Assembly (NCBI GenBank): GCA_026713485.1
Contig: JAPOOK010000024.1
Coordinates: forward strand, 1 to 38,035
Length of the DNA stretch: 38,035 bases
Source: Chloroflexota bacterium
GTDB lineage: Bacteria > Chloroflexota > Dehalococcoidia > UBA6926
Direction of reading: 5' to 3'
Numbering within the stretch: position 1 is the first letter of the stretch; every line of letters begins with the position of its first letter. The notes under the pieces are model-generated. The model saw nothing but the letters and a program-made list of their open reading frames with translations. It made no database searches and was not told the origin of the DNA. The translations under genes were made by a program, and so were the position numbers. Of this stretch, positions 1 through 38,035 are shown in pieces.

Positions 1-377
1 GTTCTGTCACACAGGAGCGCATCGCAGCCTACGCGGAGGCATCCGGCGACCACAACCCGCTCCACATCGATCCCGAATTCGGGGCCACCACGCAATTTGG
101 TGGCAATATCGCGCACGGCATGATGCTGTTCGGCTACATGTCGGACGCTCTTACGCAAGCCTATGGCGCGGCGTGGGCGGTGAACGGCAGAATGCGCGCC
201 CGCTTCCGTGCCCCCGCCCGTCCAGGTGACATCGTAGAGGTATCCGCGGAAGAGCGGTCACGCCATCCACGCGACGATGGCACAATAGACGTGCACTGCA
301 TCGTAGAATGTTGGAAAGCCGATCCCCGCGAACGCCTCGCGACAGGTGACGCGACACTGACAGTAACGCAAGAATAG
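1..377 (+). CDS. MaoC-like (R)-specific enoyl-CoA/ACP dehydratase, 5' truncated
   Basis: The frame is open from the window edge, so the N-terminus is missing. The visible part opens with the hot-dog dehydratase signature: an SGDHNPLHID segment followed by a GG-x-IAHGMM segment. The Asp and His of D-x-NPxHxD are the catalytic pair of the MaoC hydratase motif. Family members hydrate or dehydrate 2-enoyl- or 3-hydroxyacyl-thioesters in the cytoplasm. The gene lies 48 bp before plsX on the same strand, with fabG following, so a role in fatty acid synthesis (FabZ-like dehydration) or in short acyl-CoA turnover is likely. About 124 residues are visible against roughly 140-150 for a single-domain protein, so little is missing. 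The exact substrate cannot be read from the sequence. Confidence 0.85.
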   Translation, partial: SVTQERIAAYAEASGDHNPLHIDPEFGATTQFGGNIAHGMMLFGYMSDALTQAYGAAWAVNGRMRARFRAPARPGDIVEVSAEERSRHPRDDGTIDVHCIVECWKADPRERLATGDATLTVTQE

Positions 378-425
378 AAACGCAGTCCGAACGTGGGACT
401 GCGTGATTAACCGGAGGAGAGAATC

Positions 426-1478
426 GTGACGACGCCCCCGCCTGATGGACGCGGATTCCGCGTAGCGCTGGATGCCATGGGGGGTGATCATGCCCCTGCC
501 GAAATCGTCAGTGGTGGCGTAGCAGCAGCGCGTGAGGGAGCAACTGTCTTTCTCGTTGGCGTGCCGGAGCGCGTGCAGGCGGAGTTGGACAAGCAGGACG
601 TCAGCGGACTCGCCATTCAGATTGTCCCGTCCGATGACGCCATTGAAGAGACGGAACAGCCTGCCCTCGCCTTGCGTCGTAAGCCAAAGGCATCCGTTCT
701 CGTCGCCACCGGTCTTGTGAAGGAAGGCATGGCTGACGCAGTTGTCAGCATGGGTTCCACCGGCGCGTTGATGGCCAGCGCCCACTTCCTGCTGGGCACG
801 CTTGAGAACCTGGATCGCCCTGTGCTGGGCGGCCCCGCCCTCGGCTACGCCCCCAATACAATCTGGCTGGACATGGGCGCGAACGTCGATGCCCGCCCCA
901 CCCAGTTCCTCGATTTCGCGGCCATCGGTGTTGCCACAGCCCGGGCCTACCTGCAAATTGACAACCCCAGCGTCGCGTTGCTCAACGTCGGTGAGGAGCC
1001 GACCAAGGGCAGCAAGCAGGTCAAGGAAGCGTACACGGCCCTGACGGAGGCTTCCGGCCTGAACTTTATCGGGAACGTTGAGGCGCATGAGGCCGCGCAG
1101 GGCAAGGCGAACGTCGTCGTTGCAGACGGCTTCGTCGGAAACGCCCTCCTCAAGTACAGCGAAGGCCTGAGTCAGGCCATCGCGCGTGATCTTGGCGAGA
1201 GGCTTGCTCCGGAAATCGGCCCTGAAAAGGCCCGCGATATCGCGATGAGCATCTTCCGAAAGATCAACCTGATGGAGGCGGGAGGAGGTCCGATTCTGGG
1301 TGTCAACGGCATCGTCGTCGTCGGACATGGCCGTGCCCGCGCCCCCATGGTTCACGGCGCAATCCGTACGGCTGAGCTCCTGAAGGACTCTGGCCTCGTC
1401 AGCGCCATCAAGACTGAATTGAGCGCCATTCATGCGCGGAACCAGGCCGCTGAGCCGGCCGCCTCGCCGGGAGCCTAA
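426..1478 (+). CDS. plsX: Phosphate acyltransferase PlsX
   Basis: PlsX makes acyl-phosphate from acyl-ACP and phosphate, the first step of phosphatidic acid synthesis through PlsX/PlsY. The 350-residue protein has the family signature DAMGGDHAP at residues 16-24, an SMGSTGALMA stretch, a WLDMGANVDARP segment and a C-terminal GVNGIVVVGHGRA block, all typical of PlsX. The GTG start follows a clear Shine-Dalgarno (GGAGGAGA at 413-420). The C-terminal tail is Ala/Pro-rich and probably disordered. fabG starts 4 nt after the stop, so the two are surely co-transcribed, as plsX-fabD-fabG clusters commonly are. Here fabD is absent between them and fabF lies 8 kb away. Confidence 0.95.
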   Translation: MTTPPPDGRGFRVALDAMGGDHAPAEIVSGGVAAAREGATVFLVGVPERVQAELDKQDVSGLAIQIVPSDDAIEETEQPALALRRKPKASVLVATGLVKEGMADAVVSMGSTGALMASAHFLLGTLENLDRPVLGGPALGYAPNTIWLDMGANVDARPTQFLDFAAIGVATARAYLQIDNPSVALLNVGEEPTKGSKQVKEAYTALTEASGLNFIGNVEAHEAAQGKANVVVADGFVGNALLKYSEGLSQAIARDLGERLAPEIGPEKARDIAMSIFRKINLMEAGGGPILGVNGIVVVGHGRARAPMVHGAIRTAELLKDSGLVSAIKTELSAIHARNQAAEPAASPGA

Positions 1479-1482
1479 GCAC

Positions 1483-2268
1483 ATGCAGACCCAGGCCGAA
1501 TTGGCAACGCAGGAATCCAAAGAACTCGCGGGGCACGTTGCCCTCGTCACCGGCTCCGGTCGCGGCATCGGCAAGGCGGTCGCCCTCAAGCTGGCCTCCA
1601 TGGGCGCAAATATCGTCGTCAATTACAACGCGAGCGGCGATCTTGCTCAGGGAGTTGTCGAAGAGATCAAGGGCCTCGGCGTTGAGAGCACCTCATTCCA
1701 GGCCGACGTCTCACAGACTGATCAGGTTGAGGCGATGGTCAATGGCGCAGTGGAGACCTTTGGCAAGGTTGATATTCTCGTGAACAATTCCGGCATCATC
1801 CGCGATAAGCTCCTTCTCCGCATGACGGACGATGACTGGGATACCGTCATTGGGACTGACCTGCGCGGGCCGTTCCTCTGCACGCGCGCCGTTATCCGCT
1901 CCATGATGCGTGAACGCTGGGGACGCATCATCAACATCTCCTCCGTCGTCGCGCTCGCCGGCAACCCGGGCCAATCCAACTACGCCGCCGCCAAGTCCGG
2001 CCTCACCGGATTTACATACAGCGTGGCCAAAGAGCTGGCCGCGAGAAACGTCACGGCCAACATAGTCGCGCCCGGCTACATCTCCACTGACGTTACTGAA
2101 AACCTGCCTGAAGAGATCAAGCAGCAGCTGACCGACCACATCCCGCTCGGGCGGCGGGGTCATGCGTGGGAAATCGCGGAGATTGTCGCATTCCTGTGCA
2201 CAGATCGCGCCTCGTACATCACAGGACAACAGATTGCCGTCGATGGCGGTCTTGCCCTGACCGGCTGA
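1483..2268 (+). CDS. fabG: 3-oxoacyl-[ACP] reductase (SDR family)
   Basis: This is a classical short-chain dehydrogenase of 261 residues that reduces 3-oxoacyl-ACP with NADPH. The TGSGRGIG nucleotide-binding loop is at residues 23-30, NNSG at 101-104, the catalytic Ser in the ISSVVALAGN stretch, and the YxxxK pair is Tyr167/Lys171. The C-terminal TGQQIAVDGGL is typical of FabG. An upstream in-frame ATG at 1432 would overlap plsX by 47 nt and add a basic tail foreign to the family, so the ATG at 1483 is preferred. Position directly after plsX supports FabG rather than a catabolic SDR. NNSG replaces the usual NNAG, a conservative change. Confidence 0.9.
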   Translation: MQTQAELATQESKELAGHVALVTGSGRGIGKAVALKLASMGANIVVNYNASGDLAQGVVEEIKGLGVESTSFQADVSQTDQVEAMVNGAVETFGKVDILVNNSGIIRDKLLLRMTDDDWDTVIGTDLRGPFLCTRAVIRSMMRERWGRIINISSVVALAGNPGQSNYAAAKSGLTGFTYSVAKELAARNVTANIVAPGYISTDVTENLPEEIKQQLTDHIPLGRRGHAWEIAEIVAFLCTDRASYITGQQIAVDGGLALTG

Positions 2269-2302
2269 CGGCAGGACGCCGACCGGTCATCTTGCATACA
2301 TC

Positions 2303-2956
2303 GTGCGTGTCATCGACATCTCAGTCCCACTGAAATCTCTCAAGGACGGGATGCACATCTATCCTGGCGATACCCCCTATTTTGCCAGCACGGAAAAGAC
2401 CATCCACAAGGATCGCATGAGGCTGTCCCGCATCGAGATCGGCTCTCACAACGGCACGCATATCGACGTGCCTGCGCACTTCATTGAAGGCGGCGCAGAA
2501 ACCGAAACCCTGCCCCTTGAATTGGTTGTTGGCCCGGCTTGGGTCGCCGACCTCACTGGCTTGACGATGGGTATGGGTATCACCGTCGAGCACCTTGAAG
2601 CCGCCATGCCGGACACGCCTGTCGAGCGCCTCCTCCTCAAGACGCGTAACTCTGCGCTCTGGACACGGGATTACTTCCAGCCCCGGTTCGTCTTCCTGAC
2701 GCCGGAGGGCGCCGAGTGGCTTGTAGAGAGAGGCGTCCGCTCAATAGGTATCGACTATCTATCGATAGGGAAATTCGGCGGTGACAGCCCCAAAGCTCAC
2801 CTGGCCATCCTCGGCGCGAACGGCGTCATCATGGAGGGCCTTGATCTCACACACGTCGAAGCGGGCCGCGAATACACACTCGCCTTTCTGCCCCTCAAAG
2901 CCCCCGGCCTCGACGGCGCCCCCGCCCGCGCCGTCCTCATCTCAGACGACGAATAA
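2303..2956 (+). CDS. Cyclase-family metal hydrolase (kynurenine formamidase-like)
   Basis: This 217-residue protein belongs to the cyclase family (PF04199), metal-dependent hydrolases that include bacterial kynurenine formamidase and isatin hydrolase. The hallmark H-x-G-T-H-x-D-x-P-x-H motif is intact, with His49, His53, Asp55 and His59 as metal ligands. The N-terminal SVPLKSLKDGMHIYPGD segment is also typical. The start is GTG, 34 nt after fabG, with no clear Shine-Dalgarno; coupling to upstream translation is possible. No kynurenine pathway genes are nearby, so formamidase activity should not be assumed. Many environmental paralogs act on unknown cyclic amides or lactones. Confidence 0.8.
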   Translation: MRVIDISVPLKSLKDGMHIYPGDTPYFASTEKTIHKDRMRLSRIEIGSHNGTHIDVPAHFIEGGAETETLPLELVVGPAWVADLTGLTMGMGITVEHLEAAMPDTPVERLLLKTRNSALWTRDYFQPRFVFLTPEGAEWLVERGVRSIGIDYLSIGKFGGDSPKAHLAILGANGVIMEGLDLTHVEAGREYTLAFLPLKAPGLDGAPARAVLISDDE

Positions 2957-3012
2957 CCGCCCACGCCACCCCGCGCCCGTCCGTCACCCCGCGCGCCACC
3001 AAGGCGGGAAGG

Positions 3013-3064
3013 CGATACGGTACACAACAGAAATGTTGACATACACGCAGTCGATTAGTATCGT
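3013..3064 (+). promoter_or_regulatory. hicAB promoter with overlapping inverted repeats
   Basis: TTGACA (3036-3041) and TATCGT (3059-3064) are spaced by 17 bp, giving a sigma-70-type promoter whose transcript would begin at or just before the hicA ATG at 3073. Two inverted repeats overlap it: AACA-GAAA-TGTT (3026-3037) touching the -35 box, and CGATAC (3013-3018) with GTATCG (3058-3063) flanking the promoter. HicB antitoxins with an HTH commonly autoregulate, so these are operator candidates. The elements are seen directly; the function is inferred. Confidence 0.5.
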
Positions 3065-3072
3065 GGCCACAC

Positions 3073-3261
3073 ATGAACGCCAATGAACTCCGCCGGTGGC
3101 TTAGGAGGCAAGGCTGCACGTTTGAGTCGCACAAGGGAGGCAGTGGGCATCTCACGATTCGCCGAGGTGACCGAGTCAGCCAGCTTCCCATGCACGGCGG
3201 CCGAAAAGAAATCGGAAAGAAGCTTGTTGAGAAGATCAAGAAAGACTTGGGGTTGGACTAA
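3073..3261 (+). CDS. hicA: HicA-type mRNA interferase toxin
   Basis: This 62-residue protein has the HicA (YcfA, dsRBD-like) layout: an N-terminal helix (ELRRWLRRQGC), then the conserved GGSGH turn with the likely catalytic His26, then a LPMHGG-x-KEIGKKLV segment ending in the helix that closes the fold. HicA toxins cleave mRNA ribosome-independently and are neutralised by HicB. The ATG lacks a Shine-Dalgarno, and the promoter position suggests a leaderless message. The stop codon overlaps the hicB ATG in a TAATG junction, so the partners are translationally coupled. Confidence 0.9.
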   Translation: MNANELRRWLRRQGCTFESHKGGSGHLTIRRGDRVSQLPMHGGRKEIGKKLVEKIKKDLGLD

Positions 3262-3722
3262 TGCTGGCATATCCGATTGTGCTTGAGGACGACGACGATA
3301 CCTTCCTTGCAACATGCCCGGACTTCCCTGAAATGACCACCTTTGGCAACAGTCGGGAAGAAGCTCTCACCCATTCCTCTGATGCGCTGGAAGAGGCCAT
3401 AGCCGCCCGCATTCACGACCGCAAGGACATTCCTGCCCCGACGAAGGGTGATGACTACGCGATTCTGCCATCCCTGACCACAGCGAAAGTCCTGCTGTAT
3501 CAAGGCATGAGAGATTCTGGGGTCGGTAAGGCCGAATTGGCCCGACGCCTCGGATGGCACCTTCCTCAGGTCGATAGGGTTCTCGACATACGCCACAAGT
3601 CCCGCCTTGATCAGATGGATGCTGCGCTGGCTGCGATCGGAGTCCGGCTGGACGTGACCGGACGGCCACGGGATGAAATTGTATTCCCCAGAAAGAATGG
3701 ATCCTTGCGGAAAGCAGTGTAG
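3261..3722 (+). CDS. hicB: HicB-type antitoxin with C-terminal HTH
   Basis: This is the antitoxin partner of HicA. The N-terminal half has the HicB fold with YPIVLEDDDDTFLATCPDFPEM (split here: YPIVLEDDDD, TFLATCPDFPEM) and a GNSREEALTHSSDALEEAI helix, as in the family. Residues about 90-135 form an Xre-like helix-turn-helix (GKAELARRLGWHLPQVDRVL), so this is the long DNA-binding type resembling E. coli HicB and probably represses the promoter at 3036-3064. It overlaps hicA by one base. The module sits between the lipid operon and hsp20 with its own promoter and terminator, which fits a mobile stabilising cassette. Confidence 0.9.
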   Translation: MLAYPIVLEDDDDTFLATCPDFPEMTTFGNSREEALTHSSDALEEAIAARIHDRKDIPAPTKGDDYAILPSLTTAKVLLYQGMRDSGVGKAELARRLGWHLPQVDRVLDIRHKSRLDQMDAALAAIGVRLDVTGRPRDEIVFPRKNGSLRKAV

Positions 3723-3753
3723 GCCTGCGGCCAAGCCAACGGTTAGGGCAAAG

Positions 3754-3788
3754 AAAAGAGAGTCTCGCAGAATGCGAGACTCCCTTTT
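3754..3788. terminator. Bidirectional intrinsic terminator, hicB/hsp20
   Basis: GAGTCTCGC (3760-3768) pairs perfectly with GCGAGACTC (3774-3782) around an AGAAT loop, and A/T-rich flanks extend the stem. On + it is followed by CCCTTTT; read on - it is followed by a longer T-rich tract (TCTTTTCTTT). It lies between the convergent hicB and hsp20 genes, so it can serve both. Confidence 0.75.
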
Positions 3789-3805
3789 GGGGAGGCGAGT
3801 AAGGA

Positions 3806-4240
3806 TTACTCCCCTGCGCCGATCGCCACCTTGTGGGTCTCCGAACTGGACGCCTTCGGGAGGCTGATTGTCAGCACACCGTTCTTGAACTCGGACGTGC
3901 CGTTGGCCGCATCGACCGCCCCGGGGAGGATGAGGCGTCGGATCAGCGAGCCGCTGTACCGCTCGCGCAGCACGTAGCTGTCCTCGGAATTCTCAGTTTC
4001 CTTCTTCGACTCCGCGGATACGGTCACAGTCCGGCCCGTGATGGAGATGTCCACGTCATCCGCCTCGAAACCGGGTAGGGAAGCCGTCAGGTTATAGTGG
4101 TCCGGCTTGTCCTCCACGTCGATCCGCAGGTTGCCGCTGTTGCGCCACCAAGCGTACGAGGGCGTGTCATTGAAGTAACGATCCAGGCTGCGTCCGAAAG
4201 GAGCTCGAACCGACCAGGGATTCCATCGCATCATCGTCAT
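3806..4240 (-). CDS. Small heat shock protein (Hsp20/alpha-crystallin)
   Basis: This 144-residue ATP-independent chaperone has a short N-terminal arm (MMRWNPWSVRAPFGRSLDRYF), an alpha-crystallin domain from about residue 40 (IDVEDKPDHYNLTASLPGF, DDVDISITGRTVTVSAE), and the GVLTISLPKA strand near residue 130 that closes the domain. The family holds unfolding proteins in oligomers during stress. The ATG at 4240 is chosen because AGGAGG lies at 4256-4251, 10 nt upstream. A TTG at 4249 would sit next to the Shine-Dalgarno and is unlikely. It is monocistronic and preceded by a near-consensus promoter carrying an inverted repeat. Confidence 0.92.
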   Translation of the reverse strand: MTMMRWNPWSVRAPFGRSLDRYFNDTPSYAWWRNSGNLRIDVEDKPDHYNLTASLPGFEADDVDISITGRTVTVSAESKKETENSEDSYVLRERYSGSLIRRLILPGAVDAANGTSEFKNGVLTISLPKASSSETHKVAIGAGE

Positions 4241-4255
4241 TGTTCCCAACCTCCT

Positions 4256-4303
4256 GCACTAAACTTGATAAAGACATTATAAAACTTAGTGCGTGCATGT
4301 CAA
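4256..4303 (-). promoter_or_regulatory. hsp20 promoter with putative operator
   Basis: On the minus strand TTGACA (4303-4298) and TATAAT (4281-4276) are separated by 16 bp, close to the sigma-70 consensus, with a predicted start near 4269. An inverted repeat, GCACTAA at 4256-4262 and TTAGTGC at 4286-4292 (plus-strand reading), encloses the -10 box and start site. It resembles neither CIRCE nor HAIR exactly. Repression by a heat-shock regulator is an inference from position. Confidence 0.65.
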
Positions 4304-4419
4304 GAGAGAAAGGCGTCGTAAGCCATTTTGAACTGAGCGTCAGCGGCGTGAGAAATCCAGGAACTCACTAATACCTCCAACGCTGAATTCACAAGCGCAT
4401 CCATGGATTCCATGCCCTC

Positions 4420-4490
4420 GGAATGACAGCCCAGGGATGCCCCGTTGAGGAATATCTGCGGGATTCTGGCGTAAACGCCGGAGTGGCGGT
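4420..4490. repeat. Possible degenerate interspersed repeat remnant
   Basis: This non-coding stretch between the hsp20 promoter and the NUDIX gene includes the small hairpin GGCG-TAAA-CGCC (4468-4479 region) and phrases such as GGAATGAC and GGGATTCTGGCG. These resemble worn copies of the palindromic element at 13837-13856. The hairpin could end the minus-strand NUDIX transcript, but there is no clear T tract. No gene is seen in 4304-4495. Confidence 0.3.
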
Positions 4491-4495
4491 GATGC

Positions 4496-5086
4496 TTACC
4501 CCGCCGCCCTTAGCACATCAAAGAACTCAGCCAGGATCCCCGCCGTTGCGCCCCAGATGCGGTAGCCGTCGTGGTGGAACTCGTACGCCATTATCGTGTT
4601 CTGGCCGTAGGTGAACTGCTGCTTACCCGCCAGGTACGTCTCCCATAGATCGGCGAACGAGACTTCAAAGATCTCGTTGACTTCGAAGCGGTCATGGTCA
4701 TAGTCCGCCTCCGGCCTGACGATGCCAACAAAGGGCGTGATGTGGTATCCCGTCCTCGTCTTGTGGTCGTTCAGCCTGCCGAGAATCTCGACCTTGTCCG
4801 GCTCGATCCCAACTTCTTCATGCGTCTCCCGGATGGCCGTCCGTTCGATGCTCTCGTCCTCGGGATCGCGCGCTCCGCCGGGGAAAGACACCTCTCCCTT
4901 GTGGTGTTCAACACGGGACGTGCGGACGGTGAAAAGGATGCTCGGCCCATCCGTTCCCTCAATGATGGGTATTAACACCGCGGACGGCATCAGGGACTCA
5001 TCATTGATGAATTCGGGCTCATAAGAACCAAGCGCGGCGCGCACAGTGTCCGGTTGGAGCGAGGGCAGTTGCTGTGAATCTGTCAT
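4496..5086 (-). CDS. NUDIX hydrolase, CoA pyrophosphatase-like (NudL/YeaB type)
   Basis: This 196-residue NUDIX enzyme has the catalytic box G-x5-E-x7-RE-x2-EE-x-G-I, seen as GGARDPEDES followed by IERTAIRETHEEVGI. Just upstream is the HHKGEVSFPGG segment typical of the CoA-diphosphatase subfamily, which hydrolyses CoA to phosphopantetheine and 3',5'-ADP. The ATG at 5086 starts at the family N-terminus (MTDSQQLPSL) and lies exactly 6 nt after a TATACT box with no Shine-Dalgarno, suggesting a leaderless mRNA. A longer frame reaching 5278 would overlap the divergent gene at 5191 and adds residues unlike the family. Subfamily assignment rests on motif similarity only. Confidence 0.85.
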   Translation of the reverse strand: MTDSQQLPSLQPDTVRAALGSYEPEFINDESLMPSAVLIPIIEGTDGPSILFTVRTSRVEHHKGEVSFPGGARDPEDESIERTAIRETHEEVGIEPDKVEILGRLNDHKTRTGYHITPFVGIVRPEADYDHDRFEVNEIFEVSFADLWETYLAGKQQFTYGQNTIMAYEFHHDGYRIWGATAGILAEFFDVLRAAG

Positions 5087-5092
5087 CGTCAG

Positions 5093-5098
5093 AGTATA
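5093..5098 (-). promoter_or_regulatory. -10 box of leaderless NUDIX gene
   Basis: TATACT on the minus strand ends exactly 6 nt before the ATG at 5086, placing the transcription start on the start codon. No Shine-Dalgarno is present and no convincing -35 is seen. Confidence 0.5.
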
Positions 5099-5190
5099 CT
5101 GCCAACGATGGCGATTCCTCTGCGTGCACGACGTTGCGACGCGGAGTAGAATGCGAGCATAGAGCGCCTGGGGCATAGGGAGAGACACAC

Positions 5191-5595
5191 ATGAGTGATC
5201 GTCTCGAACGGGAGATTGAGGATATTGTCGAGAAGGCGGGCAGCCTGCCGCCTCCGCCCCGTCGTTCCCGCCGGGCACAGCGACGGCGTTCCGCAGACAG
5301 CCCTCGCCGCTCGTTCATGGGCGGCGCAAAATACGCCGCCGTATTCGGACTTGTTCTCCTCATCAGCGGCGCGCTGCTCTGGGGGATGTCAGGATCGCTT
5401 GGCGCAGGCCTCGCTCTTGGCGGCCTCATCCTGCTCGGTGCAGCCTATCTGAGCTACTTCAGAAACGGGTCTCCGGCCACTCTGCCCGGAGGCTATGAAA
5501 AGCGATGGCGCGGGCAGTCCATCTCTAGTGATCGACCTCAAGGCCCGTCTCTGTGGGATCGCATTCGAGGTCGACGCAACCGTCCTCACGATTAG
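5191..5595 (+). CDS. Small two-helix membrane protein of unknown function
   Basis: This 134-residue protein is not recognised. The first 45 residues are polar, with an acidic helix (LEREIEDIVEKAG) then a Pro/Arg-rich basic linker. Two hydrophobic helices follow at about 47-67 and 71-90, and the tail is basic (WDRIRGRRNRPHD). It looks like an integral membrane protein with both ends in the cytoplasm. The ATG follows GGGAGAG. Its stop codon (5593-5595) directly abuts the mfd stop on the other strand, forming a TAGCTA junction with no spacer. Confidence 0.7.
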   Translation: MSDRLEREIEDIVEKAGSLPPPPRRSRRAQRRRSADSPRRSFMGGAKYAAVFGLVLLISGALLWGMSGSLGAGLALGGLILLGAAYLSYFRNGSPATLPGGYEKRWRGQSISSDRPQGPSLWDRIRGRRNRPHD

Positions 5596-8500
5596 CTAGG
5601 CTGTCACCACCGCAGACTTCCCGCTCATCCTCCCGAACTCCTCCATCAATTGACGTAGCTGTTCGCGCCAATCACTCCCGGAGCCTGCCGGTACCCGTAT
5701 CTGCAGATGCCCCACGCTTGTGTTCGGTAGCGTGCGCCGTATCACCTCCCGGTCCAGCCAATACACGTCCCTGAGCCGCACCACAATCTCCGTCCCCTCC
5801 GTCGCAATCGAACGCACCATGCCGCGCAGCCGACCCGTCTCCGCCCGTACCTCGACGGCAAGGAGCAGGTCATCCACCTGCTGCGGCAGCGGCCCGAACC
5901 GGTCCCGCAGTTCCGCGCGGATCGTCTCAACCTCCGCAGGATCAACAAGATTCGCCAGCCGTTCATACACGGCCAGCCGCGTGCCGGTGTCCTCTACGTA
6001 GCCCGGCGGGATGCGGGCATCAGCAGGAAGGTCAACTGGAGCGCGTGCCGCTCCTGCCGCCAACAGAGGCCGCCCACCCGTCAGCCCCGGCTCGTCCGGC
6101 ACGTGCGCCGACTTGCCTTTGCGGACCTCATCGATGGCCTCTGATAGCAACCGCGTATACAGGTCGAAACCCACCGCCGCCACATTCCCGCTCTGCTCCG
6201 CACCCAGGATGTTGCCAGCGCCACGAATCTCAAGGTCCTTCATGGCGAGTCTGAACCCCGCGCCAAGTTCAGCGGCGGACAAGATGGCACGCAAGCGACG
6301 CTCCGCAGTCGGCGTCAGCACCCGATCACGCCGAAACAGGAAATAGGCGTACGCACGAATCGACGAACGCCCCACGCGTCCTCGCAGCTGATACAACTGC
6401 GTCAGGCCCAACCGATCCGCGTCGTCCACGATGAGCGTGTTCGCGTTCGGCATGTCCAGCCCTGCCTGGATGATCGTCGTGCAGATAAGAACGTCGAACT
6501 CCTGCGCCGCAAATGAATTCATCACGCTTTCCAGCGACTCCGGCGGCATCCGACCATGTGCCACGCCGAAGCTCGCCTCCGGCACAAGCTCCTGCAGGTG
6601 CTCCAGCACGCGATGGATGTCCTGAATTCGGTTGTGGACGAAGAAGACTTGTCCGCCGCGATCAGTTTCCCGCAGGATCGCCTCACGGATTGTCCGATCC
6701 TCCTGCTCCGCCACAAACGTTGTCACCGGAATCCGGTCCTCCGGCGCAGTGTCGATGCGGCTCATATCGCGGATGCCGAACAATGCCATGTGCAGCGTGC
6801 GGGGAATCGGCGTGGCCGTCATCGTCAGTACGTCCACCGTCGCCCGCATCTTGCGCAGGTGCTCCTTGTGCCGAACGCCAAACCGCTGTTCCTCGTCGAT
6901 GATTACCAACCCCAGATTGCGGAAACTCACGTCTCTGGACAGCAGGCGATGCGTGCCTATGACGACATCCACCTCGCCCCGCGCCATCGCCGCTACCGTC
7001 TCCTTCTGCTCAGCGTCCGTCCGTAGGCGAGACAGCATGTCCACACGCAGAGGAAACGTTTCTAGCCGCTCCATGAACGTCCGATAATGCTGCTGCGCCA
7101 ACACCGTCGTTGGCACCAGCAAGGCCACTTGCGAACCGGCTGCCACGGCCTTGAACGCGGCACGCACCGCCACCTCCGTCTTGCCGTAGCCCACGTCGCC
7201 GCAGATCAGCCGATCCATCGGCCGTTCCGCCTCCATGTCCGACTTCACGTCGACGATGGCCTGCATCTGATCATCCGTCTCTTGGTACGGGAATGAACTC
7301 TCAAGCTCCCACTGCCACGCCGTCTCTCCCCCGAATGGCTCGCGCGAGTTCACCTCTCGCTCCGCGTACAGTCGAAGCAGCTCCTCAGCAAACCGAAGAG
7401 CGTCCTCCTTGACGCGACGCTTGGTGTTGGCCCACTCGTTGCCACCCAGCCGCGTCAGCGTCGGATTCCCGCCGGTGCCCGTGTACCGAGCCACGCGGTC
7501 TACCTGGTCCGTCGGCACATAGAGCGTATCGCCGCCCGCGTAGCCCAGCGCCAGGTATTCCCGCTCCGCCCCATCCGTTGCCCGCTGCACAGTCCCCTTG
7601 AACTGCGCGATGCCGTGCTCCACATGAACGACGTAGTCGTCCTCTACGAAATCGGACAAGAATGCGTCGCGTCGAACAACACGCCGACGCACCGGGCGCG
7701 GCCGCTTGATGAATCCAAATATCTCTGTATCCGAGAGAGTAATGATCGATCCGCTGACGCCGGACTCCCCGCCGCTCAGCTCCCACCCTTCCGCCAGCGC
7801 CGTCTGAACGACTACAAGGCTCCCGGGCGTCGGCACCGCGTCCATGTCGGTCCGCAGAGATAGCTCATGCCCGTTTTCCCGCAGCATCTCCGCCAATCGC
7901 TGCGCCTGCAATGACGCAATGACGACCGCGTTCCCACGATGGCGCGCGCCAAGGATATCGCTGCTAAGCAGATCGATGCGCCCCCCGTACGTCTCTGGCG
8001 GTGAGAACCCCAGGCTCCCAAACGACCTCGTTCCCTCCTGCATTCCATCGGGTGACGCCTGCGCAAACGGCTCAAGGTGTAGGCGGCGTGGCACATCTGC
8101 AAGAGACATCTCGAGCCGCTCCGACGTGGCAACGGGGCTCGGGAAGGCGCGAGGCAACTTGCCGCGTTCGACCTGCCCGTCCCGAATCTCCAGCCCCCGC
8201 CTGATCACCTCATCAAGCCGAGTGCGTAGGCTCATGGGCCGATCAACAACGATGACAGTTTCATCCGGCAGATGATCGATCAACGTCGACCGATGAAAAT
8301 ACGGCGCGAAGAAACCGACACCCGGCACAGCCGCCCCCTCCGCGAACCGCTGTAACTCATCACGAAAGACCGCCGCGTCATCATCCCCAATTCCGTCCAT
8401 GTCCGGCGGCGGTGCGCCTCGCACGGCGAACGGCAACAACTCCAGTGCCGGTGTCACAACAACCTCATCCACCTCAGTGGCTGACCGCTGTGTTGCCGCG

Positions 8501-9183
8501 TCAAACGTTCGGATGCTGTCGATGATGTCCCCGAACAGCTCGATTCGAGCCGGGCTCTCGTCCTGCGGCGGCCAGATGTCCACGATGCCGCCCCGCCGAC
8601 TCACCGTCCCCGGCGTTTCGATCGCCGCTACCGGTTCGTATCCCAACTTCACCACGTCCGAGAGAATACCGTCGATTGAAACTGCCTCCCCGATGCTCAA
8701 CGTAAACGCCGCCCCCTGAAACTCTTCAGGCGGCAGCGTCACCGCCGCTGCGGCGTACGCGCTCGCGATGATGAACGGGGCAGGGCGGGCCATGAGTTCC
8801 TGCAGGCGCGCCTCCTGCGACCCTGCACGAAAATCCGCGAGCGCGGAGAGCGCCCGCAGCCGTTCCCGGGTAGTTGAAGCGTCGTTCGCCAATTGCTCAT
8901 AGGGCAGGGCGTCCGGCTCAGGGTAAGGAATGACGGCGCTCGCGGCAGACGATGACACGTAGGCGCTGACCTGTTCATGCGCACGCCGAGCGTCCTCTGC
9001 CCCGGCATGCAGCCACAACACCGGCCGCCCAAGATCGCGCCAAAGGCTCGCCACGATGAACGGCGTCGCTCCCTCCAACGGATCCAACAGGATAGGCTCA
9101 GCCTGCCCGGCCCGCAAAGCCTCAACCAACTGACGATACGCATACCGCCGCCGCAACCCCTCAGACAACGCCGCCAGGCTCAA
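5596..9183 (-). CDS. mfd: Transcription-repair coupling factor Mfd
   Basis: Mfd removes RNA polymerase stalled at lesions and recruits UvrA. The roughly 1195-residue protein has the full domain order: UvrB-like N-terminal modules, the CarD-like RNA-polymerase-interacting domain near residue 510 (DDYVVHVEHGIAQFKG), the translocase with Walker A CGDVGYGKTE near 660 and the DEEQ box (IIDEEQRFGV) near 760, motif VI in QLRGRVGRS, and a C-terminal TRCF domain. Two in-frame TTG codons (9186, 9183) follow GGAGG at 9194-9190. The second has better spacing (6 nt) and is chosen; the exact start is uncertain. uvrC and recJ also lie in this window, but not in the same operon. Confidence 0.95.
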   Translation of the reverse strand: MSLAALSEGLRRRYAYRQLVEALRAGQAEPILLDPLEGATPFIVASLWRDLGRPVLWLHAGAEDARRAHEQVSAYVSSSAASAVIPYPEPDALPYEQLANDASTTRERLRALSALADFRAGSQEARLQELMARPAPFIIASAYAAAAVTLPPEEFQGAAFTLSIGEAVSIDGILSDVVKLGYEPVAAIETPGTVSRRGGIVDIWPPQDESPARIELFGDIIDSIRTFDAATQRSATEVDEVVVTPALELLPFAVRGAPPPDMDGIGDDDAAVFRDELQRFAEGAAVPGVGFFAPYFHRSTLIDHLPDETVIVVDRPMSLRTRLDEVIRRGLEIRDGQVERGKLPRAFPSPVATSERLEMSLADVPRRLHLEPFAQASPDGMQEGTRSFGSLGFSPPETYGGRIDLLSSDILGARHRGNAVVIASLQAQRLAEMLRENGHELSLRTDMDAVPTPGSLVVVQTALAEGWELSGGESGVSGSIITLSDTEIFGFIKRPRPVRRRVVRRDAFLSDFVEDDYVVHVEHGIAQFKGTVQRATDGAEREYLALGYAGGDTLYVPTDQVDRVARYTGTGGNPTLTRLGGNEWANTKRRVKEDALRFAEELLRLYAEREVNSREPFGGETAWQWELESSFPYQETDDQMQAIVDVKSDMEAERPMDRLICGDVGYGKTEVAVRAAFKAVAAGSQVALLVPTTVLAQQHYRTFMERLETFPLRVDMLSRLRTDAEQKETVAAMARGEVDVVIGTHRLLSRDVSFRNLGLVIIDEEQRFGVRHKEHLRKMRATVDVLTMTATPIPRTLHMALFGIRDMSRIDTAPEDRIPVTTFVAEQEDRTIREAILRETDRGGQVFFVHNRIQDIHRVLEHLQELVPEASFGVAHGRMPPESLESVMNSFAAQEFDVLICTTIIQAGLDMPNANTLIVDDADRLGLTQLYQLRGRVGRSSIRAYAYFLFRRDRVLTPTAERRLRAILSAAELGAGFRLAMKDLEIRGAGNILGAEQSGNVAAVGFDLYTRLLSEAIDEVRKGKSAHVPDEPGLTGGRPLLAAGAARAPVDLPADARIPPGYVEDTGTRLAVYERLANLVDPAEVETIRAELRDRFGPLPQQVDDLLLAVEVRAETGRLRGMVRSIATEGTEIVVRLRDVYWLDREVIRRTLPNTSVGHLQIRVPAGSGSDWREQLRQLMEEFGRMSGKSAVVTA

Positions 9184-9300
9184 CAATCACCTCCACTTAA
9201 ACGCCCAAAGCCCCGCCAAAGCGGGCACATACCAGTGTAGCGGGGCGGAATGACGAATGGGTGGGGGCAGCGCAGCTAGGATCCCGGTACGAAGCTAACG

Positions 9301-9660
9301 TTAATCGAGAAGTCCGCGCACCTTGTCGACGAATTGCGTGACCTGTTCAAGATGGTAGGCCACGTCACTCTCGCCCATGACACCTTCGTAGAAATTCGTG
9401 TGCAAGTCGCCGGCGGCTCCGAATGAAAGCCAGAGAGCCTGATCACCAGTCTCGGCAACTACTCGACGTACGACTTCAAAGAGGTTCGCGTGCCGACGAT
9501 GCTCCCACCCGCGCTCTTCGGCGACAGCCTTGACCATTTGGGCCGTCGCCCCCCAACCCTTCTCACTAGCCTGCAAAAGATCGCCGCGTGTGAACTCCTC
9601 TGACGCCTGCGAAAGGTAGTGGGCGCTACGGTCAACGTATGGACGCGTTTCTACATTCAT
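9301..9660 (-). CDS. PaREP1/HEPN-like helical protein
   Basis: This 119-residue all-helical protein matches the PaREP1-type pattern: an N-terminal helix (YLSQASEEFTRGDLLQASEK), then EKGWGATAQMVKAVAEERGW, a conserved H-x3-LF segment, and LHTNFYEG before a terminal helix. These families are usually grouped with HEPN-like domains and are commonest in archaea and some Chloroflexota. Function is unproven. The canonical HEPN R-x4-6-H RNase motif is not evident, so RNase activity should not be assumed. The ATG lies 6 nt after TACAAT (leaderless geometry). It is 33 nt downstream of the HSDR_N-like gene on the same strand, in a segment that looks less GC-rich than its surroundings. Confidence 0.6.
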   Translation of the reverse strand: MNVETRPYVDRSAHYLSQASEEFTRGDLLQASEKGWGATAQMVKAVAEERGWEHRRHANLFEVVRRVVAETGDQALWLSFGAAGDLHTNFYEGVMGESDVAYHLEQVTQFVDKVRGLLD

Positions 9661-9666
9661 GACTTC

Positions 9667-9672
9667 ATTGTA
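9667..9672 (-). promoter_or_regulatory. -10 box of PaREP1-type gene
   Basis: TACAAT on the minus strand ends 6 nt before the ATG at 9660, with no Shine-Dalgarno between. It lies in the short gap after the HSDR_N-like gene, so the small gene can be transcribed on its own. Confidence 0.5.
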
Positions 9673-9693
9673 ACGACTGCGAAACCTTGAGAC

Positions 9694-10677
9694 TTAGTCT
9701 TTCAAGCGAACCTTAACAATGCCTATTTCCAGTTGTTTGGCAAGGTACTCTGTCCACTTCAGCTTCATGAAGGTATTCGCTGCCCATTCCACGAAAATGG
9801 GGAGATTGTCAACTTGTCTGCACGTCTCTGAAAACTTGCTGGATCCAAGGATCGGTTTCTTGAATGTCGAGCTCTCTAGAGGGTGCGTTTCCCCGCGCAA
9901 TAGATTGTTCGAGTGGACGAATCGGCCAAACTCCACCCAGACATCGTGCCAGTTTCTAATCAAAGCACTCTGACCATTAGCAAACCGTATTTCCTGTGGC
10001 TTTACCTTGGCGCCATTGAGACTGTACACAGATTCAAGCGGAACCCACCCACCTTCGTCCGTTGGCTCTACAGTGGGGGCGGGGCTGGAAGGTTCCTCAC
10101 TTGGCGAAAGAGGTGGCGAAGGTGATGTGACAGATTCTGTGTCTGGCCATCCTGCAATTGGCAGTTCAGCCTCCTGTGGTTGCCTTGATTCGACGTTTGG
10201 CCGCCAGAGCAGTAGCAACTTCAGGGCTGCTTCATAGGCTGGGACGCCTGAGAGTTGGACACTCATGGTGAGCCGCTCGTGCAAGGGCAGTGGCGTTGCC
10301 GTAAAGACTTTGTAAATCTCCCAACTATTGCCGTCGGTCAAACCCGCGTGGCCAATGCCCTCCATATTTGCGTAGTTCACCATTTGCTGGCGATGCGACA
10401 TGAGACTCTCGTTAAGCCTCTTAGCTTCGACCGCGACTAGGGCCGCGCCATTGGTTCCCAACAGCGCGTAATCCGCGCGGCCACTGCCTACCGGAAATTC
10501 TGGCGTGACTAACTTGGGGTTGGAAACATCCCATCCCAGCGCTTGCAGGATTGGGTCAATAAGGGCCACACGAGTTCGTGTCTCGTTCTCGCGCAGACTT
10601 GATCCATGCTCTTCGATTCGCCGCTTGACGATCTCAACTGCGTCCACCAGAGGCTTGAGAAGTTCGGACTGCGTCAT
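9694..10677 (-). CDS. Orphan HSDR_N-type restriction endonuclease-like protein
   Basis: This 327-residue protein has an N-terminal nuclease-like domain of the type I restriction R-subunit family. ENETRTRVALIDPILQALGW is followed by GSGRADYALL (catalytic Asp) and VAVEAKRL (the E-x-K of a PD-(D/E)xK fold), then a QMVNYANMEG helix. No helicase motifs follow and no hsdM or hsdS gene is nearby. A Ser/Pro/Glu-rich linker (about residues 185-215) leads to a C-terminal domain of unknown fold. The start at 10677 follows GGAGG with 5-nt spacing; another ATG lies at 10692. It may bind or cut nucleic acid in a defence setting, but this is unproven. Confidence 0.65.
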   Translation of the reverse strand: MTQSELLKPLVDAVEIVKRRIEEHGSSLRENETRTRVALIDPILQALGWDVSNPKLVTPEFPVGSGRADYALLGTNGAALVAVEAKRLNESLMSHRQQMVNYANMEGIGHAGLTDGNSWEIYKVFTATPLPLHERLTMSVQLSGVPAYEAALKLLLLWRPNVESRQPQEAELPIAGWPDTESVTSPSPPLSPSEEPSSPAPTVEPTDEGGWVPLESVYSLNGAKVKPQEIRFANGQSALIRNWHDVWVEFGRFVHSNNLLRGETHPLESSTFKKPILGSSKFSETCRQVDNLPIFVEWAANTFMKLKWTEYLAKQLEIGIVKVRLKD

Positions 10678-10830
10678 AGGTTCCTCCGTCATGCGTCGTG
10701 CAAATCAATCGTAGCAGAGACCCCTCTAATCCCCCCTCCCTTGTCCCCACACCGCGCGTCCCCGTATCATCTAGCCAGCCGCTCATATCGCGGCAAGCGC
10801 GGACATTCTGTACTTGAGGAGCGTGCAGTA

Positions 10831-12072
10831 GTGACTCGAATTGTTGTGACCGGCGTCGGTATGGTGACACCCCTCGGCCTTGATACCCAGACCACGTGGG
10901 ATTCCCTGCTGGCAGGCAAGTCTGGCGCGGACACCGTCTCCCTCTTTGACGTCGAGCCGTATTCCACAACCATTGCCTGCGAGGTCAAGGGCTTTGATCC
11001 GTCCACCTTCATGGACCGCAAAGAAGTCCGGCAGACCGACCGCTATATCCAGTTCGCCATGGCCGCCGCCGACCAGGCAGTTAATGATTCCGGACTCGAA
11101 GTCACGGACGATAACCGCAACGAAGTCGCAACGATCATCGGTAGTGGCTACGGCGGCATCGGCACCGTCCAGAACGCCGTCGAGACGCTGTCCACACGCG
11201 GCCCCAACCGCGTCAGCCCGTTCCTCATGCCGATGATGGTCACTGAGATGGGAGCCGCCAAGGTATCCATCGCCCTCGGCGCGCGCGGCCCCGCCTACTC
11301 CGTCACGTCATCCTGCTGCTCCGGCTCCGATTCTATCGGCGCGGCAGCCGATCTGATTCGACGCGGCGACGCCAGCGTGGCACTCGCCGGCGGCGCGGAG
11401 GCCACCATCACCCCCATTGCCTTCGCCGGTTTCAGCCAGGCGGGCGCACTGTCAACAAAGCGCAACGACAACCCAACCCACGCGTCGCGTCCCTTTGACA
11501 TCGACCGCGATGGCTTTGTGATGGGTGAGGGCGCGTGCGTGTTGGTGCTGGAAGACCTTGAACACGCAAAGGCGCGCGGCGCGAACATCATCGCCGAGCT
11601 CTCCGGCTTCGCCTCCACTGCGGACGCCTACCATATCACCCATCCGGCCGAGAACGGCGAGGGCGCGGTACGCGCCATGAATAAAGCCCTCGATAGGGCA
11701 GGGCTCGCCCCCGGTGAACTCGGATACATCAACGCCCACGGCACATCGACGCCCATCAACGACCGTGAGGAGACGAAGGCCATCAAGACCGTGTTCGGCG
11801 AGTCAGCCTACGCCGTGCCAATCTCGTCAACCAAGTCGATGCACGGCCATCTGCTCGGCGCGGGAGGCGCGTTGGAAGCTGCCATCTGCGCCCTTGCCGT
11901 CTCGAACGACAAAATCCCGCCCACCATCAATCTCGAAAACGCCGACCCTGACTGCGATCTGAACTACACACCGCATGAGTTTCGTACCGGCCCCGTCAAC
12001 AGCGCCCTGTCCAATACATTCGGCTTCGGTGGCCACAACACGGCAATCATCTTCCGTAAGTTCGCGGACTAG
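10831..12072 (+). CDS. fabF: 3-oxoacyl-[ACP] synthase II (KAS II)
   Basis: This 413-residue condensing enzyme elongates acyl-ACP with malonyl-ACP. Catalytic residues fall at the same numbers as in E. coli FabF: the nucleophile Cys163 (in SSCCSG), His303 (NAHGTSTP), Lys335 and His340 (SMHGHLLGAGG). The C-terminal NTFGFGGHN is also conserved. Codon 162 is another Cys, an unusual doublet at the active site. The GTG start follows GAGGAG at 10816-10821. An in-frame extension upstream to 10606 runs into the divergent gene and is rejected. recJ follows after 11 nt. Confidence 0.95.
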   Translation: MTRIVVTGVGMVTPLGLDTQTTWDSLLAGKSGADTVSLFDVEPYSTTIACEVKGFDPSTFMDRKEVRQTDRYIQFAMAAADQAVNDSGLEVTDDNRNEVATIIGSGYGGIGTVQNAVETLSTRGPNRVSPFLMPMMVTEMGAAKVSIALGARGPAYSVTSSCCSGSDSIGAAADLIRRGDASVALAGGAEATITPIAFAGFSQAGALSTKRNDNPTHASRPFDIDRDGFVMGEGACVLVLEDLEHAKARGANIIAELSGFASTADAYHITHPAENGEGAVRAMNKALDRAGLAPGELGYINAHGTSTPINDREETKAIKTVFGESAYAVPISSTKSMHGHLLGAGGALEAAICALAVSNDKIPPTINLENADPDCDLNYTPHEFRTGPVNSALSNTFGFGGHNTAIIFRKFAD

Positions 12073-12083
12073 GCGCCGCCCGC

Positions 12084-13781
12084 ATGACGGTCCAACGCCG
12101 CTGGGCCTTCCCGGATCCGCCGTCGCCACAGGCGCGTGAGGCCCTCACCGCATTCCCGCAAACTCTCCAGCAACTCCTCGTCAATCGCGGCATTGAGACT
12201 GCAGACGCAGCTGATCTATTCCTTCGCCCAGACGAGCGACTAGCTGGAAACCCAACGGACATTCCCGGCATGGACGCCGCCGTCCATCGCATACGCCAGG
12301 CGATGTTTGGCAGCGAAAAGATCGGAATCTACGGCGATTTCGACTCAGACGGCGTCACCGGCGCGGCACTCTTGTGTGAAGCTCTGAGCAATGTGGGCCT
12401 GTCGGTAACCCCCTACATTCCCTCCCGAGCGGAAGGGCACGGCATGAATCGCGCCGCCCTCAAGACGCTGCGTGATGATGGCTGCACCCTTGTCATCACG
12501 GCTGATTGCGGTGTCGGCGGCGTCAATGACGGCGTGGCCCCGCCCAAAGGTATGGACATCATCGTCACTGATCACCACCTGCCCGGTGATGACCTGCCCG
12601 ATTTTGCGGCCATCGTAAATCCAATGCGGCGTGATTCAGCGTACCCGTCGCCAAAGCTCGCCGGAGTTGGTGTTGCTTTCAAACTTGCGCAGGCCATCCA
12701 TCAGGAACTCGGCAAGGAGTTGCCCGACGGTCTGCTTGAACTTGTGGCACTCGGCACCGTCGCCGACGTGTCGCCCCTTGTTGATGAGAATCGATACCTG
12801 GTGACTGAGGGCCTGACAGGAATGCGAGACTCTCAGCGTCCGGGACTCCGCATCCTCGCCTCGATCGCTCGCCGCCCTCTGGCACGCATAACCTCCGGAG
12901 ACATCGCATTCCAGATAGCGCCACGCCTGAATGCTGCCGGACGCCTGACTCACGCGAACGACGCCTTGAATCTCCTGTCCACGCATGACGAAGATGAGGC
13001 GCGAACCCTCGCAATTCACCTTGACGAACTTAATCAACGCCGCCGGGAACTCACAGAGGAGGCCTACAAAAGAGTCCGTGAGCGCATGACGGACGACGAC
13101 ACAACTGCTCCCGTTATTGTCGCCGGCGCGCCCGATATTCCGGCTGGCATCGTCGGCCTCGTAGCCGGTCGACTAACCGAGGAGTTCTATCGCCCAAGCT
13201 TCGTCTACTCAACCTACGGCGATGGACTTCTCCGCGGCTCCGCCCGCAGCATCGAGGAGTTCGATGTCGAGGGTGCCCTTAAGCAGAGTGCCGATCTCCT
13301 CACACGCTTCGGTGGTCATCATCGCGCTGCCGGTTTCTCCGCGCTCGAAAGCAATCTCCCGGCTTTCCGTGACAGGCTGCACGAATTGGCCGCCAAGGCC
13401 CTCGACGGTATCGATCTCACTCCCACGCTAACCATAGACGCCGAGGGCGCGCCCTCGCGCCTTGCTGCCGACCTCACTTCGCACATGGACAAACTCGAAC
13501 CATATGGTGAGGGCAACAGGAATCCCGTGTTCGTCGCACGAGGTCTCCGTGTTAATTCAACGAGGCGGGTCGGAGACGGCTCACATTTGCGTCTCTCGCT
13601 GGCAGAGCCTCAGTCAGGGATGGAATGGAATGCAATTGCATTCCGTCTCGGCGAAAAGGCAGGGGAGGCACGAAGGGAAATCGACATCGCCTTCCAATTT
13701 CAAGAGAACGACGGTGGCCCCAAGGCAAACCGCTCTCCAGCGCTGGAACTAAACGTTCAGGACTTCCGCCCCTCGGCCTAA
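12084..13781 (+). CDS. recJ: Single-stranded-DNA exonuclease RecJ
   Basis: RecJ is a 5'-3' ssDNA exonuclease of recombination and mismatch or base excision repair. The 565-residue protein has the DHH phosphoesterase motifs: GDFDSDG (Asp85, Asp87, Asp89), TADCG, DHH at 163-165, and the DHHA1 motif GGHHRAAGF from residue 410. The C-terminal region carries the OB-fold seen in RecJ. The ATG lies 11 nt after fabF with no strong Shine-Dalgarno, so translation is probably coupled to fabF. Confidence 0.93.
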   Translation: MTVQRRWAFPDPPSPQAREALTAFPQTLQQLLVNRGIETADAADLFLRPDERLAGNPTDIPGMDAAVHRIRQAMFGSEKIGIYGDFDSDGVTGAALLCEALSNVGLSVTPYIPSRAEGHGMNRAALKTLRDDGCTLVITADCGVGGVNDGVAPPKGMDIIVTDHHLPGDDLPDFAAIVNPMRRDSAYPSPKLAGVGVAFKLAQAIHQELGKELPDGLLELVALGTVADVSPLVDENRYLVTEGLTGMRDSQRPGLRILASIARRPLARITSGDIAFQIAPRLNAAGRLTHANDALNLLSTHDEDEARTLAIHLDELNQRRRELTEEAYKRVRERMTDDDTTAPVIVAGAPDIPAGIVGLVAGRLTEEFYRPSFVYSTYGDGLLRGSARSIEEFDVEGALKQSADLLTRFGGHHRAAGFSALESNLPAFRDRLHELAAKALDGIDLTPTLTIDAEGAPSRLAADLTSHMDKLEPYGEGNRNPVFVARGLRVNSTRRVGDGSHLRLSLAEPQSGMEWNAIAFRLGEKAGEARREIDIAFQFQENDGGPKANRSPALELNVQDFRPSA

Positions 13782-13836
13782 CCCCGGCTACTCCCCAAAC
13801 ATCCGCCAACCCCCTCGTTCCGACACCCCCTCCGTC

Positions 13837-13856
13837 ATTCCCGCGCAGGCGGGAAT
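13837..13856. repeat. REP-like palindromic interspersed element
   Basis: ATTCCCGC (13837-13844) and GCGGGAAT (13849-13856) form an 8-bp stem around GCAG, inside the phrase GTCATTCCCGC...GGGAATC. Elements of this sequence type are dispersed in many environmental bacterial genomes. It sits between convergent recJ and lgt, where it may also terminate transcription. Confidence 0.6.
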
Positions 13857-13901
13857 CTGAATCTCGGAGTGCAACCAATGCCCGTACCACCAACCAATTA
13901 A

Positions 13902-13938
13902 TCCCCTCGCCCTGAGGGAGAGGGTTAGGGTGAGGGGG
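13902..13938. repeat. Second interspersed repeat (CCCTCxCCCT type)
   Basis: The stretch has the form CCCCTCGCCCTGAGGGAG then AGGGTTAGGGTGAGGGGG. It contains the palindrome CCCTGAGGG and imperfect outer complementarity (CCCCTCGCCCT with AGGGTGAGGGG), so it can fold into a long hairpin. It is non-coding, lies just downstream of lgt, and is typical of widely dispersed repeat families. Confidence 0.55.
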
Positions 13939-13944
13939 TTCTCC

Positions 13945-14814
13945 TTAGGCCGGCTGTGGCGGCGCGTCCGGCTCCCCGTCCTCAGATTCTTCCTCTGGGG
14001 TCCCATCTGACCCGCCGGGGTCATCGTCGCCGGAATTCGCCAGCCTCACCCGCGTGATGAGGAAGGCCAGCGCAATCACTACGAGCAAGAGAGCTAACAG
14101 ATGTGCTTGCTGGAGCCCTGCGAACCACACAGCGTCTCGCCGCATGAACTGGATGACAAAGCGACCTAGCCCGTACATCAGCAAGTACATGAAGAAGACC
14201 GATCCGTCAGGTCGGATCCTGCCGATAAGGAAATACGCAACGATGCCGATGAACGCGTCCAACGCCATCTCATACACGATGACCGGGTGCATCGGTCCCT
14301 CGCCGTTCGCGGGGCTGCCGGGATGCGTGTAGAGAAAAGCCCACGGCCGCACAAGAGTCTCGCCCAGGTGCTCGCCGTTGATGATGTCTCCCAACCGTCC
14401 GAGGAGCATGCCAAGCAACAGTCCCGGCGTGACCAGATCCACCATGCGCCCCACGGGATAGCGGTGCCGCCACGCGTAGAACGTGCCGCCGATCGTCGCG
14501 CCGAGAATTCCGCCAAGTAGACCAATGCCGCCCTCATAGATGCGGAGAATCAGCAGTGGATCCGTGCCGTAGTAGTCCCAGTTATCAATCACATGAACCA
14601 GCCGCGCGCCGATCAAACCGCCCAGCACTGCCCAGACTGCCGTGCCGTAAACGGCGTCTTCATGGATGCCGTGCTTGCGGCCCATGTACACGGCCCAGAT
14701 GACGACGGCAACAATGCCCACCGCCGTAAAGAATCCGTGCCACGTCACGAGGAACGGGCCAATTTCGAAAAGGATGGGATCGATCCCAATGTTGATGGCG
14801 GCAAGAACGTTCAA
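13945..14814 (-). CDS. lgt: Prolipoprotein diacylglyceryl transferase
   Basis: Lgt transfers diacylglycerol from phosphatidylglycerol to the lipobox Cys of prolipoproteins in the cytoplasmic membrane. The 289-residue protein is polytopic, with the signature GRLGDIINGEHLG, a GGIGLLGGILGA segment and an HPVIVYEM segment matching conserved Lgt blocks. After the last helix there is an acidic Asp/Glu/Pro-rich tail of about 30 residues, longer than usual. The start is a TTG at 14814 with GAGGT 10 nt upstream; no ATG or GTG is available nearby, so the start is only moderately certain. Confidence 0.92.
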   Translation of the reverse strand: MNVLAAINIGIDPILFEIGPFLVTWHGFFTAVGIVAVVIWAVYMGRKHGIHEDAVYGTAVWAVLGGLIGARLVHVIDNWDYYGTDPLLILRIYEGGIGLLGGILGATIGGTFYAWRHRYPVGRMVDLVTPGLLLGMLLGRLGDIINGEHLGETLVRPWAFLYTHPGSPANGEGPMHPVIVYEMALDAFIGIVAYFLIGRIRPDGSVFFMYLLMYGLGRFVIQFMRRDAVWFAGLQQAHLLALLLVVIALAFLITRVRLANSGDDDPGGSDGTPEEESEDGEPDAPPQPA

Positions 14815-15020
14815 GCTGTACTACCTCGCTGGTTAGAATTGGCTGGGTCATGCGCCCTGCGGCTCCACAACCTGCCGTGTCACTATTCTATGCCCCCGCC
14901 GTCACATCTGACGAGTCAACGGCTCGCAGCAACAAACCACCTTACTAATCGGACTTTGTGATATTCTTCTCTAGACGTGACGTAATGCATCCATAACTAT
15001 TCAAAAAGGACGGCTCCGGA

Positions 15021-15965
15021 ATGCTTGATCAGGGCGTACGAAATTTCCTTGTGTACCTCACAACCGTTAAAGGCTTCTCCGCCAATACATCGGAGGCCTA
15101 CCGGAGTGACATGACCCAACTGACAGAATGGCTTACCGCTCCTCCGGAAGACTTGGCGCCTGCGGAAACGTGGGCGAACGTTTCACGCGACCATCTCCTC
15201 GGATTCGTCAGCCACCTCAAGTCCCGGGAATACGCCACCACCACCATTGCCCGTAAGATAGCCGCCGTGAAGTCCTTCTTCTCCTACATGGTCACACATG
15301 ATCTGGTCGAATCCGACCCCTCTGAGGGACTCAGTTCGCCAAAGGTGGGCAGGGCGCTGCCGTCACCTCTCGGGGTGGATGAAGTCGAATTGCTCTTGAA
15401 TCAACCAAGAGGCAAGTCAACGCCGGAGGGCATGCGCGCATCCGCCATGCTTGAACTCCTCTATGCGACGGGAATGCGTGTCTCAGAACTCGTCTCTTTG
15501 AGCGTTGCCGACGTCAATCTTGACGAAGGTTATGTACGATGCAGAGGCAAGGGTTACAAAGAGCGAATTATCCCGGTCTATCCTGAAGCGATACGTGCAC
15601 TGCGCGCCTACATTGATGAGGCGCGCCCAAGGCTCCGCCGCCGGCGTGACGAGCCTGCGTTGTTCCTGAATCGACGCGGCAACCGCCTCACCCGGCAGGG
15701 CTTTTGGCTCCTGCTCAAGTCGCTTGCTGCCGAGGCCGGCATCACGCACAGCATCACGCCGCATACCCTTCGCCATAGTTTTGCAACTCACCTGTTGCGC
15801 GGTGGCGCGGCACTCCGTCACGTCCAGGAATTGCTTGGGCATTCAAGTATTTCCACCACCCAGATTTACACGCGTCTGGCCCATGACCAACTGCGGGACG
15901 AATACGACCGTGCCCATCCTCGCGCTCGCTACGGTCGTGAGCGCGACGCCGTTACTGCCGGATAG
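15021..15965 (+). CDS. Tyrosine recombinase XerC/XerD
   Basis: This 314-residue site-specific recombinase has an N-terminal SAM-like core-binding domain (about 5-105) and a C-terminal catalytic domain. All catalytic residues are present: Arg153, Lys177, His248, Arg251, His274 and the nucleophile Tyr283. Xer proteins resolve chromosome dimers at dif. The size and lack of an insertion fit a housekeeping Xer rather than a phage integrase. I see no dif-like site nearby. The ATG follows AAAAAGGA with about 9-nt spacing. Whether it is XerC or XerD cannot be decided from sequence reading alone. Confidence 0.9.
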   Translation: MLDQGVRNFLVYLTTVKGFSANTSEAYRSDMTQLTEWLTAPPEDLAPAETWANVSRDHLLGFVSHLKSREYATTTIARKIAAVKSFFSYMVTHDLVESDPSEGLSSPKVGRALPSPLGVDEVELLLNQPRGKSTPEGMRASAMLELLYATGMRVSELVSLSVADVNLDEGYVRCRGKGYKERIIPVYPEAIRALRAYIDEARPRLRRRRDEPALFLNRRGNRLTRQGFWLLLKSLAAEAGITHSITPHTLRHSFATHLLRGGAALRHVQELLGHSSISTTQIYTRLAHDQLRDEYDRAHPRARYGRERDAVTAG

Positions 15966-15991
15966 TTTGCCCTAACCGCTTTGTTGCTCGG

Positions 15992-16007
15992 GTCGCTCTA
16001 AAGCGAC
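15992..16007. other. Hairpin between xer and the kinase-like gene
   Basis: GTCGCT-CTAA-AGCGAC forms a perfect 6-bp stem 27 nt after the recombinase stop. There is no T run after it, so it is at best a weak terminator or RNA-stabilising stem. A second small stem, CGTTC-GCT-GAACG, follows around 16027-16039. Confidence 0.35.
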
Positions 16008-16080
16008 ATAACGTGGCATGATAGGAGCGTTCGCTGAACGAGGACGCACGCGATAGAATTTGCGCGGGACAGGGGGCGTC

Positions 16081-16794
16081 ATGGCTGTTGTAGCGATTGC
16101 AGGACAGATTGGCAGCGGCGGCCAGGATATCGGCCAGGAAGTCGCCCGAGAGCTTGAAGCTGAATTCGTCGACAATTTCCTCCTCAGTGAGGCTGCGAAC
16201 CGTACCGGTATGAGCGTCGAAGAATGGGACGCGCGTGACATGCGAGTCGATAGCCTCACGGATCGTATCGCCCGCGTCTTTCAGACATTCGTTCAGCGGT
16301 CGGCAGCAAGCTATACCGCAGATCCATACATGAGTGGCGAGCCACTCCTCTCGCGCACCTATGAACAGGCCGCCGCGGAGCCGCGCAGTGACGAACAGAA
16401 TCTCGATGACCAGCGCTTCCTTGAAGTGACGACGGAAATCATCCATGAGCTCGCTCGTCTACCTCGGGTCGTCATCATCGGTAGGGGAACGACGTATATC
16501 CTCAGAAACAACCCCCGCGTATTCAACGTCCTCGCGTTGGCCCCGCGTGACGCGCGAATTGAACGCTGGGCCAACCGCAACAGCTTGTCGACGGAAGAGG
16601 CACGCCGCGAGGTCGATGATCAAGAACACCACCGACAGGCCTTTCTGAGAAAATTCTTCGGTGTCGATCCGTTTGATCCCAGTTGGTTTGACATGGTGCT
16701 CCGCGTCGATCGGCTCGATATCAAGCACTACGCGCAAATGGTCGCGACTGGCGCACGCGCTCTGGACGAACAACTCCTTTGCGACGAAACTTAA
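16081..16794 (+). CDS. Cytidylate kinase-like P-loop protein
   Basis: This 237-residue protein belongs to the cytidylate-kinase-like family (PF13189 type). It has an N-terminal P-loop variant (GQIGSGGQDIG, residues 8-18), then a VDNFLLSEAANRTGMS segment, a central VVIIGRGTTYIL strand-turn, and a LID-like Arg-rich region (RDARIERWANR). It lacks the full length and CMP-binding features of classical Cmk, so CMP kinase activity is not assured. The ATG at 16081 follows AGGGGG with 4-nt spacing; a TTG at 16060 is less likely. A TAGAAT box at 16054-16059 could drive it and perhaps the following uvrC group. Confidence 0.7.
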   Translation: MAVVAIAGQIGSGGQDIGQEVARELEAEFVDNFLLSEAANRTGMSVEEWDARDMRVDSLTDRIARVFQTFVQRSAASYTADPYMSGEPLLSRTYEQAAAEPRSDEQNLDDQRFLEVTTEIIHELARLPRVVIIGRGTTYILRNNPRVFNVLALAPRDARIERWANRNSLSTEEARREVDDQEHHRQAFLRKFFGVDPFDPSWFDMVLRVDRLDIKHYAQMVATGARALDEQLLCDET

Positions 16795-16838
16795 GGTGAG
16801 TTCCGGCGAAGCAACGTGGAAACGGAGATACGACACTA

Positions 16839-17228
16839 ATGCCAGGCAAGCCAAGTAGACGCGACCGAAAACGACGCGGCCCAACCACTGAGCGTCGGCC
16901 TCGTCCGGCCCCGCCCGTCTCACCGGGGCGCATCGTGCGGGCTGCTAGTGCCACCGCTCCTCCTGCGGCACGCGAAGATACTCCGGCACTGGCGCCCGAG
17001 CCTACCTCGGCCGCGTCACCGCAGGCCACTGCGGCTACGCAAAACAGTGGGCGGGCACGAGGTAGAGGAATCGGTGCGCTTCGCCGCGGTGCGACGTCAT
17101 CCGCGCGCGCTCTTGAAGCCCAGCGCGAAGAACGAATCCGCCGTGATTCCGTCAGGGATCTGCGCTCCATCGGAATCGCCGCAGTTGTCACCGCCGTCGC
17201 TCTTGTCGCTACCGCTGTTTTCCTCTAG
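16839..17228 (+). CDS. Basic, Ala/Pro-rich tail-anchored protein, unknown
   Basis: The gene is not recognised. The 129 residues comprise a very basic N-terminus (GKPSRRDRKRRGPTTERRPR), a low-complexity Pro/Ala/Thr-rich region to about residue 75, an Arg-rich helix (RALEAQREERIRRDSVRDLR), and a single C-terminal membrane helix (GIAAVVTAVALVATAVFL) that ends the protein. That layout suggests a tail-anchored protein with its charged part in the cytoplasm. It begins 44 nt after the kinase-like gene and ends 40 nt before uvrC, so it may share their transcript. Low-complexity composition makes homology weak, but codon use and the clean start-stop support a real gene. Confidence 0.55.
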   Translation: MPGKPSRRDRKRRGPTTERRPRPAPPVSPGRIVRAASATAPPAAREDTPALAPEPTSAASPQATAATQNSGRARGRGIGALRRGATSSARALEAQREERIRRDSVRDLRSIGIAAVVTAVALVATAVFL

Positions 17229-17268
17229 CGTCCATGACCCAATCCGTGGGCGATAGAATGAGCGCACG

Positions 17269-19212
17269 ATGAGCATTGATCTCGCTAAGGTCGCCCGCGG
17301 CTTGCCCACCCAGCCCGGCGTCTACATCTTTCGTGACGCGCGCGGCAAGCCGATCTACGTCGGCAAGGCCGCAATCCTCCGCAACCGCGTTCGCTCCTAT
17401 TTCGGCCCAGACGCCCTGACGCCGGGAACCAAGGCATTCCAGATTGCGCAACGAGCTTCTGACCTTGAGTGCATCGTCACGACGACCGAGGCGGAGGCGC
17501 TGATTCTTGAGAATACTCTCATCAAGCGCCACAAGCCGCGGTTCAACGTTCGCCTGAAGGACGACAAGACCTATCCATATCTCAAGATCGATGTGCGTGA
17601 AGAATGGCCGCGTGTGTACATTACGCGGCGGATGCAGGACGACGGCGCGCGCTATTTCGGTCCCTATGCCAGCGCGTCGAGCGTGCGCAAGACCCTTGAT
17701 TTGCTCAACAAGCTGTTCCCGTACCGCTCCTGCACCAAGGAGATCACCGGCACAGACCCGCGTCCCTGCCTCGATTACCACATCAAGCGCTGTCTCGGCC
17801 CCTGCATCGGAGCGGTATCGAACGAGGATTACCGCGAAGTTATCGGGCAAGTATCTGCGTTCCTGGAGGGCAAGCAAGCCACAATCGCGCGGGACATCAA
17901 ACGGAAGATGACGGAGGCGTCCGACAGCCTCGAATACGAGCGCGCCGCGTTCTTCCGCGACCAAATCAACGCCATCAACCGTGTCTCCGCTGAGCAGAAG
18001 GCCGTTTCCACCCATGCCGTCGACGAGGACATCATTGCCATCGCCCGCGCAGGCAACGAGGCATGGGCGGAAGTCTTCTTCGTCCGCGGCGGGAGACTGC
18101 TGGAACGCGACAATTTTCTGTTGGACGGCACGCTTGGGGAAACGGACGGCGAAGTTCTTGCCGGATTCATCAAACAGTTCTATGTGAACAGCCCGGTCGT
18201 GCCGCCGCGCATCCTCACGCAAGCACCCGTCACCGACGGTCCTGCCATCACGGAATGGCTTGAGGAGCGACGGGAAGGTCGCAAGGTGCGTCTCATCGTT
18301 CCGCAGCGCGGAGAGCGCAAAAAGTTGCTGGAGCTCGTTGCTGAAAACGCCCTGCAAGGCCTCGAAGCCCTGCGCATCAAGGTACTCGCGGACGAAGCGG
18401 CGACGGAAACTGCACTCTCGGAACTCAAGGAACAACTCAACCTGCCTGAACTCCCGCGCCGCATTGAGTGCTATGACATCTCCAACACGCAGGGTACGAA
18501 CTCCGTCGCCTCCATGGTTGTGTTTCAGGACGGCCAACCACTCAAGGATCACTATCGCCGTTTCCGGATTAAGACAGTAGAAGGCGCGAACGACTTTGCC
18601 TCCCTCCAGGAAGTAATTCGCCGTCGGTTCCAGCGCTCCGGCGCGCTCGGAAGCGCCGCCCGCGGCCTTGCGTCGACAGTCGAGGATGCAGAGGAAGTCA
18701 TCGCGCAATTCAAGTCTGCCCCGTCTCGGAACAAGGACGACCGCAGTGGTTCAAAGAAGGAAACGGCAGACGGATCGTTTATGACTCTGCCAGACCTCGT
18801 GTTGATCGACGGTGGGAAGGGGCAGCTGAACGCCGTCGCAGAAGTGATGCGCGTTGAACTTGGCCTCCATCAGATTCCGCTCGCGTCACTGGCGAAACAG
18901 GAGGAGGAAGTCTTTCTGCCGGAGATGGCCGAGTCAATCATGCTGCCCCGCACCTCTCCCGCCCTCTATCTCGTCCAGCGTGCCCGCGATGAGGCTCACA
19001 GATTCGCCATCACCTTCCATCGCAACATCCGCCAGAAGAAGGGCATGGAGTCCATGCTTGACGCCGTCCCCGGCATCGGCCCCCGCCGCAAGCGAATGCT
19101 CATGCGCCACTTCGGCAGCCTCGACGCCGTCAGAGAGGCCACCATCGAGGACCTCTCCGCCGCCCCGGGCATGACCAAACGCCTCGCTGAACGCGTCAAA
19201 GAGTACGTGTAA
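17269..19212 (+). CDS. uvrC: Excinuclease ABC subunit C
   Basis: UvrC makes the two incisions of nucleotide excision repair. The 647-residue protein has the N-terminal GIY-YIG nuclease (PGVYIF ... PIYVGKA, residues 16-35) and the four cysteines Cys155, Cys167, Cys175 and Cys179, matching the spacing of the UvrC iron-sulfur ligands. It also has a UVR motif (DSLEYERAAFFRDQINAI), the RNase H-like second nuclease (YDISNTQGTNSVASMV; LVLIDGGKGQ), and C-terminal helix-hairpin-helix repeats. A Ser/Lys-rich insert (residues about 465-500) accounts for its extra length. A TAGAAT box lies 9 nt before the ATG. Confidence 0.96.
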   Translation: MSIDLAKVARGLPTQPGVYIFRDARGKPIYVGKAAILRNRVRSYFGPDALTPGTKAFQIAQRASDLECIVTTTEAEALILENTLIKRHKPRFNVRLKDDKTYPYLKIDVREEWPRVYITRRMQDDGARYFGPYASASSVRKTLDLLNKLFPYRSCTKEITGTDPRPCLDYHIKRCLGPCIGAVSNEDYREVIGQVSAFLEGKQATIARDIKRKMTEASDSLEYERAAFFRDQINAINRVSAEQKAVSTHAVDEDIIAIARAGNEAWAEVFFVRGGRLLERDNFLLDGTLGETDGEVLAGFIKQFYVNSPVVPPRILTQAPVTDGPAITEWLEERREGRKVRLIVPQRGERKKLLELVAENALQGLEALRIKVLADEAATETALSELKEQLNLPELPRRIECYDISNTQGTNSVASMVVFQDGQPLKDHYRRFRIKTVEGANDFASLQEVIRRRFQRSGALGSAARGLASTVEDAEEVIAQFKSAPSRNKDDRSGSKKETADGSFMTLPDLVLIDGGKGQLNAVAEVMRVELGLHQIPLASLAKQEEEVFLPEMAESIMLPRTSPALYLVQRARDEAHRFAITFHRNIRQKKGMESMLDAVPGIGPRRKRMLMRHFGSLDAVREATIEDLSAAPGMTKRLAERVKEYV

Positions 19213-19300
19213 ACTTCGCCGTCTCGCCTGCCGTCTGACGTATACTCAATGGGCGACTGAGGATGGTCGCCACGTTCATTCTGGGGGAGGGATATTCCAC

Positions 19301-20116
19301 ATGGCTGATTTTGAGACCCTTATCTATGAAGTTGGCGATGATGGCGTCGCTCAAGTCACGCTGAATCGACCGGAGCGCCGAAACGCGCTCAATCATGATT
19401 TGCTTGAGGAGCTTGAGCAGGTCTTTGATGCTGTCGAGAACGATGACAACGTGCGAATCGCCGTCATCACCGGCGCCGGCCCCGCATTCTGCGCCGGCTA
19501 CGATCTGACTCCAAACCAGGAGCGGCCAACCTACAGCGCCACTGAGCGTTGGGAGAATACCCATTGGCAGGCCAGGCTCGTCTCCCGCCCGTGGTACTCC
19601 CGCGTGCCGTGGATCGCTGCGGTCGACGGCCCCGCAGCAGCTGCAGGAAACGTCCTCGCCATGAGCTGCGACCTCATCGTCGCGTCCGAGCGGGCACAGT
19701 TCGGCGAGCCGGAGATTCGCCATGTTGCCCACTCGCCTCACGTCCTGCTCCCGTTCATCACAAGCAACCGACACCTGCGCGAGTTCTACTACACCGGTGA
19801 CTTCATCGACGTTGAAACCGCCGAGAAGTGGGACCTGGTCAACAAGGTCGTTCCCGCTGGTGAGGCGCTGGACGCCGCAATGGCGATGGCACGCCGCATC
19901 GCCCAGGTGCCGCCGTTCGCGCTCCAGATGATGAAGCGATCAATAACCGCAGTCTACGATGCGCAAGGGTTTGGCAAGGGTCTGGATGACCACCTCATGC
20001 TCCGCATGATTGAGTCGCTGACGCCGGACGTGCCGGAGCGGGAACACCTCGGCAAAGTGCGCGTGGAGCAGGGTATGAGGGCGTTCCTGGACGCGCGCGA
20101 CGGCCCATTCCGTTAG
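19301..20116 (+). CDS. Enoyl-CoA hydratase/isomerase family protein (first copy)
   Basis: This is a crotonase-fold protein of 271 residues. NRPERRNALNHDLLEEL and the oxyanion-hole segment GPAFCAGYDL identify the family, and the second oxyanion strand is DGPAAAAGNVLAMSCDLIVA. In place of the hydratase Glu pair there is an ERAQFGEPEIRH region with several acidic residues. Substrate cannot be assigned, and some relatives are isomerases, hydrolases or decarboxylases. The ATG follows GGGGGAGGG. A TATACT box at 19241-19246 suggests its own promoter after uvrC. Confidence 0.88.
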   Translation: MADFETLIYEVGDDGVAQVTLNRPERRNALNHDLLEELEQVFDAVENDDNVRIAVITGAGPAFCAGYDLTPNQERPTYSATERWENTHWQARLVSRPWYSRVPWIAAVDGPAAAAGNVLAMSCDLIVASERAQFGEPEIRHVAHSPHVLLPFITSNRHLREFYYTGDFIDVETAEKWDLVNKVVPAGEALDAAMAMARRIAQVPPFALQMMKRSITAVYDAQGFGKGLDDHLMLRMIESLTPDVPEREHLGKVRVEQGMRAFLDARDGPFR

Positions 20117-20162
20117 GCCGAGACGCACTAGGGACGTTCTGGTTCAGTCGTGAGGCTGATGG

Positions 20163-20717
20163 ATGGCCGATAACCAGCAGGGCAGTCACCCGCCCATCAT
20201 GCACGGGCACGGACAGGCGAAGTTCTGCCTGAACTGTGGACAGGAACTTGCCGAGCGCGAGATTGACGGCGCGATGCGCCCCGCTTGCGAGGACTGCGGC
20301 TACGTCCACTACACGGATCCCAAGGTTGCCGTCGGCGTGCTGATCGGTGACGAACAGGGACGTGTCCTCCTCATGCAGCGCGCCCACCACCCACGCAAGG
20401 ATCTGTGGTCATATCCGTCAGGATTCGTCGATGCCGGGGAGAAGGTAGAGGACGCCGCAATCCGTGAAACCCAAGAAGAGGCGGGCGTCACCGTCGAGCT
20501 TGATGGCCTCCTCGGACTCCACTCGGAAACCGGCAACCGTGTCATCCTCGTGGTTTACCGGGGGCACATTGTGGAAGGGGAGCCGAGGCCCGGCGAGGAG
20601 AGCCTGGCCGTCGACTACTTTGACGCCGACAACCTGCCGGACCTCGCTTTCGACCGAGACCGCAGGATTATCCAGGATTGGCACAAGAGATTCGTCGCGA
20701 GCCCGGCGCCAAACTGA
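20163..20717 (+). CDS. Zinc-ribbon NUDIX hydrolase
   Basis: This 184-residue protein has an N-terminal four-cysteine zinc ribbon (CLNCGQ ... CEDCGY) like that of NADH pyrophosphatase, followed by a NUDIX domain with the complete box GFVDAGEKVEDAAIRETQEE then AGV. The NudC-specific SQPWPFPxS motif after the box is absent, so NADH decapping specificity is not indicated. A nucleoside-diphosphate-X or CoA-ester substrate is possible. It lies between two crotonase genes on the same strand, probably in one operon, which makes a role in CoA-ester metabolism attractive but unproven. Confidence 0.85.
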   Translation: MADNQQGSHPPIMHGHGQAKFCLNCGQELAEREIDGAMRPACEDCGYVHYTDPKVAVGVLIGDEQGRVLLMQRAHHPRKDLWSYPSGFVDAGEKVEDAAIRETQEEAGVTVELDGLLGLHSETGNRVILVVYRGHIVEGEPRPGEESLAVDYFDADNLPDLAFDRDRRIIQDWHKRFVASPAPN

Positions 20718-20778
20718 CAGACAACACTGATTCGTGAGAACATCGGAAAGAACTGGGGAACCAATGGAGGAGGGGAAA

Positions 20779-21669
20779 ATGACGGACTACGAAAACATCA
20801 TCTATGAGCTGCGTGAGGCAGCCGGCGGCAATGTCGCCTACATCACGCTGAATCGCCCCGAGCGCCTGAATGCGCTCAGCCGCGGCTTGCTGGCGGACGT
20901 TGGCAGCGCGCTCGAAGAAGCGGACAAGGACGAGACCGTCCGCTGCATCGTCATCAAGGGCGCAGGCCGCGCATTCTCCGCGGGCTATGACATGAACGTG
21001 CAGTCCGAGGGCAACCTGCCGCGTGACGCTCTGACCATGATCACGAGCGATCATCCGACCACGATGTACCGCCGCTGGATCTGGGGCAATCGCAAGCCGG
21101 TCATCGCCCAGTGCCATTCGTTCAGCCTCGCAGGTGGCGGGCAACTGGCTTGCCACTGCGACATCACCATCGCCTCGGACGACGCGCTCTTCGGCTACCC
21201 GCCTGCGCGGTATGCCAGCGTGGCGACGTACATGATCTGGCCGGAATTGGTCGGCATGAAGAAGATGAAGCAGTTGGCTTTCACCGGCAACATGATGAAC
21301 GCGCAGGAAGCCCTCCGCGTCGGTCTGGTGAGTGAGGTTGTGGATCGGGATGAGCTGGATGACTACGTCTGGACGCTCGCCAACACCATCTCCAAGCTGC
21401 CGCCCGCCTCGACGGAGCTCAACAAGCGCGCCATCAACTACTACTACGAGTCGCAGGGCATGTTCCAGGCCTATGAGTACGCCGAGAACCTGATGTACGT
21501 GTCCTACGCGGCATCGCCGGAGGATCTGCCCAAGGGCCTGCAGGACGTGGATCGCGTCACGGCCGAGCAGGGTATGCGCGCCGGGTTCCAGTACATGAAC
21601 GAGGCCTTCACGGACGAGGACCAGGCCATCGCTGCTGAGCAGATGGCACGTCCCAGCCGCGCCCCCTAA
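20779..21669 (+). CDS. Enoyl-CoA hydratase/isomerase family protein (second copy)
   Basis: This 296-residue crotonase has NRPERLNALSRGLL, the oxyanion segment GRAFSAGYDM, and SLAGGGQLACHCDITIAS. It is longer than the first copy by an inserted MYRRWIWGNRKPVIAQCHSF region, which resembles crotonases acting on bulky substrates. The ATG at 20779 is preferred because GGAGGAGGGG lies immediately upstream with ideal spacing; an upstream GTG at 20734 and an ATG at 20764 are in frame but lack one. The two crotonases are clearly different genes, not a recent tandem duplication. Confidence 0.88.
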   Translation: MTDYENIIYELREAAGGNVAYITLNRPERLNALSRGLLADVGSALEEADKDETVRCIVIKGAGRAFSAGYDMNVQSEGNLPRDALTMITSDHPTTMYRRWIWGNRKPVIAQCHSFSLAGGGQLACHCDITIASDDALFGYPPARYASVATYMIWPELVGMKKMKQLAFTGNMMNAQEALRVGLVSEVVDRDELDDYVWTLANTISKLPPASTELNKRAINYYYESQGMFQAYEYAENLMYVSYAASPEDLPKGLQDVDRVTAEQGMRAGFQYMNEAFTDEDQAIAAEQMARPSRAP

Positions 21670-21684
21670 AACTGTTGGCCATGA

Positions 21685-21723
21685 CGCCCGTCCGCCCCCT
21701 GTGCTAAATTGGGCGGACGGGCG
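21685..21723. terminator. Long GC hairpin downstream of crotonase, probable terminator
   Basis: CGCCCGTCCGCCC (21685-21697) and GGGCGGACGGGCG (21711-21723) are perfect 13-bp complements with a 13-nt A/T-rich loop. The structure begins 16 nt after the crotonase stop. No T tract follows, so it may be a non-canonical terminator or a 3' end stabiliser. Confidence 0.5.
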
Positions 21724-21812
21724 ATTAGCCGCATCGCGGCCAGTACCCGGTGTGGTGGGGTAGGTGACGATTAACTCATTTCGTACACCCCTTGAAGAAG
21801 CACTGATATACC

Positions 21813-21829
21813 GTCGTGCCCGGCACGAC
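21813..21829. promoter_or_regulatory. Operator-like inverted repeat upstream of MDR oxidoreductase
   Basis: GTCGTGCC and GGCACGAC form a perfect 8-bp inverted repeat around a single C, 20 bp before the start codon of the oxidoreductase and just after a TATACC box. The near-perfect dyad suggests a dimeric repressor site, or an RNA stem if it lies downstream of the start site. Confidence 0.45.
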
Positions 21830-21849
21830 TGCAAGGGAGGGAGATTGGC

Positions 21850-22863
21850 ATGAAGGCACTCGTCTTCGATGAGTATGGTGGCCCGGAAGTCCTCCAATGG
21901 AAGGACATCGATGACCCCAAACCCGGGCCGAATGACGTCGTAATTGAGGTCAGGGCAACGGCCATCAACTACAACGACGTCTGGGGACGCCGCGGCGCGC
22001 CCATGGAAGTGGAACTTCCACATATCTCCGGCAGCGACGCATCCGGTGTCGTCGTCGACAAGGGCAGTGAGGTCACGTCGCATTCCGTCGGTGACGAAGT
22101 TGTCGTTCACTGCGGCCGCCCGGCTTTCAATAATCGCACCGGGCAGGAGTGCAACATCTGGGGCTACGACTGGCCCGCGCTTGACGGCGCGCATGGGCAG
22201 TACGTCAGGGTTCCGGCGGAGAACGCCGTTCCCAAGCCCACCAACCTCACGCATGAAGAGGCCGCATCTTTCCCACTCGTCCTTGTTACGACGTGGCGGA
22301 AGCTGGTCGAAAAGGCCAGCATCAAGCCTGGCGACAACGTCCTCATCTGGGGCGCGGCCGGTGGCCTTGGTGTTATGGCCATCCAGATTGCCAAACTGTT
22401 CCAGGCGCATCCGATCGCTGTTGCCTCCAGCGACGAGAAGCTTGAGTTGTGCAAAGAGCTCGGCGCGGAATTCCTGATCAACCGCAAGACACAGGACGTG
22501 CGGCAGGAGATGCGCAACATTGTGGGGCGGCGCGGCGCGGATATCGTTTTCGAACATCCCGGGCAGGCCACCATGGGCCTTAGCATCCAGCTTGCCAGCT
22601 GGGGCGGCACCGTCGTCACCAGCGGCGCAACCAGCGGCTACGACGCCAACATTGACCTTCGCCACATCTTCTTCCGACAGGTCAAGCTGGTTGGTTCCAC
22701 TCTCGGGACCGTCCACCAGCTGCAGGACGCGCTGGACCAGGTGCAGGCAGGCCACATCAAGCCGGTCATCGACCGCGTCCTCCCGATGAAGGACGCCGGC
22801 GAAGGCCAGGTCCTCCTCGAGACCGAGGCGGTTGCGGGCAAGGTCGTCCTGGTCCCGAACTAA
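21850..22863 (+). CDS. MDR-superfamily oxidoreductase, crotonyl-CoA reductase-like
   Basis: This 337-residue medium-chain dehydrogenase/reductase has a GroES-like N-terminal domain (MKALVFDEYGGPEVL) and a Rossmann domain with the segment WGAAGGLGVMAIQIAKL near residue 170. The segments GQECNIWGYDW and VLIWGAAGGLG resemble crotonyl-CoA and acrylyl-CoA reductases more than zinc alcohol dehydrogenases, and the catalytic zinc GHE motif is replaced by GSDASG. An NADPH-dependent reduction of an enoyl-CoA or quinone is therefore likely. The ATG follows GGGAGGGAG. The gene is last before a strong terminator, close to two crotonases whose products could be its substrates. Confidence 0.82.
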   Translation: MKALVFDEYGGPEVLQWKDIDDPKPGPNDVVIEVRATAINYNDVWGRRGAPMEVELPHISGSDASGVVVDKGSEVTSHSVGDEVVVHCGRPAFNNRTGQECNIWGYDWPALDGAHGQYVRVPAENAVPKPTNLTHEEAASFPLVLVTTWRKLVEKASIKPGDNVLIWGAAGGLGVMAIQIAKLFQAHPIAVASSDEKLELCKELGAEFLINRKTQDVRQEMRNIVGRRGADIVFEHPGQATMGLSIQLASWGGTVVTSGATSGYDANIDLRHIFFRQVKLVGSTLGTVHQLQDALDQVQAGHIKPVIDRVLPMKDAGEGQVLLETEAVAGKVVLVPN

Positions 22864-22885
22864 ACTCTGACCACACATCGTGAAC

Positions 22886-22923
22886 AAGGGGGGCGCCCGC
22901 AAGGGCGCCCCCCTTCTTGTTTC
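22886..22923 (+). terminator. Strong intrinsic terminator
   Basis: AAGGGGGGCGCCC (22886-22898) and GGGCGCCCCCCTT (22903-22915) form a 13-bp stem closed by a GCAA (GNRA) tetraloop, followed by CTTGTTT. It ends the oxidoreductase transcript 22 nt after its stop codon. Confidence 0.9.
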
Positions 22924-22955
22924 CCTCAAACGGACTGGAATGAGAAACTGGGCGC

Positions 22956-23696
22956 ATGACACGCCCAGACTCGCTCGCCCACGCCGTTGTCCTCATTGAT
23001 GGGTTTGACCCGCGTGCCGTCCTGCCTGCCACAGGTCCTCATCCGGCGTTCAGGGACGCAGACGGTGTGCCGGCCGCAGACGCGCTTTTTCGACATCTCG
23101 CAGGGCAGGGAATAACGGATGTCTGGCTCGTCTCCCGCGCTCTGCCCGGCATGGTTGTTCACTACTTTGGCGATGGAAGCCGCTGGGGAGTCAGCGCGAC
23201 ACACGTCCGACAGGACGGATCGCCCGGCTCCGGCGGCGCATTGTCGGCCGTTCGCCGGCAGATCACGGAATCGACGCTCGTCATCGACGGCGCACTCGTG
23301 ACGGACCTCGAGTTGGGTGCCATGTTTGAGGCACACCGCTCTGCCGACGCAGACCTCACTATGTGCCTCACGGACGACGTGCAGGAAACGGCAGGATTGC
23401 CCCGCGCACTAACGGATTCATCCTCTCCCCTTGTACAACAGGTCCTGACTGATCCACCATTCCCCGCCAACCCGGAGATTCTTGTGGGAGTCGGCGTCTA
23501 CATCGTCGAACCGGAGGCAGTGGAGCCGTTGCAGACGGCAGGAGTGAACGCGGATTGGGTGACGGATGTCCTTCCTGACCTGGCCCGACAGAGTCGCGTC
23601 CGGGGATGGCAGGCCAACCCCGGCGCCCGATTCGATCTTCCGCGCCGGGTCCGTGTCATGCATTCCCAGACCGGCCGCGCGCTTCCCACAACCTGA
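22956..23696 (+). CDS. Degenerate sugar-nucleotide nucleotidyltransferase-like protein
   Basis: This 246-residue protein has the NTP_transferase fold. YFGDGSRWGVSATHVRQD and GSGGALSAVR match the mannose-1-phosphate guanylyltransferase/RmlA-type core, and a GVGVYIVEPEAVEPL segment matches the usual G-(I/V)-Y block. The N-terminal nucleotide-binding signature (GGxGTRLxPLT) is reduced to IDGFDPRAVLPATG, and the family E-K-P motif is absent before the GVYIV block. It may be a non-catalytic or altered relative. The ATG has no clear Shine-Dalgarno. No partner sugar genes are adjacent. Confidence 0.7.
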   Translation: MTRPDSLAHAVVLIDGFDPRAVLPATGPHPAFRDADGVPAADALFRHLAGQGITDVWLVSRALPGMVVHYFGDGSRWGVSATHVRQDGSPGSGGALSAVRRQITESTLVIDGALVTDLELGAMFEAHRSADADLTMCLTDDVQETAGLPRALTDSSSPLVQQVLTDPPFPANPEILVGVGVYIVEPEAVEPLQTAGVNADWVTDVLPDLARQSRVRGWQANPGARFDLPRRVRVMHSQTGRALPTT

Positions 23697-23708
23697 ACGT
23701 CTGAGCGA

Positions 23709-23737
23709 TTGACCAGAGCCCTAAACGGGCTTATAAT
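23709..23737 (+). promoter_or_regulatory. Strong sigma-70-type promoter of the surface protein gene
   Basis: TTGACC (23709-23714) and TATAAT (23732-23737) are spaced by 17 bp. The start site would be near 23744, leaving a leader of about 117 nt. Together with the hsp20 promoter it is one of the two best consensus matches in the window. Confidence 0.75.
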
Positions 23738-23743
23738 TCGAAA

Positions 23744-23860
23744 TCGGTTCAAAACAAATTCTCGGTTTTGTTTTGGATATCTTGGCCCTTGGAGGGTCAA
23801 AGCGCGGGATACGGGAGCAGTTGAGATAGTGGGCTACGGCCCAAAGAGGAGTGGTGTGTC
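23744..23860 (+). promoter_or_regulatory. Structured 5' untranslated leader
   Basis: The leader holds three candidate hairpins: CAAAAC/GTTTTG (23750-23755 with 23765-23770); an 8-bp stem TTGGCCCT/AGGGTCAA (23782-23789 with 23793-23800, one G-U pair); and TGGGC-TACG-GCCCA (23830-23843), a C(UACG)G tetraloop of the very stable UNCG class. The ribosome site GAGGAG follows directly. I do not recognise a known riboswitch class. Expression control by RNA structure or protein binding is an inference. Confidence 0.45.
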
Positions 23861-24631
23861 ATGCCATGGACGCATGCGGGCGTAAGCAGACGCCTGAAAT
23901 TGCTCGGCGTGCTGGGAATCGTTGGTGGACTTCTGTTGGCCTCCATTACCGTCGCCCTGGCGCAAGAGACTACTGGAGACGATGAAAACACCGTCTCCGC
24001 TGATTTTGAATATGACGCAGGCGTCACCGTAGACATCCCTGCTACATTCTTCCCCGGCTTTGATGCGGCGGGATCCCTGATGATTCAGCCTCGCGCGCTG
24101 CAATTGGACGGCAATGAGATGCCTTCGGGCACCATCACGATTGAGCCGCTTGAGCTGGAAGAAAGCCAGACGATGCCCACGCTCATTGCTCCCAATCCGA
24201 GCAAGCCCAGCGGCAGCACAGCAGAATACCTGCGCCGCGCGGTTACCGTTTCCGTCAGCATTGGCGGCGAAGATGCGAGCGGAGCAGCACGCTTCAACCC
24301 CACCATGATGCTCAATCTGGATCTGACGGATGCTGAATGGGAAGAAGCCGAAAATGACCCGGATGCGTTCGTCGTTCGCGCTTGGGATGCCGGCAGGAAC
24401 ATGTGGTTGACTGTCGAAACATCCACCAACCCGTTCGATATGGTCGTTACGGCCAAGGTCGCCCGGGCCGGTCAGTTCGCACTGTTCAGAGAGGAACCGC
24501 CGCCGCCTATCCAGGGTGGAGACGTTACCCTGAGTTCCATGACGCTGCTGTTCATCGCCATGTTTGGATTCGCACTGGCCGCTACCGGTGTCATGATGGC
24601 GCGTGGCACGTTGGGTCGGCGCTCCGACTAA
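23861..24631 (+). CDS. Secreted/membrane-anchored surface protein, unknown
   Basis: This 256-residue protein has an N-terminal signal or anchor helix (RRLKLLGVLGIVGGLLLASI, ending in VALAQ with an AxA-type site near residue 34), a long extracytoplasmic beta-rich region, and a C-terminal membrane helix (MTLLFIAMFGFALAATGVMM) with a short basic end. The middle part includes ITIEPLELEE and AWDAGRNMWLTVET phrases like those of exported proteins with stalk-type beta domains in Chloroflexota. I know no function. A strong promoter and a structured leader suggest high, regulated expression. Confidence 0.75.
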   Translation: MPWTHAGVSRRLKLLGVLGIVGGLLLASITVALAQETTGDDENTVSADFEYDAGVTVDIPATFFPGFDAAGSLMIQPRALQLDGNEMPSGTITIEPLELEESQTMPTLIAPNPSKPSGSTAEYLRRAVTVSVSIGGEDASGAARFNPTMMLNLDLTDAEWEEAENDPDAFVVRAWDAGRNMWLTVETSTNPFDMVVTAKVARAGQFALFREEPPPPIQGGDVTLSSMTLLFIAMFGFALAATGVMMARGTLGRRSD

Positions 24632-24694
24632 ATTCCGACACTCAAGAACTCACGGGGCGTGGAGGGCCGCCCGGCCCACCGCGCCCCGTTCCGT

Positions 24695-24700
24695 TATTGT
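24695..24700 (+). promoter_or_regulatory. -10 box of leaderless dut
   Basis: TATTGT ends exactly 6 nt before the GTG start at 24707, with no Shine-Dalgarno between. Confidence 0.4.
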
Positions 24701-24706
24701 GGATGG

Positions 24707-25159
24707 GTGCAACCCGATTCCACTGCAGTCATTCGTGTCGCCTTGCTCCGTGAGGGCGCACGTCTGCCGTTCCGCGCCACACCCGGCTCGACGGGCTTTG
24801 ATATCTATGCCTGCCTCCAGGGTGGAGAGGAAGAGATCATCGTTGGCCCTGACCCGGTGCTGATTCCAACCGGCATCGCCCTCGAGTTCCCTCCGACTCT
24901 CGATGTCCAGATTCGCCCACGCTCCGGCCTCAGCAGCAGGGGAGTGATGAGTACCGTCGGAACAATCGATAGTGACTATCGAGGAGAGGTCTTTGTCACC
25001 ATGTATACGGTCGGGAACCGACCGCCCCACGCCGTTCGCAGCGGTGACAGGATCGCGCAGATCGTTGTCGGAATTCGCGCCGACGTTTCACTCGAAATCG
25101 CTGAAAGCCTGAGGGAGACGGAGCGGGGCGGTGGCGGACACGGCTCTACCGGCGCCTAA
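24707..25159 (+). CDS. dut: dUTP diphosphatase
   Basis: dUTPase hydrolyses dUTP to dUMP and pyrophosphate, keeping uracil out of DNA. All five trimeric dUTPase motifs are present in order: GSTGFDIYA, PRSGLSSRG, GTIDSDYRGEV (with the catalytic Asp), RIAQIVV, and the C-terminal arm RGGGGHGSTG. In the arm the usual Phe of GFGSTG, which stacks on the uracil, is His, a notable change. The GTG at 24707 gives a 150-residue protein of normal size; the longer frame from 24659 adds unrelated residues. A TATTGT box 6 nt upstream suggests leaderless transcription. Confidence 0.9.
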   Translation: MQPDSTAVIRVALLREGARLPFRATPGSTGFDIYACLQGGEEEIIVGPDPVLIPTGIALEFPPTLDVQIRPRSGLSSRGVMSTVGTIDSDYRGEVFVTMYTVGNRPPHAVRSGDRIAQIVVGIRADVSLEIAESLRETERGGGGHGSTGA

Positions 25160-25168
25160 CTTCCACCG

Positions 25169-25192
25169 CTCATCCTGAGCCGGTCGAAGGAC
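25169..25192. repeat. Interspersed repeat of the TCATCCTGAG type
   Basis: CTCATCCTGAGCCGGTCGAA then GGAC matches a short repeat phrase widely dispersed in environmental bacterial genomes. It lies between the convergent dut and rhodanese genes and can form an imperfect hairpin (TCCT with AGGA), so it may also terminate transcription. Confidence 0.5.
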
Positions 25193-25202
25193 ATGACCGC
25201 CC

Positions 25203-26030
25203 TCACACCTCAAGCGGCGTATCGTCCCGGTTCGCCCACTCCCGCATGGAACCGTCGTAGTTCCGCGTGTTTTCATAACCAACAAGCCGCATGACGAATA
25301 CTCCGTGCGCCGCACGGATGCCGCCCTGTCAATACGTGTAGACATTCTTGTCCGGCGTGATGCCATGTTCAGAGAGCAGCCGCCGTATCTCGGACGCCGA
25401 CTTAAACCGATGTGTTTCGCGATCCATCAAGTTGAGCCACTCAAGGTGAACAGCCCCGGGGACATGCCCGGCGCGCGCGTTGGCGCGGTTGTTGGACCCG
25501 TCCCATTCGCCATCGGTGCGAACGTCCCAAACGACGGAATCCTCAAGCGTGCACGCCTCTTTCAGACCCTCTACTTTCACCAGCATTGAGTCGTCGAGGT
25601 TAGGGGTGAACGTTGCGCCTTGCGCTCGCGCCGGACGCTGAAAGCTGATCGCGTGGCCACCTGTGACCCACCCACGCCAGCCGCCGTTCAGAACTCGCGC
25701 GTCCCGGTGCCCGTACGTGTTGAGTACCCACCACAGGCGGGCCGCAGTCACACTCTGTCCGTTGTCGTAGCAGATTACCGACGTGTCGTCGCTGATCCCT
25801 AATCCTTCACACATCTCCTTGAACTGTGAGGGAGTCATCATCAGCGTGCGATTCGTGTCAGGGTCTTTCACGAAGTTGTCCGGGATCAGAACTGCTCCCG
25901 GGATATGGCCCCTGTTGTAGCCCGCGTCCACGTCACAGTCCACGACGACAACGTTGTCATCGTTCAAGTGCTCTGTTAGCCAATCCGCCTCGACCAGGTA
26001 CTCCGGATGTGCATAGTCCTCGGTAGTCAT
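25203..26030 (-). CDS. Putative selenocysteine-containing rhodanese (thiosulfate sulfurtransferase)
   Basis: This is a tandem-domain sulfurtransferase of 275 residues if the TGA at 25331-25329 is read through. The N-terminal rhodanese domain (residues 10-125, with AGYNRGHIPGAV) is the usual inactive one: its active-site loop reads CYDNGQSVTAAR, with Asp where a catalytic Cys would be. In the C-terminal domain (VWDVRTDGEWDG, AGHVPGAVHL), the strand NVYTY ends at the TGA, codon 234, and the frame continues QGGIRAAHGVFVMRLVGYEN, then TRNYDGSMREWANRDDTPLEV and TGA stop. The family reads YCQGGIRAAH here, so the TGA replaces exactly the persulfide-forming Cys. A hairpin lies 11 nt after the TGA. 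Selenocysteine is the best explanation; a nonsense mutation or sequencing error is the alternative. The ATG follows AAGGGGGAAG. Confidence 0.8.
25302..25318 (-). promoter_or_regulatory. Putative bacterial SECIS element
   Basis: On the minus strand TCCGTGC pairs with GCACGGA around a GGC loop, a perfect 7-bp stem. The stem opens 10 nt after the TGA and its loop lies 18-20 nt after it, close to the position of the loop in E. coli fdhF mRNA. The loop begins with G, as bacterial SECIS loops usually do. It encodes part of IRAAHG, so some of the pairing may be chance. Confidence 0.6.
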
Positions 26031-26131
26031 TGTGTCTTCCCCCTTGGAGAGCCTTCCCTGTGCTCAGGAACGCTCATCGACAGTATGCCATCACACTGAC
26101 GCTCGCCCGTCTGTCCTTCATGTCGCGCATG

Positions 26132-26137
26132 TAGAAT
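26132..26137 (+). promoter_or_regulatory. -10 box of leaderless sulfite-oxidase-like gene
   Basis: TAGAAT ends exactly 6 nt before the ATG at 26144 and no Shine-Dalgarno is present, so the transcript probably starts on the start codon. Confidence 0.55.
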
Positions 26138-26143
26138 TGACAT

Positions 26144-26755
26144 ATGAGCATCATTGATCGAGCGCAGAGGATATTCGGCGGCGCGACGGCGGTGGACAAG
26201 GATCGCGTTCCGCCCGGCCAGACCGTCACGACGAAGTTTCCTGTACTCTCCTACGGCCAGATTCCGCAGATTGACCTCGCCACGTGGACGTTTGAGGTCA
26301 TAGGCCTCGTTGACAACCCGATTCGATTCACGTGGGAGCAGTTTCTCGCCCGTGCCGAAGACACGGTCACTGCCGACTTTCACTGCGTTACAGGATGGTC
26401 CCGGCTCGATAACCAATGGGAGGGCGTCTTTGTCCGCGATCTATTCGAGGAGGCCCGCATCCGCCCAACCGCAGCCCACGTCATGGCTCACTGCTACGGG
26501 GGCTACACGACCAATATCCCGCTGGCGGCGCTGCTCAATCCTGATGTCCTGATTGCCCACCGGCACGATGGCGCGCCGTTGGAGTCGGAACACGGCGGCC
26601 CCGCCCGTCTCATCGTGCCTGACCGTTACGCATACAAGAGCGCCAAGTGGATCAAGGCGCTGGAACTTATGCCAGAGAATAAGCGCGGTTTCTGGGAACT
26701 CCACGGCTACAACTCCAACGGAGACCCGTGGCGCTCAGAACGCTACGACTTCTAG
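26144..26755 (+). CDS. Short sulfite-oxidase-like molybdopterin oxidoreductase
   Basis: This 203-residue member of the Oxidored_molyb (COG2041) group has the molybdenum-ligating Cys81 in the HCVTGWS motif, the phrase TFEVIGLVDNP at the front of the fold, and the segment HDGAPLESEHGGPARLIVP that binds the cofactor, as in MsrP/YedY. No Tat signal is visible, so it probably works in the cytoplasm, unlike periplasmic MsrP. Its substrate is not known. It is divergent from the putative Sec-rhodanese and could share a sulfur-related role. Its stop is 6 bp from the mgtE stop on the other strand. Confidence 0.85.
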   Translation: MSIIDRAQRIFGGATAVDKDRVPPGQTVTTKFPVLSYGQIPQIDLATWTFEVIGLVDNPIRFTWEQFLARAEDTVTADFHCVTGWSRLDNQWEGVFVRDLFEEARIRPTAAHVMAHCYGGYTTNIPLAALLNPDVLIAHRHDGAPLESEHGGPARLIVPDRYAYKSAKWIKALELMPENKRGFWELHGYNSNGDPWRSERYDF

Positions 26756-26761
26756 CTGTTC

Positions 26762-28117
26762 CTACAACCCCAGCACGCCAATAGAGACCGCCGCCAGCGC
26801 CAACAGCACGCCGAATCCAACCACGTCCGTCACCGTCGTCCCGAATATTCCTGCTGCCAGCGCGGGGTCAACACCGAAACGCCGCAAGATTAGCGGAATC
26901 AGCACACCTGCTGCCCCGGCCACTAGCATATTGATGACCATCGCGACACCAAGGGCGATCGATAGAATAAGTTCCTGTGACCATAAGAAAACCGCTACCG
27001 CTGCTACAACACCCATCGCCGCCCCATGTGTCAAGCCGAGCATAGTTTCCTTGACCAGTACCTGCCGAGCATTGCGCAGCGTCAATTCGCCCAATGCGAT
27101 GCTTCGCACGGCAATCGTCACCGTCTGAATGATGGCGTTGCCGCCCTGTCCACCCACAATCGGTAGAAAAGCTGCCAAGATCGCAGCTCTGGCGATTGTC
27201 GATTCGAACATCCCAACGACGGCCGCCGCCGCAAATGCCGTGACGAGGTTCACTAGCAACCACGGCATCCGAAGACGTACCGACCGCGCTATGCTCGTAT
27301 TGACGGACTCTTCGGCGCTGAGGCCGACGATCATGTACATGTCCTCGGTCGCCTCGCCCTCCGCAATGCGCAAAACCTCGGGCAGGTCGATGAAACCAAG
27401 CAGGCGGCCCTCAGCGTCAACCGTGGGCAGCGTGTCCAGCCGGTACCGCTCCATTATCCGCGCGCACTCTTCCTGATCCGTGCCTGCGAAAACTGAAATT
27501 GGATCGCGGCGCATGATGCGGCCAAGATCCAGGTTCTGTGGCGATAACAGCAACTGTCGGAAACTGACGCTTCCGACTAGACGATCATCGTTATCAACGA
27601 CATATACATGTGAAAGTCTGCGTGTGAGAATTTCAGACGTCCGTATGGTAGCCTGCGCCTGCATGACGGTCATGCGCTCACGCAGGGCGAGAAAGTCCGT
27701 TGTCACCAGCGCCCCGGCCGTCTCCTCATCCTGCGCGAGGAGGTTCCGGACGATATCCCGTTCAGCCAGTGAGTCCACTATCTCGGAGCGCAGCTCTCTG
27801 GGCATTTCGCGAAGCACGCGCGCCGCAGTCCCCAGCGGTGTCCGATTGAAGATTGCGGTCAGGCTCCCACCCGGCAGCCGAGCCAGCGGTGTTAGCGCCC
27901 GCTCGCCGTGCCGCACGAGGTACTCCAGCAAATGACTGACATCCCGCGCCGAAAGATGAGAGAGAATTTCGGCGCGGGCGTGTTCAGGAAGTTCATTGAT
28001 GACTTCCGCAGCATCCGCCGGCTGTTGCTCCCGCAGCTCGACGGCAACCGCCGCAGCATCCCCTGCCGCCACGCGGTCGGCTAGCTGTTCCGCGTCTATC
28101 GTTTCAGGCAAGGTCAT
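26762..28117 (-). CDS. mgtE: Magnesium transporter MgtE
   Basis: MgtE is a Mg2+ channel of the cytoplasmic membrane gated by its own cytosolic domains. The 451-residue protein shows the standard order: a helical N domain with repeated L-x-E/D helices (residues 1-125), two CBS domains (about 130-255), a plug helix, and five membrane helices from about residue 280. The conserved PIVGGQGGNAIIQ segment and TTVTDVVGFG near the end, which contribute to the pore, are intact. It is the last gene of the rhomboid-folB-mgtE run; the ATG lies 16 nt after folB with no strong Shine-Dalgarno, suggesting coupling. Confidence 0.95.
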   Translation of the reverse strand: MTLPETIDAEQLADRVAAGDAAAVAVELREQQPADAAEVINELPEHARAEILSHLSARDVSHLLEYLVRHGERALTPLARLPGGSLTAIFNRTPLGTAARVLREMPRELRSEIVDSLAERDIVRNLLAQDEETAGALVTTDFLALRERMTVMQAQATIRTSEILTRRLSHVYVVDNDDRLVGSVSFRQLLLSPQNLDLGRIMRRDPISVFAGTDQEECARIMERYRLDTLPTVDAEGRLLGFIDLPEVLRIAEGEATEDMYMIVGLSAEESVNTSIARSVRLRMPWLLVNLVTAFAAAAVVGMFESTIARAAILAAFLPIVGGQGGNAIIQTVTIAVRSIALGELTLRNARQVLVKETMLGLTHGAAMGVVAAVAVFLWSQELILSIALGVAMVINMLVAGAAGVLIPLILRRFGVDPALAAGIFGTTVTDVVGFGVLLALAAVSIGVLGL

Positions 28118-28133
28118 GGCCGATGCGCCCCCT

Positions 28134-28508
28134 CTACCGCCGTCGTGTTATCTCTACCCAGGCGCTGTCCAGCGCTCCTCTGATGGGCACGGACGGCTTG
28201 CTGACGCGGATGCGCGTCGACTCAATAGGTAGTTCGTCAAGAAGCCGCTGGGCGCACTCCTCGGCAAGGCTTTCCAACAACGCGTGCGGCGGCCCTTCCA
28301 CAACTCCCTGCACAATCTCGAATGCACGCCCATAGTCGGCCGTGTCGGCTAGATCGTCTGAATGTCCCGCGACAGAAAGATCCATAGCCATCTCAAGATC
28401 GACGACGAACCTCTGGCCGACGGCCTGCTCTTCTTCGGTCGCGCCATGATGTCCGAAGAACACCATCCCTGAGAGACCGATAAGGTCCTGCGGCTCGTAT
28501 CCGTTCAT
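28134..28508 (-). CDS. folB: Dihydroneopterin aldolase
   Basis: FolB converts 7,8-dihydroneopterin to 6-hydroxymethyl-dihydropterin in folate synthesis. The 124-residue protein has the family elements FFGHHGATEEEQAVGQRF near the N-terminus (catalytic Glu in the ATEEE segment), a DLADTADYGRAFEIV segment, LLESLAEECAQRLL and the C-terminal VSKPSVPIRGALDSAWVEI. It is slightly short but complete. No other folate genes lie nearby; it sits between rhomboid and mgtE on the same strand with gaps of 21 and 16 nt. Confidence 0.92.
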   Translation of the reverse strand: MNGYEPQDLIGLSGMVFFGHHGATEEEQAVGQRFVVDLEMAMDLSVAGHSDDLADTADYGRAFEIVQGVVEGPPHALLESLAEECAQRLLDELPIESTRIRVSKPSVPIRGALDSAWVEITRRR

Positions 28509-28529
28509 TGGCGCTCGTCTCCTGAAAGG

Positions 28530-29360
28530 CTAACGCCGTCGATAGGGTGGATACCCCGGCGGCATTGGCGGCTCGTAGTAGTCGTCATCGTCATCATCGT
28601 ACTGGTAGAGCCTCGATCCATTCGTCTCATACCTGTTCGGCTGCCACACCTTTTCCCGCCTTAGGATGCGCCAACCTGCAACGATGCCGGCGCCCGCAAC
28701 AAAGCCTCCCACGTGCGCCCAGTAGGCCACCCCGCCCCCGCCTCCTGCCACAACCAGCCCGCCGACGCCCTGGAACAACTGGATCACCATCCACATCACA
28801 AGCAGCCACACTGCCGGAATCTCCATAACCGTGATCAGCCCCATCATGAACAGAGTCCGCACCCGGCGGCGTGGGAACAACAGCAGGTATGCGCCAAGCA
28901 CGCCCGCGATTGCCCCGCTTGCGCCGATGGCCGGGATACTGCTCTCCCAGTTGAACAGGATGTGCGTTGCGGAGGCGAGAATACCCGTCGCCAGATAGAA
29001 AATAAGAAACCCAACGCGTCCGAAATGGTGCTCGAGGTTGTCGCCGAACACCCACAGGAACACCATATTGCCCAGGATGTGCGCCCATCCCCCGTGCAGG
29101 AACATCGACGTGAACAGTGTCATCCATGACGGGACGATTGGTGCGATTGCCGCGTATTCGGGCAGCGACATTATCTGGTCGAATACTGCGCCGTTGGTGA
29201 ACTCAAAGGGCACCACGCCGAACCGGAAATGGAAGATTGCACGCTGCTCCGGGTCGAGGATGATGGTGTACAGGAACGCGAGCGCATTGATGATGATCAG
29301 CGTGATGGTCAGCCACGGCGTCCCGTGCCGCCCGCCGACGTTGTCTGATAGCGGAATCAT
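28530..29360 (-). CDS. Rhomboid-family intramembrane serine protease
   Basis: This 276-residue membrane protein has the rhomboid catalytic dyad: Ser148 in IGASGAIAG and His216 in AYWAHVGGF. HGGWAHILGNMVFLWVFGDN is the conserved second-helix block, including the His and Asn that help form the oxyanion site. Six or more hydrophobic helices are visible. The C-terminal cytoplasmic tail is odd: a YQYDDDDDDYYEPP run followed by Pro/Tyr/Arg-rich residues. Such rhomboids cleave single-span membrane proteins; the substrate is unknown. It heads the run with folB and mgtE and is divergent from the CaiB gene. Confidence 0.92.
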   Translation of the reverse strand: MIPLSDNVGGRHGTPWLTITLIIINALAFLYTIILDPEQRAIFHFRFGVVPFEFTNGAVFDQIMSLPEYAAIAPIVPSWMTLFTSMFLHGGWAHILGNMVFLWVFGDNLEHHFGRVGFLIFYLATGILASATHILFNWESSIPAIGASGAIAGVLGAYLLLFPRRRVRTLFMMGLITVMEIPAVWLLVMWMVIQLFQGVGGLVVAGGGGGVAYWAHVGGFVAGAGIVAGWRILRREKVWQPNRYETNGSRLYQYDDDDDDYYEPPMPPGYPPYRRR

Positions 29361-29410
29361 GGCCGCACCGGCTCAACACGGCAGCCGCGCGTCGGCTCTA
29401 CCACGCCGTC

Positions 29411-29416
29411 TACAAT
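29411..29416 (+). promoter_or_regulatory. -10 box upstream of CaiB/BaiF transferase
   Basis: TACAAT ends 6 nt before a GTG at 29423, which is in frame with the transferase. Either transcription starts there and translation is leaderless from the GTG, or the 45-nt leader carries GGAAGG for the ATG at 29468. Confidence 0.45.
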
Positions 29417-29467
29417 GAAATTGTGTCCGCTCGGACACTCGATTCTACCGATGGAAGGCATAGACAC

Positions 29468-30673
29468 ATGAGTGGACCACTTGAAGGTCTCCGAATCGTT
29501 GATTTAACCCGCATCCTCGCGGGCCCGTTCGCAACCATGATTCTATCCGACATGGGCGCGGAGGTCATAAAGGTCGAACGCCCCGAGGGCGGCGACCTCT
29601 CTCGCGGCACCGGCCCATTCTTCGAGGGAGAGAGCTACTACTTCGTTAGCGTCAACCGCGGCAAACAAAGCGTTTCCATCAACCTCGCGCACCCCGACGG
29701 CCAGCAGGCCCTCAAAGACATCGCTGCCGAGTGCGACGTGCTCGTGGAGAATTTCGTCCCCGGCACGATGGCCAACTTCGGCCTCTCCTACGACGACCTG
29801 CAGGCTGTGAATCCTCGTCTCGTCTATTGCTCAATCTCAGGCTTCGGCCAGACCGGCCCCTACGCCCAGCGCCCTGCGTTGGACATCATCGTTCAGGCCA
29901 TGGGCGGCATCATGAGCATCACAGGCGAGGCGGGCGGCGGCCCCGTCCGTCCCGGTAGTTCGCTCGGCGATATGATCGCCGGCCTCTTTGCCACGACCGC
30001 CATCCTTGCCGCCATCCAGGAACGGGAACGCAGCGGGGAAGGGCAGTACATCGACGTTTCCATGTTGGAGTGCCAGCTGGCTATCCTTGAGGCCGCTGTT
30101 GGCCGGTATGTTTCAACCGGACACGTCCCCGGACCCATCGGCACGCGCCATCCTTCGTTCACGCCGTTCCAGGCATTCAAGACTGCGGACGACTGGATCG
30201 TTGTAGCGATCGTCGGCGGCGTCAACGACCAATGGCCGCTATTCTGCGCCGCCATCGACCGCGTGGACATGATCGACGATGTCCGCTACGTGGACGGCTA
30301 CCACCGCACGCTGAATTACGACGACCTGCTCCCCCAATTAGAGGAGGCCTTCCTAAAGAAACCCGCCGCAACATGGCTCCGGGATCTTGGACGGCTGGGC
30401 ATCGCCTGCGGCCCCGTCAACCGCATCGACCAGGTACTGGCCGATCCTCAGGTCCAGGAACGAGGCGCGATAGCCGATGTTCCTCACTCGCGCGTCGGCA
30501 ACATCCCCGTCGTCAACTCCCCCCTCCGCTTCTCCCGCACCCCCAACGGCCCTCTCGGAGAAGCCCCAGACCTCGGCCAACACAACGAAACCGTCCTCCA
30601 AGGCCTAACCGGCTACACCGCAGAGCAGGTAGAAAAGTTGAGGATGGAGGGTGTGATAGTAGCGGAGGAGTGA
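29468..30673 (+). CDS. CaiB/BaiF (class III) CoA-transferase
   Basis: This 401-residue enzyme moves CoA between carboxylic acids through an aspartyl-CoA anhydride intermediate. The N-terminal LEGLRIVDLTRILAGPFATM and GAEVIKVERPEGGD blocks are diagnostic, and the catalytic Asp is Asp168 in SSLGDMIAG, one residue from that of CaiB. The ATG at 29468 matches the family start and has GGAAGG upstream; an in-frame GTG at 29423 would add 15 polar residues. Substrate cannot be told, since the family covers formyl-, succinyl-, carnitine- and mesaconyl-type transferases. With two crotonases and a CCR-like reductase nearby it adds to a CoA-ester catabolic theme. Confidence 0.92.
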   Translation: MSGPLEGLRIVDLTRILAGPFATMILSDMGAEVIKVERPEGGDLSRGTGPFFEGESYYFVSVNRGKQSVSINLAHPDGQQALKDIAAECDVLVENFVPGTMANFGLSYDDLQAVNPRLVYCSISGFGQTGPYAQRPALDIIVQAMGGIMSITGEAGGGPVRPGSSLGDMIAGLFATTAILAAIQERERSGEGQYIDVSMLECQLAILEAAVGRYVSTGHVPGPIGTRHPSFTPFQAFKTADDWIVVAIVGGVNDQWPLFCAAIDRVDMIDDVRYVDGYHRTLNYDDLLPQLEEAFLKKPAATWLRDLGRLGIACGPVNRIDQVLADPQVQERGAIADVPHSRVGNIPVVNSPLRFSRTPNGPLGEAPDLGQHNETVLQGLTGYTAEQVEKLRMEGVIVAEE

Positions 30674-30699
30674 GGGGATCGCTCATCTACGTGAAACTT

Positions 30700-30776
30700 T
30701 GGCGTCCCCGGTGGGACTCGAACCCACAACCTGCGGATTAGAAGTCCGCTGCTCTGTCCGGTTGAGCTACAGGGAC
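30700..30776 (-). tRNA. tRNA-Arg (anticodon UCU)
   Basis: The minus strand folds into a full cloverleaf: acceptor GTCCCTG with CGGGGAC (one G-U pair), D-arm GCTC...GAGC, anticodon stem GCGGA/TCCGC with loop CTTCTAA, and T-arm GTGGG-TTCGAGT-CCCAC. The anticodon TCT (30742-30740) reads AGA/AGG. The discriminator is G and the 3' CCA is encoded (30702-30700). A possible -10 box (TATCAT) lies at 30808-30803. No introns. Confidence 0.97.
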
Positions 30777-30879
30777 GCGCTTAAGGTCGCGGCATCCCAT
30801 CCATGATAGCGCCGCAAATCCTGGGGCGAATCAATGCGTGTTACGTAGCCCGTTCTTGAACAGGTGGACTCCACCGGCC

Positions 30880-31431
30880 TCAGGAGACGGGTCGGTCAGA
30901 TACGACAGACCCGTTCTGCGGAGGCGGGGTGTCCACCACGTCCGGCAGCCACGTATAGACACGGTGCAGGGGGCGGTACGCCCCGCTTACCTGTGAGACG
31001 CTCTTGATCTCCAGCCCGCCGATGTCGGCTTTCGTCGTCCACTTGCGCTGCACGTACGCGCCCGCTCTGAACGAGCCGATGAGCGCCAGCGCCGAAAGTC
31101 CCATCGCCTGTGGCAGCCGCCCTACTCGGTTGCGTGTGCCGAGGATCATCCCCGTCAGCAGGGCAGTCGTCATGCCGCCCAGCAGGAAATTCGTGCCGCA
31201 GAATGGCGAAATGGCTAGGTGCGATTCCCCCGCCCGCAGCCGCTCCACGGCCTCCTGTGCGGCGTCCTCTATGCGCTCTGCCGTCGTCGGGCCATAGACG
31301 AAGAATCCGTCCTGCTTCGCACTGCCCCCAAGTCGACCAAACTGGTCATGCTTGCGACCAAGCACGGCGATCGTCGCGTGTTCAATCGCGTGGTTCTGCC
31401 GGATGCGGTCAAGGAGCTCAATAATATCCAT
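30880..31431 (-). CDS. DUF6391-type membrane protein
   Basis: This 183-residue protein has a conserved N-terminal block of the DUF6391 type: NHAIEHATIAVLGRK, GGSAKQDGFFVYG, and RLRAGESHLAISPFCGTN. Two hydrophobic stretches follow (LLGGMTTALLTGMILG and AMGLSALALIGSF), so it is probably membrane-bound. The NHAIEHATI segment with paired His and Glu resembles a metal site, but no activity is known. The ATG at 31431 is chosen over an upstream TTG at 31470, since family members begin with a similar short helix. It diverges from hpt over 91 bp. Confidence 0.7.
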   Translation of the reverse strand: MDIIELLDRIRQNHAIEHATIAVLGRKHDQFGRLGGSAKQDGFFVYGPTTAERIEDAAQEAVERLRAGESHLAISPFCGTNFLLGGMTTALLTGMILGTRNRVGRLPQAMGLSALALIGSFRAGAYVQRKWTTKADIGGLEIKSVSQVSGAYRPLHRVYTWLPDVVDTPPPQNGSVVSDRPVS

Positions 31432-31510
31432 CACACACTCGAGTATGGGAACCGCGCCAAACAGGGTCAAGGCAGAAGAAAAATCCTCGCCACCGCGCCC
31501 CCAAGTCGTC

Positions 31511-31516
31511 TATGCT
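31511..31516 (+). promoter_or_regulatory. -10 box of leaderless hpt
   Basis: TATGCT ends exactly 6 nt before the ATG at 31523 and no Shine-Dalgarno is present. Confidence 0.5.
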
Positions 31517-31522
31517 TTTTAC

Positions 31523-32137
31523 ATGTCCAACGGTGCCACAGGATTGAGCCGTCGCAACGGGCTTGCAGGCCCCGCCGCCAAGGGCGTCGACCGCGTCCTC
31601 ATCAGCAAGACGCGCCTCCAGCGTCGCGTGAAAGAACTGGCCGCGCAGCTGAGCGTCGAGTATGCCAACGGTGAGGTGGTTTGTGTCGGCGCCTTGAATG
31701 GCGTCATCTGCTTTCTCGCGGACCTCGTGCGTGAAATGGACATCCCCGCCCCGGTGGAACTTGTCCACGTTGACCGATTCATTGATGAAGACGGCCACAC
31801 CGTGGAGATGCCCAACCCATTCCGGGAGAGCCTGCGTGGCCGTGACGTCCTCATCGTGGAGGACATCGTGGACACGGGTGTCACACTCAAGCTGCTGGAA
31901 GAGAAGGTCCTCGCGGAGAAACCTGCCTCGCTCAAGGTCTGCACGCTGCTGGACAAACCCGCGCACCGGATAGTTGAGGTTCAGGTCGACTACGTCGGGT
32001 TCTCGATAGATCCGGTCTTCGTTGTGGGCTATGGCCTCGACTACGAAGGGTTCTACCGAAACCTGCCGTTCGTAGGTGTTGTGGACAGCGCCGTCTGGCC
32101 GCCCGCTCTACTCGAACGTCCCAAGTTCGATACCTAA
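31523..32137 (+). CDS. hpt: Hypoxanthine phosphoribosyltransferase
   Basis: This 204-residue purine salvage enzyme transfers phosphoribose from PRPP to hypoxanthine (and often guanine). The PRPP-binding loop VLIVEDIVDTGVTL is the clearest sign; the VCVGALNGVICFLADLVREM block and the terminal VVGYGLDYEGFYRNLPFVGV match the bacterial HPRT family, including the conserved GYGLDYxxxYRNLP. The N-terminus carries about 20 extra polar residues. The longer frame from 31352 overlaps the divergent gene and is not credible. The TATGCT box 6 nt upstream of the ATG predicts a leaderless message. Confidence 0.92.
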   Translation: MSNGATGLSRRNGLAGPAAKGVDRVLISKTRLQRRVKELAAQLSVEYANGEVVCVGALNGVICFLADLVREMDIPAPVELVHVDRFIDEDGHTVEMPNPFRESLRGRDVLIVEDIVDTGVTLKLLEEKVLAEKPASLKVCTLLDKPAHRIVEVQVDYVGFSIDPVFVVGYGLDYEGFYRNLPFVGVVDSAVWPPALLERPKFDT

Positions 32138-32260
32138 TCCCCCTGCAACTCGGGGAGTAGGTGAGTGCCCACATCGTTGACACGGCGCATTGCCATTGGC
32201 CAAACTCGCGGTACACCATCACAGGAATAGCGCCTTCACGGCGCGGGGGAGAGGGAGACG

Positions 32261-32704
32261 ATGATTACCGATATTCGCTACAACGCCGTCATGGTGGAGG
32301 ATCTCGAAGAGGGCGTGCAGATATGGAAAGATCTGTTCGGCCTTGAGGAGTTGAACCAGGCGCGCGGCAACCAGTTTGGCATTCGTGCGCAGATGCTCGG
32401 CTACAATGGCCAGCCCGTGATCGAGGTCATGACCCCAGCCGGCCCCGAGACCGCGCTCGCCCGCATGATGGAGGAGCGCAAGAATGAGCGAAATCCCAAG
32501 GGCGAGGGTATGTACATGGTCTGCCTGGAAGTCGATGACATTGAGGCAACCATCAAGAACATCGAGGAAAAGGGCGGCCGCATCCAGCGTGAAGAAGGCA
32601 ACTCCAACGTCGCATGGGTGCATCCGCTTGGCACCAAGATGGTCTTCATTGAGTTGCAGCAGCGCGGCTCTGGCGGCATGGGCGCAGCCGGCGGAGGCAG
32701 CTAG
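32261..32704 (+). CDS. VOC-superfamily (glyoxalase fold) protein
   Basis: This 147-residue protein has two beta-alpha-beta-beta-beta units, with RYNAVMVEDLEEGVQIWKDL at the first strand-helix and MVCLEVDDIEATIKNIEEKG at the second, then HPLGTKMVFIEL. The layout is closest to methylmalonyl-CoA epimerase-like VOC proteins. The metal-ligand His at the first strand is Asn and that before CLEVDD is Met, while acidic residues at the ends of strands remain, so classical metal chemistry is doubtful. It has a Gly-rich C-terminus. A strong GGGGGAGAGGGAG ribosome site precedes the ATG. Confidence 0.75.
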   Translation: MITDIRYNAVMVEDLEEGVQIWKDLFGLEELNQARGNQFGIRAQMLGYNGQPVIEVMTPAGPETALARMMEERKNERNPKGEGMYMVCLEVDDIEATIKNIEEKGGRIQREEGNSNVAWVHPLGTKMVFIELQQRGSGGMGAAGGGS

Positions 32705-32787
32705 GGTAAACCGAGCCGACGCGTGAACGTCGACCTTAGCTACCAAACGAACCGTCCTGTCCTTCACCGGATCTTGGGGGCGTGAGC

Positions 32788-33759
32788 ATGCAGAGTGAGA
32801 ACGCATTCCCTGAACGGGGAATGAATGACCTCTTTGCGGAGCTCTGGTCCGTTTACCTGGCGCGCATCCTTCGTCTGCTTTTCATCTCCGTTATCAGCGC
32901 CGCAATTGTCTTCGGCGCCGTGTCCGGCATCGATGTCATTCTGCCCGAGGGCAATCAACCCGCAATCGACGAGATTCTTACAAGTGTCCCGGAGGGCGAG
33001 ACTCTTACTAGTGAGCAACTCCAGCAAGTAGCCGAGTTGCAGTTGGACGATCTGCCGCTCGAAATGCTCCGATCAGCTCTCGTGATTGGCATCGCGCTGT
33101 TGGTTTCCGCCATTGCCGCGGGAGCCTACATGTTCGTTATCGGCGCCCATTATGTGGTTGGCCGCGTCCTGATCTCGGAGGCCCTGACGTTTTCCGTGCA
33201 GCGCGTTGGCGGCCTGATCATCACGACGCTGATGGCACTGGCCGTGGTGTTTGCTGTCTGGGCGTTGTTGTTCATAGCGCCGTTCATGATTGCAAACGCT
33301 GCCATGGATGCCGCCTTGGTTGCCGCCCTGTTCGGACTGCTCTCGTTCACCGGTTTTGTCGGCGCGCTGGTGATTACGGCTTATGTGGCCATACGCTGGA
33401 CGTTCATCTGGCCGGTGATTGCCTTTGAGGGCGTGATTGGTGTGACGGCTCTTCGTCGCAGCTGGGAGCTGACGGAGAATTTCTGGTGGCGGACGTTTGG
33501 CATCGTCGTCATCATCACGCTTGCTGTCTTCGCCGTCGGATTCCCCGGTTTCCTTGCAACCGGAGCAGGACTCGACACTGTAGGGACCTGGTATTCGAAT
33601 ATCGTCGCCCCCACCCTTGCGGGACCGATTCAGGCAATCATGATATTCCTGCTCTATTCAGATCTTCGAACGCGTAAGGAAGTCCCGCCGGGCTACGGCC
33701 CCGACCAAATCGCGAGCGAGCTTAACTTCCAAACTCAAGCATGGGACGACGCGCCGTAA
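32788..33759 (+). CDS. Polytopic membrane protein, unknown function
   Basis: This 323-residue protein has about six hydrophobic helices: near residues 26-48, 98-125, 145-170, 175-205, 230-260 and 275-300. The first loop outside the membrane is acidic and Gln-rich (about 50-95). The block YVAIRWTFIWPVIAFEGVIG, with ALRRSWELTENFWWRTFGIV after it, is like the conserved helix of DUF7544/GDPDase-membrane-type proteins found next to unrelated genes in many bacteria. The ATG at 32788 has GGGGG 7 nt upstream; a GTG at 32782 is too close to that site. No transporter or enzyme motif is seen. Confidence 0.7.
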   Translation: MQSENAFPERGMNDLFAELWSVYLARILRLLFISVISAAIVFGAVSGIDVILPEGNQPAIDEILTSVPEGETLTSEQLQQVAELQLDDLPLEMLRSALVIGIALLVSAIAAGAYMFVIGAHYVVGRVLISEALTFSVQRVGGLIITTLMALAVVFAVWALLFIAPFMIANAAMDAALVAALFGLLSFTGFVGALVITAYVAIRWTFIWPVIAFEGVIGVTALRRSWELTENFWWRTFGIVVIITLAVFAVGFPGFLATGAGLDTVGTWYSNIVAPTLAGPIQAIMIFLLYSDLRTRKEVPPGYGPDQIASELNFQTQAWDDAP

Positions 33760-33764
33760 CGCAG

Positions 33765-34040
33765 TTACCCGCCGATCACCACGTTCCACTTCCTGACCCG
33801 CCATGAGGCGACCAGGCCGTTGTTGATGTACGGGTCCTTCGAAATAAAGTCATCGATAACGGACGTATCGTCAGTGCGGAAAACGATTGATGCCCCGTCG
33901 ACGGGGTCGTCGTACGCCCCGGCAATAGGGACGATTCCTCGATCATTGAGGTCTCTCAGAAGACCCAGGTGCTCATCCCGATGCGCAGGACGCCGCTCCA
34001 GCACATCCGCCACGTATTCATAGATCAGGATGTAATACAA
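33765..34040 (-). CDS. YciI-like protein
   Basis: This small protein of about 91 residues has the YciI ferredoxin-like fold: YYILIYEYVADVLERR at the first strand, RPAHRDEHLGLLRDLNDRG, the typical GAYDDPVDGASIVF, and the end motif DPYINNGLVASWRVRKW. The conserved His-Asp pair (RPAHRDEHL and SKDPY) is present. YciI proteins are thought to act as small enzymes or dimer partners. The most likely start is TTG at 34040, 4 nt after the valS stop. A longer frame reaching 34178 overlaps valS and adds unrelated sequence. Confidence 0.8.
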   Translation of the reverse strand: MYYILIYEYVADVLERRPAHRDEHLGLLRDLNDRGIVPIAGAYDDPVDGASIVFRTDDTSVIDDFISKDPYINNGLVASWRVRKWNVVIGG

Positions 34041-34044
34041 CTTC

Positions 34045-36876
34045 TCATCCCAATCGTGTAAGTTGCTCTTCGATCCGCTGCACCCGCTGGCGTGACTCTT
34101 CAAGCCGCTCCTCTTCCTTTGCCACAACCTGTGGCGGCGCCTTGGAGCGGAAACTCTCGTTCGCCAGTCGCTGCTCAAGGCCGGTCAGACGTCCCCGTGT
34201 TTCTTCCAGTTCCTTCGAGAGCCGAGACCGCTCCGCGTCAGCGTCCGCCAGCCCGACCAGCGGCACCATGACTGTCACGCCGTCGAGGATTGCCGTCATC
34301 ACGGACGCGGGATCAGGCCGCTTATCCTCGGGTGCGAGCACGCTGAGAGAGGACACTCGAGCCAATGCGCCGATGGCTTCGCGTGAATCACTTATAGCCT
34401 CCTGTGAATCGGGCACCGCGTCGACGATTGTCTCAATCATGCGCGAATGTTCAACGTTGCCCTCGGCGCGCGCGTTTCGGATTGCCCGCACCACGTTGAT
34501 GACATCGGCAACCTCGGACTCCGCCGCGCCGTCGACAAGAACTGTGTCCGCCTCCGGGTAGGCGCTAATCATGATGGAGTCCACGCCACGCGCCAGTTCC
34601 GGCGCGCGGGCGACAAGGCTCTGCCAGATTTCTTCGGTTACGAACGGCATGAATGGGTGGAGCAGACGCATCGACTGCTCGAGCACTCCGACCAGGTAGT
34701 GAACTGGCCGATCATCCCCGTTGCGCATGCGCACTTTTGCAAGCTCGATATACCAGTCCGCATATTCATCCCACAAGAAATCACGGATAATCTGCTCGGC
34801 CTGTCCTAACTGAAAATCCTCAAGCAGGCGGTTCACATCAGATGTCACGCTTGCCATGCGAGAAACGATCCACCGGTCCTCACGATGCTCCGGCACAGGC
34901 ATCTCGCCGCCAACGCGCGCGTCCGCCTGTTCCATTGACCGCACCACGAATCGGGCTGCGTTCCAAAGCTTGTTTGCGAAATTGCGCCCCGCCTCCATGC
35001 GACCCGGCGTCAGTGCGAGATCATTGCCGGGCGTCGTGGCAATCGTCAGTGCCATGCGCAGCGCGTCCGTGCCGTACTCCGCGATGCTCTCAAGCGGATC
35101 GATCACGTTGCCGCGCGTCTTTGACATCTTTTGTCGTTGCGCGTCGCGCACCAGGCCGTGCAAATAGACTGTGCGGAAGGGAATCTCTCCAGTGTTTTCT
35201 AGTCCCATCATGATCATCCGCGCGACCCAGAAAAACAGGATGTCGTAGCCCGTTTCCATCACGGACGTCGGATGGAAATACGAATAGTCTTCTGCCTCGT
35301 CCGGCCATCCCAGTGTGGAGTGAGGCCAAAGGCCGGACGAAAACCACGTGTCCAGCACGTCCGGGTCTTGTAGCAACGCAGCCTCGCCGCATTCGGGACA
35401 AACGGAAGGATCCTCTGGCGCCACGATAGGGAGGGCGTCCTTTTCAGCATTCACACTGCCTGCCCGCGAAGCGACCTCTTTATGCGAAAGGCCAAGTTGA
35501 CGCAACTCCGCGTAGCTTGCCTCCCAGACCTCCTGACCGTCCGAGCGCGTCACGGCCTCACGAAGAACGACACTTAGCCGAGAGCCCTCGCACTCGCCGC
35601 AGAACCACGCAGGAATGCGGTGCCCCCACCACAGCTGCCGCGAGATACACCAATCACGGATGCCGTCCATCCAATTCAAATACGTGCCGGTGAAGCGTTC
35701 AGGAACAATGTTGATCCGCCCGTCACGCACTGCCTCCGCAGCGCGCTCGGCCAAGGGCAGAATGTCTACAAACCATTGAATACTGAGTCGAGGCTCGATA
35801 ATCGTCTGACATCGATAGCAGCGCCCCACGCGGTTCTCGTAGTCCTCCGTCTTTTCGAGGAACCCCTGCGACTCAAGGTCCTCCACAATGCGGCGCCGCG
35901 CCTCAAAGCGGTCAAGACCCTCATACGGCCCGGCGTGCTCATTCATCACGCCATCCGAGTCGATGACTTCAATCGCATTGAGGCTGTGGCGCTGGCCAAT
36001 CTCAAAGTCGTTCTGATCGTGCGCCGGCGTCACCTTCAGCGCACCCGTCCCGAATTCCATGTCCACATAGTCGTCACCGACAATCGGGATCTCGCGGTCG
36101 ATAAACGGCAAGCGCACCGTCGTGCCAATGGCGTCCGCGAATCGCGGGTCGTTCGTGTTCACGGCCACCGCCGTGTCGCCCAAATACGTCTCAGGCCGCG
36201 TCGTCGCAACGGTTACATGCCTGCCTGAGCCATCGGTGTACGGGTAGTTGATGTGCCACAGCTTGCCCGTCGCATCCTCGTACTCGGTCTCAAGGTCAGA
36301 CAGGGCAGTGTGATCTGCCGGGCACCAGTTAATCATCCGCTCGCCGCGGTAAATGCGCCCCTTGTTGAACAGGTTGACGAACGTGGCGCGCACTGCCCGT
36401 GAGGGTCCCTCATCCAGCGTGAACCGCTCCCGAGTCCAATCGCATGACGCCCCGAGCCGACGATGCTGATTCTGAATCGCGCCGCCGTACTCCCGCACCC
36501 ACTCCCACACGTGCTCAAGAAAAGCTTCACGGCCTATTTCTCTGCGGTCGATGCCTTGCCCGGACAAAAAATTTTCAACGACATACTGAGTCGCGATGCC
36601 CGCGTGATCCGTACCTGGCAGCCATAGGGTGGGGTCGCCCCGCATCCGATGCCATCGCACCAGCGCGTCCTCAACCGTCGCCGTCAACGCATGGCCGAGG
36701 TGAAGCTGCCCCGTGACGTTTGGCGGCGGCATGATGACGACGAACGGCTCTTTGTCTGGGTCGATCGTGGGTTGAAAATACCCGCGATCCTCCCACCATT
36801 GGTAGCGCGCCTCTTCGAATCGCGCCGGATCATACGCAGGCGGCATCTCAGCCGCAGAGTGTGAGTCGGTCGACAT
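34045..36876 (-). CDS. valS: Valyl-tRNA synthetase
   Basis: ValS charges tRNA-Val and edits mischarged Thr. The 943-residue class I synthetase has the HIGH motif as HLGH (residues 59-62) in PPPNVTGQLHLGHA, and the KMSKS motif as KMSKT at 583-587. The large CP1 editing insertion (about 190-400), an anticodon-binding helical domain and the C-terminal tRNA-binding coiled coil (LSKELEETRGRLTGLEQRL) are all present. The ATG at 36876 gives the normal N-terminus; a TTG at 36912 is rejected. A 17-codon upstream reading frame ends in a TAATG overlap with this start. yciI follows. Confidence 0.96.
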   Translation of the reverse strand: MSTDSHSAAEMPPAYDPARFEEARYQWWEDRGYFQPTIDPDKEPFVVIMPPPNVTGQLHLGHALTATVEDALVRWHRMRGDPTLWLPGTDHAGIATQYVVENFLSGQGIDRREIGREAFLEHVWEWVREYGGAIQNQHRRLGASCDWTRERFTLDEGPSRAVRATFVNLFNKGRIYRGERMINWCPADHTALSDLETEYEDATGKLWHINYPYTDGSGRHVTVATTRPETYLGDTAVAVNTNDPRFADAIGTTVRLPFIDREIPIVGDDYVDMEFGTGALKVTPAHDQNDFEIGQRHSLNAIEVIDSDGVMNEHAGPYEGLDRFEARRRIVEDLESQGFLEKTEDYENRVGRCYRCQTIIEPRLSIQWFVDILPLAERAAEAVRDGRINIVPERFTGTYLNWMDGIRDWCISRQLWWGHRIPAWFCGECEGSRLSVVLREAVTRSDGQEVWEASYAELRQLGLSHKEVASRAGSVNAEKDALPIVAPEDPSVCPECGEAALLQDPDVLDTWFSSGLWPHSTLGWPDEAEDYSYFHPTSVMETGYDILFFWVARMIMMGLENTGEIPFRTVYLHGLVRDAQRQKMSKTRGNVIDPLESIAEYGTDALRMALTIATTPGNDLALTPGRMEAGRNFANKLWNAARFVVRSMEQADARVGGEMPVPEHREDRWIVSRMASVTSDVNRLLEDFQLGQAEQIIRDFLWDEYADWYIELAKVRMRNGDDRPVHYLVGVLEQSMRLLHPFMPFVTEEIWQSLVARAPELARGVDSIMISAYPEADTVLVDGAAESEVADVINVVRAIRNARAEGNVEHSRMIETIVDAVPDSQEAISDSREAIGALARVSSLSVLAPEDKRPDPASVMTAILDGVTVMVPLVGLADADAERSRLSKELEETRGRLTGLEQRLANESFRSKAPPQVVAKEEERLEESRQRVQRIEEQLTRLG

Positions 36877-36929
36877 TAGCGGGCGCTCCGAAGGCTCAAT
36901 GAGGCAGGACAATTTGAGAGGTCATTCAT
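36876..36929 (-). CDS. Candidate 17-residue leader peptide before valS
   Basis: ATG at 36929 opens a frame reading MNDLSNCPASLSLRSAR and then TAA, whose last A starts the valS ATG (TAATG). It lies about 10 nt after a TACAAT box. No Shine-Dalgarno precedes it. It has no Val codons, so classical attenuation by valine is not indicated; translational coupling is possible. It may equally be chance. Confidence 0.3.
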   Translation of the reverse strand: MNDLSNCPASLSLRSAR

Positions 36930-36939
36930 AGCAGCTTCT

Positions 36940-36945
36940 ATTGTA
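36940..36945 (-). promoter_or_regulatory. Possible -10 box for the valS transcript
   Basis: TACAAT on the minus strand, 69 nt before valS, between the end of the MobA-like gene and valS. The -35 is unclear. Confidence 0.4.
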
Positions 36946-36962
36946 GCGAATGGGTATCGTGG

Positions 36963-37598
36963 CTAACTCGCCGCCTGCCCCGTCACCACGAGCGCCCGTT
37001 CATAGTCCTCCGGGCTATTCATGTTCACGATAACGATGGGGTCTGCAAACTCTACCCTGTTGACGCGAGCAGGGTCTCGTTCCGTAATTTCACGCAGGCC
37101 GTGCTTCGCCTCCGTGATGCCCTCAATCTCGGAACGCAGCGAAGAATTCATCACGGGCGGATGACCCTCGATGCCGCCGTGCCACGGGTACGTGATCGGC
37201 AGCCCGCCCGCGTGATGCGCCTCCACCAGCATGTCCGTGATGCGCGCGGGCTTCGGCGAGTCCATCGCGAGAAAGATCCAGTCCGTGGCGCGTGGGTCGG
37301 CAGCTGCCAATCCGGCCAGCACTGACGTCGTCTTGCCGCGTTCATAATCCGGGTTCTCAATGATCTTGTAGACAGGCACTCGTTCCAGCGACTCGGGAAG
37401 AAGTGGCCGATAGTCCTCGGCATCCTCGCCAAGGACAACGATCAACTCGTCGACACCTGAAAGCCCGCCCTGCTCAACCTGGTACGTCAGCAAGTCCTTG
37501 CCCATCCAGGGCAGCGTTTGCTTGGGTCGCCCCATGCGTGATGAACTGCCCGCAGCGAGAATAACCAGGGACACGAATGGGGTAACCGTTCCGGTCAC
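36963..37598 (-). CDS. MobA-like NTP transferase (molybdenum cofactor type)
   Basis: This 211-residue nucleotidyltransferase starts with the LAAGSSSRMGRPKQTLPW signature typical of the MobA/MocA/CoxI-like group. AMDSPKPARI replaces the usual GDQP loop, and EGHPPVMNSSLRSEI matches the conserved GHP motif. Such proteins transfer CMP or GMP to molybdopterin; the window also has a molybdopterin enzyme at 26144-26755, so a cofactor role is reasonable but the exact nucleotide is unknown. The GTG at 37598 follows GAGGA with about 7-nt spacing and lies 16 nt after coaBC. Confidence 0.82.
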   Translation of the reverse strand: MTGTVTPFVSLVILAAGSSSRMGRPKQTLPWMGKDLLTYQVEQGGLSGVDELIVVLGEDAEDYRPLLPESLERVPVYKIIENPDYERGKTTSVLAGLAAADPRATDWIFLAMDSPKPARITDMLVEAHHAGGLPITYPWHGGIEGHPPVMNSSLRSEIEGITEAKHGLREITERDPARVNRVEFADPIVIVNMNSPEDYERALVVTGQAAS

Positions 37599-37614
37599 GC
37601 GAGTTCCTCGTTGA

Positions 37615-38035
37615 TTACCCGGTCAGCAGGGTACACACGCGATCCAGCACGGTGTCCGCCACCTCGCGCTTTGACATCAGCGGCAGGTCTTCCTGGCCGC
37701 CGGACTTGTCGAGGATGACAACGCGATTTGTATCAACCGCAAACCCCGCGTCCGTCGCCGAAACGTCATTGGCGACAATCATGTCCAGCTTCTTGCCCTC
37801 CAACTTGGCGCGGGCGTTCTTAAGCAGATCCTCCGTCTCGGCGGCAAAGCCGACCTTGATGCCGGGCAGGCCGCTCACCTGCGCAAGGATGTCCGGCGTC
37901 TTTTTCATATCGATGGTCAGGATGTCTTGCCCCTCGACCTTCTTCATCTTCTGGCCCGCCGCCGCCACGGGCTCCCAGTCGGCAACGGCCGCCGCCATAA
38001 CAAGCGCGTCCGCCGCGTCATTCAGCGCATCGGAA
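37615..38035 (-). CDS. coaBC: Phosphopantothenoylcysteine synthetase/decarboxylase, C-terminal part
   Basis: The frame runs off the window edge, so only the last part of the CoaB domain is seen. The conserved AAAVADW segment, the KxK region (GQKMKKVEGQD), and VANDVSATDAGF with its Asn-Asp pair are characteristic of the CTP-dependent synthetase that joins phosphopantothenate and cysteine in CoA synthesis. The end LPLMSKREVADTVLDRV is typical. Given the abundance of CoA-ester genes in the window, CoA synthesis is a fitting neighbour. Gene length and the CoaC half cannot be checked here. Confidence 0.9.
   Translation of the reverse strand, partial: SDALNDAADALVMAAAVADWEPVAAAGQKMKKVEGQDILTIDMKKTPDILAQVSGLPGIKVGFAAETEDLLKNARAKLEGKKLDMIVANDVSATDAGFAVDTNRVVILDKSGGQEDLPLMSKREVADTVLDRVCTLLTG

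What the first reader, a model, noticed from the sequence alone, without database searches (positions are those of the whole stretch)
25203..26030. Rhodanese with an in-frame TGA at the catalytic cysteine: probable selenoprotein
The sequence shows an N-terminal rhodanese domain plus a C-terminal domain whose frame is stopped by TGA at codon 234, then continues for 41 conserved residues (QGGIRAAHGV... ending TPLEV) to a second TGA. Rhodaneses have C-x-x-G-x-R there, so the TGA substitutes precisely the persulfide-forming Cys and nothing else. Chance nonsense at this exact codon, with an intact frame and family-like tail after it, is improbable. Established knowledge: Sec replaces catalytic Cys in many redox enzymes, and rhodanese-like selenoproteins have been proposed in marine metagenomes. 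Ordinary annotation would call a 233-residue protein lacking its active site.
Basis: partly seen in the sequence, partly recalled or inferred. Interest (0 to 1): 0.92.

Follow-up and report, generated by a model that had tools for sequence, protein, structure and literature searches.

The report
Selenocysteine at a rhodanese active site
A bacterial sulfur-transfer enzyme is encoded with a stop codon exactly where its catalytic cysteine should be, and the evidence says the cell reads that codon as selenocysteine; selenoproteins of this kind have been predicted before, but I found no study of a purified one.

Summary
On the minus strand, 26030-25203 encodes a two-domain rhodanese (SseA-like sulfurtransferase). 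Its frame is interrupted once, by TGA at 25331-25329, exactly at the catalytic Cys, and then runs 41 more codons. The selenoprotein reading is strongly supported. (1) The same genome has selA, selB, selD and a canonical tRNA-Sec. (2) In 115 homologous loci from the window's class, the aligned codon is TGA in 75, TGC in 33 and TGT in 7 (TGA rows were fetched by preference). (3) A hairpin whose loop lies 17 nt past the TGA fits published bacterial SECIS rules; 77 of 79 distinct Sec genes pass, against 3 of 40 Cys genes and about 7% of synonymous shuffles. (4) selA occurs in 71 of 74 genomes with a TGA form, against 183 of 319 others. It is not new in kind: a Sec-containing COG2897 rhodanese-related sulfurtransferase was predicted from Sargasso Sea DNA in 2005. 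Added here: one precise member, its spread in one class (most likely Dehalococcoidia), its SECIS element, and repeated Sec/Cys exchange on the tree.

The parts
25203..26030 (-). Sec-containing two-domain rhodanese (SseA-like sulfurtransferase) gene, ATG to final TGA, 275 residues read through
   Evidence: Translation; PF00581 in two stretches, 124.7 bits; 1uar match E 2.6e-46 over residues 6-273; AlphaFold2 model pLDDT 94.2, Foldseek TM 0.90 to 1uar
25329..25331 (-). In-frame TGA, codon 234, read as selenocysteine at the catalytic Cys position (U-Q-G-G-I-R)
   Evidence: Aligns with catalytic Cys; TGA in 75, TGC in 33, TGT in 7 of 115 homologous loci
25302..25318 (-). SECIS-like hairpin: 7-bp stem UCCGUGC/GCACGGA with GGC loop (25309-25311); stem starts 10 nt and loop 17 nt after the UGA
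   Evidence: Fold; stem and codon statistics; bacterial SECIS criteria met
25206..25328 (-). 41-codon tail after the TGA: active-site loop and the last strand and helices of the C-terminal rhodanese domain
   Evidence: 6 synonymous against 1 non-synonymous codon difference to L018; ordered in the model
26144..26755 (+). Divergent neighbour: molybdopterin oxidoreductase domain protein (PF00174); not judged part of the system
   Evidence: Pfam; found in 2 of 115 rhodanese loci, L017 and L018, both of the window's genus

Best explanation
The gene encodes a selenoprotein: a two-domain sulfurtransferase of the rhodanese (SseA-like) superfamily with selenocysteine in place of the catalytic cysteine of the C-terminal domain. 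UGA at codon 234 is decoded by SelB and Sec-tRNA(Sec) (made by SelA with selenophosphate from SelD), directed by the hairpin that begins 10 nt after the UGA. Shown by sequence: machinery, codon position, hairpin, purifying selection on the tail. Inferred: that Sec is inserted in the cell, and that the enzyme works like other rhodaneses, the selenolate taking a sulfane sulfur from a donor to form a Se-S (perthioselenide) intermediate held by the CxxGxR-type loop and passing it to a nucleophilic acceptor. The donor and acceptor are unknown.
For: Sec machinery in the genome: tRNA-Sec 69.5 bits over the cut-off of 47 and ARAGORN tRNA-SeC(tca); selB 307.9 bits, 328.3 with its neighbours in the frame; selA 537.6 bits; selD 388.4 bits, itself with one in-frame TGA at HCAG-TGA-AAKL. 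Codon 234: 75 TGA, 33 TGC, 7 TGT of 115 loci. selA in 71 of 74 genomes with a TGA form against 183 of 319 others, Fisher p 4.7e-12 (on my tally of the lists). G004, a genome of the same genus, has neither selA nor the TGA gene at the thresholds used. Hairpin: at least 6 of 7 pairs in 74 of 79 Sec genes against 12.2% under synonymous shuffling; 2 of 40 Cys genes against 6.7%. Codons locked in Sec forms: Arg CGT 67/75 against 10/40 in Cys forms, next Ala GCG 71/75 against 11/40 (a few Cys loci have another residue there). L132 keeps the stem by a paired change that alters two residues (Ala to Ser, His to Asn; sequence). Fold: model TM 0.90 to 1uar.
Against: No proteomic or Se measurement. 3 of the 74 TGA genomes show no selA at E<=1e-60 (G032, G195, G356; completeness 71, 78 and 91%). 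Sec genes L103 and L106 fail the hairpin criteria with a 6-bp stem, and 3 of 40 Cys genes pass them. The folding energy of the window stretch alone is only modest (z -2.0; 12 of 200 shuffles fold as well). No gene neighbour of the window gene is shared beyond the genus to support a sulfur pathway.
Confidence: 0.94

Rival explanations
1. Nonsense mutation, sequencing or assembly error, or pseudogene: the TGA is a real stop or a wrong base in a dying gene.
For: The gene comes from a 72-contig draft genome and raw reads were not available.
Against: TGA at the identical codon in 75 of 115 loci, with only Cys codons in the other 40; a 94%-identical copy in another genome keeps it; tail under purifying selection; Sec rows lie in several separate parts of the tree.
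Confidence: 0.01
2. UGA is read as cysteine (or another residue) by a variant UCA-anticodon tRNA or another code, not as Sec.
For: Reading of UGA as Cys through variant selC-like tRNAs has been described in some bacteria (recalled, not from a call); relatives have Cys here.
Against: The tRNA looks like a normal tRNA-Sec (8-bp acceptor stem by my reading of the sequence printed; scored); selA, selB and selD pass their cut-offs; a SECIS-like hairpin follows; 71 of 74 TGA-form genomes have selA.
Confidence: 0.03
3. Translation normally stops at the TGA and the 233-residue product without the active-site residue has a separate role; readthrough is minor or selenium-regulated.
For: Sec insertion competes with termination (recalled); the genome also encodes a Cys SseA-like paralog, L021, that could take over.
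Against: The tail is conserved and contains the active-site loop and final core elements of the domain; nothing found here points to a function for the short form.
Confidence: 0.04

Closest known systems
Sec-containing rhodanese-related sulfurtransferase, COG2897 (PMC1088965, 2005; also PMC2398784 cd01449 and COG2897; PMC9312934 MQG53192.1; PMC13188914 'form 4', UxxG, MCY3690685.1)
   Same: By its description: SseA-type (COG2897) rhodanese with Sec, UxxG motif (U-Q-G-G here), bacterial SECIS downstream, Cys homologs widespread
   Different: The published sequences were not held, so no letter-by-letter comparison; those papers list few sequences (3 in 2005; 8 plus 1 in 2008), while here 79 distinct Sec genes were examined
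Thermus thermophilus rhodanese 1uar and M. tuberculosis SseA 3hzu
   Same: Same two-domain fold, 36% and 34% identity in the fold match, aligned catalytic residue
   Different: They have Cys and the loops CRIAERSS and CRIGERSS; here the loop is UQGGIRAA
NCBIfam NF041203 rhodanese-related (seleno)protein and NF045694 TsoB
   Same: Rhodanese-domain selenoproteins by name
   Different: A short (126-position) model and a rhodanese/DsbD fusion-like model; the window protein scores far below their cut-offs (36.9 of 115; 20.6 of 805)

Membership tests
Bacterial selenoprotein (SelB/SECIS-decoded UGA) | In-frame UGA at a position that is Cys in homologs | tested here: met
   75 TGA, 33 TGC, 7 TGT of 115 loci
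Bacterial selenoprotein (SelB/SECIS-decoded UGA) | selA, selB, selC, selD in the genome | tested here: met
Bacterial selenoprotein (SelB/SECIS-decoded UGA) | SECIS: 3-9 nt loop with G in its first two positions, 4-16 bp stem, loop 16-37 nt after UGA, MFE <= -7.5 | tested here: met
   Criteria from a figure legend in PMC13188914 (passage); the window's 17-base hairpin folds at -9.9 kcal/mol with a GGC loop at spacing 17
Bacterial selenoprotein (SelB/SECIS-decoded UGA) | Sec present in the protein | not testable with these tools
   Needs mass spectrometry or 75Se labelling
Two-domain rhodanese / SseA-like sulfurtransferase | Tandem rhodanese domains, catalytic residue in the C-terminal domain, CxxGx[RT]-type loop (motif recalled) | tested here: met
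   PF00581 in two stretches; alignment to 1uar; G237 and R239 invariant in the 12- and 18-row alignments; model
Two-domain rhodanese / SseA-like sulfurtransferase | Sulfurtransferase activity | not testable with these tools
   No assay possible
3-mercaptopyruvate sulfurtransferase equivalog (NF008557) | Score at or above the curated cut-off of 250 bits | tested here: not met
   136.8 bits; not filed as an MST
Sec-containing COG2897 family of PMC1088965 | COG2897 member with Sec at catalytic Cys and UxxG | tested here: inconclusive
   Architecture and motif fit, but COG models and the published sequences were not held

The most novel reading that the evidence does not exclude
In this class (most likely Dehalococcoidia) the sulfurtransferase is an old Sec enzyme exchanged with Cys many times, and the SECIS hairpin, not catalysis alone, has shaped the active-site loop: Sec forms mostly hold UQGGIRAAHG with fixed codons, one lineage (L132) pays with two residue changes to keep the stem, and Cys forms drift to other residues and codons. 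If selenium is chemically needed in the Sec clades, this would be a natural perthioselenide (Se-S) sulfurtransferase.
Probability: 0.45. Interest if true: 0.55.

Novelty: new member of a known kind. Interest (0 to 1): 0.42.

Why it matters
Standard annotation would give a 233-residue protein without its active site. The many Sec and Cys versions in one bacterial class, some in the same genus (G061 and G107) or the same genome (G348), offer matched pairs for asking what selenium adds to sulfur transfer. The nearly fixed hairpin gives a clear test case for SelB recognition outside E. coli and for how a coding SECIS constrains an active site.

Tried and rejected
Operon evidence for a substrate: the divergent PF00174 molybdopterin oxidoreductase suggested sulfite or sulfur oxidation, but a search with eight window neighbours found it in 2 of 115 loci only, L017 and L018 (flanks of 1.5 or 3 kb at most). 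Clustering the neighbours of 62 of the Sec loci printed the 14 largest clusters: the largest (22, 20 and 15 loci) lie in families f16 and f22, which are sister clades, and two of their representatives start with low-complexity stretches; no printed cluster holds the window's locus. These clusters were not annotated further. Viral contigs: 35 pattern matches, none encoding a relative. Rfam at gathering scores gave one match in the window, a tRNA. An MST assignment was rejected on its cut-off. A covariance model to look for the same hairpin elsewhere in the genome was considered and not built, because coding conservation would dominate it. Literature: searches; SAR202 plus selenocysteine gave 2 papers, which from the listing look unrelated. 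I saw no purified Sec form of this family in those listings, two of which were cut (20 of 36 papers, 12 of 31), and I read passages of five papers only.

Full report
Observation. The minus-strand frame 26030-25203 encodes 233 residues, a TGA at 25331-25329, 41 further residues and a final TGA. Pfam finds rhodanese domains in two stretches, and reading through raises the score from 90.4 to 124.7 bits. In the phmmer alignment to 1uar and 3hzu, residue 234 falls on the catalytic-loop Cys. An AlphaFold2 model of the read-through protein, with Cys standing for Sec, has mean pLDDT 94.2 and matches 1uar with TM 0.90.

Machinery. The window's genome (1.9 Mb, 72 contigs, 91% complete) has tRNA-Sec over the Rfam cut-off, named tRNA-SeC with anticodon tca by ARAGORN, and selB, selA and selD over their curated cut-offs. 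selD has its own in-frame TGA, at HCAG-TGA-AAKL, the known Sec site of SelD as I recall it.

Conservation. In the window's family, 4 of 5 genomes have a match at E<=1e-30; G003 (94% identical) and G002 (35%) have one TGA in their best match, the other listed copies none. In the class search, 198 of 393 genomes have a match at E<=1e-40; of the 150 rows printed, 74 have one TGA (my count). I examined 115 loci: 7, 28 more, the 60 other TGA rows that one search printed, and 20 of its 60 other rows without a stop. At residue 234 the codon is TGA in 75, TGC in 33 and TGT in 7. The TGA share is not a frequency, since TGA rows were taken by preference. Titles of L132-L137 read Dehalococcoidia or Chloroflexi. 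L134 (Dehalococcoidia isolate ANT-39) matches the G256 locus, and G256 is in the window's class, so that class is most likely Dehalococcoidia (inference). Two genomes outside the class, G493 and G570, also show one TGA in a match; its position was not checked.

SECIS. Counting the U of the UGA as 0, bases 13-29 form UCCGUGC-GGC-GCACGGA (window 25318-25302). Seven of seven pairs form in 50 of 75 Sec loci, and six or seven in 70 of 75; of 40 Cys loci none has seven and two have six. With synonymous codons reshuffled by each gene's own usage, at least six pairs are expected in 12.2% of draws, against 74 of 79 observed; for Cys genes 6.7% against 2 of 40. Arg239 is CGT in 67/75 Sec and 10/40 Cys loci; Ala240 is GCG in 71/75 and 11/40, some Cys loci having another residue there. 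Six loci of family f4 (L058, L059, L063, L065, L067, L111) use a stem shifted downstream, with loops such as GGUC, AGUU or GUUC. L132 has a paired change that keeps the stem while changing Ala to Ser and His to Asn (my reading). With the criteria printed in PMC13188914 (figure legend) and a minimum stem of 6 bp, 77 of 79 Sec and 3 of 40 Cys genes pass, against 7.5% and 7.0% of shuffles; with 7 bp, 60 of 79 and 3 of 40 pass; L103 and L106 fail. The window stretch alone folds only moderately better than shuffles (z -2.0, 12 of 200 as good).

Selection and evolution. L017 and L018 differ after the TGA by 6 synonymous and 1 non-synonymous codons, and before it by 66 and 15. A quick tree of 134 rows (the 115 loci and 19 of the 80 named ones), with the catalytic residue and the ten after it left out, needs 11 Sec/Cys changes (at least 6 forced by starred branches), against 42.1 in shuffles. 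The tree is drawn from its midpoint and 41 of 130 inner branches are open, so gain and loss cannot be told apart, and long rows are unsure. L097 (Sec) and L129 (Cys) are sisters from one genus, and both genomes have selA. selA is found in 254 of 393 class genomes at E<=1e-60. Of the 74 genomes with a TGA form among my loci (73's printed rows, G002), 71 have it; of the other 319, 183 do. I tallied this from the printed lists; TGA genes in rows that were not printed would sit among the 319. G004, of the window's genus, has neither selA nor the TGA gene at these thresholds.

Function. G000 and G003 also carry a Cys SseA-like paralog with the loop CRIGERSS (L021, L022). The Sec protein is not an MST by that model's cut-off, and the donor cannot be read from the loop. 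The window gene's neighbours are not shared beyond the genus in the loci examined; some neighbours are shared within and between families f16 and f22. By analogy with rhodaneses, the selenolate should accept a sulfane sulfur and pass it on; this is inference.

Prior knowledge. PMC1088965 (passages) lists a rhodanese-related sulfurtransferase, COG2897, 3 sequences, among new Sargasso Sea selenoprotein families, and its Figure 3 legend names AACY01016424 for the predicted SECIS. PMC2398784 (passages) lists 8 Sec sequences under cd01449 and 1 under COG2897. PMC9312934 (passages) has it in its table after the heading for predicted families, with MQG53192.1. PMC13188914 (passages) lists form 4, UxxG, MCY3690685.1; I did not see its sub-heading there. 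The finding is therefore a well-supported new member of a predicted selenoprotein family. I did not see the class-wide spread or a biochemical study in the listings, which is weak evidence of absence.

Noticed in passing
L014 (G000:C41:8378-9301): selD of the same genome is itself a selenoprotein gene (in-frame TGA at HCAG-TGA-AAKL); two hairpins follow it in the predicted fold.
   Followed up: partly
L058, L059, L063, L065, L067, L111: Sec rhodaneses of family f4 use a hairpin shifted about 3 nt downstream with other loops (such as GGUC, AGUU, GUUC) than the common GGC type.
   Followed up: partly
L059 and L124 (both genome G348); L062 and L104 (both G069): One genome carries Sec and Cys versions of the subfamily; another carries two Sec versions.
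   Followed up: no
L021 (G000:C68:1704-2537): The window's genome also encodes a Cys SseA-like paralog with loop CRIGERSS, 35% identical to the Sec protein.
   Followed up: partly
window 26144-26755 (+): Divergent PF00174 molybdopterin oxidoreductase 113 bp upstream of the Sec rhodanese; seen in 2 of 115 loci, both of the genus.
   Followed up: yes
L100|- 848-2213 downstream of the Sec gene, and like clusters in families f16 and f22: Convergent downstream proteins with low-complexity N-terminal stretches recur beside Sec rhodaneses in 20-22 loci of f16 and f22; not identified.
   Followed up: no
G493:C27:32420-33244 and G570:C6:149932-150663: Homologs with one TGA outside the class but in the phylum (family f135); TGA position not checked.
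   Followed up: no
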